Shown here: in pieces, positions 1 through 57,418 of the stretch
How positions within the stretch are numbered: the stretch's first letter is position 1
Layout of the letters: each line of letters begins with the position of its first letter
NCBI GenBank assembly: GCA_019112765.1
Contig: DXIU01000076.1
Coordinates: 1 to 57,418 of the forward strand
DNA: 57,418 nucleotides
Origin: Candidatus Mediterraneibacter norwichensis
GTDB taxonomy: Bacteria; Bacillota; Clostridia; Lachnospirales; Lachnospiraceae
Direction: 5' to 3'
Notes under the pieces: generated by a model
The model's input: only the letters and a program-made list of their open reading frames with translations
Databases searched by the model: none
What the model was told of the DNA's origin: nothing
Made by a program: the position numbers and the translations under genes

Positions 1-2
1 AC

Positions 3-59
3 ACCAATATTTTTAACTATGTGATACCGGAAAAAGCGTACCGGATGAGGCGTCATTAA
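3..59 (+). CDS. C-terminal tail of an upstream gene (partial)
   Basis: An open frame enters from the left edge and ends at a TAA at 57-59. Its last residues read NYVIPEKAYRMRRH. It stops 5 bp before the next frame opens, which suits the end of an operon gene. Eighteen residues are too few to name a family, and a chance open frame cannot be excluded. Confidence 0.3.
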   Translation, partial: TNIFNYVIPEKAYRMRRH

Positions 60-64
60 GTCTT

Positions 65-409
65 TTGTACCAATGTCTGGAAATTGATAATAAAGAGAGA
101 AACATATTAAAAAAATTCGCCGGGCATAAGCAGGCCCTGTTGCTGACTATTATAGCAGTTGTGTTTTCTCCGGCAGTAATAGCAATTCGCTATTGTCTAT
201 TTAAAATGGGAAAACTTGAAGATAAAAAATTCAAAGTCATGATTCAGAGTATCGGATTTGTTCTGTTTGCTCTTTATCTCAGAACCTTGAAAGATAATAT
301 AGCTTATATTCTGATCTTTATGACAGCGACAGGTTATATAATTTATAGATATTATTTGTTTAGCCTGGAAAGAAAAGGGAAGAAATTCAGAGAACCCGGA
401 TTGGAATAA
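65..409 (+). CDS. Small hypothetical membrane protein
   Basis: A frame of 114 residues starting at TTG 65. No ATG lies in the early part of the frame, and the purine-rich GATGAGG at 45-51 is a poor, distant ribosome site, so the start is uncertain. Two or three hydrophobic stretches are visible: about residues 22-45 (LLLTIIAVVFSPAVIAIRY), 57-72 and 78-97. The tail is basic (ERKGKKFREPGLE). I do not recognise the family. It may be the surviving end of a longer membrane protein. A strong inverted repeat follows directly, suggesting the transcript ends here. Confidence 0.4.
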   Translation: MYQCLEIDNKERNILKKFAGHKQALLLTIIAVVFSPAVIAIRYCLFKMGKLEDKKFKVMIQSIGFVLFALYLRTLKDNIAYILIFMTATGYIIYRYYLFSLERKGKKFREPGLE

Positions 410-415
410 CAGTCA

Positions 416-449
416 GCCCGGGAATACTGATAAATCACCATTCCCGGGC
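416..449. terminator. Stem-loop between convergent genes
   Basis: GCCCGGGAAT (416-425) pairs perfectly with ATTCCCGGGC (440-449) around a 14-nt loop. It lies between the ends of the small membrane protein and the oppositely oriented MerR gene, so it can serve both. No long U-run follows on either strand. Confidence 0.55.
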
Positions 450-467
450 GCAACTTACGAACCGGCT

Positions 468-1346
468 CTACCTGTTTTCAGAACGATTATTCTCCAGGTA
501 ATAACGGAAGGCTTTTACAATATACCCACTGCTTCCGGCCCCGTGCCGTGTATCAAATACCCTGCTCAGATAATCATTGGAGTAAAGATCAATCATCATC
601 CGGCAGTAATTCCGCGCATCGCCGATCAGCAGCCTGGAGGTGTTCCCCTGAGCTCCGGCTATAATTTCCCTGACAATACTTTGCACTGGTTCCGAAGCCA
701 CATCTTCGTCTCTATGTGAGGCCAGCTTAAGAAACTTGTCTTCTGTCCGCATTTTTTCCGGGACCTGTGAGTACCATGCATCCATGATTTCTGAAAAATG
801 CTCCAGATTGCTTTTCATTTCTTCGGTGTATTTCTCTATACTGCAAAACTGCTGGATTGCAAGCCTTGCAACATGCTCTTCATCATCCTTGATTTTCTGA
901 ATAAACAGATCAAAATTCTCAATACTTCCCCAGTGCTCAATGACGGTTTCAGCCTGACTGGATTTAAAATCCTCCAAAGCGCTGATGTAATCGGAAAGAT
1001 CAAATTCTTTAAAACTCATACATTGTTCTCCTTTTTCAAGCCGTTCGAGAAGCTGTATAAGCCGGTCGATTCGGTTACGTTTCAGCCGGAACATTTTTTT
1101 CTGTTCTTTAAAGGCGGTGATTCTGTCAAAATCCGGATTCTCAAGAATCTGTCTGATTTCTTTTAACGAAAATCCCAGCTCCTTAAAAAACAGAATCTGC
1201 TGCAAGGTCTGCAGCGCGTTATCATCATACAGGCGGTAGCCGGATGAAGTGAGTTCACTGGGCTTTAACAGTCCGATCTCATCATAGTATTGCAGTGTCC
1301 GTACGCTGATGCCAGTCAGTCTGGCAACCTGGCTTATACTTTTCAT
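468..1346 (-). CDS. MerR family transcriptional regulator (TipA/multidrug type)
   Basis: A 292-residue regulator. Residues 1-70 form the MerR winged helix (start MKSISQVARLTGISVRTLQY, then YDEIGLLKP and GYRLYDD). A long dimerisation helix follows (about 78-125), then a C-terminal domain of about 165 residues resembling the TipAS/antibiotic-recognition domain rather than a short metal-binding tail. The start at 1346 is chosen over the upstream ATG at 1397 because GAGGAG lies 8 nt before it and the MerR domain begins exactly there. Its promoter (1419-1449) has the MerR-type 19-bp spacer with a dyad between the boxes, so it probably activates itself on ligand binding. The ligand is unknown. No efflux gene is adjacent in the same direction. 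Confidence 0.88.
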   Translation of the reverse strand: MKSISQVARLTGISVRTLQYYDEIGLLKPSELTSSGYRLYDDNALQTLQQILFFKELGFSLKEIRQILENPDFDRITAFKEQKKMFRLKRNRIDRLIQLLERLEKGEQCMSFKEFDLSDYISALEDFKSSQAETVIEHWGSIENFDLFIQKIKDDEEHVARLAIQQFCSIEKYTEEMKSNLEHFSEIMDAWYSQVPEKMRTEDKFLKLASHRDEDVASEPVQSIVREIIAGAQGNTSRLLIGDARNYCRMMIDLYSNDYLSRVFDTRHGAGSSGYIVKAFRYYLENNRSENR

Positions 1347-1418
1347 TGAAACAGCTCCTCTCATAAAAGGGTCAGAACAGTGATGACCGGTCAGCATCTG
1401 TTATGTTCCTCTGAGAAA

Positions 1419-1449
1419 AGAATACAATATCACGCTGCGTGAGAGTCAA
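1419..1449 (-). promoter_or_regulatory. MerR-type promoter with 19-bp spacer and operator
   Basis: Read on the minus strand, TTGACT (1449-1444) and TATTCT (1424-1419) are separated by 19 bp instead of 17. The perfect dyad TCACGC-N-GCGTGA (1430-1442) lies between them. Overlong spacers with a centred dyad are the hallmark of MerR-activated promoters. The gene it drives is the MerR regulator itself. Confidence 0.75.
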
Positions 1450-1510
1450 GAGATTCTTTGATAAAACAGATGAAAAAATCTGTTCTGGTTGTACGTGTAC
1501 GGCTTTGCGG

Positions 1511-1539
1511 TTTACAGTGTTCCCGGCGGAGCGTATAAT
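1511..1539 (+). promoter_or_regulatory. Sigma-A promoter for the DUF4317 gene
   Basis: TTTACA (1511-1516), a 17-bp spacer, and TATAAT (1534-1539). This is a near-consensus housekeeping promoter about 100 bp upstream of the start codon at 1644. A small hairpin (AACAGAT/ATCTGTT, 1465-1484) lies just upstream, in the gap shared with the divergent MerR promoter. Confidence 0.7.
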
Positions 1540-1578
1540 GTGAGAAAAACAGGTGTGAATCAGATCCTTTGTATAAAA

Positions 1579-1613
1579 GACCGCTGGAACTTCTCTGAAA
1601 CACGTCAGCGGTC
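1579..1613 (+). other. Stem-loop in the 5' leader of the DUF4317 gene
   Basis: GACCGCTG (1579-1586) pairs with CAGCGGTC (1606-1613) in the transcribed leader, ending about 20 nt before the ribosome site. It has no U-run, so it is not a simple terminator. It could stabilise the mRNA or bind a regulator. Its role is unknown. Confidence 0.4.
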
Positions 1614-1643
1614 CGGAATCTGACTTAACAAGGAGTAAACACT

Positions 1644-2297
1644 ATGAACAAAGACTTTAACACATCCCGGCGTTCTCTTGAGATTGACCGCGAGGACATG
1701 CTTGCCCTCACCCGCCGCATGACGGTGAAGCGGACTTCAATCACCCGGATCGCAGGGGCGTATATGGATCCGGACGGGTTTATTGACGGCACATTCAACA
1801 CCCGGTTTCTTAAGCTGTCGGGAGCGGACCGGGCGAAGAATCTGGAGATTGCCAGGACGATTCCTTTTGCGCAGACGAATACCAATCTGAAGCGTTATGT
1901 GATTCCTGAACATTCCAGGGGAAAGGAGAGCATGTATCAGCTCCTGCTGGGAATCCGAAGTTCGGGGCTGGAGAACGATGCCCTGCTTGAGATTTTCTAC
2001 GAGATGACAGGGGAAAAATATCGTTCAGATCATGAGTACGGGATCTTTGTATTTCATGACCGGTATGATATTCCGGCCAAGGCGGCGGATCATGTCAGGC
2101 TGGGAGAGTCGGAGCAGATGTTTGAGTATCTGATCTGCGCGGTCTGTCCGGTTACCGGGGATTACGAGGCGGGAAGCCCGGAGTGCGGGTTTCTCTTTCC
2201 GTCATATGCGGAAGGCGGCGCGCTGATGAACTGCATCGATATTTACCAGTCAGATGCGTCGCGGCCCCACAGAGAACTGGAGGAAATGTTATTGTAA
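1644..2297 (+). CDS. DUF4317 family protein, short form
   Basis: A 217-residue protein behind a good ribosome site (AAGGAG) and a near-consensus promoter. The N-terminal half keeps the DUF4317 pattern: about residue 25 onward TVKRTSITRIAGAYMD, then GTFNTRFL, LLGIRSSGLENDALLEIFYE, a YDIPAKAADH segment and FEYLICAVCPV. Family members are usually nearly twice this length, as far as I recall. Here the block usually found between the ICPV and GFLFP segments is missing (ICAVCPVTGDYEAGSPECGFLFP is nearly contiguous), and the C-terminal half is absent. No frameshifted remnant is evident downstream. Function is unknown for the family. It may be a streamlined paralogue or a truncated copy. Confidence 0.7.
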   Translation: MNKDFNTSRRSLEIDREDMLALTRRMTVKRTSITRIAGAYMDPDGFIDGTFNTRFLKLSGADRAKNLEIARTIPFAQTNTNLKRYVIPEHSRGKESMYQLLLGIRSSGLENDALLEIFYEMTGEKYRSDHEYGIFVFHDRYDIPAKAADHVRLGESEQMFEYLICAVCPVTGDYEAGSPECGFLFPSYAEGGALMNCIDIYQSDASRPHRELEEMLL

Positions 2298-2346
2298 TTC
2301 TTCTGTTTTCCGGTTGACGCGGAAGGCAGAGAATGATAAGATAAGT

Positions 2347-2371
2347 AATGGTAGAGTACTTCTTTACCATT
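2347..2371 (+). other. Small intergenic hairpin
   Basis: AATGGTA (2347-2353) pairs with TACCATT (2365-2371) around an 11-nt loop, 20 nt before the long-looped terminator. Together they form a two-stem leader or trailer between the DUF4317 gene and the next gene. Confidence 0.4.
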
Positions 2372-2390
2372 AAAGTTTGAATTTTATTAT

Positions 2391-2460
2391 AACCGATTTT
2401 GTGGAGAGTGCATTTGGAGTCAAGGCTCAAAGTGCGCCCTTTTTCAAAATCGGTTTTTTT
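2391..2460 (+). terminator. Long-looped intrinsic terminator or attenuator
   Basis: AACCGATTTTG (2391-2401) pairs perfectly with CAAAATCGGTT (2445-2455), followed by seven Ts in total to 2460. The 43-nt loop is unusually long. It holds a second imperfect pairing (GTGCATTTGGAG with CTCAAAGTGC), so a branched fold is possible. It lies 43 bp before the next start codon, so it could be an attenuator of that gene as well as the terminator of DUF4317. Confidence 0.65.
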
Positions 2461-2502
2461 GATTCTTGCTCTGAAAAACTTTTTGTCAAGGAGGAAGAAA
2501 AG

Positions 2503-2862
2503 ATGGCAAATAATTATTCAAACTGTGAAAAGAAGTACGACAGACAGCTGGCGGCAGCTTTTGCCGTGTACATGATGGCAGGGAGCGCGTTTAAAAAATG
2601 CATCTGCAGAAATCCTCTGGAGGAAGGACACCTCTGTCTGCACTACCGGGAGATGCCGGAACGGCTCCAGCTGGAGGCGGAAAATGCAGTGCTGGCCGGG
2701 GTGGAGGCGCTGGGAGAGAGACGCCTGGCGGCAATGGGAGAACTTTTCTGTGAAGCGGTCTTCTGCCGGAGGGACGGGAAATACAGGGTATGCTTTCTGA
2801 CCGGAGGCTTTGAGGATTTAAAAATTGATATTGACGGAAAAGGGAAAATTCTCCTCAGGTAA
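2503..2862 (+). CDS. Small cysteine-containing hypothetical protein
   Basis: 119 residues from ATG 2503, preceded by AAGGAGG with good spacing. An upstream in-frame extension is rejected because it runs through the terminator stem. The protein has a basic helical start (NCEKKYDRQLAAAFAVYMMAG), a cysteine-rich patch (KKCICRNPLEEGHLCLHY), a long amphipathic helix (about 52-80) and a beta-rich end (KYRVCFLTGGFEDLKIDIDG). Six cysteines in total could bind a metal, but no known motif is recognised. There is no signal peptide. It sits immediately before the TIR gene but is separated by a hairpin and a promoter, so a shared function is only conjecture. Confidence 0.6.
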   Translation: MANNYSNCEKKYDRQLAAAFAVYMMAGSAFKKCICRNPLEEGHLCLHYREMPERLQLEAENAVLAGVEALGERRLAAMGELFCEAVFCRRDGKYRVCFLTGGFEDLKIDIDGKGKILLR

Positions 2863-2954
2863 ATTTCCCTCAGGCAAATCCGGGCCGGCAGATAAATTCT
2901 GCCGGTAAACCTGCCGGACTGCCCCGGGATGGAGTTGTCTGTACTGCAGATGAT

Positions 2955-2983
2955 TTCTGAAATACCGGTTTTCATGGTATACT
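2955..2983 (+). promoter_or_regulatory. Extended -10 promoter before the TIR gene
   Basis: TGGTATACT (2975-2983) is an extended -10. A weak -35 (TTCTGA, 2955-2960) lies 17 bp upstream of its TATACT hexamer. A GC-rich hairpin (CCGGCAGA/TCTGCCGG, 2885-2905) after the preceding gene probably separates the two transcripts. The TIR gene therefore seems to have its own start site 32 bp before its ATG. Confidence 0.5.
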
Positions 2984-3014
2984 GTCTGTATATGGAGCGG
3001 AAGGGAGAAGGACC

Positions 3015-4145
3015 ATGAAGAATAAGCCATATGTGTTTATAAGCTACAGAACAGAATATAGCTGGGAACAGGCGGAAACGCTGCGCGGTATTCTTCAGGC
3101 AGAAGGTATAGAGACGTGGAAGGCGCCCGAGGACATTCCGGCCGGAGAGGATTATCTGAGTGTTTTTACAAAAGCAATAGAGGAGTGTGCCTGCTTTGCT
3201 GTGCTGATGTCCGATGCAATCCAGGAGGATCCGGGATGGAGCAGAAAGGAGATTGAGTATGCCATAAATCTGGAAAAGTCCGCCCGGTTCAGAATTATTC
3301 CGGTAATGCTGGATGATGTTCCGCTGCGGGGTGTGATGCGCATGATGTTAGGCGGATACCAGTCTGTAACCGTTTCAGAATTGAAAAAAGACGACAGAGG
3401 GATCCGAAAACTGGTTCACGATATCCGTGACATTATGGCAGCCGCCGGCAGCAGCGGAGCCTCCGATATGGGAAATTCCGGCAGCTGCGGAGCTTCTGAT
3501 ATGGGAAATTCTGGCAGCAGCGCTGCCTCCGATACGGAAAATCCCGGCAGCAGCGCTGCCTCCGATACGGAAAGATCGAAGGTATATTATGCCGTACGCA
3601 GGGGGAGGAAACCAGGCATTTACAGAACCTATGCGGAATGCGAAAAACAGGTATCAGGTTTTTCACATCAGGAATATAAAAAGTTCAGTTCCAGGGAAGC
3701 AGCCGAGGAATATATGCAGGAGAAGGAAAACAAAGCGTGGGCTTTTGTGCTGGGGGACTATAACAGCGACACCGGCGTATACGGCTACGGGGGCTTCCTT
3801 TGTGACGGAGAAAGGGATTATCCTCTCAGCGGATGCGCAAATGACCCGGATATAAGAACAATGCGTGCGGATGCGGGGAAGCTGCTGGGTATTATGGCGG
3901 CAGTGAGAAAGGCGGAGGAGCTTGGCATACAAGAACTGACGATCCGGTATGATCTTACGGGGATTGAAAAATGGGCAACCGGAGAGTGGAAGGCCGGCAG
4001 ACCGGGTACGAAAGCCTATGCCGAATTTATGAATTCAGATGAGCGCAGGGTCAGACTGAATTTTGAATGGGTAAAATCCGGTGCTGATACGGAGAGGAAA
4101 AGGAAGGCTTCCGCGCTGGCGGGAAAAGCGGCAGGCCGCAATTAA
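3015..4145 (+). CDS. TIR domain fused to a viroplasmin-type and degenerate RNase H domain
   Basis: 376 residues, ribosome site GGAAGGGAGAAGG, ATG 3015. Residues 5-140 form a TIR domain (YVFISYRTEYSWEQA, GIETWKAPEDIPAGEDY, then DPGWSRKEIEYA). E79, four residues after W75, matches the NADase glutamate of TIR enzymes. Residues 145-188 are four 11-residue Gly/Ser repeats forming a linker. Residues 189-234 match the hybrid-binding viroplasmin/RNase H1 N-terminal domain (YYAVRRGRKPGIYRTYAEC, then FSSREAAEEYM). Residues 240-374 are RNase H-like (YNSDTGVYGYGGFL, GIEKWATGEW, GTKAYAEFMN), but three of the four catalytic acids are replaced. The first Asp is L246 (VLGDYN instead of VDGSYN). The Glu is K289. 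The last Asp is about S366. Only D313 remains. I infer an RNA/DNA-hybrid sensor controlling a TIR effector. The next gene erases ADP-ribose, which fits. This is not Thoeris: no ThsA-like partner is present. Confidence 0.85.
   Translation: MKNKPYVFISYRTEYSWEQAETLRGILQAEGIETWKAPEDIPAGEDYLSVFTKAIEECACFAVLMSDAIQEDPGWSRKEIEYAINLEKSARFRIIPVMLDDVPLRGVMRMMLGGYQSVTVSELKKDDRGIRKLVHDIRDIMAAAGSSGASDMGNSGSCGASDMGNSGSSAASDTENPGSSAASDTERSKVYYAVRRGRKPGIYRTYAECEKQVSGFSHQEYKKFSSREAAEEYMQEKENKAWAFVLGDYNSDTGVYGYGGFLCDGERDYPLSGCANDPDIRTMRADAGKLLGIMAAVRKAEELGIQELTIRYDLTGIEKWATGEWKAGRPGTKAYAEFMNSDERRVRLNFEWVKSGADTERKRKASALAGKAAGRN
3447..3578 (+). repeat. Four tandem in-frame 33-bp repeats
   Basis: Units at 3447-3479, 3480-3512, 3513-3545 and 3546-3578 each encode an 11-residue GSSGASDMGNS-like block. 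Units 1-2 (ASDMGNS) and 3-4 (ASDTENP/ASDTERS) are closest to each other, suggesting two rounds of duplication. They form a flexible linker between the TIR and viroplasmin domains and are a likely site of length variation. Confidence 0.9.
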
Positions 4146-4238
4146 AAGGAAGTTTTTTCATCCCTTCAGATGCCCGGAGCGTAATCGATAAATGTCCGGA
4201 GAGCAGTCAATGAAAATTTATTTCACAAGGAGGTGCCT

Positions 4239-6332
4239 ATGAGCCAGAATAACATAAATATTTTCCAGGATACCATGGAGATTCTGGGGCAGGGGTATTA
4301 CATAACAGACGGAAAGAAAATAAAACTGAAACTTTCCCGCCGCCAGATGGAACATGCTTCTGTTTATCTGCCTCACGATATTGAGAAGATCAGTGAAAGC
4401 AAAGAAATTTCCCATACCATTGTTATGGGAAGAATCGGTGTGGACTGTGTAAATATGGACTCTTTTTCTCTTGCTGTGGAACGCTGCAGGGAATGCTCTT
4501 ATCTGCTGAAGGGCAAAGGGGAGAACCGGATCCTTGTTCTGAACCTGGCAAATCCGGTGAATCCGGGCGGCGGAGTCAGGAGAGGGGCAAAGGCCCAGGA
4601 GGAAGATCTGTGCCGCAGGAGCTCGCTGCTTCTGTCTCTTGAAGGCAGGGAGGCCTGGGCTTACTATTCCTACAACAGAAATCTTCATACTTATATGGGA
4701 TCCGACGGAATCATTATTACGCCGGATGTGGAGATCCTGAAAGACGAGAACGGTAATCTTCTTGAGGACTCGGTTATTGTATCGGTTATGACCTGCGCGG
4801 CTCCGATGGTCCGGAGGGGGCTGGAAGGAATGTCGGACGAGGAGTATCGGGAAATGGTTTATAAACGGATTACCGGCATGCTGAAAACGGCGGCGTATCT
4901 TGGCTATAAGGTGCTGGTCCTTGGAGCATTCGGCTGCGGCGCCTTCGGCAATGACGCGCGCGTTGTGTCGGATCTGTTTTATAAGGCGATAAAGGAGTTT
5001 GATTATGACGGCATGTCAGCTGTGGATTTTTTCCGCCGTATCGATTTCGCGGTTCTGGATCACTCTCCGGATCAGTACAATTTCCGGCAGTTTTTCAGAA
5101 ATTTCAGCCATTTTTACCGGGAAGAAGACGAGAAGGAAAATCAGGCGGTGCAGGCCAGGATCAGGGAAACGGAAAAACACCTGGATGCGGTCCGCGGGTG
5201 TATGGCCGGCGGCGCTGCCGGCGACGCGCTGGGATACGCCGTTGAGTTCTGGCGGGAAAAGCGGATTTTTGATACATACGGGCCTGAAGGGATTACAGAG
5301 TATGAGACGGATTCCCGGTCAGGGAAGGCCCTGATTTCCGATGATACGCAGATGACGCTGTTTACGGCAAACGGTCTGCTGGCCGGGGCGACCCGCGGAC
5401 GGATGCGGGGGATTGCCGGGCCGCCCAGAGAATATGTAAAGAGCGCGTATTATGACTGGCTGAAGACACAGCAAAGTACCATGCGGGAAGTAAACCGGCA
5501 TGAGCGCTATACGGAAGAAGGCGGCGTTTCCTGGCTGCTTGATGTGCCGGAACTGTATTCCCGCCGGGCGCCTGGGAACACCTGTCTGGACGCTCTGACG
5601 GCAAAGAATGATAACCGGAAGGACTATATCAGAAATCCTGCGAATAACAGCAAGGGCTGCGGCGGTATTATGAGGGTGGCGCCCCTTGCGCTGCTGTACC
5701 GCCCGGGAGAGAATTATTCCGGAGGGCTGCGGGAACTGGATCTGGAAGGCGCTCAGCTTGCGGCCATTACGCACGGCCATTCGCTCGGCTACATGCCTGC
5801 GGCGGCAGTGACCCATATTATCAGCAGAATTCTGACAGATGAAAATCCGGATCTGAAGGAAATTGTACTGGATGCCCGGGATATGATGGAACAGCTTTTT
5901 GCCGGGGACCGGCACCAGGAGGAACTGATCCGCATTATGAATCTGGCGGTGGAGCTGTCGGAGAATGCCGCGGATGATCTGGAGAATATTCATGCTCTTG
6001 GCGAGGGATGGGTAGCGGAAGAGACTCTGGGAATCTCTCTGTACTGTGCTCTCAGGTATAAGGATGATTTTTCCGCCGGAATCATTGCTTCCGTGAATCA
6101 TAAGGGCGACAGCGATTCTACCGGGGCAGTGACAGGAAATATTCTCGGCGCTCTGCTTGGGTACAGCGCTATGGAAGAGAAATGGAAGGAGAATCTGGAA
6201 CTTAAGGATGTGATTCTTGAGATGGCGGATGACCTGTGTCATGGCTGCCAGATGAGGGAGTACAGTTATTATTATGATCCGGCATGGGAATGCAAATATA
6301 TAAAAATGCACCGGTTTGTTCCTGAAACATGA
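4239..6332 (+). CDS. PARG-like macrodomain fused to ADP-ribosylglycohydrolase
   Basis: 697 residues from ATG 4239, with AAGGAGG 5 nt upstream. The GTG at 4233 overlaps that site and is rejected. Residues 1-285 form a bacterial-type PARG domain (TIGR02452-like). They carry the loop NPVNPGGGVRRGAKAQEE (GGG near 110, QEE near 121), LCRRSSL, and the phosphate-binding GAFGCGAFGND. Residues about 315-680 form an ARH/DraG fold: GCMAGGAAGDALG, the metal-binding ISDDTQMTLF, NSKGCGGIMR, THGHSLGYMPAAA and HKGDSDSTGAVTGN, which supplies further metal-site acids. Both active sites look intact. It should remove poly- or mono-ADP-ribose from proteins, nucleic acids or small molecules in the cytosol. It follows the TIR gene by 93 bp with no clear terminator, so co-transcription is likely. 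Role as eraser or immunity partner is inferred. Confidence 0.9.
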   Translation: MSQNNINIFQDTMEILGQGYYITDGKKIKLKLSRRQMEHASVYLPHDIEKISESKEISHTIVMGRIGVDCVNMDSFSLAVERCRECSYLLKGKGENRILVLNLANPVNPGGGVRRGAKAQEEDLCRRSSLLLSLEGREAWAYYSYNRNLHTYMGSDGIIITPDVEILKDENGNLLEDSVIVSVMTCAAPMVRRGLEGMSDEEYREMVYKRITGMLKTAAYLGYKVLVLGAFGCGAFGNDARVVSDLFYKAIKEFDYDGMSAVDFFRRIDFAVLDHSPDQYNFRQFFRNFSHFYREEDEKENQAVQARIRETEKHLDAVRGCMAGGAAGDALGYAVEFWREKRIFDTYGPEGITEYETDSRSGKALISDDTQMTLFTANGLLAGATRGRMRGIAGPPREYVKSAYYDWLKTQQSTMREVNRHERYTEEGGVSWLLDVPELYSRRAPGNTCLDALTAKNDNRKDYIRNPANNSKGCGGIMRVAPLALLYRPGENYSGGLRELDLEGAQLAAITHGHSLGYMPAAAVTHIISRILTDENPDLKEIVLDARDMMEQLFAGDRHQEELIRIMNLAVELSENAADDLENIHALGEGWVAEETLGISLYCALRYKDDFSAGIIASVNHKGDSDSTGAVTGNILGALLGYSAMEEKWKENLELKDVILEMADDLCHGCQMREYSYYYDPAWECKYIKMHRFVPET

Positions 6333-6450
6333 ACAACGGTTAATTTTTATAACTTCCTGTTTAACTCAGATTCAATTGCCCGGACATGTTTCCTCTGCTA
6401 TTCTTGTATTAGCAAAGGCCGATGCAAAAACAGCATAAGGAGATGATCAT

Positions 6451-7110
6451 ATGTCATTGGGAAAAGTAATCAGAAAATACAGGAAAATCAGGAATCTGGC
6501 CCAGGAAGAATCCTGGAAGCGGATCAGAAGCTGAAGACAGGATCATATGAAGAGGCCTTTGGGTGGGCCAGGAAAAAGCTGGAACAGTATCCGAACTGTG
6601 AACCGCTGATTCTGAATCTCGCGCTCTGTCTTGATGCCTACCGGACGATACGGGAAGTTCCGGACAAAGCGCAGTACGATCCGTATCTGACTTCTTTATA
6701 CACACGCCTGCTGGACAGTAAAGATGAGGCTATACGGATGAGCGCGGCGGATTCTCTGGCCGGATTTTATATGAGGAAGAAGCAGTATGATAAAGCAGAA
6801 AAATATCTGGAGTATTTTTCCATACAGAATCCGGAAAGAAAAAGGAAACAGGCGCAGACTTATGCTGAGACAGGGCGGATGCAGGAAGCATATAAAGCCT
6901 ATGAAGAACTTCTGTTTACAGATTATCAGAGAGTAAGCATGGAACTTCACGGCATTTATCTGCTTGCGCTGAAAGAAAATGATATGGAAAAGGCGCGGAG
7001 CATCGTTCAGAAGCAGGCCGAGGCGGCAAAGTTTTTCGAGATGGGGAAATATTACGAGGTTTCGAGCTTCTTTGAAATCGCTGCTCTGGAAAAAGACGCT
7101 GATCTTGCGC
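6451..7110 (+). pseudogene. Broken XRE-TPR transcriptional regulator
   Basis: ATG 6451 follows AAGGAGATGATCAT and opens with MSLGKVIRKYRKIRNLAQEE, the first helices of a clostridial XRE regulator. The frame then stops at 6534. From 6510, in another frame, the C-terminal TPR part of the same protein type continues: LKTGSYEEAFGWARKKLEQY, then AIRMSAADSLAGFYMRKKQY, then AYKAYEELLFTDYQ. About 50 or more residues (the rest of the helix-turn-helix) are deleted at the junction near 6510. The TPR part breaks off near 7110. The product would be a 27-residue peptide, so the gene is dead as a DNA-binding regulator. Confidence 0.75.
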
Positions 7111-7281
7111 GCAAATGTGGGAGACTGGCTGGAGGTCACTCTGCACAATCTCTGGGATCCGGACCGTCCGGTTCCGTATTTCAATTATCCCACCGTGCCT
7201 CTCGAACTGAAACATAAGCCGTCAGCCCGGGTTTCCCTGAATCCCCAGTTCCTGAGGTATGATCCGGTCTGTGATTCGGGA
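7111..7281 (+). pseudogene. Fragment resembling a multicopper oxidase
   Basis: Right after the TPR remnant, in a different frame, a stretch of about 57 residues reads ANVGDWLEVTLHNL, then PYFNYPTVPLELKH, then RVSLNPQFLRYDPVCDSG. This resembles the N-terminal cupredoxin part of clostridial multicopper oxidases. Neither a start codon nor the copper-binding C-terminal part is present. It ends abruptly near 7281. A third open frame (about 7320-7485) with AEEYSEAESKGLNFPAAFD follows but is not recognised. The stretch looks like a recombination scar holding pieces of unrelated genes. Confidence 0.5.
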
Positions 7282-7466
7282 ATGTGGGGAATCTTCCGTG
7301 TAATGAAGCATTCCATCCGGTGCAGATGCAAAGAAATCTGCGGAAGAATATTCAGAGGCAGAAAGTAAAGGATTAAATTTCCCGGCTGCTTTTGATAAAA
7401 AAGGCGTGCCGCTCCACCAAATCTCCATATTTCTGTGCTACACTGCCCATCAGGGAGGTGCGCGGG

Positions 7467-8147
7467 ATGCCGAAAACGATTTTGATTATTGAAGATGAGA
7501 AGCCCATCCAGAATATTATCCGGGCATTTCTGGAGGACGCCGGATACCGGGCTGTGTCCGCGGATGACGGCGCGGAGGGAATCGCCAGATTCCGCGAATG
7601 CCGTCCGGATCTGGTTCTGCTTGATATATTACTGCCGAAGATAAACGGCTTTGCCGTGTGCGAAATGATCCGGAAAGAAAGCAGTACGCCTGTTATTATG
7701 CTTACGGCGCTGGATGACGATTTCAGCCAGATGAAAGGCTTCGACGCTCTGGCGGACGACTATATAACAAAGCCTTTTTCCATGCCTCTGGTTGTGCGGC
7801 GGATTGAAGCGGTGCTGCGCCGTATGGAGAAAGGCGGCGCCGGAGAGGAAGATACACAGCTGCGTTATCGGGATATTGTAATGGATCCGGATAATTATGA
7901 TGTATCTGTCGGCGGAGAAAATGTTTCTCTGACAGCCCGTGAGTTTGAGATTCTCCGGCTTCTGATGGAAAATCAGGGGCGGGTATTCTCAAGAGAAAGT
8001 CTGCTTGACAGCATCTGGGGATATGATTATTTCGGAGATGAAAAGATCGTAAACACGCATATAAAAAACATCCGCAGGAAACTGGGCGGGGATTATATTG
8101 AGACGGTCAGAGGGGTGGGGTACAGAATTGAGAAAGAGAATCCGTGA
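7467..8147 (+). CDS. OmpR/PhoB family response regulator
   Basis: 226 residues from ATG 7467, behind GGGAGG. The upstream in-frame start at 7392 lies in the degenerate region and is rejected. Receiver domain about 1-115: ILIIEDEK acidic pair, phosphoacceptor Asp in PDLVLLDILLPKINGF, T in MLTALDDD, and K in YITKPFS. The winged-helix DNA-binding domain is about 130-224 (LTAREFEILRLLMENQGRVF, then SLLDSIWGYDYFGD, then VRGVGYRI). It overlaps the kinase gene by 20 bp and precedes an ABC exporter operon, which it probably controls. Confidence 0.93.
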   Translation: MPKTILIIEDEKPIQNIIRAFLEDAGYRAVSADDGAEGIARFRECRPDLVLLDILLPKINGFAVCEMIRKESSTPVIMLTALDDDFSQMKGFDALADDYITKPFSMPLVVRRIEAVLRRMEKGGAGEEDTQLRYRDIVMDPDNYDVSVGGENVSLTAREFEILRLLMENQGRVFSRESLLDSIWGYDYFGDEKIVNTHIKNIRRKLGGDYIETVRGVGYRIEKENP

Positions 8148-9489
8148 AAGCATTCAGGCGAAAACATTTATTGCCATGCTGGCTCTTCTGGCCGGCTGCT
8201 GTATTATTATTTACGGGATGGTTCTGATTTTTCTGCCGAAAAACTACCGGACTGAGATGGAGGGCCAGGTAACGGAGGACTTCTATGAGCTGACGGAGAC
8301 GCTGGAGGCGGAGGGCTGGGAGGCAAGTTCTGACAGGATTCTGGAATTTTCCATGAAAAATAACGCCTCGGTCAGGATTGATGATGAAAGCGGGGGAAAT
8401 GTGTTCGGAGTCAACTTCGCGGATGATGAGGCAGGGGAAACGCCTGCAAAATCCCTGAGCTGTTCAGCGTCCTTTGCGGAAAATGGACAGACGTACCGGA
8501 TTTTCGCGGAGGTTTCTCTTGTGCCGGTATCTCAGTCCTATGGCATACTGCTGAACCTCATTCCTCTTATCGCGGCCATCATCCTTCTCATCTCTGTAAT
8601 GGGCGCCTTTGTCTGTTCCCGGTATTTCTCCAGGCCGCTGATCCGTATATGCAGCGTTGCCAGGCGGATGACCGGGCTGGACATGACATGGAAATGTGAA
8701 GTGAAGCGGTCCGATGAGATCGGTGTTCTGGCGGCCAGTCTGAATGAAATGTCCGACAGGCTGACGGAGGCGCTGGACAGTCTGCAGTCGGCAAATGAAA
8801 AACTGCAGCAGGACATTGAAAAAGAGCGGGAACAGGAAAAGCAGAGGATTGATTTTTTTACCGCAGTGTCCCATGAACTGAAAACTCCCATAGCCATTAT
8901 GAAAGGGGAACTGGAGGGGATGATCTGCCAGGTCGGCGAATACAGAGACAGGGACCGGTATCTGCGCCACTGCATGAAGACGGTAAATGATATGGAAGAG
9001 ATTGTGAAAGAAATTCTGTTCGCCGCAAGAATGGGCGGCAGTGATTTTCAGCTGATCCGGACAGATCTGAATATCAGCAGGATGCTCCGGAAAAGCTGCC
9101 AGAAGATAAAGGGGCGGATCGAGGACAGACAGATGCGGCTGCGCATGGAGATCGAGCAGGATTTTCATTATGAGGGGGACGGGAGGCTGCTGGAAAAGGT
9201 TTTCTCCAATGTGCTTGGAAATGCCGCGGCCTATTCCGGAGAAGGGGCTGTAATTACAGTGTCCCTGAAGAATGGCGTTTTCTGTGTTGAGAATACGGAT
9301 GCCCGCATAGAGGAAGAGGATCTGAAGAATATATTTATGCCTTTTTACCGGGTAGAGCAGTCCCGCAGCCGGAACAGCGGCGGCAGCGGCCTGGGGCTCT
9401 ATATTACAAAAACAATACTTGACCATCACGGGATTTCATATAAAATGGAAAATACAGAAAAGGGCGTGCGGTTTGCGGCGGCTTTCTGA
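8128..9489 (+). CDS. Sensor histidine kinase
   Basis: 453 residues from TTG 8128, with GGGGTGGGG upstream. A TTG at 8098 would only add residues inside the regulator gene. Architecture: transmembrane helix about 12-32, extracytoplasmic sensor of about 105 residues, second helix about 141-166, HAMP domain (RPLIRICSVARRM to LNEMSDRL), coiled coil, HisKA with the phosphoacceptor His in FFTAVSHELKTPIAIMKGE, and a HATPase domain with N-box NVLGNAAAYSG and G-box GGSGLGLYITKTI. It pairs with the upstream response regulator. The ABC genes downstream suggest it senses envelope stress or an antimicrobial peptide. Confidence 0.92.
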   Translation: MRKRIRESIQAKTFIAMLALLAGCCIIIYGMVLIFLPKNYRTEMEGQVTEDFYELTETLEAEGWEASSDRILEFSMKNNASVRIDDESGGNVFGVNFADDEAGETPAKSLSCSASFAENGQTYRIFAEVSLVPVSQSYGILLNLIPLIAAIILLISVMGAFVCSRYFSRPLIRICSVARRMTGLDMTWKCEVKRSDEIGVLAASLNEMSDRLTEALDSLQSANEKLQQDIEKEREQEKQRIDFFTAVSHELKTPIAIMKGELEGMICQVGEYRDRDRYLRHCMKTVNDMEEIVKEILFAARMGGSDFQLIRTDLNISRMLRKSCQKIKGRIEDRQMRLRMEIEQDFHYEGDGRLLEKVFSNVLGNAAAYSGEGAVITVSLKNGVFCVENTDARIEEEDLKNIFMPFYRVEQSRSRNSGGSGLGLYITKTILDHHGISYKMENTEKGVRFAAAF

Positions 9490-9518
9490 GACGTCAGAAA
9501 CCGGCACGGCAGGATCAG

Positions 9519-9552
9519 ACCGGGAGCAGAACCCTTCGGTTCGGTTCCCGGT
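9519..9552 (+). terminator. Hairpin after the two-component operon
   Basis: ACCGGGA (9519-9525) pairs with TCCCGGT (9546-9552), with AACC/GGTT adding to the stem. Only a weak T-rich tail follows, so termination may be partial and allow read-through to the ABC genes. A likely -10 for the ABC operon (TATAAT, 9698-9703) lacks a good -35, as expected for an activator-dependent promoter. Confidence 0.45.
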
Positions 9553-9733
9553 ATTTCTATGTCTGAAAAATTTTTTCAAAAAAAGTGAACCATATGAAAG
9601 GTGACGGCGAATATTTCCTGCCTGTATAAAGGAATAAAGTTCAGACAGCTCCACCGAAAATACTTCCGGACTTCATCACGGCTCCACTTTCCTCCTCTAT
9701 AATCGTCCTATCAAATACAGGAGGTTACAGACG

Positions 9734-11065
9734 ATGAATTTACTGAAACGGGCGGGGCTGTATACTCTGCGGAGCAGAGGGCGTACATTGCTTCTCTTTG
9801 CGGTACTGCTTCTTGCGGCTACATTTGTGCTGAGCGGTCTCTCTGCAATGGAGGCTTCGGAAAATACTTCCGCTAAGCTGAGAGGAACAACGGGAGCAAG
9901 TTTTACGGTGGAACGGAATCTTTCTACCGGCAGTATGAACAGCATGGGCGGAGGCATGTCTGTGATTCAGCAGGAATTTGTGACGGACGCCATGCTTGAT
10001 GAGATCCGGAAAGTGGAGGGAATCAAAGGATATACCGCCAAAGAAATCGGCTATTATAATCTGACGGATCTGTCCGGAAATCCGTACAGGATGATTTACG
10101 ATACGTCCCTGTGGGATGACACGGATCTGGATTACCAGGCAAATGTGATCGGCTCTTTTTTTACCGAATATGACGAGCTTTTTCTGAGTCAGGCATTCCA
10201 GCTTACGCAGGGACGGCACATTACAGACCAGGATGAGGACGGCATTATAATCAGTGAGGATCTGGCGGAAAAGCATGGTCTTTCCATGGGAGACCGGGTG
10301 CTGATCTACCGCCCGGACTGGGTGACCGGAGCGGTAAATGCCGGAGATAAAAGTGTGGAGGCGGAGATTGTAGGAATGTTCCGGATTCTTGCCTCCCAGG
10401 AAGACCGGAGCAGTATGGCTCCTTACAATATCTATGAAAATTATATATTTGCGCCTATGTGTGTGACCAAATCTCTTATAGACTGGGTGGATGATGAAGC
10501 TGAGCGGGAGGGGTATGAGTATGCGGATTTCTATGTGGATGACCCGGAACAGCTGGAGAGCATTATCCGCAGCGTTCAGGAAATTGACAGCATTAACTGG
10601 AATAACTTCAATGTGACAGTCAATGACGAAGTATACGAGCGCGCTGCGGGTTCTATATCAAATACAACAATTCTGATCCGGACTCTGATTATTGTTATTA
10701 TAGTGATAAGCGCAGGAGTTGTGGCTCTGTTTCTTTCCTTCTGGCTGAAAAGCCGTCTGCGGGAGACAGGCATCCTGCTGGCCATGGGAATTACGAAAAC
10801 AGCGCTGGTGCTCCAGCACATGGCAGAGACGGCTCTGACAGCAGTTCCCGCTTTTGGCGCAGCGTGGTTTGCGAGCAGATGGTCTGCCGGATGGATTACC
10901 GGTCTGTTTGAATCAGGTATCGCAGCCGGGACTGCAGCTGTATCAGAGTGGGACTTTGCGAGGGTATGCGCCGGCGGCGCGCTTATTCTGTCAGCGGCGG
11001 TTCTTCTTTCCTGCATCCCTGTTTTCAGATATAAACCCAGAGAAATTCTTTCCATGATGGAATGA
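9734..11065 (+). CDS. ABC transporter permease, FtsX/MacB type
   Basis: 443 residues, ATG 9734 with AGGAGG. A first transmembrane helix (about 19-40, LLLFAVLLLAATFVLSGLSA) is followed by a large extracytoplasmic domain of about 270 residues. Three helices follow (about 315-337, 360-385, 410-432) and the cytoplasmic end YKPREILSMME typical of FtsX-domain permeases. The extracellular part starts with a Met/Ser/Gly stretch (STGSMNSMGGGMS). It is the first gene of a three-gene exporter (permease, permease, ATPase) beside a two-component system, an arrangement like Vex/Bce antimicrobial-peptide systems. The substrate is unknown. Confidence 0.88.
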   Translation: MNLLKRAGLYTLRSRGRTLLLFAVLLLAATFVLSGLSAMEASENTSAKLRGTTGASFTVERNLSTGSMNSMGGGMSVIQQEFVTDAMLDEIRKVEGIKGYTAKEIGYYNLTDLSGNPYRMIYDTSLWDDTDLDYQANVIGSFFTEYDELFLSQAFQLTQGRHITDQDEDGIIISEDLAEKHGLSMGDRVLIYRPDWVTGAVNAGDKSVEAEIVGMFRILASQEDRSSMAPYNIYENYIFAPMCVTKSLIDWVDDEAEREGYEYADFYVDDPEQLESIIRSVQEIDSINWNNFNVTVNDEVYERAAGSISNTTILIRTLIIVIIVISAGVVALFLSFWLKSRLRETGILLAMGITKTALVLQHMAETALTAVPAFGAAWFASRWSAGWITGLFESGIAAGTAAVSEWDFARVCAGGALILSAAVLLSCIPVFRYKPREILSMME

Positions 11066-11078
11066 GAGGAGGCACAGG

Positions 11079-12440
11079 ATGAACTGGATCAGGCGGGCGG
11101 TTCTGTATAACGTCCGGAAAAAAGGGAAAACCCTTTTACTTTTTTTACTCTTGTTGGTAATTGGAATGTTGCTTTTGATTTGTTTTTCTATCCAAAGAGC
11201 TACAAAAACAGCTGCTTTGAATGTACGTCAGTCCCTGAAGGGCGCTTTCACCATAGATGCCGGAGCGTCCGGCGGCCAGCTGACGGGAGAGGTGCTGCAG
11301 GCAATCCGGCAGCTCCCGGGAATCACAGGATACAACGGACGCTCCGCCTCCTATGCAGAATATCTGCGTGAGGACGGAACACCGCTGCAGATCAGGACAG
11401 AGGGCGCCTTTCAGGTTGTGGAAGGCTTCGAACATGCGGGAAAAGTGGTAGCAGATTCGTTTACGGAGAAGGATGAATTTTTTACAGAAAAGGGATTTGA
11501 AATTGAGGAGGGGAGTCCTGTAACCGAAGGGGGAAAACATGCGGCAGTGATCCATCGCTGGCTGGCGGAGGAAAATGATCTGCAGATCGGCGATACCATA
11601 CTGCTAAGTCTGAACGAACAGATGGTATCAGATGATGTAATGACCGGGGAAGGCATTGCGGGTAAGTCTGTGCAGGCAGAGATCAAGGGAATTTTTGAAA
11701 GCACAGAACCACAGGAGGATGAGGTGCTTCTTTCTCATGTGCTTTATGAAAATACCATTTTTATTGACGTTCAGAGTTATTGCGAACTGTTTCCGGAAGG
11801 GGGAGATGCTTATTTTGAATCTGCGGATTTTCAGGTTGACGATCCGGAAAAACTGGATGCGCTTATTCAGCAGATCCGGGAGCTGGAAGGAGTTTCCTGG
11901 GATCAGTGTACTTTTACGAAGCATGCGGTGGACTATGAAAATGCCAGGAAATCTCTGGAGGCTCTGGAACAGATCGTTGTTATCCTGTCTCTGGCTGTTC
12001 CGGCTGTCAGTGCTGCTCTGCTGATCCTGATCCTTGCTATGCGGATGCGGGGCCGGGTACATGAAACCGGTGTTTACCTGGCAATGGGAATCGGCAGATG
12101 GAATATACTGCTTCAGCATCTGGCAGAGGTATGCCTGACCGCGGTCTGCGCGTTTGCCGTTGCGGCTGTCTGCAGCAGGAACATCACCGGATTCGCCGGG
12201 GAATATCTGCTGAAACAGGCTGCTGCCCCGGAATATGAGGCGGCCCGGCTAAGCGGAAATGAACAGACGGAACAGACAGAGGATCCCGTTGAACTGACGC
12301 AGATACAGGCCGGGGTAAACGGACAGGATATTCTGTTTGTGTACGGCGCCGGGACGGTGCTGATTATTTTTTCTGTGACCGCCGCGGGGATCCCCGTTCT
12401 GCGGCTGAAGCCGAAAGAAATACTGACAAAGATGAATTAA
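11079..12440 (+). CDS. ABC transporter permease, FtsX/MacB type (second)
   Basis: 453 residues, ATG 11079 with GAGAGGAGG, 13 bp after the first permease. It is a paralogue of that gene: same N-terminal pattern (MNWIRRAVLYNVRKKGKTLL), one N-terminal helix, a large extracytoplasmic domain, and three C-terminal helices (ETGVYLAMGIGRW before the second of them) ending in RLKPKEILTKMN. An extra acidic insertion (NEQTEQTEDPVELTQ) lies between the last two helices. The two permeases probably form a heterodimer with the downstream ATPase. Confidence 0.88.
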   Translation: MNWIRRAVLYNVRKKGKTLLLFLLLLVIGMLLLICFSIQRATKTAALNVRQSLKGAFTIDAGASGGQLTGEVLQAIRQLPGITGYNGRSASYAEYLREDGTPLQIRTEGAFQVVEGFEHAGKVVADSFTEKDEFFTEKGFEIEEGSPVTEGGKHAAVIHRWLAEENDLQIGDTILLSLNEQMVSDDVMTGEGIAGKSVQAEIKGIFESTEPQEDEVLLSHVLYENTIFIDVQSYCELFPEGGDAYFESADFQVDDPEKLDALIQQIRELEGVSWDQCTFTKHAVDYENARKSLEALEQIVVILSLAVPAVSAALLILILAMRMRGRVHETGVYLAMGIGRWNILLQHLAEVCLTAVCAFAVAAVCSRNITGFAGEYLLKQAAAPEYEAARLSGNEQTEQTEDPVELTQIQAGVNGQDILFVYGAGTVLIIFSVTAAGIPVLRLKPKEILTKMN

Positions 12441-12454
12441 GGAGGATCATACCC

Positions 12455-13090
12455 ATGTGTATTTTGGAACTAAAGAATGTTCAATATTCCTACAATAATA
12501 AGAAACGGATTCTGAAGGGAGTCAGCGCGCAGATGGAACAGGGAAAGCTGTATGCCATTCTGGGTCCTTCCGGATGCGGCAAGACTACACTGCTGTCTCT
12601 GCTGGGAGGTCTGGACAGTCCCGGAGTCGGACAGATTCTGTATAAAGGGCAGGATATTGCCGGAACGGGACTTGCCGATCACCGGAAAAATCATGTGGCT
12701 TTTATTTTTCAGAGCTACAATCTGATTGATTATCTGACGCCCCGGGAGAATGTGGCGCTGACATCAAAACTGCCGCCCCTGCCGATCCTGGAGCGCCTGG
12801 GTCTGAGAGAAGAAGAGACCCGGCGCAATGTGCTGAAACTTTCCGGCGGACAGCAGCAGAGGGTGGCCATCGCCCGGGCCCTGGCCAGTGAATCGCCGGT
12901 TATCCTGGCGGATGAGCCTACTGGCAGTCTGGACGAAGATACCGCCGGAGACATTACGGAAATACTCAAAGACAGTGCTCACAGGATGAATAAGTGTGTG
13001 ATTGTAGTGACCCATTCCGGTGAGCTGGCGGATCAGGCGGATGTGGTCTTTCGTCTGAAGAGAGGAGTGCTGATGCAGAATCGCTCCTGA
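12455..13090 (+). CDS. ABC transporter ATP-binding protein
   Basis: 211 residues, ATG 12455 with AAGGAGG. Walker [10 protein letters not shown] (37-45), Q-loop [15 protein letters not shown], signature [15 protein letters not shown], Walker [13 protein letters not shown] and switch His in [10 protein letters not shown]. This is the LolD/MacB-type ATPase of the two-permease exporter. It is slightly shorter than many relatives because the region between Q-loop and signature is compact. It is the last gene before a bidirectional terminator. Confidence 0.93.
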
Positions 13091-13161
13091 AAACAGGGAT
13101 GTATCAGGGATGACTGGGAATATATCTAATAAACCAAAAGGGCTATAATATTTACAAAGAA

Positions 13162-13210
13162 ATAAAAAAATATCTTCTGAACGCAATAAAGTTTTCGGAA
13201 GATATTTTTA
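13162..13210. terminator. Bidirectional terminator
   Basis: AATATCTTC (13169-13177) pairs with GAAGATATT (13198-13206), with an A-run on one side and a T-run on the other. It works in both directions, ending the ABC operon on plus and the XRE gene on minus. Confidence 0.75.
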
Positions 13211-13227
13211 TGTGCGCCTTTTCTGTT

Positions 13228-13833
13228 TTACCGGATGGCGATTCCCACTACGGTACTGAACAGGATAAATACCACACACAACAGGATTGAACTGTTGAAT
13301 CCCATTAAATATGAAAACAGTAAAGAAAGTCCTGTTCCGAGAATCATAAATATACCATAGATTCTGCGGCCGGAAGTATCGTTCTGATTAACGGCAAAGA
13401 GACAGAGCCCTGTTATGGCAAGAGCGACGGCGGCGCCGAATATCCATGCCGCGAGAATACTTGCATGACCGGATAATACAGCCCAGAGTGCGGTTATGAT
13501 TACGACCGGATATGCAGTCCATGCAATGATACGATTGTCCTGCCGGTTTTTGTTATCCATTTCAGCCATATCAGTTATCATATATTTTAAATCAATATTA
13601 GAAATATTATCGTTTCTTTTGCTCGATTTTCCGGAATTCATCAGTTCCGGAAGAGAAATATCAAGAGCGTCAGACAGAGGGACAAGAATACTGATATCGG
13701 GAAATCCTTTTCCTCTTTCCCAGCGGCTTACCGCTTTATCTGTTACTTTCAGTTTCTGTGCCAGTTCTGCCTGTGTCATATTTTTTTCTTTCCTGCATAC
13801 TGCGATAAAAGCGCCGAATTTTTCTGCATCCAT
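13228..13833 (-). CDS. XRE family regulator with C-terminal membrane domain
   Basis: 201 residues from ATG 13833. GGAGG lies 8 nt upstream and overlaps an alternative GTG at 13842. Residues about 5-65 form the helix-turn-helix (FIAVCRKEKNMTQAELAQKL, then VTDKAVSRWERGKGFPDIS). After a polar linker, four hydrophobic helices (about 105-195) fill the C-terminal half. This architecture is common in Clostridia as membrane-tethered regulators, often of neighbouring transporters. No partner gene is evident here. Convergent to the ABC operon. Confidence 0.88.
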   Translation of the reverse strand: MDAEKFGAFIAVCRKEKNMTQAELAQKLKVTDKAVSRWERGKGFPDISILVPLSDALDISLPELMNSGKSSKRNDNISNIDLKYMITDMAEMDNKNRQDNRIIAWTAYPVVIITALWAVLSGHASILAAWIFGAAVALAITGLCLFAVNQNDTSGRRIYGIFMILGTGLSLLFSYLMGFNSSILLCVVFILFSTVVGIAIR

Positions 13834-14116
13834 GCTGTTCACCTCCTGCTGTAAAGATATAATATTTAGAATGTTTTTAAAACCGATGAAGACTTTACTT
13901 TATAAGTTCCGGAAACTCTACGGATCGTTTACCGGGGCCGATACGTTCTTCTTCAGGATTATACCGCAGCAGTAAGAAAATGACATCAGTAAATCCGGCA
14001 GAATTCCGGATTTGATATATTTTCCCGATAATTTTTCCGGTTAAGGGAAGTATATCGTAAAATCCTGGATCCTGTGATACAATAGAGACAAATTTATAAG
14101 AAAGAAGGTTTTTGTT

Positions 14117-14479
14117 ATGACAAAAGAAGTACGTGATTTTGTTATTGAAAAAACAAAGGATCTTATGGCAGCGCATTCCTGCAGTGCAGAAGCAAAAGCA
14201 GCGGCGCAGGCATGGCTGGATGCTGCCGGTACAGACAAAGAGCCGGAAGAGACAGCCAGATACATTGAGGAGCTGGAAGCTGACATTATGCCGGTAGACA
14301 ATCTGATTGCATTTGCGGAGTCAGAGATGGGCGCGAAAGTATTTGGCGGTGAGAAAGCTGCAAAAGGTGTAGCTGAACACGGACGTCAGATTAAGGCCGC
14401 AGGCGGAAAATACTGTGACTGTCCGGCATGTGCTGCTGTTGCGGCGATTCTGGAGAAGAAAGAGGAAATGTTAAAATAA
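14117..14479 (+). CDS. Small conserved CDCPAC-motif protein
   Basis: 120 residues, ATG 14117. Mostly helical and acidic. It has a conserved-looking end (AAGGKYCDCPACAAVAAILEKK) with three closely spaced cysteines that could bind a metal or form a redox pair. There is no signal peptide or membrane segment. From memory, close relatives in Lachnospiraceae databases carry a molecular chaperone Hsp90 label, but nothing here resembles Hsp90 and the label should not be copied. Function unknown. It is a monocistronic gene ending at a strong terminator. Confidence 0.7.
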   Translation: MTKEVRDFVIEKTKDLMAAHSCSAEAKAAAQAWLDAAGTDKEPEETARYIEELEADIMPVDNLIAFAESEMGAKVFGGEKAAKGVAEHGRQIKAAGGKYCDCPACAAVAAILEKKEEMLK

Positions 14480-14499
14480 GCGGCTTATAAAACAAAAAG

Positions 14500-14538
14500 T
14501 GCCCCTATAACAGAACGTTGCGTCCTGCCATAGGGGCA
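14500..14538. terminator. Bidirectional terminator before purC
   Basis: TGCCCCTAT (14500-14508) pairs with ATAGGGGCA (14530-14538), flanked by an A-run upstream and a T-rich stretch downstream. It separates two convergent genes. Confidence 0.75.
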
Positions 14539-14576
14539 TTATTAATTTGACTGTCCGCTGCGGGGACGAGGGGAAG

Positions 14577-15440
14577 TTACTGCAGTTTCTCTCCTGTCAG
14601 CATCTCGTATCCCTGCAGATATTTATCAATTGTCTTCTGCACGATATCATCCGGAAGCGTCCAGTCGTTGTCCGGGTTGGCTTTGAGCCAGTCGCGGGCG
14701 AACTGTTTGTCAAAGGAGGGCTGGCCGTGTCCCGGCTCATATCCGTCAGCCGGCCAGAAACGGGAGCTGTCCGGTGTGAGCATCTCGTCGCCCAGAACGA
14801 TATTGCCGTTTTCGTCCAGACCGAATTCGAACTTGGTATCTGCGATAATGATACCGCGGCTCAGGGCATAATCCGCGCATTTTTTGTAAAGAGCGATGGT
14901 GTAGTCGCGGAGTTTGGAAGCGTATTCTTCCCCTTTGCCCGGGAATGCCTTTTCAAGATGAGCAATGCTCTGCTCGTAGGAAATATTCTCATCGTGGTCG
15001 CCGATCTCAGCCTTTGTGGACGGTGTATAGATGGGGTCCGGCAGTTTATCGGATTCTTTGAGACCTTCCGGCAGGCGGATGCCGCATACAGTGCCGTCTT
15101 TCTGATAGCTTGCCCAGCCGCTGCCTGTAATATATCCGCGGACAATACATTCGATGGGAAGCATGTTCAGCTTCTTGCACATCATGCTGTTTCCGTCAAA
15201 TTCCGGTTTCCGGAAAAATTCCGGCATATCTTTTACATCTGTGGAAATCATATGATTCGGCAGGATATCCTTTGTCATGTTAAACCAGAACTTGGACATC
15301 TGTGTGAGCACGGTTCCTTTTTTGGTAATCGTGTTTTTCAGGATAACGTCAAAACAGCTGATCCGGTCAGTCGCAACCAGAATCAGGCTGTCGCCGTTGT
15401 CATAGATTTCGCGTACTTTTCCTTCTTTAATCGGTTTCAT
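14577..15440 (-). CDS. purC: Phosphoribosylaminoimidazole-succinocarboxamide synthase
   Basis: 287 residues, the usual length for a long-form SAICAR synthetase. It condenses CAIR with aspartate using ATP in purine synthesis. Diagnostic motifs are GKVREIY near the start, LVATDRISCFDV, IECIVRGYITGSGW, IIADTKFEFG and GDEMLTPDSSRFWP. It stands alone rather than in a pur operon. Its own promoter (15526-15554) and a GC-rich leader hairpin (15474-15508) lie upstream. No purine riboswitch core was recognised in the leader. Confidence 0.97.
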   Translation of the reverse strand: MKPIKEGKVREIYDNGDSLILVATDRISCFDVILKNTITKKGTVLTQMSKFWFNMTKDILPNHMISTDVKDMPEFFRKPEFDGNSMMCKKLNMLPIECIVRGYITGSGWASYQKDGTVCGIRLPEGLKESDKLPDPIYTPSTKAEIGDHDENISYEQSIAHLEKAFPGKGEEYASKLRDYTIALYKKCADYALSRGIIIADTKFEFGLDENGNIVLGDEMLTPDSSRFWPADGYEPGHGQPSFDKQFARDWLKANPDNDWTLPDDIVQKTIDKYLQGYEMLTGEKLQ

Positions 15441-15525
15441 TTTGTATACCTCGTCTGTTTATAATATGTTTCTGGCGGTCCGGAAGGGCTGTGCGCGGCC
15501 GGACTGCCGTTTGTGTTCCTATAAT

Positions 15526-15554
15526 AGAATAAGCAGGATGAGAATAAAAAACAA
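15526..15554 (-). promoter_or_regulatory. purC promoter
   Basis: On the minus strand TTGTTT (15554-15549) and TATTCT (15531-15526) are 17 bp apart. The leader that follows contains a hairpin, GGC-GTCCGG paired with CCGGAC-GCC (15474-15508), which has no U-run. Confidence 0.6.
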
Positions 15555-15570
15555 TACTTTTTTTATTTTT

Positions 15571-15600
15571 TTACAAAATCTGTGTGGTTTGCCTTATAAT
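15571..15600 (+). promoter_or_regulatory. Promoter for the GH3 pair
   Basis: TTACAA (15571-15576) and TATAAT (15595-15600) with an 18-bp spacer, 30 bp before the GH3 start codon and back-to-back with the purC promoter. Confidence 0.55.
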
Positions 15601-15629
15601 AGCATAAGAGAAAAAAGGAGGAACCGGCC

Positions 15630-18170
15630 ATGAAAATCAAGATCAGAAATAAAGCGGCGTTTACTGACGCGGTAACGCCTCTGGAGGAAGCAAACAAAGA
15701 GATTTCCTATCGGGCGGCGCTGGAGGGAATCGTACTGCTGGAAAATGACGGCGCTCTTCCGCTGTCTCCCGGGAAAATTGCATTGTACGGAGCCGGAGCA
15801 GGGATGACGATCAAAGGAGGAACCGGTTCGGGCGAGGTAAATGAACGGCATGCAGTGACCATTCTGGAAGGGCTGGAGCAGGCCGGATTTACGGTGACGA
15901 CAAAGAAATGGATCGAGGAGTATGCCGGACTGTACCGGGAAGGTGAGGAAGCGTACCGGAAAGAGTTCCAGCGGAAGATCATGCGGATGAAACCTTCCGA
16001 AATCATGAATTTTATGAGTGTTCCCTATCAGTATCCTTTCGGACAGCCGGTTACGGAAGCGGATATTCAGGCCTCTGATACAGATACATGTATTTATGTC
16101 GTTGCACGGCAGGCAGGAGAAGGCGGAGACAAAAGACTGGAGGGCGGAGAATATTCTCTGTCTGACGCGGAACTGGCCAATCTGAAAGCATGTGCCGAAG
16201 GGTATGATAAGACGATTGTAGTAATCAACACAGGCGCGGTTTTCGATCTGGGCTTTCTGGACCGTATTCACGGCATCAACAGTGTTGTCTTCTTTGCCCA
16301 GCAGGGAATGGAAGGCGGCAGGGCGTTCGCGGATCTGATCAGCGGAAAGACATCTCCTTCGGGAAAAACGGCAGATACATGGAGCAGAAAATATGAAGAT
16401 ATTCCCTGCGCAATGGAATACAGCTACCTGAACGGAAATGTGGATGAAGAATATTACCGGGAAGGCATTTATGTTGGATATCGTTATTTTGACAGTTTCG
16501 GCGCGGAACCACGGTATCCTTTCGGCTACGGTCTCTCCTATACAGACTTTTCTGTGGAAAAGGAGCAGGTGAACGTACTTCAGGCGGACGGCGCCGCGGA
16601 GGTACAGGTAAGAGTAAAAGTGACCAATACAGGAAACCGTTTCCCGGGGAAAGAAGTGGTTCAGCTCTATGTAAGCTGCCCTCAGAACGGGGCTCCGAAA
16701 GAATATCAGCAGCTGGCTGCATTCGGCAAGACGAAAGAACTGGCGCCGGGAGAAGATACAGAAATGCTGCTTGCGTTTGACCTGAGAGATCTGGCATACT
16801 TCCGCGAGGAGGATGCCAGCTATGTGCTGGATGCCGGAGATTATGTGCTGAGACTGGGAACATCCAGCAGAGATACGCGGCCGGCTGCTGTGCTTACGCT
16901 GGATCAGGACACTGTGACAGAGGTCTGCCGGTCTGTGCGTAAGGGAAAGAGTAAAGTAAAGGAGATCGATCCTCCGCAGCTGGATGATACAGAAGACATA
17001 CAGGATACAGATGTGGAGCGGATTGCGGTCAGCGCGGAGAAAATTGCGGCGAAGACGCACCGGTATGTTCTGCCGGAAGCTGCCTGCAGCAGGGAAGCCC
17101 GGAAACTTCTGGAATCTCTGGATGATGAGGATATGTGTGAACTGCTTGTGGGCGCGGGAGTTCATGGCGGAGGCCCGAGATTTTTTGAAGCACCCGGAGC
17201 AGCCGGATATACGACCGGACGGCTGCTGGGAAAAGGAATCCCAAATGTCTGCCTGGCGGACGGGCCTGCAGGGCTTCGCCTGCAGCGGGTGTCTGCAGTG
17301 ACAAGAAGCGGGAAGGTGAAAGGCGTTGAGCCGGCTATGTCCGCCATGAAGTATTTCCCGAAAGTGATGACCGGATTCAGCCTGGGAAATCCTGAGAAGC
17401 AGCCCTGTATTTATCAGTTTGCCACTTCATTTCCTGCGGGACTGTCTCTGGCCCAGTCCTGGAATCTGCCTCTTGCGGAAGCAGTGGGGGAAGCAGTGGG
17501 AAAAGAGATGGAGGCTTATGGAGTGACGTACTGGCTGGCTCCGGCCCTCAATATACATCGGAATCCTCTGTGCGGACGAAATTTTGAATATTATTCGGAA
17601 GATCCGCTGCTTGCGGGAAAGACAGCCGCGGCAGTGACAAGAGGCGTTCAGTCCCGGCGGGGCTGCTTTGCCACCATAAAGCATTTCTGCTGCAACAATC
17701 AGGAAGAAAACCGGAACCGGACCAACGCGAATGTGAATGAGCGGGCTCTGCGGGAGATTTACCTGAGAGCGTTCCGGATCGCGGTTGAAGAAGGAAGGCC
17801 GGGCGCTGTCATGTCCAGCTATAATAAGGTGAACGGCACTTATGTAAATAACAGCAAAGTGCTGCTGGATGGAGTGCTCCGGTGCGAATGGGGATTTGAC
17901 GGGCTTGTGATGACGGACTGGCTTGCCACAGGCAAGGGACTTGGAAGCCATGCTCGGGCTGTGGCGTCCGGAAATGATCTGATCATGCCGGGCGGCAGAA
18001 GCGCAGTCCGCGGGCTGAAAAATGCAGTAAAGAGCGGAGCCGTTAAAAGGGAAGATCTGAGACGGTGCGCGGCAAATGTGCTGAAGGGCATAACCGGCTC
18101 CAGAATATACCAGGCGTACCGCAGACAGAAAGAAAAACAGGAAAGACAGAAAGAAAGGACCGAAAAATAA
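15630..18170 (+). CDS. Glycoside hydrolase family 3, domain-swapped beta-glucosidase type
   Basis: 846 residues, ATG 15630 with AAGGAGG. Domain order is reversed relative to most GH3 enzymes. Residues about 25-260 are the GH3 C-terminal sandwich (ALEGIVLLENDGALPLSPGK). About 300-430 is a fibronectin III-like domain (FGYGLSYTDFSVE, then VKVTNTGNRFPGKEVVQLYV). About 490-830 is the TIM-barrel N-domain, with KHFCCNNQEENR and the nucleophile D763 in GLVMTDWLA. A swapped order is known in some ruminal and clostridial beta-glucosidases. There is no signal peptide, so it should act in the cytosol on imported glycosides. The next gene follows after 1 bp. Confidence 0.9.
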   Translation: MKIKIRNKAAFTDAVTPLEEANKEISYRAALEGIVLLENDGALPLSPGKIALYGAGAGMTIKGGTGSGEVNERHAVTILEGLEQAGFTVTTKKWIEEYAGLYREGEEAYRKEFQRKIMRMKPSEIMNFMSVPYQYPFGQPVTEADIQASDTDTCIYVVARQAGEGGDKRLEGGEYSLSDAELANLKACAEGYDKTIVVINTGAVFDLGFLDRIHGINSVVFFAQQGMEGGRAFADLISGKTSPSGKTADTWSRKYEDIPCAMEYSYLNGNVDEEYYREGIYVGYRYFDSFGAEPRYPFGYGLSYTDFSVEKEQVNVLQADGAAEVQVRVKVTNTGNRFPGKEVVQLYVSCPQNGAPKEYQQLAAFGKTKELAPGEDTEMLLAFDLRDLAYFREEDASYVLDAGDYVLRLGTSSRDTRPAAVLTLDQDTVTEVCRSVRKGKSKVKEIDPPQLDDTEDIQDTDVERIAVSAEKIAAKTHRYVLPEAACSREARKLLESLDDEDMCELLVGAGVHGGGPRFFEAPGAAGYTTGRLLGKGIPNVCLADGPAGLRLQRVSAVTRSGKVKGVEPAMSAMKYFPKVMTGFSLGNPEKQPCIYQFATSFPAGLSLAQSWNLPLAEAVGEAVGKEMEAYGVTYWLAPALNIHRNPLCGRNFEYYSEDPLLAGKTAAAVTRGVQSRRGCFATIKHFCCNNQEENRNRTNANVNERALREIYLRAFRIAVEEGRPGAVMSSYNKVNGTYVNNSKVLLDGVLRCEWGFDGLVMTDWLATGKGLGSHARAVASGNDLIMPGGRSAVRGLKNAVKSGAVKREDLRRCAANVLKGITGSRIYQAYRRQKEKQERQKERTEK

Positions 18171-18171
18171 C

Positions 18172-19506
18172 ATGCATTACAGACGCAGACAGTACAATTC
18201 CGGAAAAAACAGCGGATACGGCAGAGCAAATAAGCAGAAAAAGAAGGGCGGCAGATGGATCCTGTGGACTGTTCCGGCAGTGCTGCTGTGCATTCTTCTG
18301 GGAGCAGGCGCATTCTGGTTCCTGGCCGGTCCGGCCGGGAAGAACGGGGCAGAGAGTTTCGGACCCCTTCCCCTGGGAGTGCCTTTTGCAAAAGCCGGTG
18401 TTCAGGCGGCTGCGGAGGTGTCGGGGGCCGGCCCGGAGGCGGAAGCGGCCTGGCAGGAAATGAAGATTGACCGCGTACTGGATTCCATGACTCTGGAAGA
18501 AAAGGTAAACCAGCTTTTTATGATTACTCCGGAGGCGCTGACCGGGGTGGGAACGGTGATCCAGGCCGGGGACGGCACCAGGGAGGCTCTGACAGAACAT
18601 CCGGTGGGAGGTCTGATTTATTTTGCCCAGAATCTGAAGGATCCGGACCAGACCCGGACCATGCTTGAAAACACCCAGGAGTACGCATCTGCCCGGAGCG
18701 GATTTCCCATTTTCCTGTCCGTGGACGAAGAAGGCGGCCAGGTGGCAAGAGTGGGAAGCAATCCTTCCTTCGGCGTGCCGGAGATTGGAAATATGAGTGA
18801 AGTAGGCGCCGGCGGCGATACGCAGGAGGCATATGAGACCGGCAGCACCATCGGAGCCTATCTGAAAGATCTGGGCTTTAATATGGACGCGGCGCCGGAC
18901 GCGGACGTGCTGACCAATCCGGCAAATGAAGTAGTGAAGTACCGGTCCTTCGGCTCGGATCCGGATCTGGTATCCCGGATGGCGGCGGCAGAGCTGAAAG
19001 GGCTGAATGATCAGGGAATTATCGGCATGTACAAGCATTTCCCCGGACACGGAGGCACCACGGCAGATTCCCATGAGGGTTATGTTTATGTGGAGGAAAA
19101 TCTGGAAGAGCTGAAAAGCGGAGCTCTGGTCCCCTTTCAGGACGGGGCGGACAACGGACTGCAGGTCATTATGGTCAGTCATATCGCCTGCCCGGAAGTG
19201 ACCGGGAATAATACGCCGGCTACTCTGTCCCGGGAGCTGGTTACCGATCTTCTCAGGAAAGACATGGGCTTTGACGGGCTGGTAATCACAGATGCTCTGA
19301 ATATGGGCGCCATAATGGAACAGTATTCCTCCGGGGAGGCCGCGGTGGCGGCTCTGAACGCGGGTGTGGATATGCTTCTCATGCCGGCGGATTTTCAGGC
19401 GGCGTATGACGGCGTTATGGCTGCTCTGGAAAACGGAGAACTGACCGAAGAGAGGATTGATGAGTCGGTAAGAAGGATTCTGGAGATCAAACTGGAAATG
19501 GAATAG
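18172..19506 (+). CDS. Membrane-anchored GH3 beta-N-acetylhexosaminidase (NagZ-like)
   Basis: 444 residues. A basic N-terminus and one transmembrane helix (about 29-51, ILWTVPAVLLCILLGAGAFWFL) anchor the enzyme outside the membrane. The catalytic domain (about 90-440) has KHFPGHGGTTADSH (K288, H289, D299, H301), the NagZ-subfamily Asp/His acid-base loop, and the nucleophile D374 in VITDALNMGAI. Only the single barrel domain is present, as in NagZ. Likely substrate is GlcNAc-containing peptidoglycan or chitooligosaccharide. Its start lies 1 bp after the upstream GH3 stop, so they are translationally coupled although one acts inside and one outside. Confidence 0.9.
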   Translation: MHYRRRQYNSGKNSGYGRANKQKKKGGRWILWTVPAVLLCILLGAGAFWFLAGPAGKNGAESFGPLPLGVPFAKAGVQAAAEVSGAGPEAEAAWQEMKIDRVLDSMTLEEKVNQLFMITPEALTGVGTVIQAGDGTREALTEHPVGGLIYFAQNLKDPDQTRTMLENTQEYASARSGFPIFLSVDEEGGQVARVGSNPSFGVPEIGNMSEVGAGGDTQEAYETGSTIGAYLKDLGFNMDAAPDADVLTNPANEVVKYRSFGSDPDLVSRMAAAELKGLNDQGIIGMYKHFPGHGGTTADSHEGYVYVEENLEELKSGALVPFQDGADNGLQVIMVSHIACPEVTGNNTPATLSRELVTDLLRKDMGFDGLVITDALNMGAIMEQYSSGEAAVAALNAGVDMLLMPADFQAAYDGVMAALENGELTEERIDESVRRILEIKLEME

Positions 19507-19537
19507 ATACGGAGACATTCATTTCTGTCCCGGAGAT

Positions 19538-19572
19538 AATACCTCGTGCAGATTGTGCACGGGGTATTTTTC
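19538..19572 (+). terminator. Terminator of the GH3 operon
   Basis: AATACCTCGTGCA pairs with TGCACGGGGTATT around GATTG, followed by TTTTTC. A classic intrinsic terminator. The rest of the 307-bp gap to the next gene holds the operator and promoter listed below. Confidence 0.85.
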
Positions 19573-19662
19573 TGGGAAAAATTACCTGTATTCACAGGTG
19601 AAAGCGGACGTTAGTATAAAAATCAGAAAAATACATTGTTGATTTTTACAGAAAATATTGAG

Positions 19663-19676
19663 CGAAACTTGTTTCG
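19663..19676. promoter_or_regulatory. Candidate LacI-type operator
   Basis: CGAAACTTGTTTCG is a 14-bp palindrome resembling operators of LacI-family proteins. A half-site (AGTTTCGT) recurs at about 19712-19719. It lies 56-69 bp before the -35 box of the LacI-kinase gene, so it may be an activation or looping site rather than a simple block. Confidence 0.45.
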
Positions 19677-19731
19677 TGAAAAGTGAAAAATTATATAAAA
19701 TGTCGGAAAATAGTTTCGTAATTTGCAAATA

Positions 19732-19760
19732 TTGATTAAATTTGCACCAAATGCTAAGAT
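19732..19760 (+). promoter_or_regulatory. Promoter of the nucleoside operon
   Basis: TTGATT (19732-19737), a 17-bp spacer, and TAAGAT (19755-19760), 54 bp before the ATG at 19815. Two ATTTGCA direct repeats (about 19721 and 19740) flank and overlap the -35 region. Confidence 0.6.
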
Positions 19761-19814
19761 CTGTACAAAATTAATTTACTAAAAAACTTTCAGCAAAGAA
19801 GGAAAGGAGGGCAA

Positions 19815-21743
19815 ATGAATATTCAGGATATTGCAAGGCTGGCCGGAGTATCCGCTTCCACAGTTTCCAAGGTCATGAACGGAAAAGACAGGGACATCAG
19901 TGAGGAGACAAAAAAGAAAGTACTTAGAGTAATAGAAGAGCAGCACTATGTTCCGTATTTTAAATTCCGGGAAAAAGAGGGACTGAAAAACCGTCTGATC
20001 GGATTGATTGTCAGACGGGAAAACAGGGAGCGGGAGGCAATCACGGTGAGTACAGAGCAGGCCGCCCGTTCAAAGGGGTATGGTCTTGTGATCCGATATG
20101 CGGAACCGGGAGACGACTTATGCGAATATGTGGAGGAAATGGCCCGGAAACAGGTCTCGGGAGTAATGATCGACTCAGAAAAGAAGATTCCCTGCGGCAG
20201 ACTGGAAAATGCGGCGGTTTATCTGAACCAGACAAAGGAATTTGACCGGCATGAACGGGTGTCGTTCTATTACCGCCTTTCCGAAGCCGGAAGGATGGCG
20301 GCGGAAAGGCTGATGAAGGAAGGGCATCATAAAATTGCCTGTATTGTCCGCCGGGAGGATCATTCCATACTGGAAGGATACAGGATGGCTGTACAGAGCC
20401 ACAATCTGCCGCTTCAGCCGGCGTGGTCCTATGAAGGAGAGTCTCTGGAGGCGGTGGAGAAGTATGGAATCCGGCAGTGCCTGACAGAAGAGGTGACCGC
20501 GGTGATCTGCGGTTCCCCGGATATTGCCTGCTGTGTATGGAAGCTGATGGAGAGAACCAGGATGCCCGTGCCGGACGCCCTGTCCATGATTGTGGTGGGC
20601 GACAGTCCGGTGCTGAAACTTCTTGGCGACGGGATTACAGCAGTCCGGCTTCCGGCAGGCCAGATGGCCAGAAATGCGGCAGAGTGTCTGACGGAGATGA
20701 TTCAGGCGCAGAAAGAGATGGAACTGATGCGGAAGTTTTCTCCGGAAATTACAGAGCGCAGGAGCATCGTTCATCCGGCCCAGGAAAAACTGGGAGAAAA
20801 GATTATCGTTGTAGGCAGCATGAATATGGATGTGACGCTGGAGGCTTCAAGGATACCTGTAAAAGGAGAAACCCAGCTTGCGGAAAAGCTGTATGTCTTT
20901 CCGGGAGGAAAAGGAGCCAATCAGGCGGTAGGAGCCGGGAAGCTGGGCGGGCAGGTATATATGATCGGCTGTCTGGGAAACGATATGGACGGCAGAGAAC
21001 TCTATACGAGTCTGATTGAAAATCATGTCCATATGGACGGCGTTCTGTTTGACACGGCGCTGCCAAGCGGCAAGGCATACATCAATGTGGACCAGGACGG
21101 GGAAAGTACAATTGTAGTTTATCAGGGAGCGAACCGCAGTCTGAATCAGTCCCAGATACAGAAGTGCCGGTATCTGTTCGAGAGCGCGGCATACTGCCTG
21201 CTCTCCATGGAGATCCCGGATGAAATTGTGGAATATACCATACGGATCTGCAGGCGGACGGGGACGAAAGTAATCCTGAAGCCTTCCGCTACAGAGCAGA
21301 TGAAAGAAGAACTGTATGCGGACGTGGAGTATTTTATTCCGAATGAAAATGAGCTGCATCTGCTGGTGCCGGGCAGCATGGGAATTGAAGAAAAGGCCCG
21401 TCTGCTGCGGGAAAAGGGGGTTGAAAATGTAATTGTGACGCTGGGAGCCAGAGGATGCTATCTGGTAAACGGAGAGCTGTCCATGTATTTTGGAGGAAGC
21501 GGCTTTGAAGCGGTGGATACCACGGGAGGCGCGGATTCTTTTATCAGCGCGCTGGCAGTGTGCCTGAGCGAGGGGAAACCTCTTGTGCAGGCAGTCCGGT
21601 TTGCCATCTATGCTTCCGGTATTACGGTGACCAGATACGGGGTGCAGCCGGCCCTTCCCGACCGCCGGGCAGTGGATGTGTATGAAGATGAAATATACGG
21701 GCCGCAGACTATGACAGAAGAAAGGATGTGGAAAAGTGATTGA
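19815..21743 (+). CDS. LacI-family regulator fused to a ribokinase-like kinase
   Basis: 642 residues, ATG 19815 with AAAGGAGGG. Residues 1-60 form a LacI helix-turn-helix (MNIQDIARLAGVSASTVSKV). About 60-320 is a periplasmic-binding-like sensor domain. From about 328 a complete PfkB/ribokinase domain follows: VGSMNMDVTLEASRIP, the GGKGANQAVG sugar-binding loop, ENELHLL and DTTGGADSF. The usual anion-hole motif DTTGAGD is altered to DTTGGAD, but the catalytic base D574 is kept. Such a fusion could sense ribose or a nucleoside-derived sugar in the kinase pocket or phosphorylate it directly. It heads a nucleoside-hydrolase / ECF / ribokinase operon, overlaps the next gene by 8 bp, and probably autoregulates through the palindrome upstream. 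Confidence 0.92.
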   Translation: MNIQDIARLAGVSASTVSKVMNGKDRDISEETKKKVLRVIEEQHYVPYFKFREKEGLKNRLIGLIVRRENREREAITVSTEQAARSKGYGLVIRYAEPGDDLCEYVEEMARKQVSGVMIDSEKKIPCGRLENAAVYLNQTKEFDRHERVSFYYRLSEAGRMAAERLMKEGHHKIACIVRREDHSILEGYRMAVQSHNLPLQPAWSYEGESLEAVEKYGIRQCLTEEVTAVICGSPDIACCVWKLMERTRMPVPDALSMIVVGDSPVLKLLGDGITAVRLPAGQMARNAAECLTEMIQAQKEMELMRKFSPEITERRSIVHPAQEKLGEKIIVVGSMNMDVTLEASRIPVKGETQLAEKLYVFPGGKGANQAVGAGKLGGQVYMIGCLGNDMDGRELYTSLIENHVHMDGVLFDTALPSGKAYINVDQDGESTIVVYQGANRSLNQSQIQKCRYLFESAAYCLLSMEIPDEIVEYTIRICRRTGTKVILKPSATEQMKEELYADVEYFIPNENELHLLVPGSMGIEEKARLLREKGVENVIVTLGARGCYLVNGELSMYFGGSGFEAVDTTGGADSFISALAVCLSEGKPLVQAVRFAIYASGITVTRYGVQPALPDRRAVDVYEDEIYGPQTMTEERMWKSD

Positions 21744-22725
21744 TGAACAACTGAAGAAGGAGTGGCTGGAGTCGGTGGGCACAGAGGATGCCCTTTTCGA
21801 TCCGGAGGAAAATGCAGAGCTTCTCCGGAGACTGCGGAAACCGGAGGGCAGGATTGACGCAGTGCTGGATACGGATACTTATAACGAGATTGACGATCAG
21901 TACGCGCTGGCCTATATGATTAATTCCGGCGAGAAAATCAATCTGAAGGCAGTTTACGCGGCCCCTTTTACCAACTGCAAATCTGACGGCCCGGGGGATG
22001 GCATGGAAAAGAGCTATGAAGAGATCCTTCATATTTTAAAGCTTATGAACCGGGAAGATCTTAAGAACCGGGTATTCCGGGGCTCCCGGGAATATCTGCC
22101 GGACGAAAAGACGCCGGTGGTCTCGGAGGCCGCGGAGGATCTGGCGGACAGGGCCATGAGTTATACCAGGGAAAATCCGCTTTATGTGGTGGCCATTGCC
22201 GCCATTACCAATATCGCTTCAGCCATTCTGCTGAGGCCGGAGATTACAGAACGGATGGTTCTGGTATGGCTGGGAGGAAATGCCCTGGACTGGCCCAATA
22301 ACAGAGAATATAACCTTTATCAGGATATTGCGGCAGCCAGAGTGATCTTTGAATCCCGGGTACCTCTGGTGCAGCTCCCCTGTATGGGAGTGGTCTCCTC
22401 CTTTACGGTCAGCGGACCGGAGCTGAAAGCATATCTGAAGGGGAAAAATCCGCTGTGCGATTATCTGGCGGACTTTACCGAGCAGGAGGCATTAGCCTGC
22501 GGAGGGGGCAGGACATGGAGCCGGCCCATCTGGGATGTGACCGCGGTGGGGTGGCTGCTGGACGGAGATCTGATGAGCGACCGGATAGAATATGCGCCGC
22601 TTCCGGAGTACGACCACCGGTATTCTCTGCGGAAGAACAGTCATTTTTATAAATATGTGTACTATATTAACCGGGATAATTTACTGGAAGATCTGGTGAA
22701 AAAACTGACCGGACAGAGAAACTGA
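21736..22725 (+). CDS. Nucleoside hydrolase
   Basis: 329 residues from GTG 21736, with AAAGGA upstream. It overlaps the LacI-kinase stop by 8 bp. The metal site near residues 45-54 reads LDTDTYNEIDDQYAL, a variant of the usual DTDPGIDDALAL with the Asp cluster kept. Later AITNIASAILLRPE, VWLGGNALDWP and the end-of-pocket WDVTAVG match inosine/uridine-preferring nucleoside hydrolases. It splits ribonucleosides into base and ribose in the cytosol. The ribose can then be taken by the ribokinase at the end of the operon. Base specificity cannot be read from the sequence. Confidence 0.88.
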   Translation: MIDEQLKKEWLESVGTEDALFDPEENAELLRRLRKPEGRIDAVLDTDTYNEIDDQYALAYMINSGEKINLKAVYAAPFTNCKSDGPGDGMEKSYEEILHILKLMNREDLKNRVFRGSREYLPDEKTPVVSEAAEDLADRAMSYTRENPLYVVAIAAITNIASAILLRPEITERMVLVWLGGNALDWPNNREYNLYQDIAAARVIFESRVPLVQLPCMGVVSSFTVSGPELKAYLKGKNPLCDYLADFTEQEALACGGGRTWSRPIWDVTAVGWLLDGDLMSDRIEYAPLPEYDHRYSLRKNSHFYKYVYYINRDNLLEDLVKKLTGQRN

Positions 22726-22766
22726 AAACAGACAGAATTACGATAAATCAACAGGAGGAAATGAGA

Positions 22767-23354
22767 ATGAAAAAAATAGACAAGCTGGCAATCTTTTTAA
22801 TCCCCATTGGTGTGGCTCTGAATTTTATCGGAGCACAGATCGCGATGCTTCTGAAGCTTCCGGTGTATCTGGATGCCATAGGGACGATTGTTGTGGGCGC
22901 CCTGTGCGGCGGCATCCCGGGAGCTGTGGTCGGTGTGATTTCAAACACCATTAATTCCATTACATATCCGGCCTATGTGTGGTATGGAATTATCAGCGCG
23001 ATCTACGGTATACTGGCTGCTTATCTTTCCAGACGGAAAGTATTCTGCTCCCTGTGGAAGACAGTGCTGGCGTCCCTCTTATTCGCCACCATCGGCGGCG
23101 TGCTGAATTCCTGCATTACATGGATTCTCTTTGGCTTCAACTTTGCTACGGATACTACGGCGATCTTCGCGATTCCTCTGCATTCGGCTCTGGGATTCCC
23201 GAAATTCGCGGCACAGATGATCGCGGCCATCTGTATGGATGTGGCAGATAAGTTCCTGTCGGTTATGGCCATGTTCTTTATCTTAAAGAGTATGCCGAAC
23301 CGTTTCCTGGTGAAGCTGAAACTGGGAGATGTATATATTAAGGAGGCAAAATAG
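22767..23354 (+). CDS. ECF transporter substrate-binding (S) component
   Basis: 195 residues from ATG 22767. The ATG at 22761 sits only 2 nt after AGGAGG, so the second ATG is preferred. Five or six hydrophobic helices are visible. A typical S-component pattern lies near the start (KLAIFLIPIGVALNFIGAQI, then LDAIGTIVVGALCGGIPGA, a pattern shared with vitamin S components). It contacts the T component through the next gene, which it overlaps by 1 bp. The operon context implies nucleoside or ribose-like substrate rather than a vitamin. Confidence 0.85.
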   Translation: MKKIDKLAIFLIPIGVALNFIGAQIAMLLKLPVYLDAIGTIVVGALCGGIPGAVVGVISNTINSITYPAYVWYGIISAIYGILAAYLSRRKVFCSLWKTVLASLLFATIGGVLNSCITWILFGFNFATDTTAIFAIPLHSALGFPKFAAQMIAAICMDVADKFLSVMAMFFILKSMPNRFLVKLKLGDVYIKEAK

Positions 23355-24151
23355 TGGAGCGGACATTTATCGACAGTTTTCGTCATGACCAGACTTACCA
23401 TAACTGGTTCCTGGATTTTAATCCACTTTCAAAACTGAATCTGCTGTTTGCCCTGGGCTTCGCGTCCATGGCTGCCGCATCCTGGGAGTTCGGACTGCCG
23501 CTCTGCCTTGTGTACTGCATTCTGGCATTCTGTGCGGGGAAGGGAATGTCCTTTCTGAAGCCTTTCGGTGTGGTAGTGGTGATTTTTGGTTTTTTTACCC
23601 TTGTAATCCGGCAGTTTTCCGTGGAGGGCACTACGGTGCTCTTCCGCCTGTTCGGAGTGCTTCCGGTTACCCGGGAAGCGCTGATAAACGGACTGGACAC
23701 GGCGTCGTATCTGCTGGGATTTTCCGGAGCGGTTATTCTGTTTTTCGCGACTACGCAGATGCGGGATCTCATGTATTCGCTGGAGAAAAAAGGCATGTCC
23801 CATGAAGTGTCCTACATTGTGCTGGCATCATTTCAGACCATTACTGATCTGAAGAAAAATACGGCTCAGATTATGGAGTCACAGAAGGCGAGAGGAATTG
23901 AGACAGAGGGCAGCGTAATCCGCAGGATAAAAGCATTTTTCCCGATCCTGGGTCCGCTTGTTCTGGGTGCTATCTCCAGCACGGAGGAAAAGTCCATCGC
24001 AATGGACGCCAGAGCATTTTCCGTAAAGTGCAGCCATACATTTCTTCGGGAATTAAGGCCGGTGCCGTTGTATGAGAAGCTGATAGTAATTTTGGCGGAC
24101 GTACTGCTTCTTGCAGTGATCGGAGTACGTCTGTATCAGATGTTCGGATAA
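23354..24151 (+). CDS. ECF transporter transmembrane (T) component
   Basis: 265 residues from GTG 23354, which shares its G with the TAG of the S gene. Four to five transmembrane helices lie in the first 150 and last 40 residues. The cytoplasmic coupling helices carry ESQKARGIETEG and SIAMDARAF, the two Ala-Arg-Gly-like motifs that bind the ATPases in EcfT proteins. It forms the membrane scaffold of the transporter with the S component and two ATPases. Confidence 0.9.
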   Translation: MERTFIDSFRHDQTYHNWFLDFNPLSKLNLLFALGFASMAAASWEFGLPLCLVYCILAFCAGKGMSFLKPFGVVVVIFGFFTLVIRQFSVEGTTVLFRLFGVLPVTREALINGLDTASYLLGFSGAVILFFATTQMRDLMYSLEKKGMSHEVSYIVLASFQTITDLKKNTAQIMESQKARGIETEGSVIRRIKAFFPILGPLVLGAISSTEEKSIAMDARAFSVKCSHTFLRELRPVPLYEKLIVILADVLLLAVIGVRLYQMFG

Positions 24152-24165
24152 AGGAGAGAAGAAAA

Positions 24166-25026
24166 ATGGCAGTGGTAAAGCTGAAAAATATTAACTACAG
24201 ATATCCGCTGACGAAAGAATATGCGCTTAAGGATATCAGTTTTGAATTTGAGGAAGGAAAATTCTATGGGCTGATCGGGGAAAACGGAGGCGGAAAGACA
24301 ACGCTGTGCAGTCTCATCCGGGGACTGATCCCGCATTTTTATCACGGGGAACTGGAAGGGCAGGCGGAAGTTTTCGGTACGGATATCAGAGATCACAAGG
24401 CGGAGGAGCTGGCTGTGCGCATCGGGTATGTGTTCCAGAATCCGTTCAGCCAGATGAGCGGCGTAAAAAATACTGTGTTCGAAGAGATCGCCATGGGACT
24501 GGAAAACCTGGGTGTGGAGAAGGAGGAAATGATACGGAAGGTAGAGGATGTGTGCCGCCTTCTCAACATTGAGGAGCTGATGGATAAAAATCCCAATGAA
24601 CTGTCCGGCGGACAACGGCAGAGAGTTGCTTTTGCTTCTATTATAGTAATGGACAATGACATGCTGGTTATTGACGAGCCGACCAGCCAGCTGGATCCCC
24701 ACGGGACAGAAAATGTGTTTGAGATTATCCGCAAGCTGAAAGAGACCGGGAAGACAATTATTCTTGTAGAACACAAGATAGATCTGATCGCGGAGTACTG
24801 TGACGAGATTCTGGTTATGGAGGCAGGGCAGATCGTGTGTCACGGAGAGACGGAGAAAATACTTTCTTCCCTGGAACTGCTGGATCACAATGCCATGATT
24901 CCTCCGGCAGCTCTGTGGGGACACGAGATGAAGGCGGCAGGCAGGCCCCTTGCGGGGATTCCGGTTACGGCAGCCCAGGCAGTGGAATACGCCCGGAGAA
25001 GAGGAGGAACAGAAGATGGCGATTGA
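24166..25026 (+). CDS. ECF transporter ATPase, first subunit
   Basis: 286 residues, ATG 24166 with AAGGAGAG. Walker A GENGGGKTT (about 38-46), Q-loop YVFQNPFSQMSG, intact signature LSGGQRQRVAFAS, Walker B MLVIDEPTSQLD and switch His in LVEHKIDLIAE. All ATP-binding and contact motifs are present. The C-terminal 45 residues extend beyond the usual domain and overlap the second ATPase gene by 11 bp. Confidence 0.93.
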   Translation: MAVVKLKNINYRYPLTKEYALKDISFEFEEGKFYGLIGENGGGKTTLCSLIRGLIPHFYHGELEGQAEVFGTDIRDHKAEELAVRIGYVFQNPFSQMSGVKNTVFEEIAMGLENLGVEKEEMIRKVEDVCRLLNIEELMDKNPNELSGGQRQRVAFASIIVMDNDMLVIDEPTSQLDPHGTENVFEIIRKLKETGKTIILVEHKIDLIAEYCDEILVMEAGQIVCHGETEKILSSLELLDHNAMIPPAALWGHEMKAAGRPLAGIPVTAAQAVEYARRRGGTEDGD

Positions 25027-25810
25027 ACTGAAAAATGTATCGTTTGCCTATCCAAACGGATATGTGGCAAATGAAAACCTGAATCTGACAATTGAAAAGG
25101 GCGAGAAGATTGCTATTGTAGGACAGAACGGAGCAGGAAAAACCACGGCGGTGAAACTGATGAACGGACTGAACCGCCCCTCCGGCGGTGACGTGCTGGT
25201 GGACGGAGTAAACACGAAAGAGAAAAGCTGCGCCTGGATCTCGGGAAAAGTCGGATATGTGTTCCAGAATCCGGACGATCAGATCTTTAACAGCACAGCT
25301 CTCGCAGAGATCCAGTATATGCCGAAGTATTTTAAGCTTCCGGAAAGCGAGATAAAAAAGAGAACTGACCGGGCGGTGGAATTGACAGGAATTGGAAAAT
25401 ATCTTACCATGAATCCACTGGATATCCCTTACGCCATACGGAAGTTCGTGGCCATTGCGGCCATTATCGCTACGGAACCGGATTATCTTATACTGGATGA
25501 GCCCACAGCCGGTCAGGATAAGCGTGGCAATGAAACACTGGAGCGGATTATAGAAGAACTGGGACGGGAAGGAACGGGAGTGATTGCCATCAGTCATGAT
25601 ATGGACTTTGTGGCGGCCAATTTCCCAAGAATTATTGCCATGGCCCATAAGAATATTATTGCAGACGGAACGGCCAGGGAAATCTTCTGGAATGAGGATG
25701 TAGTCCGGGAGTCGAAGATCAAAATGCCTCAGATCGCAAAAATCGCTTCAGAACTGGGACTTTCAGGGAACATTTTATTTCGCAGTGAGCTGACACAGGC
25801 AGTAAGATAG
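25016..25810 (+). CDS. ECF transporter ATPase, second subunit with degenerate signature
   Basis: 264 residues from ATG 25016 with AGAGGAGG. An upstream in-frame start would overlap the first ATPase by about 77 bp and is rejected. Walker A GQNGAGKTT, Q-loop YVFQNPDDQIF, Walker B YLILDEPTAGQD and switch His in AISHDMDFVA are intact. The LSGGQ signature is replaced by DIPYAIRKFVAIAA. In an ATPase heterodimer the partner then supplies the only standard signature, so one of the two ATP sites should be weak or non-hydrolytic. Similar asymmetry is known in heterodimeric ABC exporters. Confidence 0.9.
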   Translation: MAIELKNVSFAYPNGYVANENLNLTIEKGEKIAIVGQNGAGKTTAVKLMNGLNRPSGGDVLVDGVNTKEKSCAWISGKVGYVFQNPDDQIFNSTALAEIQYMPKYFKLPESEIKKRTDRAVELTGIGKYLTMNPLDIPYAIRKFVAIAAIIATEPDYLILDEPTAGQDKRGNETLERIIEELGREGTGVIAISHDMDFVAANFPRIIAMAHKNIIADGTAREIFWNEDVVRESKIKMPQIAKIASELGLSGNILFRSELTQAVR

Positions 25811-25895
25811 CCCGGACAGCCCTGCGCCGGACAGCAGATGGAAAGGCAGAAAGAACTTATTGATTCGGGCACAGGTTTTATTTAGGAGAAAGAAT

Positions 25896-26789
25896 ATGAA
25901 AATAGCTGTAGTGGGCAGCATGAACCTGGATATGATTGTTCATGCTGACCGGATTCCATTGAAAGGGGAAACAATTAGAGGGGACGGTCTGGAGTATCAG
26001 CCGGGCGGAAAAGGAGCGAATCAGGCAGTAGCCATGGCAAAGCTGGGAGCGGATGTCGCTATGTTCGGCTGTGTGGGGGATGACAGCGCCGGCAGACGTC
26101 TGCTGGAGAACCTCCGCGTGTGCGGGGTATCGGCAGATGCCGTGGAGATGCTGAAGGGCGTGCCTACGGGGCAGGCAATTATAACTGCCGGCGGCGGAGA
26201 CAATACCATTGTGATCATAGAAGGAGCCAACGGATACGTAAATGTAGATTATGTAAACCGGAACCGGGAAAAGATTCTGGAAGCGGATCTCATTGTTCTG
26301 CAGAATGAGATTCCGGAGGACGCGATTGCATATACCATACGCATGTGCTCTGACGCAGGCAGGACGATTCTGTGGAACCCGGCTCCTGCCCGCGCGCTGG
26401 ACAGGGATCTGGTTGAAAGGGTCAGTTATATCACCCCCAATGAACATGAAGTATGTCTGATCTGGGAGACCGATGAAAGCCGGGTAGGCAGTCTGATGGA
26501 GCAGTATCCGGGCAAGCTGCTGGTCACCCAGGGGGAAAAGGGCGTCAGCGTATACATACCGGGCAGGGGGCTTCAGACCCTTCCCGCCATGAAGGTGGAG
26601 GTGAAGGACACCACCGGAGCAGGCGATACGCTGAACGGGGCCTTCTGCGCCGGTCTGGCCAGGGGCATGGACGAGCTGGAAGCCCTGCGGTTCGCCAACG
26701 CAGCGGCAGGACTGTCTGTCCAGAAGTATGGAGCCCAGGCCGGGATGCCAACGCTGGAGCAGGTGGAGGCGGCGCTGGCAGGGGCGTGA
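25896..26789 (+). CDS. rbsK: Ribokinase
   Basis: 297 residues from ATG 25896 (AGGAGAAAG upstream). The earlier in-frame ATG at 25860 has no ribosome site. PfkB signatures: VVGSMNLDMIVHADRIP, GGKGANQAVAMAKLG, an NEHEV sugar-lid region, and the catalytic DTTGAGDTLNGAF with its Asp. It phosphorylates ribose to ribose-5-phosphate with ATP. It is a close relative of the kinase half of the LacI fusion upstream, so the operon holds two ribokinase domains. Only this one keeps the canonical GAGD loop. Confidence 0.92.
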   Translation: MKIAVVGSMNLDMIVHADRIPLKGETIRGDGLEYQPGGKGANQAVAMAKLGADVAMFGCVGDDSAGRRLLENLRVCGVSADAVEMLKGVPTGQAIITAGGGDNTIVIIEGANGYVNVDYVNRNREKILEADLIVLQNEIPEDAIAYTIRMCSDAGRTILWNPAPARALDRDLVERVSYITPNEHEVCLIWETDESRVGSLMEQYPGKLLVTQGEKGVSVYIPGRGLQTLPAMKVEVKDTTGAGDTLNGAFCAGLARGMDELEALRFANAAAGLSVQKYGAQAGMPTLEQVEAALAGA

Positions 26790-26873
26790 GAAGTATAAAA
26801 AATGAGCAGAGAAGAAGCGGCGGAGGGGTTTCGCAAAGTATTTCCTTATCTGCTTCAGGGCGATACAGGGTCT

Positions 26874-27869
26874 CTATAACGGAAATACAATCCCGTTCTG
26901 CCGTCTTACTTCGTCAATAATCCGAATAGTATCCAGAGAATACTGCAGATACTTATGGTTCACATCCTTATCTTTAATCAGTCTTATAAATTCCCTTATT
27001 TCATAAATCATATTGTTTTCTGCCGGTGTATAGGGAAGCATCTCTGTACTCCCTCCTGACAGTGGATCCCGGGATCCTTTCCTGAGACGCAGCTCCAGAG
27101 TCTCAGGGCGGCTGACATAGTCGATGAGAAGGGAGCCTTTTTCTCCCTGGATCACACTGGGCGTGACGGAAACCGCGGTCTTGGAGTAAACAGCTTCCGC
27201 GGTCATACTGTCGTACTGCAGCAGCACCGCGCCGCTTCCTTCAAAGCCGTTTTCCAGTTTTACAGAGCAGGATCTGATCTGCTTCGGCATCCCGAACAGG
27301 CGGACCAGAGAGTGGATACAGTATACGCCGATATCCATAACCGCGGCATTGCACAGATCCGGATTGAAAGCGTTTACACTTTCCCCGCTGAGAAACCGGT
27401 CGTACCGGCTGGAATACTGGCAGAACTCAAATGTGGCGCGGGAGAGACGGCCCAGCCGGGGCAGGGCCTTTTCGATCAGACCGTATGCCGGATCGAAATC
27501 CGGACGCATGGCTTCCAGAAGGATCAGACCGTTTTTCCGGGCACAGTCAATCATGGACTGTACCTGGGTTTCATTTACCGCCATAACTTTCTCGCAGAGA
27601 ACATGTTTCCCGCGGCTCAGTGCCTTCAGAGTCTGTTCACAGTGAACAAAGTTGGGAGACGCCACATAGACCGCATCCAGTCCGGAAGCAAGAAAGGCGT
27701 CGTAATCCGTATATACCCGGGGAATTCCGTGCTTTCCGGCAAAACTGTCTCCGGTTTCCTGTTTCCGGGAACAGACGGCATACAGTTCTGCTTCCGGTAT
27801 AAGAGCAGCCGCTTCGCAGAAGTCGCTGCTGATAAAATTGGTTCCGATTATTCCGATTTTAAGCTTCAT
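26874..27869 (-). CDS. Gfo/Idh/MocA family oxidoreductase
   Basis: 331 residues. N-terminal Rossmann NAD(P)-binding domain (KIGIIGTNFISSDFCEAAAL, then VYVASPNFVHCEQTLKAL). The family's EKP motif appears as CEKVMAVN, keeping Glu and Lys. The C-terminal alpha/beta substrate domain ends in an NNMIYEIREFIRLIK helix. It likely oxidises or reduces a sugar, inositol or amino-sugar; the substrate cannot be told. It is a single gene, convergent to the ribokinase and divergent from the dlt-like operon. The 84 bp after the ribokinase hold only a 25-codon open frame of doubtful meaning. Confidence 0.9.
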   Translation of the reverse strand: MKLKIGIIGTNFISSDFCEAAALIPEAELYAVCSRKQETGDSFAGKHGIPRVYTDYDAFLASGLDAVYVASPNFVHCEQTLKALSRGKHVLCEKVMAVNETQVQSMIDCARKNGLILLEAMRPDFDPAYGLIEKALPRLGRLSRATFEFCQYSSRYDRFLSGESVNAFNPDLCNAAVMDIGVYCIHSLVRLFGMPKQIRSCSVKLENGFEGSGAVLLQYDSMTAEAVYSKTAVSVTPSVIQGEKGSLLIDYVSRPETLELRLRKGSRDPLSGGSTEMLPYTPAENNMIYEIREFIRLIKDKDVNHKYLQYSLDTIRIIDEVRRQNGIVFPL

Positions 27870-28020
27870 AAAATTTTCCTCCTGTCAGAATGCAGGCAGA
27901 TGGACCGGGGACCCTTCCGGCTGCCTGAATAAATACTGTTGCAGTACAGTTTACCATATCAGGACGCAGCGGAGACAACTGAATTTAAGGTGTTTTTTTA
28001 TTTTGCCGGATACAGATTAC

Positions 28021-28072
28021 CTTAAGAATGTATACATAGCATCTTAAGAATCTTTACAGGACATATTAATAT
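28021..28072 (+). promoter_or_regulatory. Promoter and response-regulator-like direct repeats of the dlt-like operon
   Basis: CTTAAGAAT occurs at 28021-28029 and 28043-28051, exactly 22 bp (two helical turns) apart. The second copy overlaps a weak -35 (TTAAGA, 28044-28049), followed 17 bp later by TAATAT (28067-28072). This layout is typical of OmpR/PhoB-type activators. No such regulator gene adjoins the operon. Confidence 0.5.
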
Positions 28073-28119
28073 CTGCCCCTTACAATAAATTTCAACAAAG
28101 ACGCAAGGGGTGATGACAA

Positions 28120-29682
28120 ATGATTTTAAAAAACAGAGACACACAAGAAGAATATAACAGCATTCTCGACTGTCTTGAACAGACGGAAGAGAAGTACAGA
28201 TATAAAACTGCTGTGTCTGACACAAAACTGTCGCTGACATGGCATGAACTTGCCGTAATGGCACGAAAAATCGGAAGTGGACTCAGCCGTCTGGTTCCGC
28301 CGGGAAGTCCGGTGCCTGTCTTTATGGAAAAAAGTTCAGTTACACTGGCGGCCATGTTCGGCGCTGTATATGCCGGATGCTTTTATGTTCCGGTAAATCC
28401 GGACAATCCGGGAGACCGTCTGAAGAAAATCTTCCAGACCCTGGAGGCAGAGACTGTTATCGCGGACGAAAATGGAAAAAGGCTTCTGGAGAGTGCCGGA
28501 CTTCTGGCAGACGGAAAGCTGAAGCCGGTACTGGCGGAAGAGCTTCTTCAGTCGGAGGCGGATGTGGAGATGCTTGCAGAGAACCGGGCGAAAAGACGCG
28601 GCACAGATCCGCTGTACGGGCTGTTTACATCCGGTTCCACGGGAAATCCGAAGGCGGTAATTGTAAGCCATGGAGCAGTGCTTCGGTTTATCGGACATTT
28701 TACGGAATGCTTCCATATAACAGAGAAAGATGTTCTGGGAAACCAGGCGCCGTTTGACTTCGACGTTTCGGTAAAAGATATTTATTCGGCAGTGATGACG
28801 GGAGCGGAACTGGCGCTGATTCCAAAAGAGTATTTTTCAACGCCGCCCAGACTTCTGGATGATCTGTGTGAACGGAAGGTGACTACGCTGATCTGGGCTG
28901 TGTCCGCGCTGACGCTTGTATCTTCACTGAAAGGCCTGGCTTACCGGGTGCCGGAGCAGGTGAACAAGATTATGTTCAGCGGCGAGGCCATGCCGCCGAA
29001 ACAGCTGAGGATCTGGCAGGAAGCTCTTCCGGACGCAGAGTTTGTCAATCTGTACGGACCTACGGAAATTACCTGCAACTGTACGTTTTACCGGGTGAAG
29101 CGCAAGTATGATGATAAAGAAAAAATTCCCGCAGGACGGGCGTTCCCGGGAAGAACTGTATTTCTTCTCGGTGAAGACGGGAAGCAGATTACCGGGCCGG
29201 GCCGGCAGGGAGAGATCTGTGTGGCAGGAGAATCTCTTGCGGAAGGATATTACCGCAGTCCGGAGCAGACAGCAGAGAGATTTATTCTGTATCCGGTGAA
29301 TGGAAAGAAAGAGACAAGAATTTATAAAACCGGAGATATGGGATGTTTTGATGAAGACGGAGAACTGGTATTTGCCGGACGGAAGGATTTTCAGATCAAG
29401 CACATGGGACACAGGATTGAGCTGGAAGAAATAGAAAGCGCTATGAACGGCGTGAATCATATTCAGAGAAGCTGCTGTATATTTGACAGAGAGAGAAACC
29501 GTATTGTGGGCTTTTATATGGGGGATGTGGACTCTTCGGCAGTGCGCAGCGCGCTGAAAGAGAAGCTTCCGCTTTATATGGTGCCTCCCCGTCTGATTCA
29601 GATGAGCGTTATGCCGCTGAATAAAAACGGCAAAACAGACCGGGATTATCTGAAAAAAATTGTGTCCGGGAAAGGAAGGTAG
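28120..29682 (+). CDS. DltA-like amino acid adenylating ligase
   Basis: 520 residues. An ANL-superfamily enzyme that activates an amino acid as the adenylate and loads it on a carrier protein. The P-loop is TSGSTGNPK (170-178). Other motifs are NQAPFDFDVSVKDIYSA, the adenine pocket NLYGPTEITCNCTFY, YKTGDMGCFDEDGEL and the catalytic C-terminal Lys in LNKNGKTDRDYL. Overall it is closest to DltA. It is first of five tightly packed genes including a carrier protein, an MBOAT and an SGNH protein. The operon also has a PLP enzyme not found in D-alanylation operons, so the amino acid may not be D-alanine. Substrate unproved. Confidence 0.88.
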   Translation: MILKNRDTQEEYNSILDCLEQTEEKYRYKTAVSDTKLSLTWHELAVMARKIGSGLSRLVPPGSPVPVFMEKSSVTLAAMFGAVYAGCFYVPVNPDNPGDRLKKIFQTLEAETVIADENGKRLLESAGLLADGKLKPVLAEELLQSEADVEMLAENRAKRRGTDPLYGLFTSGSTGNPKAVIVSHGAVLRFIGHFTECFHITEKDVLGNQAPFDFDVSVKDIYSAVMTGAELALIPKEYFSTPPRLLDDLCERKVTTLIWAVSALTLVSSLKGLAYRVPEQVNKIMFSGEAMPPKQLRIWQEALPDAEFVNLYGPTEITCNCTFYRVKRKYDDKEKIPAGRAFPGRTVFLLGEDGKQITGPGRQGEICVAGESLAEGYYRSPEQTAERFILYPVNGKKETRIYKTGDMGCFDEDGELVFAGRKDFQIKHMGHRIELEEIESAMNGVNHIQRSCCIFDRERNRIVGFYMGDVDSSAVRSALKEKLPLYMVPPRLIQMSVMPLNKNGKTDRDYLKKIVSGKGR

Positions 29683-29687
29683 GAAAT

Positions 29688-30938
29688 TTGAGAAAAGAAC
29701 AACTGGAATATGCGGCAGCCCGTTACGGAACGCCTTTGTATATTTTTGATCTGGATATGCTGACGGAGCAGACGGAAAGACTTCGCAGTGCTTTTGGAAA
29801 AGATGTGGGACTGTGCTACGCGATGAAGGCCAATCCTTTCCTGACCGCCCACATGGCGCGGGAAGCGGACCGGATTGAAGTGTGTTCCATGGGTGAATTT
29901 GAAATCTGCAGGAAACTCAGGATCCCGCCGGAAAAACTGTTCATATCCGGAGTGCTGAAGAAAAAAGAAGATATCTTCAGAATTCTGGAATTCTGTCGGG
30001 GGCGGTGCGCGTACACTGTGGAATCTGTAAAACAGCTGCATTATTTTGTAGAGTGGAGCGACGCTCATATGGTAAAGCTCAGACTGTATCCCAGACTTAC
30101 AAGCGGCAATCAGTTCGGAATGGATGAAGATATGCTCCGCAGTGTGTTTCATGTGGTGAATATGAGTCCGTATCTTGAAATAGAAGGAATTCACTATTTT
30201 TCCGGAACTCAGAAACGTTCGCTGAAGCAGCTGGAAAAAGAGATTTCCATGCTGGATGATCTGCTGATCCGGATGCGGGATGAGTGGAAAGCATCTGTTC
30301 CCTGTCTGGAATACGGGCCGGGTATCGCGGTGCCTTACTTCCAGGGCAAAGCCGTACAGACGTATGAAGAGGAAGGCCTGACCGGCCTCAGAAAAGCCAT
30401 TGACTCCATGAGATGGAAAGGGCATGTGACAATCGAGCTGGGGAGGGCCATTGCGGCAGAGTGCGGATATTATCTGACGCAGATCCGGGATATAAAGAAA
30501 AACGGTGACACACAGTACTGTATTGTGGACGGCGGAAACCACCACATCAATTATGACGGACAGATCCGGGGAATGTATGAGCCGCATCTGCAGATACTTC
30601 CCGGGGAACCGCAGGGCAGAGAAAAAATGTGGACAGTATGCGGCGCGCTCTGTACCGCAAACGATGTGCTGTGCAGAGATGTAAAGCTGACAGGAGTTCA
30701 GAGCGGGAAAGTTCTTGTCTTTGAGCGGACGGGCGCTTACTCCGCGATGGAGGGAATGTCCCTGTTCTTAAGCCACCCGCTGCCGTCTGTCGTGACGTAT
30801 CAGAAGGACGGAGGCTGGCGGCTGCTAAGAAAACAGAAAGATACTTATTTGATGAATATGCCGGAGGACGGCGGGAAGAGCTGTCTGACAGAAGAAATAA
30901 CAGAGATTGCAGGAGGTTTATCAGGATGGAAACTTTAA
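29688..30938 (+). CDS. Fold-type III PLP-dependent decarboxylase-like enzyme
   Basis: 416 residues from TTG 29688 (GGAAGGTAGGAAA upstream), 5 bp after the ligase gene. The alanine racemase-like barrel begins with the PLP lysine K47 in CYAMKANP. GPGIAVPY (about 210-217) binds PLP phosphate. ELGRAIAAECGYY and CGALCTANDVL (C322) match diaminopimelate/ornithine decarboxylases and BtrK-type enzymes. TGAYSAMEGMSLF near the end gives the conserved Tyr. BtrK of butirosin synthesis decarboxylates an amino acid while it is bound to a carrier protein. Here a carrier and a ligase sit either side of the gene, so the same chemistry is a reasonable inference. Confidence 0.85.
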   Translation: MRKEQLEYAAARYGTPLYIFDLDMLTEQTERLRSAFGKDVGLCYAMKANPFLTAHMAREADRIEVCSMGEFEICRKLRIPPEKLFISGVLKKKEDIFRILEFCRGRCAYTVESVKQLHYFVEWSDAHMVKLRLYPRLTSGNQFGMDEDMLRSVFHVVNMSPYLEIEGIHYFSGTQKRSLKQLEKEISMLDDLLIRMRDEWKASVPCLEYGPGIAVPYFQGKAVQTYEEEGLTGLRKAIDSMRWKGHVTIELGRAIAAECGYYLTQIRDIKKNGDTQYCIVDGGNHHINYDGQIRGMYEPHLQILPGEPQGREKMWTVCGALCTANDVLCRDVKLTGVQSGKVLVFERTGAYSAMEGMSLFLSHPLPSVVTYQKDGGWRLLRKQKDTYLMNMPEDGGKSCLTEEITEIAGGLSGWKL

Positions 30939-31153
30939 TGAACATTTTACGGGAAATTGACGACAGCATTGATTACGAAAAAGAACAGGCTCTGATTGAC
31001 GACAGGCTTCTTGACTCTTTCGGGGTGATTACCCTTGTGGCAGAACTGGAAGACGCATTTGACATTTCCATTGAAGCGTCAGAGATGGTTCCGGAGAACT
31101 TTAACTCTGCCGGGGCGATTTATAAAATGATTTGCAGACTGCAGGAGATTTAA
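30926..31153 (+). CDS. Acyl carrier protein of the dlt-like operon
   Basis: 75 residues from ATG 30926 with AGGAGG, overlapping the PLP gene by 13 bp. The phosphopantetheine serine is S31 in RLLDSFGVITLVAELED. It is acidic and helical, like DltC. It should carry the amino acid activated by the ligase, present it to the decarboxylase, and pass it to the MBOAT protein. Confidence 0.9.
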   Translation: METLMNILREIDDSIDYEKEQALIDDRLLDSFGVITLVAELEDAFDISIEASEMVPENFNSAGAIYKMICRLQEI

Positions 31154-31156
31154 ACA

Positions 31157-32746
31157 ATGTCTTATGATTCATTACTGTATGTGCTTTTGTTTCTCCCCAT
31201 ATGCCTGGCAGTTTACCAGCTTGCGCCGAAGGGATGGCGCAGGCGGGTGCTGCTGGCGGCCGGATATGTATTTTTCTATCTGTTCAGCGGAACACTTCTG
31301 GTATATCTTCTGGGAACCACGCTTCTGGTCCACTGTATCGGTATCTGGCTGGAATGGCTGAAGTCGGAGGAAAAAGCTGCTGCCGCGGCAGTCCCGGGGA
31401 GCGGGAAAAAGGCGGTAAAAGCGGAATATCAGAAGCAGAGCAGACGGGTGCTCTTTCTGGGGACCGCGATTTTGCTGGGCGTGCTGGCATATCTGAAATA
31501 CTATAATTTCTTTGTGCAGAATGTATCCGGTATCCTGGAAGTGTTTCATTTCCCATTTTCACCGGAAGAAAAATCTCTTATCATGCCTATCGGTATATCC
31601 TTTTATACTCTGCAGGCTGTCAGCTACATGGCAGATGTGTACTGGGGGAAGATAAAGGCGGAGAGAAGCCTGGAGAAAACTGCTCTTTTCCTTGCGTTTT
31701 TTCCACAGATCATGGAGGGCCCGATCAGCAGGTACTCGGATGTGGCTGATACGCTTTTTGCTGAGAAACCTCTGGAGGTTCAGAATCTGCAGAACGGGTA
31801 TATCCGGATCCTGTGGGGATTTTTCAAGAAAAAGATTGTGGCCGACAGGCTGGCTATCGCGGTGGGGATGGTGTTTGACCACTACACTTCCTACAGCGGA
31901 GCTGTAGTAGCGGTATCAGCTGTAGCCTATACTGTGCAGCTTTATATGGAATTTTCGGGGTGCATGGATATAATTATCGGAAGCGGCGAGCTTTTCGGAG
32001 TCCGGCTTCCGGAGAATTTCCGTCAGCCGTTCTGCGCGAGAAATGCGGCGGAGTTCTGGAGAAGATGGCACATTACACTGGGAGTATGGTTTAAAACATA
32101 TATTTTCTATCCGGTTTCCATGTCCGGAATTGTAAAGAAATGGAATCAGTACGGCAGAAAACATCTGGGGAAATACATAACCATGCTGGGAACTTCTGCC
32201 ATGGCGCTTCTTCCGGTCTGGATATGCAACGGATTGTGGCACGGCGCCAGATGGAGCTATATTTTCTACGGTCTGTATTATTTTACTCTGATTCTGCTGG
32301 GGATTGCCGTGCAGCCGGTAAGGGACCGGGTGCTGAGTATCTGTCATATCCGGGAGGATTCCCGGGGGTGGCGGAGAGTTCAGATCACAAAAACATGGGT
32401 CATTATTTTTGTCGGCGAGCTGTTCTTCCGGGCGGATGGATTCCGGGCAGGGCTGCATATGTTCCGGAGTATATTTGAGGATTTTCAGATCCGGCAGTTG
32501 TGGGACGGGACGCTCCTTGAACTGGGGCTGCAGCAGTCTGATATTGCGGTGGTCGTGGCCGGATGCATTGTGGCGGCGGCAGTCGGCATGATAAAAGAGC
32601 GCGGCATATGTGTGAGAGAACGGCTTGCCGGGTGCCGGCTTCCGGTGCGCTGGTGTGCATATTATGCGCTGATTCTGGCGGTGATCATATTTGCGGCATA
32701 CGGGGACGGCTATCAGAAAGTTGACCTTATATATGCGGGATTTTAG
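31157..32746 (+). CDS. MBOAT family O-acyltransferase, DltB-like
   Basis: 529 residues, ATG 31157, 3 bp after the carrier gene. A polytopic membrane protein of about 11-12 helices. Conserved DltB/AlgI-like motifs: PIGISFYTLQAVSYMADVYW, FFPQIMEGPISRYSD, WRRWHITLGVWFKTYIFYP and the catalytic-tunnel His in NGLWHGARWSYIFYG. It should move the acyl or aminoacyl group from the carrier protein through the membrane to an outside acceptor, with the SGNH protein encoded next. Confidence 0.92.
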   Translation: MSYDSLLYVLLFLPICLAVYQLAPKGWRRRVLLAAGYVFFYLFSGTLLVYLLGTTLLVHCIGIWLEWLKSEEKAAAAAVPGSGKKAVKAEYQKQSRRVLFLGTAILLGVLAYLKYYNFFVQNVSGILEVFHFPFSPEEKSLIMPIGISFYTLQAVSYMADVYWGKIKAERSLEKTALFLAFFPQIMEGPISRYSDVADTLFAEKPLEVQNLQNGYIRILWGFFKKKIVADRLAIAVGMVFDHYTSYSGAVVAVSAVAYTVQLYMEFSGCMDIIIGSGELFGVRLPENFRQPFCARNAAEFWRRWHITLGVWFKTYIFYPVSMSGIVKKWNQYGRKHLGKYITMLGTSAMALLPVWICNGLWHGARWSYIFYGLYYFTLILLGIAVQPVRDRVLSICHIREDSRGWRRVQITKTWVIIFVGELFFRADGFRAGLHMFRSIFEDFQIRQLWDGTLLELGLQQSDIAVVVAGCIVAAAVGMIKERGICVRERLAGCRLPVRWCAYYALILAVIIFAAYGDGYQKVDLIYAGF

Positions 32747-32778
32747 GGAAGTATTTACAATACGGCAAGGAGGAAGGT

Positions 32779-33747
32779 TTGAAGACAAAAAAGAGAATTA
32801 TTTTATTTATTTTAATATTGGTACTGCTGCTGGGAGCACTTTCTTTCGTTATACAGAGAGTGGCTTTGGGCATGAAGAACGGAATTGTGGGAAGAAGCCG
32901 TGCATTCGCGACGGTCAGCGCGGAAGCGAAAGAGACCATTGATGTGCTTGTGATCGGGGACAGTGAAAGTTATACATCCATGTCCCCAATGGATCTGTGG
33001 AGTCAGACGGGGATTACCTCGTTTGACTGCGGACAGCCCGGACAGAGGATACAGGAGACCTGTTTCCTGTTAAAGGAAGCTTTGAAGACACAGTCGCCGA
33101 AAATAGTTATTCTTGAAACAAACGCTATGTTCCGGGATCCGGGATTCCTGGAAAATATTTCCATGTCGATCATTGAACCCATTCGATATTATTTTCCTGT
33201 TTTCCGTTATCACAATCTGTGGAAGCAGATTTTTGACGGCAAGAAAGATCCCGGGCGCAGTGTGTTTAAAGGATTTGAAATCCGGGATAAGGTAGTTCCT
33301 TATGAAGGTTCGGATCAATATATGAAAGAAACAGAAGATGTGCAGGAAATTCCGAAATTTGTCCGGCACTATATGGAAGATATCAAAAAAATGTGTGAGG
33401 AAAAAAACGCGGATCTTCTTCTTATGAGTGCGCCCTCTCCCCACAATTATAATTATAAGAAGCATAATGCACTTGAAAATTATGCGAAAGAAAACGGCCT
33501 TCCGTATATTGATCTGAATATGAAAACAAAAGAAATCGGAATTGACTGGAAAAAAGACAGTTATGATAAAGGCGATCATCTGAATCTTCACGGAGCGCAG
33601 AAAGTTACTGCATATATGGGAAAATATCTGACAGAAAACTATTCTCTGCCTGATCACAGAGGGGAAGATGGATATCAGGAGTGGGAAGCTCTTTCTGTGC
33701 AGTTCCAGGCCGAGGTTGAGAGCCGCAGCTTAAAAGCCGGGAAATAG
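32779..33747 (+). CDS. Membrane-anchored SGNH/DltD-like protein
   Basis: 322 residues from TTG 32779, with AAGGAGG. One N-terminal transmembrane helix (about 7-27) places the rest outside. The SGNH block I serine lies in VIGDSESYTSM (D61-S62), block III-like ETNAMF follows, and GDHLNLHGAQ (about 265-274) gives the terminal Asp/His. It probably completes transfer of the group delivered by the MBOAT to a teichoic acid or other surface polymer, as DltD does. It closes the operon and is followed by a terminator. Confidence 0.85.
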   Translation: MKTKKRIILFILILVLLLGALSFVIQRVALGMKNGIVGRSRAFATVSAEAKETIDVLVIGDSESYTSMSPMDLWSQTGITSFDCGQPGQRIQETCFLLKEALKTQSPKIVILETNAMFRDPGFLENISMSIIEPIRYYFPVFRYHNLWKQIFDGKKDPGRSVFKGFEIRDKVVPYEGSDQYMKETEDVQEIPKFVRHYMEDIKKMCEEKNADLLLMSAPSPHNYNYKKHNALENYAKENGLPYIDLNMKTKEIGIDWKKDSYDKGDHLNLHGAQKVTAYMGKYLTENYSLPDHRGEDGYQEWEALSVQFQAEVESRSLKAGK

Positions 33748-33794
33748 GAGAAAAGTAAAAACAGAAGAAAATGAGAAACAGAAGAAGATGAAAA

Positions 33795-33844
33795 AGCCAG
33801 CGGGGAAATCCTTCCTACAGGAAGAATTTCTCCGCTGCTTTTAT
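33795..33844. terminator. Bidirectional terminator
   Basis: AGC-AGCGG-GAAAT-TTCC pairs with GGAA-ATTTC-CCGCTGCT around CTACA, with a T-run at 33840-33843 on plus and A-rich sequence on the other side. It contains the stop of the convergent M18 gene. Confidence 0.7.
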
Positions 33845-35089
33845 CAGATATCCGGTGTCTTCTGCGCCGGCAGTTTCATAAGGAGAATGCATGGCAAGCT
33901 GGGGCAGGCCGATATCAACGGTGTTCAGAGCCACCCGGGTGTTTGAAATATTTCCCAGGGTGGAGCCTCCGGCCATATCAGAGCGGTTCGCAAAGGTCTG
34001 AACCGGTACGCCGGCTTCCCGGCATATGTCCCGGAACATAGCGGCGGAAAGCGCATCGGTGCAGTATTTCTGCCCGGCGTTGAATTTGATCACAATTCCT
34101 CCGTTCAAAAACGGACGGTTGGAGGGATCGGCCTTATCTGTATAGTTTGGGTGGACGGCGTGGGCGTTGTCAGCCGAAATCATGAAGCTGTCCGCAAGAT
34201 GAATCAGATAGTCTTCCTTTGTCATTCCCAGACTGCAGTATGCCCTGGTCAGAGTGTCATACAGGAATGTGGACGCGGCGCCCTGCTTTGTAGCGCTTCC
34301 GGTTTCCTCGTTGTCCAGAACACAGTGAACGGCCAGGAAAGATTTTCTTGGAGCGGCAAGAAATCCTTTCAGAGAAGCAAAGGCACATTGCAGATCATCC
34401 AGCCGGGGGCCGGAAATATACTCCTGAGACGCACCCCAGACCGAACCCTTCTGCCGGTTGTATAAAAACAGATCATGCCCCAGAATCTCGTCTTCTTTTA
34501 TACCGGCAGCGTCAGCGACAGTCTTCAGAAATGTTCCTTTGGCGGAAATGCCGCCGTAAAGAGGAAGCATGTCTTTCTGGATATTGTAGGAATATCCTTT
34601 ATTGGCCTCACGGTTCATGTGGATGGCAAGACTGGGAATCATAACAAGATCCCGGTCAATATTTATAAGACGGGCTTCAAAATTCCCTGTGTCCTTGTTT
34701 TTGGTGATCACTCTGCCGGCTACAGAAAGCGGCCGGTCAAACCAGGGGGCACACAGCATGCCGCCGTATCCTTCCACATTCAGACGTATGTAATGATTCT
34801 CCGATTCCAGCTCCGGATTTTCCTTGATCTTGAAGGAAGGCGAGTCGCTGTGGCTGGCCATTATGCGCATGCCCGGAAAATCCTGTTCCGGAACAGTGAA
34901 AGCAATAAGAGCAGAACCATTGCGCACGACAAAATAACGCCCGCCCCTCTGAATCCTCCATTTTTCATTTTCCCGCAATTGTATAAACTGTTCCTTTAAA
35001 AGCAAATCCTCCATAAAATTCACTGCGTGGAAACAAGAAGGGCTGGATTCAATAAAATGAATAAGTTCTTTGGAAATTGTGTGGTTCAT
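33815..35089 (-). CDS. M18 family aminopeptidase
   Basis: 424 residues from ATG 35089 (AAGGAG upstream). Longer in-frame starts run through a palindromic repeat and are rejected. Zinc-site motifs of M18 are visible: ASHSDSPSFK, VLDNEETGSATKQGA with the catalytic Glu pair, ISADNAHAVHPNY and DMAGGSTLGNIS. Cytosolic aspartyl/broad aminopeptidases of this family trim peptides and form large tetrahedral dodecamers. Stand-alone housekeeping gene. Confidence 0.95.
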   Translation of the reverse strand: MNHTISKELIHFIESSPSCFHAVNFMEDLLLKEQFIQLRENEKWRIQRGGRYFVVRNGSALIAFTVPEQDFPGMRIMASHSDSPSFKIKENPELESENHYIRLNVEGYGGMLCAPWFDRPLSVAGRVITKNKDTGNFEARLINIDRDLVMIPSLAIHMNREANKGYSYNIQKDMLPLYGGISAKGTFLKTVADAAGIKEDEILGHDLFLYNRQKGSVWGASQEYISGPRLDDLQCAFASLKGFLAAPRKSFLAVHCVLDNEETGSATKQGAASTFLYDTLTRAYCSLGMTKEDYLIHLADSFMISADNAHAVHPNYTDKADPSNRPFLNGGIVIKFNAGQKYCTDALSAAMFRDICREAGVPVQTFANRSDMAGGSTLGNISNTRVALNTVDIGLPQLAMHSPYETAGAEDTGYLIKAAEKFFL

Positions 35090-35107
35090 TGTGAAAACTC
35101 TCCTTAA

Positions 35108-35143
35108 AGGGGACGGACCCTTTTGCAAAAGGGTCCGTCCCCT
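35108..35143. repeat. Perfect 36-bp palindrome, intergenic repeat copy 1
   Basis: AGGGGACGGACCCTTTTG followed by its exact reverse complement. Related sequences lie at 55575-55635 and 57255-57319. It is just upstream of the M18 start (minus) and can form a long hairpin in its leader. Likely a REP-like dispersed element. Confidence 0.85.
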
Positions 35144-35221
35144 GTTGTTGATATTTTCAGAATATAATTCCAACTTTGCTCTGTCAAGAGAAATATTCTG
35201 TAATCTTTCTGTGCTCATTCC

Positions 35222-35251
35222 TTTACAATGACAGAACTGCGAGGGTATACT
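35222..35251 (+). promoter_or_regulatory. Promoter of the second two-component system
   Basis: TTTACA (35222-35227), an 18-bp spacer, and TATACT (35246-35251), 38 bp before the start codon at 35289. Confidence 0.6.
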
Positions 35252-35288
35252 GTATGATAACAGCTGTGAAAACGGAGGAGGTGTGGTT

Positions 35289-35963
35289 ATGCGGATTTTG
35301 ATTGCGGAGGATGAAAGGGATCTGAACCGGATCATCAGTTCCCGGCTGTCGGAGGAGCATTACAGTGTGGATTCCTGCTTTGACGGGGAAGAGGCGCTGG
35401 AGTATCTGGAAAGTGCCGCCTATGATGCGGTGGTGCTGGATATTATGATGCCGAAGGTGGACGGCCTGACGGTGCTGAGGAAGGTGCGCGGCCGTGGTGA
35501 CGCTACTCCGGTTCTTCTTCTGACGGCGAGGGACAGTATTGAGGACCGGGTAACCGGTCTGGACGCGGGGGCAAATGATTATCTGGTCAAGCCTTTTGCT
35601 TTTGAGGAGCTGCTGGCCAGGATCCGGGTGCTTCTGAGAAAACCGGCTGATGTGCCGACTGCCTGTTACCGCCTGGCGGATCTGGAGGTTCACACGGATA
35701 CTCATAAAGTGATGCGGGCAGGCGAGGAGATCCGTCTGTCCGGCAAGGAGTTTTCTCTTCTCCGGTATATGATACAGAACCAGGGAATTGTACTCTCGCG
35801 GAACAGGCTGGAACAGCATCTGTGGAATTTTGACTATGCCGGAGGTTCCAATGTGATTGATGTCTACATCCGTTATCTGAGAAAGAAGATTGATGAGGGA
35901 CATGATACGAAACTGATTCATACGGTGCGGGGCGCCGGGTATGTTTTGAAGGTGCAGGAATGA
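35289..35963 (+). CDS. OmpR/PhoB family response regulator
   Basis: 224 residues from ATG 35289, with GGAGGAGG 7 nt upstream. The GTG at 35283 overlaps it and is rejected. Receiver: ILIAEDERDL, phosphoacceptor Asp in YDAVVLDIMMPKVDGL, LLTARDS and YLVKPFAFEEL. DNA-binding wing: LSGKEFSLLRYMIQNQGIVL and HTVRGAGYVLKVQE. It overlaps the kinase gene by 4 bp (ATGA). The probable target is the PepSY lipoprotein gene downstream, whose promoter carries an 11-bp-spaced direct repeat. Confidence 0.95.
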   Translation: MRILIAEDERDLNRIISSRLSEEHYSVDSCFDGEEALEYLESAAYDAVVLDIMMPKVDGLTVLRKVRGRGDATPVLLLTARDSIEDRVTGLDAGANDYLVKPFAFEELLARIRVLLRKPADVPTACYRLADLEVHTDTHKVMRAGEEIRLSGKEFSLLRYMIQNQGIVLSRNRLEQHLWNFDYAGGSNVIDVYIRYLRKKIDEGHDTKLIHTVRGAGYVLKVQE

Positions 35964-37369
35964 AACGATTGTCTTTAAAAATAAAACTGACTGTTTTATA
36001 TACGTTTTTTATGGTGCTTGTGACCTGCGCGGCTCTGGCAATCCTTTTTTCTCTGAGCAGCCGGGAAGTGCTGTCCTCCACACAGTCCAAACTGGAAAGA
36101 AGGGTTCAGGAGAGCACGGATGATATTCTGCTCCGGAACGGCGAGCTGAAGCTTGAGACGGATTTTTACTCTGTGACACAGGACGTATATCTGTCTCTTT
36201 ATGATGAAGATATGTATTTTCTCTATGGAAAGGTTCCTTATGGCTTTGACTCCCAGCCGGAGTTCGCGGACGGTCAGACAAGAAGTATTACAGAGGGAAA
36301 TACAGAATGGTATGTTTACGACATGTCCTTCCGTCTGGCGGAGAATTATACAGTATATATCCGGGGAATCACGTCTGTTACGGACGCAGAGGCAAGTTTT
36401 ACGGTTACTCTCCGGTTCGCGCTCATTCTGCTGCCGGCGCTTGTTATTGTGACGGCGTTTATCGGATACCGCTTTACCCGGCGGACGCTTATGCCGGTTA
36501 AGAAAATTACAGATACTGTGAGGGAAATCCGTGCGGACGCAGATCTGTCCCGCCGCATTGGCATTACGGATAAAGGCGGAAAGCACAGAGATGAAATCTA
36601 CACGCTGGCAGATACGTTTGACGGAATGCTTTCAGAACTTGACGAAGCGTTTCAGAGGGAAAAGCAGTTTACATCGGATGTGTCCCATGAACTGCGCACA
36701 CCGGTAAGCGTAGTTCTGGCTCAGTGCAGCGCATGTCTGGAGGACGAAACCCTTTCGCCGCAGCAGCGGGAGCAGATTATGCTGATTCAGAAAAAGGCGC
36801 AGGATATGTCGGATATTATTTCCCACCTGCTGTTCCTTTCCAGAGCGGATCAGGGAAGACAGCCGCTGCACAAAGAATATCTGAATCTCAGCGAACTTAC
36901 CGGTATGATTGTTGAGGAACAGAAATTTCTGGCGGAAGAGGACGGCCGGGGTGTGACGGTGGACAGCAGGATTGAGCCGGATCTTCATGCGTGGGCGGAT
37001 GAGACCCTTTATATCCGGATGCTGATTAACCTTATTTCAAATGCCGTGACTTACAGCAAAGAGAACGGACATGTTTCCGTTTCTCTGAAGCGTTCCGGCG
37101 GGGAAATTATCGGATGCGTGGAAGATGATGGAATCGGGATTGAAGCAGAATATCTTCCCCATATCTGGGAACGGTTTTACCGGGCGGATACGTCCAGAAC
37201 CGGACGAAAGGGAGAAAATCATTCCGGCCTGGGGCTGTCCATGGTTAAGTGGATTGTGCAGGTTCACGGCGGAGATGTGAAAGCCGAAAGCCGACCGGGA
37301 GAGGGGAGCAGATTTACCTTTGCCCTTCCGGCAGAAAACGGAGAGGCCGCCTGCGAAGGCAAAGACTGA
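35960..37369 (+). CDS. Sensor histidine kinase
   Basis: 469 residues. Transmembrane helices about 12-34 and 155-173 enclose an external sensor of about 120 residues. HAMP about 174-225, HisKA with the phosphoacceptor His in FTSDVSHELRTPVSVVLAQ, and HATPase domain (NLISNAVTYSKENG, DDGIGIEAEYLPHIWERFY, HSGLGLSMVKWIV). It forms a pair with the preceding regulator. The signal is unknown; the co-located PepSY lipoprotein may modulate sensing. Confidence 0.94.
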   Translation: MKRLSLKIKLTVLYTFFMVLVTCAALAILFSLSSREVLSSTQSKLERRVQESTDDILLRNGELKLETDFYSVTQDVYLSLYDEDMYFLYGKVPYGFDSQPEFADGQTRSITEGNTEWYVYDMSFRLAENYTVYIRGITSVTDAEASFTVTLRFALILLPALVIVTAFIGYRFTRRTLMPVKKITDTVREIRADADLSRRIGITDKGGKHRDEIYTLADTFDGMLSELDEAFQREKQFTSDVSHELRTPVSVVLAQCSACLEDETLSPQQREQIMLIQKKAQDMSDIISHLLFLSRADQGRQPLHKEYLNLSELTGMIVEEQKFLAEEDGRGVTVDSRIEPDLHAWADETLYIRMLINLISNAVTYSKENGHVSVSLKRSGGEIIGCVEDDGIGIEAEYLPHIWERFYRADTSRTGRKGENHSGLGLSMVKWIVQVHGGDVKAESRPGEGSRFTFALPAENGEAACEGKD

Positions 37370-37401
37370 CAGCATAAAAATAAATTAAAAAAAGTCTGTT
37401 T

Positions 37402-37419
37402 CTTTAATGTTGCTTTAAT
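37402..37419 (+). promoter_or_regulatory. Direct repeat resembling a PhoB-type operator
   Basis: CTTTAAT at 37402-37408 and again at 37413-37419, an 11-bp period typical of OmpR/PhoB-family sites. It lies just upstream of a possible -10 (TATATT, 37430-37435) that lacks a good -35, as expected for an activated promoter of the PepSY lipoprotein. Confidence 0.45.
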
Positions 37420-37493
37420 CTTTCTCATTTATATTTAACTCAACGAAAACAAAGAATAGAAAATAGAAAAAGATCTGAAAGGAGAAATGAGAA

Positions 37494-38162
37494 ATGAAAA
37501 AGAAGATTTTAGCGGCAGCAGTATTAACAGCAGCGGTGGTGTCCGGAGTATTTACAGGATGTGGAAACGACAGTGATATCGGCCGGGATGCGGCTCTGGA
37601 AGTGGCACTTGGCGACGCCGGAGTAAACGAATCAGATGCTACAAGGCTGAGAGTATCTGAGGACAGAGACGACGGCAGAAAAGTATATGAAATCCGGTTT
37701 GATGTGGAAGATAAGGAATATGATTATGAAATTCAGGCATCCGATGGGGCGATCATCAGCTCGGATATAGAGACGGTTGAGAATTATGCGGGGCTTCAGG
37801 GAGATGATACTCAGAACAACAATGCATCCCAGGATGATACAGATCAGACCGCAGCGTCCGATCAGGCAGCAGATCAGAATACAACGGCAGGAAACGGAAC
37901 AAATCAGAGTCAGACAGGACAGAATCAGAACAATACAGGGTCCGGTTCTCCTTCAGGCGTAGCTGTCAGTCAGGATGAAGCAGTGCAGATCGCGCTGGAC
38001 CGTGTATCCGGAGCAACGGCGCAGGATGTAAGAATTGAACTGGACAGGGATGACGGCAGATATAAATACGAAGGAGAGATCATTTACAACAATATGGAAT
38101 ATGACTTTGAGATTGACGCGAATTCCGGAACAATTCTCGAGTGGAGTGAAGAGAGGTACTGA
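37494..38162 (+). CDS. Lipoprotein with two PepSY-like domains
   Basis: 222 residues, ATG 37494 with AAAGGAG. A lipoprotein signal peptide ends at the lipobox VFTGC (Cys about 23). Two PepSY-like units are visible, about 30-98 (EVALGDAGVNESDATRLRV, then DGRKVYEIRFDVEDKEYDYE) and about 155-222 (DEAVQIALDRVSGATAQDVR, then DGRYKYEGEIIYNNMEYDFE). A Gln/Asn/Thr/Asp-rich linker joins them. PepSY domains are thought to inhibit peptidases or modulate sensors at the cell surface. It follows the two-component genes and probably belongs to their regulon. Confidence 0.88.
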   Translation: MKKKILAAAVLTAAVVSGVFTGCGNDSDIGRDAALEVALGDAGVNESDATRLRVSEDRDDGRKVYEIRFDVEDKEYDYEIQASDGAIISSDIETVENYAGLQGDDTQNNNASQDDTDQTAASDQAADQNTTAGNGTNQSQTGQNQNNTGSGSPSGVAVSQDEAVQIALDRVSGATAQDVRIELDRDDGRYKYEGEIIYNNMEYDFEIDANSGTILEWSEERY

Positions 38163-38225
38163 TTCGCGAAATCAGATAAAAGGCAGCAGATATTCTTAAT
38201 ACAGCGGCGGACAGACAGCCGGTAC

Positions 38226-38272
38226 AGAGGAGATTCTTCCGGATTGAAAAAGTTCCGGGAGGATCTCCTCTT
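38226..38272 (+). terminator. Hairpin after the PepSY gene
   Basis: AGAGGAGAT with TTCCGGA pairs to TCCGGGA with ATCTCCTCT. A long imperfect stem with almost no U-tail. Probably a terminator or mRNA 3' stabiliser. Confidence 0.5.
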
Positions 38273-38451
38273 AAGCAGGAATGTGTTCCCATCTGATCCG
38301 CAGAATATTTTCCGGACAGCAAAAACAGAGCCCGAAAGGATTTGACGTATGCAGAAAAATCTGGTATACTTTCTTAGATATATGAATAGAATATAAGCAT
38401 GACTGTATGATAGCCGGGTTTAAGAAAATCCAGCGGCGACAGTGATGGTAT

Positions 38452-38523
38452 GGCGCAGTAGCCAAGCGGTAAGGCGTGGGTCTGCAACACCCTGATGCAC
38501 CGGTTCAAATCCGGTCTGCGCCT
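38452..38523 (+). tRNA. tRNA-Cys (anticodon GCA)
   Basis: A full cloverleaf: acceptor GGCGCAG/CTGCGCC, D-arm GCC...GGC, anticodon loop CTGCAAC with GCA, and T-arm CCGG-TTCAAAT-CCGG. The discriminator is U and no CCA is encoded. A strong terminator follows at once. The 617-bp gap between neighbouring genes (38163-38779) holds the hairpin above, this tRNA, its terminator and the promoter region of the next gene. Confidence 0.93.
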
Positions 38524-38528
38524 CTTGG

Positions 38529-38563
38529 AAATCCCGAAAAACGTTAGTTTTTCGGGATTTTTT
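38529..38563 (+). terminator. Terminator of the tRNA-Cys gene
   Basis: AAATCCCGAAAAAC pairs with GTTTTTCGGGATTT around GTTA, then TTT. A textbook intrinsic terminator directly after the tRNA. Confidence 0.9.
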
Positions 38564-38692
38564 ATTTTGGTATAAACACAAACAGATAATCCGGACTGTA
38601 AAATATAAACAAAAAAATATGGAATTATACTTAAAATAACTAATTAATGTAAATGAAAAGGTAAAATATGCAAGCTGAATATTGTAAAAAAT

Positions 38693-38719
38693 GCTACTAT
38701 ATAAGTATCTGCTACTATA
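38693..38719 (+). promoter_or_regulatory. Direct repeats in the promoter region of the first surface protein
   Basis: GCTACTATA occurs at 38693-38701 and 38711-38719 in an AT-rich stretch 60-90 bp before the start codon. The second copy contains a -10-like TATAAA. No convincing -35 is seen, so this is a candidate regulated promoter only. Confidence 0.3.
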
Positions 38720-38779
38720 AAATATAGCGAAAATAACGGAAGCTCCGGAAAGGAGTAAAAAGGAAAAGGAGGAAAAAAG

Positions 38780-41700
38780 ATGAGAAAAGGAAAGGGCATT
38801 TTGAAACGAAGTGCTGCTGCTGTGTTAAGTGCGGCAATGGTATTCAGCATGAACTTTTCTGTACTTCCTGTTGTTGCTCATGCTCAGGGCTCTCAGGATC
38901 CCGGCGGAACAGGGGCCCGGCAGAATGAATTTCAGGAAGTGAAGATCGGGCTGGATGAAATTGCATCCATGGCGGCGAAGACTCTCGGTCCCTCAGGTGA
39001 CGGAGATACTCTGGAAGCAAGCTTTGACGGTGACACGGCCACTTACACAAACAGCAATTATACGGATCCATCGAATTCAAAGCCGCAGGTGTATACGTTT
39101 ACCTTTGAGGAACAGGTGAATCTGTGTAAAGTACGGATTCATCCGCGAAATGCAGGCGGAGGTGTAGGAAACGGCGCGCCGAACAGCTGCCTTGTGGAGG
39201 TGAGTACCGACGGAAGCGGCTATACACAGGCAGCGGAGCAGGCGGTAACGGATACTTCCCTGACGTGGACGGACATCAGTTTTACTGCAGTCCCGGCAAA
39301 GAGTGTTAGACTGACATTAAATTCCGCCCATGAGACAGTAGTCAGTACGGGAGAAGTAGAGCTGTATAAACTGACTGAAAATCCGGGTCAGCCGGATCCG
39401 GCTGACAAGACAGGACTGAAAGAAGCCATTGACCGTGTTACGGAAAAAATGGCAGGACTGAACGAAGAAGATTACGTAATCAGCAGCTGGGACGCGCTGG
39501 AAGCCGCTCTGGTCAATGCACAGACCGTATATGAGAATGAGGGGGCTTCAGCGGATGACGTAGCGGCAGCTTTGTCTGCGCTGGAGGCGGCAGAGAAAAA
39601 TCTTGCAGAACTGATTTCGCCGATTTACATGACAGATTTTGTATCCTGTGAAAATGGAAGAGTTACAGTTGAACTCAACGGCCCTACGAATTATGTCCCG
39701 GACGGTGAGACGAAATGGACTTATGAATACAGGGACGGAAGACATCTGCTTTATACAGATAACTGGGATACAGCGGCTCTGGCACCCGGAGAGACCAAAA
39801 ACTACCGGTCCGTCTGCATTTATGATATGAATGGGACAGACGGAGAAGGAACCTGGAGCTTTGTATATCTTTCTGACGACGGAGCAGGTTCTGTGTCAAC
39901 AGAATATGGAAACAGACCGGCTGCCACAATTACTGCGGGAGGGAAAACCTACGATTTAGGCAATGATGAAGATAAGACTGAAATTGCCGGCCTGAAGTTC
40001 ACGGCAGCGCCGGTTGTCCATGTCAGCGGCGTGGATCTGCGGGGTGCGGAGAGCCAGCGTACCGGTGTAGGAGAAAGCTCGATTGATGCAGGCGCTGTAG
40101 TTTCACCGGATCGGACGGAGATGGAATTTCCAATAAAAAGTCAGACGGGAAAGCCGGCTTCGGGAAATTATTCTCTGTATATCAGCTGGCACGGAACAAC
40201 GGCATATTTCTGGAATATACAGATTAACAGTGTGAATGTTATTGACCGTTCCGCACTCGAGGAGGCAATCGCTGAGGCAGAAGCGCTGACTGCAGATGAT
40301 TATACAGAACAGTCCTGGGCGGCAATGCAGGAGAAACTGGAAGCAGCCAGAGAAGTTCTGGATGATGTTATTGCCACAACGTCAGAAGTCTCGGCAGCCT
40401 CTCAGGAACTCAACGATGCAGTGGCTGCACTTGTGGATAAGGTGCCGCCGGCAGACAAAACCGAACTTCAGCAGCTTTATAATGAAGTGAAGGATACGGT
40501 GTTTACATATCCGAATACAACCTTCTGCGACAGATTCACAGACGCGCTGGCAGATGCGGCAGATGTACTGGAAAATGACACGGCAATACAGGAAGATGTA
40601 GATTCTGCTTATTATTATCTGGAAAAATATTACTGGCTGAATATGGTTAATGATAAAGTCTCTTATTACAATCCGGATAAGTCGGGCCAGGACGGCAGAT
40701 TTGTATACAGTGACAAAATTACGGAGAGCATTCTTCCTCTTGTAACTGCGTTTAAAGCGGCAAGATATGCCAATGTAAATACTGAACCGGACATTCTTAA
40801 AGGCTATTATGAAGGATTTACAGAGGCCGAAAAACATGAGGCGGAGATAGCGGATCCGGATCTCAGAGGCGTAGAAGTCGGCTTTAATGCGGAGAATGAC
40901 TTCGATACAGAGACTGCATTAAATTCAAACAATTACGGACATTTTGAGATTACAGGCCAGGAGTTTGTATCTGATGCGGCCGGAAATGTAAGTGTGAAAG
41001 TTTTCATCAGATTTGTGAATGACGGAATCAGCCCGGTTACGGGAGAGGAAGGGGACGACTACAGCGTCAGCGAGATGACGAAGGCCAGATGCAGGGTGGC
41101 CTATGAGGCGCCGTCTCAGAAAGGCTCGAAAAGCATCAGCGGCAAAGATAAACTGAATGGGTCTTATGGAAACGGATTCATCGGCGAAGTGACAGTACCT
41201 CTGGACAGCGTAATCAGTCTGACGGTGGAAGATTCTGTTATGCCAGGTTTTTTCAAAGTACAGAAGTTTGCAGAAGCTGACAAAACGGAACTTGAGACCG
41301 CGATCAGCGCAGCGGAAGCTCTGGACGAAGAAAATTATACGGAGGAATCCTGGGCAGCAGTGCAGGAGAAACTGGAAACAGCGAAGAATGTGCTGGATAA
41401 TGTTCTCGCGACGCAGACAGAGGTGGATGATGCGGCGGATGCTCTGAACAACGCAATGGAAGCTCTTGTGCCGGACACGGATAAGGCGGCGCTTCAGAAA
41501 CTTTATGATGAAGTAAAGGATGCGCAGTTCGACTATCCCGCCCAGTCATATTATAAAGGGTTTACGAATGCGCTGAACCGGGCGGGGACTGTACTGGAAG
41601 ATGAAAAGGCATTCCAGTCAGAAGTAGATACCGCATATAATACACTGGAAAAATATTACTGGCTGAATATGCTTAATGACAAGGTGGCATATTATAATCC

Positions 41701-43504
41701 GGATAAAGAAGGGGAAGACGGCAGATTTATCTACAGTGATAAACTGACGGAAAGTATTCTGCCGGTGGTTGCGGCGTTCCAGGAAGGCTCTAATGTAAGC
41801 AGCGGCGCGTCAACAGAAAAGATACTCACCTGTTATAATGCATTTATTGATGCTGAAAAACTGATTCAGACAGCGGAAAATGACCTGAGAGGCACAGAAG
41901 TCGGATTTAACGCAGATGCTATGGATCCGGATAACTACGGACATTTTGAGATTACAGGACAGGAGTTTGTCGTGGGTGAAGATGGAGTGGTCCGTGTAAA
42001 AGTTTCTTTCAAATTTGTAAATGACGGAATTGATCCGATCAGCGGTGAACAGGGAAAACCGTTTTCACTGAGTGATATGGGCGATTTAAGCTGCCGTGTT
42101 GCTTATGAGTCGCCTTCAGAAACAGGATCAAAAGGCGTAGATTATCAGGGACCGCTGGACGGAAACATTAAAAATGGAATTGAAGGATATTTCACAGTTG
42201 ATCAGGACAGCGCGGTTAACCTGTATTTCTACCGGACCGCTTATATGCCGGGATATTATAAAGTACAGAAATTTGAAGAAGCAGATAAAACAGCCCTTGA
42301 GGCAGCGGTCAGCGAAGCGGAAGCGCTGAATAAAGAGGACTATCTGACAGATTCCTGGGAGGTAATGGAAGAGAAACTTGAGGCGGCGAAGGCAGTTCTG
42401 GACAACCCGCTGGCTACGGATGCAGAAGTCGCGGATGCGGCAAAAGCTCTGAATGATGCTGTTGACGCGCTGACGGTAGATAAAACAGCGCTGGAAGAAG
42501 CGATGAAAACTGCAGAAGAGGCGATCGGAAAGGAATACATTTACCAGCACGATCATACATGGAATGATTTCCTGGCGGCTTACGAACATGCAGAGGATGT
42601 ATATGAAAATCCGGATGCTGAAGGAGAGGATGTAAAGAAAGCTGCAGAGGATCTTATATCCGGGTATAATGAACTTGTTTTTGAGTCAGAAGCACCTGCG
42701 GCATGGTTCGTTATCGGAAATACACAGACAGCAATTGAAGAAAATGCGTTATTAAATAAAGCATTTGATCTTAAGTTCACAGATAATGGAAGGCTGCTTC
42801 AGTTTGTGTTAAACGGAACAGAATTCCGGATTGACGGAACGGAAGACGGAGCCGCGTTTGAAGAAATACAGGATGTATTAAATGAAGGAAATGGAGCGGA
42901 CGGAAAGAATATACTGATTGTCCGCGACTGTGTACCTCCTGCCGGCGGGGTATATCCGACAGAAAGTACATATACCTTCTATTTTGATCAGACAGCTCCG
43001 GCTGCAGAGGTGACATATTCCACAGAAGAACCTACAGATGGTGATGTTGTGGTGACGATCATTTCCAATGAGCCTCTGGATGGAAACAATCTCCCGGAAG
43101 GCTGGGTATTAAGCACTGATGGTCTGACTGCTGTGAAAACATATCAGGAAAATACAGAAGAAACAGTTGCATTTACAGACGGCGCCGGCAATGTTGTGAC
43201 AGCAGAAATCAGAATTACAAATATCGACAGGACGCCTCAGGAACCGGAGAATCCGGAAGATCCTGAAAGCCCGGAAGATCCGGACAGCCCGAAGGATCCG
43301 GACCGGCAGAATGATCCCGGAAAGAAACCGGGACAGTCAGACGGAACAAGGACAGACGGAAAAAGTAATTCAGCAGAGGAAGAGCGTCCGTCCGCAGTCA
43401 GGACCGGCGACAACACAAATCCAGGGGTCTGTGTATCTGTTATGGCAGTAAGCGCCGCGGCGGCAGCAGTGATTATCCGGAAAAAGAAAGAAGAAAAACA
43501 CTGA
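38780..43504 (+). CDS. Large cell-wall-anchored surface protein with FIVAR repeats
   Basis: 1574 residues, ATG 38780 with AAGGAGG. Signal peptide about 1-36 (AAAVLSAAMVFSMNFSVLP, then VVAHAQ). About 45-205 is discoidin-like (F5/8 type C). FIVAR-type helical units start near 213, 489, 834 and 1169 (pattern AEAL..DYT..SW..MQEKLEAA). Units 489-833 and 834-1168 are a tandem duplication; each has FIVAR, a second helical part (YYWLNM.NDK..YYNPDK) and a beta-rich domain (NYGHFEITGQEFV). A Pro/Glu/Asp-rich wall-spanning stretch precedes the sorting signal VRTGDNTN, a hydrophobic helix and RKKKEEKH. VxTGD replaces LPxTG. No catalytic domain is recognised; carbohydrate or host-glycan binding is likely. 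Confidence 0.88.
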   Translation: MRKGKGILKRSAAAVLSAAMVFSMNFSVLPVVAHAQGSQDPGGTGARQNEFQEVKIGLDEIASMAAKTLGPSGDGDTLEASFDGDTATYTNSNYTDPSNSKPQVYTFTFEEQVNLCKVRIHPRNAGGGVGNGAPNSCLVEVSTDGSGYTQAAEQAVTDTSLTWTDISFTAVPAKSVRLTLNSAHETVVSTGEVELYKLTENPGQPDPADKTGLKEAIDRVTEKMAGLNEEDYVISSWDALEAALVNAQTVYENEGASADDVAAALSALEAAEKNLAELISPIYMTDFVSCENGRVTVELNGPTNYVPDGETKWTYEYRDGRHLLYTDNWDTAALAPGETKNYRSVCIYDMNGTDGEGTWSFVYLSDDGAGSVSTEYGNRPAATITAGGKTYDLGNDEDKTEIAGLKFTAAPVVHVSGVDLRGAESQRTGVGESSIDAGAVVSPDRTEMEFPIKSQTGKPASGNYSLYISWHGTTAYFWNIQINSVNVIDRSALEEAIAEAEALTADDYTEQSWAAMQEKLEAAREVLDDVIATTSEVSAASQELNDAVAALVDKVPPADKTELQQLYNEVKDTVFTYPNTTFCDRFTDALADAADVLENDTAIQEDVDSAYYYLEKYYWLNMVNDKVSYYNPDKSGQDGRFVYSDKITESILPLVTAFKAARYANVNTEPDILKGYYEGFTEAEKHEAEIADPDLRGVEVGFNAENDFDTETALNSNNYGHFEITGQEFVSDAAGNVSVKVFIRFVNDGISPVTGEEGDDYSVSEMTKARCRVAYEAPSQKGSKSISGKDKLNGSYGNGFIGEVTVPLDSVISLTVEDSVMPGFFKVQKFAEADKTELETAISAAEALDEENYTEESWAAVQEKLETAKNVLDNVLATQTEVDDAADALNNAMEALVPDTDKAALQKLYDEVKDAQFDYPAQSYYKGFTNALNRAGTVLEDEKAFQSEVDTAYNTLEKYYWLNMLNDKVAYYNPDKEGEDGRFIYSDKLTESILPVVAAFQEGSNVSSGASTEKILTCYNAFIDAEKLIQTAENDLRGTEVGFNADAMDPDNYGHFEITGQEFVVGEDGVVRVKVSFKFVNDGIDPISGEQGKPFSLSDMGDLSCRVAYESPSETGSKGVDYQGPLDGNIKNGIEGYFTVDQDSAVNLYFYRTAYMPGYYKVQKFEEADKTALEAAVSEAEALNKEDYLTDSWEVMEEKLEAAKAVLDNPLATDAEVADAAKALNDAVDALTVDKTALEEAMKTAEEAIGKEYIYQHDHTWNDFLAAYEHAEDVYENPDAEGEDVKKAAEDLISGYNELVFESEAPAAWFVIGNTQTAIEENALLNKAFDLKFTDNGRLLQFVLNGTEFRIDGTEDGAAFEEIQDVLNEGNGADGKNILIVRDCVPPAGGVYPTESTYTFYFDQTAPAAEVTYSTEEPTDGDVVVTIISNEPLDGNNLPEGWVLSTDGLTAVKTYQENTEETVAFTDGAGNVVTAEIRITNIDRTPQEPENPEDPESPEDPDSPKDPDRQNDPGKKPGQSDGTRTDGKSNSAEEERPSAVRTGDNTNPGVCVSVMAVSAAAAAVIIRKKKEEKH
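40244..42283 (+). repeat. Tandem duplication of a ~340-residue module inside the surface protein
   Basis: Copy 1 is 40244-41278 (345 codons) and copy 2 is 41279-42283 (335 codons). Each runs from a FIVAR helix pair to the sequence KVQKF. A third FIVAR start at 42284 begins a partial further copy. The protein sequences are clearly alike but diverged, so the duplication is old. Confidence 0.85.
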
Positions 43505-43566
43505 ACAGCCCTCCGGATGAAGCGGAGCGCTGATAACCGGAATTAAAAAGAAACATAAGAAAACAG

Positions 43567-43602
43567 CAGCCGCCCGGCCGAAGGAATTCGGCCGGGCGGC
43601 TG
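43567..43602 (+). terminator. 16-bp perfect GC-rich hairpin after the surface protein gene
   Basis: CAGCCGCCCGGCCGAA pairs fully with TTCGGCCGGGCGGCTG around a GGAA tetraloop. No U-run follows, but the stem is strong enough to stop or protect the transcript. Confidence 0.7.
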
Positions 43603-43802
43603 TCTGCTTCGGGAAAAGAAACAGGACAGAAAAATGAAAAAAATCTAGGCAAGAATCTAAAATTTTTCACATTTTTTCCAAAATTTTTACGGATTGCCGG
43701 GAAATATAGGCGGTGATATGATCATAACATAGGGGGATAAGGCACATTCGGAAGAAGAGTATTGTAAATACATATTTCTGTGTGTTATTCTCCGCAGATG
43801 AT

Positions 43803-43841
43803 CCCGCTGTATTGCCGCCGGTTCTGAACAGGCATAGCGGG
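43803..43841 (+). other. Leader hairpin before the GH127 gene
   Basis: CCCGCT and GCC pair with GGC and AGCGGG inside the long leader of the GH127 gene. The 428-bp gap (43505-43932) otherwise holds the hairpin at 43567-43602 and an A/T-rich stretch at 43625-43700. No riboswitch was recognised. Confidence 0.35.
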
Positions 43842-43932
43842 CTCTTTATATCTTCCGGACAGTCTGGGAATCTGTCAGGAAAGAAAGAGAGTACAGGCGG
43901 GAATCAAAAAAATTTACAGGAGGAAGGAGAAA

Positions 43933-46900
43933 ATGAAAAAAAGAATTGTAGCAGTTCTTCTGAGCGCGGCGATGATCTTTACAATGGCTCCCGTAAGCCC
44001 GGTCAGCGCAGCACCGGAAGACGGCGATAATTCAGTGCCGGCAGTTCAGGTGGACGCTGAGAACCCGGGCAATAATATTGCCCTGAAAGCTACCGCGGAC
44101 GCGTCTTATACGAACACATACGGTATCTCTCCGGCATCTATGAATGACGGCGAGCTGGCGACAAGCGATCCGTATTCGAGCTGGAACAGCTGGGGCACGG
44201 ATGACGAGTCCTATCCGGTAACCACATCCCTGACGTGGGACTATGAGCAGGTGATTACCGGAATGCGGGTAATCTGGTGGGCGGATAACGCTACGCTGGA
44301 GTCCAACGCAAATGTGACATTCCCGAAGTCAGCCACACTTTATTATGTGGACGCAGAGGGAAATGAGCAGCAGATTACCGGTATGACAAACGAGAAAGGT
44401 ATGGAGACCGATGAGGTTGGTACTGTAGTTGACAATAGTTCCAACAACGGAATTAACGGAAACAACAAATACTGGAATTATGTAAAATTCTCAGAGCCGA
44501 TCACTACGAAAGAACTTCATATGAAGATCCAGCGTAACGGAAGCGGCACCAACGGTGTGGGTATCAGCGAGTGGGAGGCATTCGGATACCAGACAATCGC
44601 GTCAGGAAACAATGTCGCTCCGAACGCAGAGGTAGTTCCGTCATATACCAATACATGGCTGGACGCTGATGAAGCGGCAGCAACTGTGAATGACGGAGTA
44701 CTGGCAACAGATTCTACTACTACATGGAACAGCTACGGCGCTTCTGATGAGGAATATCCGGCAACTGTAGAGCTTAACTGGGGCGATGCTGCATATGATA
44801 TTTCCAGCGTACGTGTAATGTGGTGGAGAGACTACGGCGGTGTTATGCCTCCGTCAGACTGTACGCTTCAGTATTACAATGAACGTTCCAAAGAATGGGT
44901 AGACATTACACAGCTGGTTGATGAGACTGGCGCTGAGACATCTTCTGTCGGAGTGAAATTCGGAACAGAAGACACAGCTGCAGACTCTTCAGATGATTAT
45001 AAGGAAGGAGCAAACCGCTACTGGAACGGCGTTTCTTTAAATGAAACAGTTCAGGCAAGCCGCCTCCGTCTGGTGATTAACCGCAGCGGCACAGGCGCTG
45101 CCGGCGTCGGTATCGGTGAAGTGGAAGTATACGGAACAGAAGTTGCCAAGACAGCAGGCGACAATGTTGCACCGCTGGCTACTGCTTCCGCAGACGCACA
45201 GAACACGCCGGTTACAAACGTAAATAACGGCGCTCTGGCAACAAATGCGGGGACTTCATGGAATACATGGAACAGCAGTACTTACCCGACAACAGTTATG
45301 CTGACATGGGACGCGCCTTATGTACTGAACGGCATGCGCGTAATGTACTGGGCAGATAACGGAAACCTGACAGCTTCAGGAAACGTAACATTCCCGAAGA
45401 GCTGTGAAGTTGAATATTATGATTTTGAGACCGGATCCTGGCAGGCCATTACAGACATGACAGATGAGTCGGGCGCGGACGTATCTACTGTTGGCACAAA
45501 ATATGGAAGCGCGGACGCCTCATCCGATCAGCCCGGAAATTATCTGAATGGCAACAACCGTTACTGGAATGTCGTAACATTCAAAGAACCGGTGAAGACA
45601 ACACAGCTTCGTCTGAACATTGAACGTAACGGCTCAGGAGCGAACGGCGTAGGTATCGGCGAGTGGGAAGTATTCGGCGAAGAGATGACTGCAGAGTGGA
45701 ACGAACTTGTTTCCGCGCAGATCACCGGTAAAGAAAGAATTCTTAAAGGTGAGACAGGAATCTTTACAGCAGAAAGTCTTCCGACAGGGCTTGACGGCCT
45801 GAGCTATAAATGGGAACTGACAGAAGGCAGCGAGTACATGTCTATCGACGGCGCAGCTGACGAAGCACAGGTAGCCATCCAGGCAAACGAAAGCGGTTAT
45901 GGTACTCTGAATCTGACAGTATCCCGTGAGCAGAACGGAGAAACTGTATCACGCACAGCCAGCATGCAGATCAAAGTTGATGCCATTACAAGCATTGACG
46001 ATTATGTAACAGCAACTGAGGCAGGAAGAGCGCCGATTCTTCCGAAGACAGTTGTGGCAAATGGTATCGCGTTTGATGATCCGACACCTGACCTGATGGG
46101 AAATAACGGCTTTAATTTCGGCGAGGAATTTAACTCCAAACTTGTTCCTGTTGAGTGGGAAGATGTTGATCCGGAATTATATGCAGAAGATAAGGTTGGA
46201 ACAACCTTTGAAGTAAAAGGTACAGTTGTTTCAGGAGATGATACATTTTATGCGGTTGCGAGAGTAACAGTAAATGAGCCGGTCGTTACACCGGTTGCCA
46301 ACAGCACAGTTACCTTTGAAAATGTACAGCTGACAGATAACTTCTGGAATCCGAAACAGAAAGTAAACGCTGTAAATTCACTGAACAAAGCGATCTATCA
46401 GATCGAACAGCCGTCCGGCGGAGAGCCGAACTTCGTAAATGCAATTGCGAAGCTGAACGGCGAGCCCTATGATGAATTCCAGGGATATGTATTCCAGGAT
46501 TCTGATATTTACAAGAGTATCGAGGCAATTTCCTATACTCTGTCTGTAATCAATGATGATACAGATCCGGAGATGGTAGCTCAGAAAGCGGTACTGGAAG
46601 ATAAACTGGCTTACTGGATCTCACTGATCGAGCAGGTACAGTACGCAGACGGTTATATCGACACACACTTTACATTAAGAAGCACTGCTCATGCAGGCGG
46701 AAGCTCACCGGGAACACACAGATGGCATGACTTCTCCAACCATGAGATGTATAATGCTGGACATTTCCTTGAGGGTGTTGTAGCTTATACACGTTACAGA
46801 GAAGGAATCGGCGATCCGGACTACAGCCTTTATGTAGTCGGAAGACGTTTCGCGGACGAGATTGTAACTCTGTTCGGACCGGACGGAAAACGTCATGAAG

Positions 46901-49218
46901 TTCCGGGTCATGAAGAGATCGAGCTGGCGCTTGTAAAATTCGCGAAACTCGTAGAGGAATATGAAGGCGAAGGCACAGGCGATAAATATGTAGAGACAGC
47001 AAAAACGCTGATTGACCGCAGAGGTACGAACATGGATGAACGTGAAAGCGGTTACTGGGGCGGTGAATATTCACAGGATAATGCATCCATCAAGGAAATC
47101 ACAGAAGCTGTAGGACATGCAGTACGTGCATGCTACTTCTACGCGGGCGTAACAGATGTTGCCACACTGCTTCCGGAAGATGATCCGGACAGAGAGGCTT
47201 ATCTGAATACGATGGACGCGATCTGGGATTCTGTTGCAAACACAAAGACATATATCACCGGCGGTATCGGTGTACGTTCCCACGGCGAGGATTTTGGTGA
47301 TCCGTACGAACTGCCGAATGACGACTCCTATTGTGAGATCTGCGCGACGATCGCGCTTGCAAACTGGAACCAGAGAATGAACCTGATCCACGAAGACGCA
47401 AAATACGCGGACGTAGTGGAGAAGAACCTGTACAATGCAATCCTTGTAGGAACAAATCTGACAGGAGATAAGTTCTACTACAGTACATATCTTGAGGCAA
47501 GAAACGGAGATCCGCGTTCTGACTGGTTCGCATGCGCATGCTGCCCGCCGAACCTGATGCGTACAATCGCGAAATTAAGCGAATATATGTACACAGTACA
47601 TGGCGACAAACTGTTTGTTAATATGTACATCGGAAGCGATGGTAATGTAAATGTTGACGGAACAAATGTTGGCCTGATCCAGGAAACAGAATATCCGTGG
47701 AACGGCGACATCAAGATGACGGTTAACCCGGATGAGGAAAAGGAATTCACAATGAACATCCGTATCCCGGGCTGGGTAGAGGAACAGGCAAACCAGAACG
47801 TAACAATTTCTGTCAACGGCGAAGCTGTAACAGCTGAGGCAGAAAAAGGTTATGTTGCAATTACACGTACATGGAATGCCGGCGACGTTGTCAGAATTTC
47901 CATCCCGATGGAAATCAGAATGACAGAGGCAGATCCGAATGTAGAAGCTAACCAGGGAAGAATCGCTCTGCAGCGCGGACCGATCGTATACAGCATTGAG
48001 ATGGCAGGAAACGCACAGCTGAATTCTGATATCGCGAACTTCAGCCCGCTGAACTTTGTAATCCCGAGAGACGCTGAGTTGACAGCTACCTACAATGAAG
48101 ATCTTCTGAACGGCGTAGTAGAGATCACCGGCGATGTTAAATATAATAACAACGGTGAGATCATTGATGCAAAACTGCAGGCAATTCCGTACTATGCATG
48201 GAACAACCGCGGCAACGACGGTGTAGAAGGCCAGAATAACTGCAGCCAGATGCTGATCTGGACAAATACATCCGGCGCAAGCGTTAAGATCGGCGGCGAC
48301 AGCCAGCTGGTGATCGGCGATACAACTGTCCTGAACGCACTTGCGGCAGGAATGGATAATCCGACATACGCATGGACTGTTGACGGAGACGCTGTTGAAA
48401 TTACAGACGGCGCTGATACAGCATCTGTAACACTTTCCGCTGTAGCAGAAGGTGAAGCGACAGTTTCTGTGACAGCAACAAGCGGAGATGTTTCTGTAAG
48501 CGCGGATTATACTGTTACTGTTACAAAAGATGAGCCGCAGCCGGAGCCGACGCTTGACAGGATCGAGCTTACAGGCCCGTCCAAGACAGAATATGTTCAG
48601 GGCGAAGATCTGGATCTGAGCGATCTGGGCGTAATCGCGGTATACAGCGACGGAACAACAGAAGAGATTGCAGAAGGATACGAAGTAACAGGATACGATC
48701 CAAACGCATTAGGCACGCAGGAAGTAACTGTGACATACAAAGGCGTATCAGCAGTCTTTACTGTAACAGTAAAAGCTTCTGAAGAGCCTCAGCCGACACT
48801 CGACAGGATCGAGCTTGGCGGTGACGTGAAGACAGAGTACACCCAGGGTGAGGCACTTGATCTGAGCGGTCTGACCGTAACAGCGGTATACAGCGACGGA
48901 AGCAAAGTTGAACTCAAGGCCGGCGATTATACAGTAAGCGGATATGATCCGAATACAGCAGGCGAGCAGACCGTGACCGTAACTTACGGCGGCAAAACAG
49001 CAGCCTTTACAGTAACTGTAGAGGAAGGCAGACAGCCGGCAGATCCGGGACAGAAGCCGTCAGATAGTCAGAAGCCTTCAGGCGGCCAGGACGGAGACCA
49101 GACAGACAAAGCAGTACAGACAGGAGATACTACAAACCTGTTCCTGCCGGCAGCGGGAATGCTGATGGCAGCAGCACTGTTGTTTGTGGCCTGGAAGAAA
49201 AGAAGAACAGAAAAATAA
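43933..49218 (+). CDS. Wall-anchored GH127 beta-L-arabinofuranosidase-type protein
   Basis: 1761 residues, ATG 43933 with AGGAGG. Signal peptide about 1-26 (ends PVSPVSA). Three discoidin-like domains (about 45-220, 230-400, 410-590), each with NGxNRYWN/NKYWN and SG..GVGI.E.E patterns. Then an Ig-like region (about 595-780). The GH127 (DUF1680) catalytic domain is about 790-1370 (TFENVQLTDNFW, then FLEGVVAYTRYREG). CEICA (E1135, C1137) and ACCPPN (C1203, C1204) match the zinc/cysteine site of HypBA1-type enzymes. Two Big_3-like Ig repeats (LDRIEL...TEY.QGE.LDLS) precede the sorting signal VQTGDTTN, a hydrophobic helix and KKRRTEK. It probably releases beta-L-arabinofuranose from plant glycoproteins outside the cell. 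Confidence 0.92.
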   Translation: MKKRIVAVLLSAAMIFTMAPVSPVSAAPEDGDNSVPAVQVDAENPGNNIALKATADASYTNTYGISPASMNDGELATSDPYSSWNSWGTDDESYPVTTSLTWDYEQVITGMRVIWWADNATLESNANVTFPKSATLYYVDAEGNEQQITGMTNEKGMETDEVGTVVDNSSNNGINGNNKYWNYVKFSEPITTKELHMKIQRNGSGTNGVGISEWEAFGYQTIASGNNVAPNAEVVPSYTNTWLDADEAAATVNDGVLATDSTTTWNSYGASDEEYPATVELNWGDAAYDISSVRVMWWRDYGGVMPPSDCTLQYYNERSKEWVDITQLVDETGAETSSVGVKFGTEDTAADSSDDYKEGANRYWNGVSLNETVQASRLRLVINRSGTGAAGVGIGEVEVYGTEVAKTAGDNVAPLATASADAQNTPVTNVNNGALATNAGTSWNTWNSSTYPTTVMLTWDAPYVLNGMRVMYWADNGNLTASGNVTFPKSCEVEYYDFETGSWQAITDMTDESGADVSTVGTKYGSADASSDQPGNYLNGNNRYWNVVTFKEPVKTTQLRLNIERNGSGANGVGIGEWEVFGEEMTAEWNELVSAQITGKERILKGETGIFTAESLPTGLDGLSYKWELTEGSEYMSIDGAADEAQVAIQANESGYGTLNLTVSREQNGETVSRTASMQIKVDAITSIDDYVTATEAGRAPILPKTVVANGIAFDDPTPDLMGNNGFNFGEEFNSKLVPVEWEDVDPELYAEDKVGTTFEVKGTVVSGDDTFYAVARVTVNEPVVTPVANSTVTFENVQLTDNFWNPKQKVNAVNSLNKAIYQIEQPSGGEPNFVNAIAKLNGEPYDEFQGYVFQDSDIYKSIEAISYTLSVINDDTDPEMVAQKAVLEDKLAYWISLIEQVQYADGYIDTHFTLRSTAHAGGSSPGTHRWHDFSNHEMYNAGHFLEGVVAYTRYREGIGDPDYSLYVVGRRFADEIVTLFGPDGKRHEVPGHEEIELALVKFAKLVEEYEGEGTGDKYVETAKTLIDRRGTNMDERESGYWGGEYSQDNASIKEITEAVGHAVRACYFYAGVTDVATLLPEDDPDREAYLNTMDAIWDSVANTKTYITGGIGVRSHGEDFGDPYELPNDDSYCEICATIALANWNQRMNLIHEDAKYADVVEKNLYNAILVGTNLTGDKFYYSTYLEARNGDPRSDWFACACCPPNLMRTIAKLSEYMYTVHGDKLFVNMYIGSDGNVNVDGTNVGLIQETEYPWNGDIKMTVNPDEEKEFTMNIRIPGWVEEQANQNVTISVNGEAVTAEAEKGYVAITRTWNAGDVVRISIPMEIRMTEADPNVEANQGRIALQRGPIVYSIEMAGNAQLNSDIANFSPLNFVIPRDAELTATYNEDLLNGVVEITGDVKYNNNGEIIDAKLQAIPYYAWNNRGNDGVEGQNNCSQMLIWTNTSGASVKIGGDSQLVIGDTTVLNALAAGMDNPTYAWTVDGDAVEITDGADTASVTLSAVAEGEATVSVTATSGDVSVSADYTVTVTKDEPQPEPTLDRIELTGPSKTEYVQGEDLDLSDLGVIAVYSDGTTEEIAEGYEVTGYDPNALGTQEVTVTYKGVSAVFTVTVKASEEPQPTLDRIELGGDVKTEYTQGEALDLSGLTVTAVYSDGSKVELKAGDYTVSGYDPNTAGEQTVTVTYGGKTAAFTVTVEEGRQPADPGQKPSDSQKPSGGQDGDQTDKAVQTGDTTNLFLPAAGMLMAAALLFVAWKKRRTEK

Positions 49219-49301
49219 CCGCAAAATAAAAGCGGAAAATCAGACATTGCCATGATCGCCGTGCTGAAGATGAAAATGGAGATGTCTGACAGATAAGAAC
49301 A

Positions 49302-49349
49302 GGGTGCTTCAGATTTATCGCAAAGATGGATCTGAAGCATCCTTTCTTT
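49302..49349 (+). terminator. Terminator of the GH127 gene
   Basis: GGGTGCTTCAGAT (49302-49314) pairs with ATCTGAAGCATCC (49330-49342), then TTTCTTT. The remaining part of this 304-bp gap holds the promoter listed next and nothing else recognised. Confidence 0.85.
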
Positions 49350-49435
49350 CAGAATATGGAGCAGAAAAGGCGTGCGGCGCTGAGGACATGGACCGCATGG
49401 GCGTTGAAGGAACGGACATGAAGGAATGAACGCCA

Positions 49436-49465
49436 TTGACGGAACAGGGCTCTTTTTGTTAGACT
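49436..49465 (+). promoter_or_regulatory. Promoter of the aldo/keto reductase gene
   Basis: TTGACG (49436-49441), an 18-bp spacer, and TAGACT (49460-49465), 58 bp before the start codon. Confidence 0.55.
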
Positions 49466-49522
49466 GTAACGGGAAAGAATAAAGTCTGGAAGGAAGCCGG
49501 AAGAGTAGAATGGAGGAGAATG

Positions 49523-50671
49523 ATGAAATATCGGAAATTAGGCAGCACAGGGCTTCTGGTCAGTGAGATCGGATTAGGATGTGAAGGTTTTGCGGAGGAT
49601 GAGTGCCGCAATGCAAAGAGATTGCTGGACGAGGCAGAGAGTCAGGGCATCAATTATTTTGACCTTTACGCTTCTGACCCGAAGGTACGCGCAAGCGTCG
49701 GAGAAGCGCTGAGGGGAAGAAGAGAAAAGTTTATGATCCAGTCTCACGTCTGTTCGGTCTGGAAAGACGGACAGTATAAAAGGACGAGAAATATAGATGA
49801 AGTAAAAGCGGGCATGGAGGAGATGCTTTCTCTCCTTCAGACAGACTATATTGATGTTGGCATGATCCACTATGTAGACTCTGTGAAAGACTGGCATACG
49901 GTCGCGGACGGACCTGTGCTCGCGTATGTAAAGGAATTGAAAGAAAAAGGTGTAATCAGACATATCGGCCTGAGCAGTCACAATCCGGAGGTGGCGCTGG
50001 AAGCGGTGAAAAGCGGCGACATTGAAGTGCTGATGTTCAGCGTGAATCCGTGTTATGACCTGCAGCCGGCAAGTGAGGATGTAGAAGAACTGTGGGCGGA
50101 GAAGAATTATAAGGAACATCTGATTAATATGAATCCGGAGCGTCAGGAACTTTATGAAACATGCCAGAGACTGGATATAGGAATCACTGTTATGAAGGCT
50201 TTCGGCGGAGGAGATCTTCTTGATGAGAAACTGTCGCCGGCTGGGAAGGCACTGACAGTAAACCAGTGTATCCATTATGCCCTGACCCGTCCCGGCGTTT
50301 CAACAGTCCTTGCCGGAGCCCGCAGTGTGGAACAGCTGCGGCAGAGTATTGCCTATGAGGATGCGCCGGAGGAAGAGCGGGACTATGCTCCTGCTTTTGC
50401 TTCCTTCCCCAATATCAGCTGGAGGGGGCACTGTATGTACTGCAGCCACTGCGCGCCCTGTCCGAAAAAGATTGATGTGGCTTCAGTAACAAAGTTCCTT
50501 AATCTGGCAAAAGCCCAGGGCAATGTGCCGGAGACTGTCAGAGAACACTACGAAGTGCTTCCCCACCATGCCGGAGAATGTATCCAGTGCGGTGCCTGCG
50601 AGAGCAGATGCCCGTTCGGAGTACAGATTATGGAGAATATGAAACAGGCAGCGGAGATATTTGGTAAGTAG
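49523..50671 (+). CDS. Aldo/keto reductase with C-terminal ferredoxin-type Cys clusters
   Basis: 382 residues. The second of two tandem ATGs (49523) is better spaced from GGAGG. The first 280 residues form an AKR barrel (KLGSTGLLVSEIGLGCEGF, then NYFDLYASDPKVRASVGEAL, then HIGLSSHNPEVALEA). The C-terminal about 90 residues carry CMYCSHCAPCPK and CIQCGACESRCPF, enough for two iron-sulfur clusters. Such AKR/ferredoxin proteins are common in anaerobes and may exchange electrons with ferredoxin as well as NAD(P)H. Substrate unknown. Its stop codon directly abuts a palindromic element. Confidence 0.9.
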   Translation: MKYRKLGSTGLLVSEIGLGCEGFAEDECRNAKRLLDEAESQGINYFDLYASDPKVRASVGEALRGRREKFMIQSHVCSVWKDGQYKRTRNIDEVKAGMEEMLSLLQTDYIDVGMIHYVDSVKDWHTVADGPVLAYVKELKEKGVIRHIGLSSHNPEVALEAVKSGDIEVLMFSVNPCYDLQPASEDVEELWAEKNYKEHLINMNPERQELYETCQRLDIGITVMKAFGGGDLLDEKLSPAGKALTVNQCIHYALTRPGVSTVLAGARSVEQLRQSIAYEDAPEEERDYAPAFASFPNISWRGHCMYCSHCAPCPKKIDVASVTKFLNLAKAQGNVPETVREHYEVLPHHAGECIQCGACESRCPFGVQIMENMKQAAEIFGK

Positions 50672-50672
50672 C

Positions 50673-51540
50673 TTCGGATTTGTCGAAGGGAACTTTCGGA
50701 CAGCAATAGAAAATCAGAAGACAAGAAAGTGTTTGAAGGACGTATTCAGAAGAGGGGGACAGGGAATTCTGATTCCGTTCCATGAGTTAAGATAAATCAC
50801 GAAGACCGGGGATCAGCTAAAAGCAGGATTTACGGCGGGCTAACTCGCATGCGCTCGGACAGAGCCCGCCGCAGATCCTGACGCTGATTCCCGATCTTCT
50901 ATTTATCTAAACTCATTCCAGAGTCATCAGAATTCCCTGTCCCCCTCTTCTGAAAGGCGCATCCAAAAACTCTCCGGACTTCCGTTTTTCTGTTGCTCAG
51001 TCCGGAAATTCCCTTCGCAATTCCTCATAAGACAAAAACAGCGGGGAGCTTCAATGGCATAGACGGAGATGATCCAGGCAGGCAGTACTGATGCTCTGGA
51101 GCCGGGCAGCTGCAGTTGGAACAGCTATCACATCCGAACATCAGCAAAGTACGATATTCACCAGTAAAGTTCCCCTGATTTTTCCCTTTATGGGGAATTG
51201 TGAAAGGGACTTCCGCATTGGGAAAAAGCAGAAATATTCAGGAACTTCTTGCGGATAGAATACACAGGAGATACGGGATGCGGGATCCTTGTGACTCGGA
51301 GGAATCTGTCAGAAAAACAAAGGATCTGATGTCTGATGTTAAGGCCTGAGATGAAGCTGTTCGAACATAGTGAGTTTTCATCTCAGGCCTTGCTTTTAAT
51401 CAGATTTCAGACCCTTTATTTTTCTCAGATTCCGGAGTGGAACAAGGATCCCGCATCCCGTATCTCCGTCCCGTTCTATCCAGGAAATTCTGAATATTTT
51501 CCGGTATTTCTTAATTCAAGTTCATTTCGACAAATCCGAA
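50673..51540. mobile_element. 868-bp non-coding palindromic element with terminal inverted repeats (MITE-like)
   Basis: TTCGGATTTGTCGAA (50673-50687) is repeated inverted at the other end (51526-51540). The match extends to 23 bp with two mismatches (50673-50695 and 51518-51540). Inside are two long imperfect hairpins. One spans about 50684-51016 (arms about 150 nt, sharing AGAAGAGGGGGACAGGGAAT; centre near 50847). The other spans about 51229-51510 (arms sharing GAGATACGGGATGCGGGATC and AAGGCCTGAGATGAA). A short related inverted copy of GGAATTG-GAA-GGGA lies between them (51190-51207). No protein gene fits, and no target duplication is obvious. It fills nearly all of the 940-bp gap between genes. 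Confidence 0.7.
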
Positions 51541-51551
51541 TTCATCTCTAT

Positions 51552-51580
51552 TTGAAAAAATCAGGCAGAGCGGCTATAAT
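51552..51580 (+). promoter_or_regulatory. Promoter of the nitroreductase gene
   Basis: TTGAAA (51552-51557), exactly 17 bp, TATAAT (51575-51580). It begins 12 bp after the palindromic element ends, so the element borders but does not contain the core promoter. Confidence 0.75.
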
Positions 51581-51611
51581 TTCTGTATCCAGGCAAAAGG
51601 AGAAAAGTACT

Positions 51612-52403
51612 ATGATTATAATTAATGAAGAAAAGTGTATCGGCTGCGGACTCTGCGCGAAGGACTGTCCGGCGGCCAGGATCAGGGTTGATGAGGGAAA
51701 AGCGGTCTGGTCCGGGGAATGCATTCAGTGCGGCCACTGTGTGGCGGTCTGTCCCAGGGCGGCGGTGAGCATTCCGGAGTATGATATGGACGACGTGGAG
51801 GAATACGATCCGGAGACATTTGCCATACAGCCGGAAAATTTCCTCCATGCGGTAAAGTTAAGAAGAAGTATCCGGAATTTTAAGGACAGAAAACTGGAGC
51901 GGGAATGTCTTGAACGGATCCTGCAGGCCGGACGGTATACCCCTACGGCGAAGAATCAGCAGGCGTGCCGTTTTATCGTCCTGCAGGAGGAACTGGATGT
52001 GTTTAAGGATCTGCTCTGGCAGCAGGTGCCGGAACTGGCGGATGAGATGAAGGAAAAGATGCCTCACTATGCCATGCTGTTCAAATTTCTCTATCGCAGG
52101 AGAAAGAAAGATCCGAAGGATGACGGGCTGTTTTTCAATACGCCGGCATGTATTCTGATTGCTGCGGAGAATCCTCTGGACGGAGGTCTGGCTGCGGCCA
52201 ATATAGAGAATATGGCGGTGGCGGAAGGCGCCGGAGTGCTTTACAGCGGGTATCTGACCCGGATTATAGAAGCGTGCCCGCAGCTGAAAGAGTGGCTGGG
52301 GATACCGGATATGCCGCTGGTGTGCTGTATGCTGGCCGGGTATCCGGCAGTTACATACAAAAGAACCGCCCCCAGGAAAAAGGCGGACATTGTGTGGAGA
52401 TAG
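51612..52403 (+). CDS. Nitroreductase with N-terminal 2x[4Fe-4S] ferredoxin domain
   Basis: 263 residues from ATG 51612 (AGGAG upstream). A longer frame back to 51336 runs through the palindromic element and is rejected. Residues 1-60 hold CIGCGLCAKDCP and CIQCGHCVAVCP. The rest is an FMN nitroreductase fold (LRRSIRNFKDRKLERECLER, then AGRYTPTAKNQQACRF, then NIENMAVAEGAGVLYSGYLT). In anaerobes these proteins pass electrons from ferredoxin to flavin to reduce nitro or enone compounds; the substrate is unknown. It ends at a terminator shared with the convergent acyltransferase. Confidence 0.93.
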   Translation: MIIINEEKCIGCGLCAKDCPAARIRVDEGKAVWSGECIQCGHCVAVCPRAAVSIPEYDMDDVEEYDPETFAIQPENFLHAVKLRRSIRNFKDRKLERECLERILQAGRYTPTAKNQQACRFIVLQEELDVFKDLLWQQVPELADEMKEKMPHYAMLFKFLYRRRKKDPKDDGLFFNTPACILIAAENPLDGGLAAANIENMAVAEGAGVLYSGYLTRIIEACPQLKEWLGIPDMPLVCCMLAGYPAVTYKRTAPRKKADIVWR

Positions 52404-52430
52404 AGAAAGGCAGTTTCAGACAGGAAAATG

Positions 52431-52468
52431 AAAAACGCGGATCTGGTTTAAACCAGGTCCGCGTTTTT
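52431..52468. terminator. Bidirectional terminator overlapping the plsC stop
   Basis: AAAAACGCGGA-CTGG pairs with CCAG-TCCGCGTTTTT around TTTAAA. It has T-runs in both directions. The last codons of the minus-strand acyltransferase gene form one arm. Confidence 0.85.
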
Positions 52469-53182
52469 GTGTATGGTTTCACGGATAATATTTTCAACGT
52501 AATCGCCGATATGGCGTTTGGTATCTTTATCCAGCTGATCCGGATAGATTGGTTTTCCATACTCAATTACTACATGGGTTTTCTTTATTCTGGGCATATG
52601 TTTTTCAAAGATCTCGGCTGTGTTGTTCAGGGAGATCGGAACAATGGGGCATCCGGTTTTTGTGGAAATTTTAAAGGCGCCGTCTTTAAAAGGCAGCATG
52701 CTCAGTTCTTCGCCTTCATTGCGCGTGCCTTCCGGGAAAACGCAGATGGAAATTCCGTTTTTAATATAGTCGATAGCCTGCAGAATGGTTTTTAACCCTT
52801 CTTTCGGATTTTTCCTGTCCAGGAACAGGCAGTATACACGTCTCATCCAGCTGGTCAGCGTAAGATAGCGCTCCATTTCTTTCTTCGCGATATAACCGGT
52901 CAGCCTTCTGCATCTGCTGTATGTCAGCAGAATGTCAAAATAGCTGCGGTGGTTCCCGATAAACAGAACTGGCTCATCCGGGATGTTTTCTTCTCCGATA
53001 ACAGTTGCTTTGACTCCGGTTATTCTGAGAATAACTTTGAATCCCCACTGAACGATCCGCAGGGAGCTGATATCCCGCGCATAGGGGTTAAATTTTCCGA
53101 TTATCCATTCTACGATAAGAACCGGGATCGTAAGAATGAGATAAGCGATGAGAAATATTACGATACATATAAATCGAAACAT
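52448..53182 (-). CDS. plsC: Lysophospholipid acyltransferase (1-acyl-glycerol-3-phosphate acyltransferase)
   Basis: 244 residues from ATG 53182, where the hydrophobic N-terminus begins (FRFICIVIFLIAYLILTIPV). An extension to 53299 would translate the leader hairpin and is rejected. PlsC motifs: block I GNHRSYFD (HxxxxD), block II CLFLDRKNP, block III FPEGTRNEGEELS and block IV CPIVPISL. It adds the second acyl chain to make phosphatidic acid at the inner membrane. The promoter and a very stable leader hairpin lie upstream. Confidence 0.9.
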   Translation of the reverse strand: MFRFICIVIFLIAYLILTIPVLIVEWIIGKFNPYARDISSLRIVQWGFKVILRITGVKATVIGEENIPDEPVLFIGNHRSYFDILLTYSRCRRLTGYIAKKEMERYLTLTSWMRRVYCLFLDRKNPKEGLKTILQAIDYIKNGISICVFPEGTRNEGEELSMLPFKDGAFKISTKTGCPIVPISLNNTAEIFEKHMPRIKKTHVVIEYGKPIYPDQLDKDTKRHIGDYVENIIRETIHKNADLV

Positions 53183-53220
53183 AGTCTGGGCTCTCTTTTT
53201 CTGTGTAGTAAAACGAAGCA

Positions 53221-53255
53221 CAGAGCAGGAAAACAGGCCGCGTTTTCCTGCTCTG
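53221..53255 (-). other. Stable leader hairpin of plsC
   Basis: CAGAGCAGGAAAAC pairs perfectly over 14 bp with GTTTTCCTGCTCTG around a 7-nt loop, between the promoter and the start codon. On the minus strand a T-rich but broken stretch follows. It could be an attenuator. Confidence 0.5.
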
Positions 53256-53270
53256 ATACAGCGTAAAATT

Positions 53271-53299
53271 ATTATACAGCGGCGAATGGGAAAAAACAA
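53271..53299 (-). promoter_or_regulatory. plsC promoter
   Basis: On the minus strand TTGTTT (53299-53294), 17 bp, TATAAT (53276-53271). A near-consensus sigma-A promoter whose transcript starts just ahead of the leader hairpin. Confidence 0.75.
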
Positions 53300-53452
53300 G
53301 ACAAGGGTGGAAGATTGTGGCGCGATTTGACGAACATTTACATTTTTGTAACGGCCTTTTTACTTAAAAAGAATAGCCGGGCTGTGCCGCGCATATGATA
53401 TAGGGAAATATACCGGGGCTGATTCCGGCTTCCGGAATGAAGGACGGGAAAA

Positions 53453-53941
53453 ATGGAACAGGCCGGATGTAAGTCTGGGGATGAAAAATTGAGTCAGATA
53501 AGGAGAGCAAAAGCAGAAGCACGGAAAATGCGTCCGGCCTGTTTTGCGCTGAGCGCGGCAGTACTGGCGTTTTCAGTCTGTATCCCGGGATGCGTAAAGC
53601 AGACAGATACATCAGAGAAACTCAGAGATCTGGAATTTACAGTACTGGACAAAGAAGCTGTGCCGCCTGAGCTGAGCGGGGTGATTGAAGAGAAAAAGGA
53701 GAAACCGTTTCAGCTTTCCTATGGGGACCAGGGAGTCCTTTATATTGCAGAGGGGTACGGCGGGCAGCCCACATCAGGTTACAGCGTGGAAGTAAATTCT
53801 CTGTATGAGACAGAGGATGCGGTCTGTATCCGCACAAGTCTGATGGGGCCGGAAAAGGGGGAAGAAACGGAAGAAACCGTTACATATCCGTATGTGGTAG
53901 TACAGCTGGAATATATCGGAAAGGATATTGTATTTAATTAA
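53453..53941 (+). CDS. PrcB-like putative lipoprotein
   Basis: 162 residues from ATG 53453. An internal ATG (53528) would give a more normal lipoprotein signal (MRPACFALSAAVLAFSVCIPGC), but it has no clear ribosome site, so the start is uncertain. The lipobox is CIPGC. The C-terminal about 80 residues fit the PrcB_C fold (YGGQPTSGYSVEVNSLY, then TYPYVVVQLEYIG). PrcB was described as an inhibitor/partner of a surface protease complex. It precedes the SPOCS/LysM gene by 30 bp and may share its transcript. Confidence 0.75.
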   Translation: MEQAGCKSGDEKLSQIRRAKAEARKMRPACFALSAAVLAFSVCIPGCVKQTDTSEKLRDLEFTVLDKEAVPPELSGVIEEKKEKPFQLSYGDQGVLYIAEGYGGQPTSGYSVEVNSLYETEDAVCIRTSLMGPEKGEETEETVTYPYVVVQLEYIGKDIVFN

Positions 53942-53971
53942 AAAGATTATCATTCGTTGAGGAGGAGAATA

Positions 53972-55531
53972 ATGGAGCTGATCAGAAAACCGGTACATTA
54001 TACGCAGGAAGGGAAGAAAATCTTCGACCAGTTTTATCTGGATGAGGATTACAATGTCCCGGAAGCAAAAGATGATGTGCAGAGAATCATTCAGGGCACA
54101 GGAGAGGTGAGGACAGAGGATATCCGCCCTGTTGAAAATTATGTGAGAGTTACGGGAAAAGTATATTTTCAGATTCTCTATGTAACTGCGTCCGCGGATT
54201 CCCGGCCGGCAGTGCTGGAGGGCAAGATACCTTTTGAAGAGATGGTTTACGCAGAAGGGACAGAGGGAGAGACGTATTATATTCAGAATGTCCGGACCGA
54301 GTTTACCGTGTCGGTAGTCCACTCCAGAAAGCTGAGCCTCCGGGTAATGGTAGAGCTGGAGGTTGGCCGGGAGAGCCTGAAGGATGAGGAGACAACGGTG
54401 GATATCGAAAGTGAAATTCCGGTTTACCGGAAAAAACAGAAAATCAATCTGCTTACGCTGGCAGTTACAAAAAAGGATACATACCGGATTAAAGAGGCGG
54501 TCACGCTTCCAGGAACAAAAGAGAGTATCGGACAGATTCTGCTTACGGATATCAGCAGCAGAAAACTGGATATACGGCCGGCCGGAGATGAGCTTCAGAT
54601 TCGCGGCGAGCTGCTTGTATTCTGCATGTATCTGTCCGGAGATGAGAAGACAGACTGGATTTCACAGACCGTTCCCTATGAAGGGCGTATTCCATGTGAA
54701 GGATCCTCTGACGGCATGTACTATCACATCCAGCATTCCCTTGAAGATACGCTGATTGACATCCGTATGGATGAGGACGGGGAAATGCGGATTCTCGGTA
54801 TTGAGGCTTCTCTGGCGCTGCGGATTAATTTATACGGAGAAGAGGAGACCGAACTGCTCAGTGATCTTTATTCCCTGGAAAAAGAGTGCGTATTCGACAC
54901 GCGGCAGGCGGAATATGAGGAACTGCTTATGCAGAATCAGTCAAAGTGCAAGATAACCGAGCGCCTGTCCCTTCCTGAGCTGAAAGATGATGTGCTGCAG
55001 ATTATTCACAGCAATGGAAGCATTCAGGTGGAGAATACGCAGAATACTTCCGAGGGAATCCGCGTGGAGGGAATTCTGCATGTCGCCTTCCTGTATGTAA
55101 GAGCAGATGACACAGAACCTTTCGGAAGCTGGCAGGGAATGGTGCCGTTCAGCTATCTTATCGAATGCCCGGAAATGCCGGAGAATGCCAGAAGCAGCAT
55201 GGCATGCCATGTAGAACAGCTGCTTATAACCCTGGCCGGAAGCGAGGAAGTCGAAGTCAAGGCAGTGCTGGCCTTTGACGCATTTCTGAGAAAACCCATA
55301 TCCGCAGAAGTCATCACTGACGTGGAACTGAGACCGGCAGATCTGGAGAAACAGGAAAAAAGGCCGGGAATCGTGGGCCATATCGTTCAGAACGGCGAAG
55401 ACTTATGGGGACTGGCAAAAAAATACATGACTACTGTGGAAGGAATCATGGAAATAAATGGACTGGAGAGCGAAAAAATCAAAACAGGGGATAAATTATT
55501 GATTTTTAAAGAGAATATGAGTATACTATAA
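53972..55531 (+). CDS. SPOCS (DUF3794) and LysM domain protein
   Basis: 519 residues from ATG 53972 with GAGGAGGAG; the TTG at 53957 overlaps that site. Three DUF3794/SPOCS repeats run through the protein (about 30-150, 175-290, 310-435), with recurring patterns such as AKDDVQRIIQGTGEVRTEDI and LKDDVLQIIHSNGSIQVENT. The C-terminal LysM domain (about 470-519) is HIVQNGEDLWGLAKKYMTTV. Proteins of this type are linked to spore coats and the spore cortex in Clostridia, so this gene is the main hint that the organism sporulates. No sigma-E/K promoter was identified with confidence. Confidence 0.88.
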   Translation: MELIRKPVHYTQEGKKIFDQFYLDEDYNVPEAKDDVQRIIQGTGEVRTEDIRPVENYVRVTGKVYFQILYVTASADSRPAVLEGKIPFEEMVYAEGTEGETYYIQNVRTEFTVSVVHSRKLSLRVMVELEVGRESLKDEETTVDIESEIPVYRKKQKINLLTLAVTKKDTYRIKEAVTLPGTKESIGQILLTDISSRKLDIRPAGDELQIRGELLVFCMYLSGDEKTDWISQTVPYEGRIPCEGSSDGMYYHIQHSLEDTLIDIRMDEDGEMRILGIEASLALRINLYGEEETELLSDLYSLEKECVFDTRQAEYEELLMQNQSKCKITERLSLPELKDDVLQIIHSNGSIQVENTQNTSEGIRVEGILHVAFLYVRADDTEPFGSWQGMVPFSYLIECPEMPENARSSMACHVEQLLITLAGSEEVEVKAVLAFDAFLRKPISAEVITDVELRPADLEKQEKRPGIVGHIVQNGEDLWGLAKKYMTTVEGIMEINGLESEKIKTGDKLLIFKENMSIL

Positions 55532-55574
55532 GAATAATGTATACAAGATACAAAAAGGGCACGTTCCCCTTTTC

Positions 55575-55635
55575 GGAAACAATTCTGACATTTCCGCTCA
55601 AAGGGGACGGACCCCTTTGGGGAGAATTGTCAGAC
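55575..55635. repeat. Palindromic intergenic repeat copy 2
   Basis: Core AAAGGGG-ACGGA-CCCCTTT (55600-55618) inside an outer inverted pair built on TCTGACA and TGTCAGA. It shares about 45 bp (ACAATTCTGACA, then AAAGGGGAC-GACCC) in the same orientation with 57255-57300. A separate small palindrome (AAAAGGG...CCCCTTTT, 55554-55574) is next to it. It lies just before ispE. Confidence 0.75.
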
Positions 55636-55677
55636 TTCTTTGCAAAAAGAGGTCTGATCCTATATGGAGGACACAGG

Positions 55678-56553
55678 ATGAACCAGATGGATTTGAGAGC
55701 TCTGGCAAAGATTAATCTTGGACTGGATGTGCTTGGAAGGCAGGAAAACGGTTATCACACAGTGAGGATGGTTATGCAGACCATCTATCTTTATGATGAA
55801 GTGCGGCTGATCAGAAAGAAGGATCCGGGGGTTGAGATCGTTACAAATCTTCCGTATCTGCCTACGGGCGAGGGAAATATTGCCTACAAGGCTGCCAGGC
55901 TTCTTCAGGACGAATTTGATATAAAAGAAGGAATCAGGATTTCGCTGAAAAAACATATACCGGTGGCAGCAGGTCTGGCAGGCGGCAGTTCCAATGCGGC
56001 GGCAGTGCTTTTCGGCATGAACCGCATGTTCGGGCTTGGGCTGAGCATGGACGGGCTGATGGAACGAGGAGTAAAGCTGGGAGCGGATGTGCCGTACTGC
56101 ATTATGAGGGGCACTGTCCTGGCCGAAGGCATCGGGGAACGGCTGAGCGTTCTTCCGCCTATGCCCAAATGTACTGTCCTTATTGCAAAGCCTCCGGTCA
56201 GCGTGTCTACCCGTGCGGTTTATGAAGCGCTTGACGCAAGGGAAATAGCGGTTCATCCGGACATTGACGGGATAATCAGAGGACTGGAAAAGGAAGATTT
56301 AAAAGCCGTGGCAGATGCCATGGGGAATGTATTGGAAGACGTGACGATTCCCATGCATCCGGTAATCGAAGATATTAAAAATGAGATGAAAGCAGCAGGA
56401 GCTCTGGGCGCGATGATGAGCGGCAGCGGCCCGACGGTATTCGGACTGTTCGAGAACCGGGTCGACGCGAAAAAAGCCCAGAAAAGAATCCGGGATAAAG
56501 CACTGACAAAGCAGGTGTATATAACAGGTATACACAGTGTTAGGAGGAGTTGA
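55678..56553 (+). CDS. ispE: 4-diphosphocytidyl-2-C-methyl-D-erythritol kinase
   Basis: 291 residues from ATG 55678 with GGAGGACAC. A frame opening at 55537 runs through the repeat and is rejected. GHMP kinase motifs: ALAKINLGLDVLGRQENGYH at the start, the ATP loop PVAAGLAGGSSNAAAVL, and the C-terminal MSGSGPTVFGLF. It phosphorylates CDP-methylerythritol in the MEP isoprenoid pathway. The GntR gene starts 1 bp after its stop. Confidence 0.97.
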   Translation: MNQMDLRALAKINLGLDVLGRQENGYHTVRMVMQTIYLYDEVRLIRKKDPGVEIVTNLPYLPTGEGNIAYKAARLLQDEFDIKEGIRISLKKHIPVAAGLAGGSSNAAAVLFGMNRMFGLGLSMDGLMERGVKLGADVPYCIMRGTVLAEGIGERLSVLPPMPKCTVLIAKPPVSVSTRAVYEALDAREIAVHPDIDGIIRGLEKEDLKAVADAMGNVLEDVTIPMHPVIEDIKNEMKAAGALGAMMSGSGPTVFGLFENRVDAKKAQKRIRDKALTKQVYITGIHSVRRS

Positions 56554-56554
56554 A

Positions 56555-57238
56555 ATGGGAACAGACTTTGAAGTGACGATGGATGAGTATCTTCCATTGA
56601 GAGATGTTGTATTTAACACATTAAGAAGGGCGATACTGCGGGGAGAGCTGAAACCGGGAGAAAGGCTGATGGAGATTCAGCTGGCAAATAAACTGGGAGT
56701 GAGCCGTACTCCCATCCGGGAGGCCATACGCAAGCTGGAGCTGGAAGGGCTGGTTCTCATGATCCCCAGAAGAGGAGCGGAAGTTGCGGAGATCACGGAA
56801 AAAAATCTCAGAGATGTGCTGGAAGTACGCTGCGCCCTGGAAGAACTGGCTGTGCAGCTGGCCTGCGACCGAATGGATGAAGAAGGACTCTCCCGTCTGA
56901 AAGATGCGGCGGAAAAGTTCCGGGAAGTGCTGGACAGCGACGATATTACCCAGATTGCCCAGGCTGACGTACTCTTTCATGATGTCATTTATACGGCGAC
57001 GGATAATAAGCGTCTCATTCAGCTTTTAAATAATCTGCGGGAGCAGATGTACCGATACCGGATCGAATATCTCAAAAAGAAAGAGTGCTATCCCCAGCTG
57101 ATAGAGGAACACCAGGCTGTAATCGATGCCATAGCCGCGAAGGACAAGCAGAAGGCCACAGAAATTACCGGCCGGCATATTAATAATCAGGCGGATACAG
57201 TGGTCGGTACCCTGCGGCATAAAGAAGAAAAAGAATAA
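56555..57238 (+). CDS. GntR family regulator, FadR/FCD subfamily
   Basis: 227 residues from ATG 56555 with AGGAGG. N-terminal winged helix (about 15-80): LRRAILRGELKPGERLMEIQ, then LGVSRTPIREAIRKLELEGL. The FCD all-helical ligand domain (about 95-220) has the metal-site pattern D/H in LFHDVIYTATDN and the H of EEHQAVIDAI. The ligand is probably a small organic acid; none is indicated by neighbours. It is translationally coupled to ispE, although a link to isoprenoid synthesis is not evident. Confidence 0.93.
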   Translation: MGTDFEVTMDEYLPLRDVVFNTLRRAILRGELKPGERLMEIQLANKLGVSRTPIREAIRKLELEGLVLMIPRRGAEVAEITEKNLRDVLEVRCALEELAVQLACDRMDEEGLSRLKDAAEKFREVLDSDDITQIAQADVLFHDVIYTATDNKRLIQLLNNLREQMYRYRIEYLKKKECYPQLIEEHQAVIDAIAAKDKQKATEITGRHINNQADTVVGTLRHKEEKE

Positions 57239-57254
57239 GACTGAAGAAGGATTT

Positions 57255-57319
57255 GGAGACAATTCTGACAATTTCGGCAAAAGGGGACAGACCCTTTTGC
57301 AAAGGGGTCTGTCCCCTTT
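57255..57319. repeat. Palindromic intergenic repeat copy 3
   Basis: The 40-bp palindrome AAAGGGGACAGACCCTTTTG with its complement (57280-57319, one mismatch) follows the shared flank ACAATTCTGACA. An AT-rich tail follows, so it may double as the terminator of the ispE-gntR pair. Confidence 0.85.
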
Positions 57320-57383
57320 GAATAAAATTTCCATATTTGTCCATACTGTTTATATATTCAGAATAAATATGGAGGTTTTACAT

Positions 57384-57418
57384 ATGTGCAGAAGGTTTTC
57401 GGATAGATTATTTATTAA
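57384..57418 (+). CDS. Start of a gene cut by the window edge
   Basis: ATG 57384 follows GGAGG by 9 nt and opens MCRRFSDRLFI before the window ends. A plausible promoter (TTTCCA and TATATA, about 57329-57357) lies upstream. Too short to identify. Confidence 0.5.
   Translation, partial: MCRRFSDRLFI

What the first reader, a model, noticed from the sequence alone, without database searches (positions are those of the whole stretch)
3015..6332. TIR / dead-RNase H fusion beside a PARG-ARH double ADP-ribose hydrolase: candidate immune or signalling module
Seen: a TIR domain with its W..E catalytic pattern (W75, E79) is joined to a viroplasmin-type domain and an RNase H fold. The next gene fuses a PARG-like domain to an ADP-ribosylglycohydrolase. 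Known: TIR enzymes cleave NAD+ into ADP-ribose products, and the viroplasmin/RNase H1 N-domain binds RNA/DNA hybrids. Inferred: hybrids, such as R-loops from phages, plasmids or retroelements, trigger NAD+ cleavage or ADP-ribosylation, and the second protein reverses it. None of the described TIR systems known to me (Thoeris, CBASS-TIR, short-Ago TIR) uses this architecture.
Basis: partly seen in the sequence, partly recalled or inferred. Interest (0 to 1): 0.88.

Follow-up and report, generated by a model that had tools for sequence, protein, structure and literature searches.

The report
TIR domain fused to dead RNase-H
A bacterium of the family Lachnospiraceae carries one protein that joins an immune-type TIR domain to an RNA/DNA-hybrid-binding domain and an RNase H that has lost its cutting residues, which looks like a one-piece hybrid alarm; the ADP-ribose-removing enzyme beside it is probably only a neighbour.

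Summary
The gene at 3015-4145 encodes TIR (W75/E79 kept), an RNase H1 N-terminal hybrid-binding domain (HBD) and an RNase H fold missing three of its four catalytic acids. The gene at 4239-6332 fuses a microbial PARG to an ADP-ribosylglycohydrolase, motifs intact. The proposed two-gene module is not supported: I found full-length PARG-ARH in four other genomes; three show no such TIR gene in the stretch read, and congener G319 keeps PARG-ARH (99%) although nearly all of the TIR gene is gone, leaving a 5' stub. No other genome searched showed TIR+HBD+RNase H at the thresholds used. The RNase H half groups with active-looking Lachnospiraceae RNases H. The same HBD-RNase H module is fused elsewhere, on several branches, to the RnlA/RNase LS toxin, so here the effector appears swapped for TIR. 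Best reading: a single-chain TIR effector whose HBD and dead RNase H sense RNA/DNA hybrid (or dsRNA), working like, but not belonging to, short-Argonaute TIR (SPARTA); no activity could be tested. Main rivals: a relic fusion in a decaying locus, or a protein-adaptor role. New variant of a known kind; seen once, so interest is moderate.

The parts
3015..4145 (+). Gene 1, 376 aa: TIR - repeat linker - HBD (Cauli_VI) - catalytically dead RNase H
3033..3416 (+). TIR_2 domain (residues 7-134); W75 and E79 invariant among 7 aligned TIRs
   Evidence: nearest solved TIRs by sequence 3h16 (E 5.4e-4) and Cat1 9mud (E 0.0076)
3445..3567 (.). 33-bp tandem repeat, 3.7 copies, coding for the Gly/Ser/Ala/Asp linker
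   Evidence: low pLDDT 144-184
3585..3713 (+). RNase H1 N-terminal hybrid-binding domain (residues 191-233); the near-invariant Trp (54 of 56 rows) is Tyr206
   Evidence: block pLDDT 81-97
3732..4136 (+). RNase H fold (residues 240-374), catalytic D246L, E289K, D366S, also H356G; D313 kept
4239..6332 (+). Gene 2, 697 aa: microbial PARG + ADP-ribosylglycohydrolase fusion; neighbour, probably not a dedicated partner
3060..4214 (.). Stretch absent from congener G319 (L115 matches window 2588-3059 and 4215-6453 next to each other); a 22-codon stub of gene 1 remains there

Best explanation
Gene 1 is a single-chain TIR effector (NADase or ADP-ribose-signal maker). Its HBD and its catalytically dead RNase H form a nucleic-acid-recognition module that probably binds RNA/DNA hybrid (or dsRNA) without cutting it. 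Binding several molecules along a duplex, or a change of shape passed through the flexible linker, would bring TIR domains together and switch on NAD+ cleavage, giving growth arrest or abortive infection when hybrids from a phage, plasmid or retroelement accumulate. Shown: domain content, loss of the RNase H active site with the fold kept, grouping with active-looking HBD-RNases H, and fusion of the same module elsewhere to a known toxin family. Inferred: hybrid binding, NADase activity, gating and defence role. Gene 2 is most likely an ADP-ribose/ADP-ribosylation hydrolase that acts on its own and happens to lie next door.
For: TIR with W75/E79. HBD strongly kept (67.7 bits). Against the human RNase H1 HBD (3bsu alignment) the residues that I recall as hybrid contacts read Y192 (Y29), Y206 (W43), Y221 (F58), K222 (K59), K223 (K60): 3 identical, 2 aromatic swaps. 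Active site eroded more than the rest: among 37 columns at least 90% conserved in 60 homologues, 14 are lost; of the five classic active-site columns (D, E, D, H, D) 4 are lost against 10 of 32 others (Fisher p 0.057), and with two neighbouring columns (S248, N362) 6 of 7 against 8 of 30 (p 0.007). The fold is kept. The frame is open despite 40 changes at 106 columns conserved in its group, where the 17 other rows have 1-27. Precedents: the same HBD-RNase H module is joined to RnlA toxin domains in 5 of the 6 long RNase H fusions scanned (the sixth, L012, is a dehydrogenase fusion without HBD), and nine RnlA-type rows fall in four places of the RNase H tree. PMC3710099 (passages) proposes that this module directs the toxin to DNA-RNA duplexes. 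PMC5308261 (abstract and discussion) reports that RNase HI both stimulates and restrains RnlA. In SPARTA an inactive RNase H-fold PIWI (V284, Y328, R362, N484 in place of D, E, D, D) with guide RNA/target DNA activates a TIR (PMC11156904, passages).
Against: The architecture was found in one genome only, and most of the gene is gone from a close relative, so I cannot show that selection keeps it. The HBD tryptophan is Tyr. S248, N285 and N362, which lie at or near the substrate site of active RNases H (recalled), are also changed, so the RNase H half may bind poorly. No clear defence neighbours. No activity data. The strict active-site test is borderline (p 0.057), and the wider set was chosen after seeing the alignment. 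In most RnlA fusions the RNase H keeps its acids, so they are no precedent for a dead sensor.
Confidence: 0.4

Rival explanations
1. A relic: a TIR gene and an RNase H gene were joined by one of the deletions that litter this locus, the RNase H half is decaying, and the protein has no hybrid-triggered role.
For: Found in one genome; mostly gone from G319. The surroundings hold other broken genes: a DUF4317 gene covering profile 3-159 of 370, a TPR-type gene in pieces, and a piece that matches part of a multicopper-oxidase ORF of G003. Long branch 2.56 against a median of 0.5. 14 of 37 conserved columns lost, against at most 9 in any other row.
Against: 188 RNase H-side codons stay open: with 0.071 nonsense per missense opportunity, 40 neutral missense changes would bring about 2.9 nonsense changes, a chance of about 0.06 for none (my estimate). 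Outside the seven active-site columns 22 of 30 conserved columns are kept. HBD and TIR motifs are intact, and block pLDDT is above 90 in most of 191-376.
Confidence: 0.27
2. The dead RNase H is a protein adaptor, not a nucleic-acid sensor: it docks the TIR to replication or RNA-processing proteins or to an unknown regulator, as RNase HI does for RnlA and RnlB.
For: [quoted passage not shown] TIRs of this kind in the family are modular: joined to a protein kinase and to a SEC-C motif, and, by eye or below cut-off, to zinc-ribbon, Sel1-like and LRR-like parts.
Against: The HBD, a nucleic-acid-binding part, is the best-kept piece of the RNase H side (3 of 12 conserved columns lost, against 11 of 25 in the RNase H domain).
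Confidence: 0.2
3. First reader's module: TIR-RNase H makes ADP-ribose products or ADP-ribosylates a target, and PARG-ARH next door reverses it (effector plus antidote).
For: Same strand, 93-bp gap, no terminator-like site on the + strand between them, though a promoter-like site (9 of 12) lies at 4222-4250 over the start of gene 2. The G319 stub suggests that the adjacency predates the split of two species. Macro domains of anti-phage TIR systems are predicted to regulate them (PMC9503650, passage).
Against: PARG-ARH differs between G000 and G319 by 15 synonymous and 9 non-synonymous codons (dN/dS about 0.17), so it looks constrained although G319 lost the TIR. The other three full-length PARG-ARH loci have no TIR of this kind in the stretches read (L097, L098, L125; in L098 one side is cut by the contig end). 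In the four genomes with both kinds of match the genes lie on different contigs (G154, G188, G212, G234). Free ADP-ribose, a usual TIR product, is not the bond that these hydrolases cut (recalled).
Confidence: 0.1

Closest known systems
RnlA / RNase LS toxins with N-terminal HBD-RNase H (HEPN family)
   Same: Same Cauli_VI + RNase H module on one chain with a cell-killing effector, some in the same bacterial family; described in PMC3710099 (passages)
   Different: Effector is RnlA, not TIR; module N-terminal, not C-terminal; catalytic acids kept there except one D to N in L026 but lost here; no RnlB-like partner recognised beside gene 1
SPARTA (short prokaryotic Argonaute + TIR-APAZ)
   Same: TIR coupled to a catalytically dead RNase H fold that meets an RNA/DNA hybrid (PMC11156904, passages)
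   Different: No PIWI, MID or APAZ domain in the Pfam scan; RNase H1 with HBD rather than PIWI; one protein rather than a heterodimer; no guide known
HBD-type RNases H of Lachnospiraceae
   Same: Relatives of the C-terminal half, closest matches 45-49% identical
   Different: They keep the D-E-D-D site and carry no TIR
Bacterial PARG (microbial type, TIGR02452) and ARH/DraG hydrolases
   Same: Both halves of gene 2 with motifs
   Different: Here fused in one chain; four other full-length fusions found

Membership tests
TIR domain (TIR_2) | Sequence family match and W...E pair | tested here: met
   E 7.5e-18, 65.6 bits over a cut-off of 28; W75 and E79 invariant in 7 rows; catalytic role recalled
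TIR NADase | NAD+ cleavage | not testable with these tools
   no assay
Catalytic RNase H1 | RNase H fold | tested here: met
Catalytic RNase H1 | D-E-D-D catalytic acids | tested here: not met
   L, K, D, S at the four places
RNase H1 hybrid-binding domain | Cauli_VI profile match | tested here: met
   67.7 bits over a cut-off of 21
RNase H1 hybrid-binding domain | Binding of RNA/DNA hybrid | not testable with these tools
   Trp to Tyr at 206, lysines 222 and 223 kept
SPARTA / short pAgo-TIR | MID-PIWI and APAZ domains | tested here: not met
   Pfam scan up to E 10 lists only Cauli_VI, TIR_2, TIR, RVT_3 for gene 1; PADLOC Aga_TIR matches lie in the TIR part only
RnlA / RNase LS | RnlA toxin / HEPN domain | tested here: not met
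   absent from the Pfam scan of gene 1; present in 5 of 6 long RNase H fusions scanned
CBASS-TIR | SAVED domain on the TIR protein | tested here: not met
   no SAVED in the Pfam scan; the PADLOC SAVED_TIR model (E 6.2e-11) matches only residues 6-94
Thoeris | ThsA-type partner | tested here: inconclusive
   adjacent genes are PARG-ARH and a 119-aa ORF without a family; the rest of the genome was not searched for ThsA
Two-gene effector/antidote module | Conserved adjacency | tested here: not met
   0 of 47 other PARG/ARH loci carry this kind of TIR; TIR gene mostly gone from G319
Microbial PARG | Family match and GGG...QEE signature | tested here: met
   TIGR02452 162.1 bits over a cut-off of 50; motif read, its meaning recalled
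ADP-ribosylglycohydrolase (ARH/DraG) | Family match and metal-site aspartates | tested here: met
   211.5 bits over a cut-off of 26.2; SDDTQMT and GDSDSTG read, their meaning recalled

The most novel reading that the evidence does not exclude
A one-polypeptide RNA/DNA-hybrid alarm: an RNase H1 that gave up cutting and became the sensor of a TIR NADase. It would have arisen independently of Argonaute-type systems and in parallel with the RnlA toxins that use the same module, which would make HBD-RNase H a general exchangeable sensor cassette for bacterial suicide effectors.
Probability: 0.3. Interest if true: 0.75.

Novelty: new variant of a known kind. Interest (0 to 1): 0.5.

Why it matters
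If true, it would show that bacteria can convert a housekeeping enzyme of RNA/DNA hybrids into a non-cutting detector wired to NAD+ destruction, and it would tie together two scattered observations (short Argonaute-TIR, and RnlA toxins with RNase H modules) under one idea: RNase H folds as exchangeable hybrid sensors. It is a single gene, so the idea is directly testable in vitro. Being found in one genome and mostly deleted in a neighbour limits its weight.

Tried and rejected
(1) PARG-ARH as obligate partner: rejected on neighbourhoods. (2) More copies of the full architecture: no row spanning all three domains in the 298 other genomes of the family, 57 congeners, 390 others of the class (E 1e-15), 391 of the order and 397 of the phylum (at the stricter E 1e-30; the sets overlap); none among the 31 loci of a contig scan that reaches close relatives only and may leave out the window's own record; 0 of 51 phage and 0 of 17 plasmid records with a match cover 80% of the protein; 2 viral loci match the RNase H part only. 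The row G200:C27 that seemed to span TIR and HBD (query 7-235) is a TIR with a zinc-ribbon-like part and no Cauli_VI. The row G368:C18 (query 6-173) ends before the HBD and was not examined. (3) Viral relatives of gene 2 and of the TIR alignment: none confirmed. (4) Defence-island test: PADLOC on 10 neighbouring ORFs. The strongest match, mad3 (E 7e-31) to the ABC ATPase at 12455-13087, I put down to general ABC-ATPase likeness, as that gene follows two ABC-permease-like ORFs; mad1 matched the MerR-type regulator at 471-1397 (E 3.3e-11) and weakly an HTH gene; HTH_VI, RmrA and PD-T4-6 matches lie in HTH or receiver parts. I did not test for complete systems. (5) Other fused frames: L012/L039 is a dehydrogenase joined to an active-looking RNase H; L141 is RNase H with a C-terminal extension. 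(6) A Foldseek search and a structure job for gene 2 could not be run. (7) Print: no paper describing TIR joined to viroplasmin/HBD/RNase H turned up in searches of an open-access library, judged from listings and the passages of the papers opened; most subscription papers are not in it.
Full report
What is there. The window comes from a draft genome of 2.6 Mb in 137 contigs. Its family is Lachnospiraceae: the same-family genome G257 holds the contig and protein of the named Lachnospiraceae locus L039 (both contigs 171,529 bases). Gene 1 (3015-4145, +, 376 aa) has TIR_2 (7-134), a linker of 33-bp repeats (3445-3567), the RNase H1 N-terminal domain Cauli_VI (191-233) and an RNase H-like end (RVT_3, below cut-off). 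Gene 2 (4239-6332, +, 697 aa) has a microbial PARG and an ADP-ribosylglycohydrolase.

Where it came from. In a tree of 60 RNase H domains, gene 1 sits on a long branch (2.56, median 0.5) in a group (support 97/98) with 17 other RNases H that all keep the acids, among them one dehydrogenase fusion (L012) and one with a long extension (L053); its exact sister is not resolved (86/32). The window's genome has no second RNase H match to gene 1 at E 0.001, and only 1 of 57 congeners has one at E 1e-10, so the module is not a recent local copy as far as seen. The same HBD-RNase H module is elsewhere joined to RnlA/RNase LS toxin domains: 5 of the 6 long RNase H fusions that I scanned carry them, and nine rows labelled so (five scanned, four by likeness) fall in four places of the tree; long branches make some of these joins unsure. 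The HEPN survey (PMC3710099, passages) noted this module on RNase LS toxins and suggested DNA-RNA duplexes as targets. RNase HI itself stimulates E. coli RnlA and is needed for its inhibition by RnlB (PMC5308261, abstract and discussion). So the module has a history of being wired to a suicide effector. Gene 1 looks like the same idea with TIR as the effector, the module at the other end of the chain and without catalysis.

The TIR. It belongs to a modular set of TIRs in these bacteria, 35-40% identical to it, all six aligned relatives with W75 and E79. One is joined to a protein kinase and one to a SEC-C motif; others, by eye or below cut-off, to zinc-ribbon, Sel1-like and LRR-like parts. The nearest solved structures by sequence are PdTIR 3h16 and Cat1. 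Enzyme activity is inferred from family knowledge, not shown.

The neighbour. Of 299 genomes of the family, 58 match gene 2 at E 1e-20 or better, but only 3 (own, G003, G017) match along the whole query. Of 58 genomes of the genus, 4 match and 3 (own, G319, G299) are full length. Among 141 fetched loci, 49 hold a PARG or ARH relative; TIR and PARG/ARH occur together only in L001 and L065, both this same place. Limits: this TIR was the query, so divergent TIRs may be missed; many loci extend only 1.5 kb; some loci overlap. In G299 the PARG-ARH lies between a Macro-domain gene and a protein-kinase gene, with a vWA-like gene nearby; in G017 beside LRR/fn3 and lipase-like genes; in G003 beside DUF2935 and, next but one, a multicopper-oxidase ORF.

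A natural experiment. In congener G319 the contig L115 (4064 bp) matches window 2588-3059 (95.1%) directly followed by 4215-6453 (98.7%). The missing 3060-4214 is all but the first 45 bases of gene 1. What remains reads MKNKPYVFIICRTEYHFTRRRL and a stop that overlaps the start of gene 2. The stub suggests that the ancestor had the TIR start here, so this is most simply a deletion in G319; whether the RNase H part was already joined cannot be told. Gene 2 survived it with 15 synonymous and 9 non-synonymous codon differences (dN/dS about 0.17 by simple counting). This rests on one short contig of a draft genome. Four congeners that share the downstream sensor kinase (L136-L139) show neither gene 1 nor gene 2 upstream of it in the stretches read, so the pair occupies a variable place. 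Broken genes around it show that the place loses genes.

Mechanism and judgement. Best reading: HBD plus dead RNase H binds hybrid (or dsRNA) without destroying it and thereby gathers or unlocks TIR domains, which deplete or convert NAD+. It would work like SPARTA, where an inactive RNase H-fold PIWI holding guide RNA/target DNA activates TIRs (PMC11156904, passages), but it is not a member: no PIWI, MID or APAZ. Gene 2 probably acts on its own; bacterial PARGs can protect against an RNA-modifying toxin (PMC11833690, abstract and one section). Against this: single genome, loss in a relative, a changed HBD tryptophan, changed substrate-site residues, no clear defence neighbours. A relic fusion remains a serious rival.

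Noticed in passing
window 1644-2294: DUF4317 gene that matches only profile positions 3-159 of 370: looks truncated.
   Followed up: no
window 6451-7372: Pieces of a TPR-type gene (HTH start by eye) and a stretch (7111-7340) that matches part of a 1229-aa multicopper-oxidase ORF lying second downstream of the PARG-ARH in G003 (L097:11520-15206), suggesting old synteny and gene loss.
   Followed up: partly
L026:1459-3174, L043:136-1611, L046:6700-8301, L048:7974-9494, L050:565-1971: HBD-RNase H fused to RnlA toxin domains, in several places of the RNase H tree: repeated effector fusion.
   Followed up: partly
L125:5934-11173: Full-length PARG-ARH flanked by Macro-domain and protein-kinase genes, with a vWA-like gene, in congener G299: a possible ADP-ribose/phospho-signalling cluster.
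   Followed up: no
L086:256-2547: FHA domain fused to an ADP-ribosylglycohydrolase.
   Followed up: no
L012:760-2013 (same protein as L039:7161-8414): Short-chain dehydrogenase fused to an active-looking RNase H without a recognised HBD.
   Followed up: no
L108:6437-7756: TIR fused to a protein kinase in G154.
   Followed up: no
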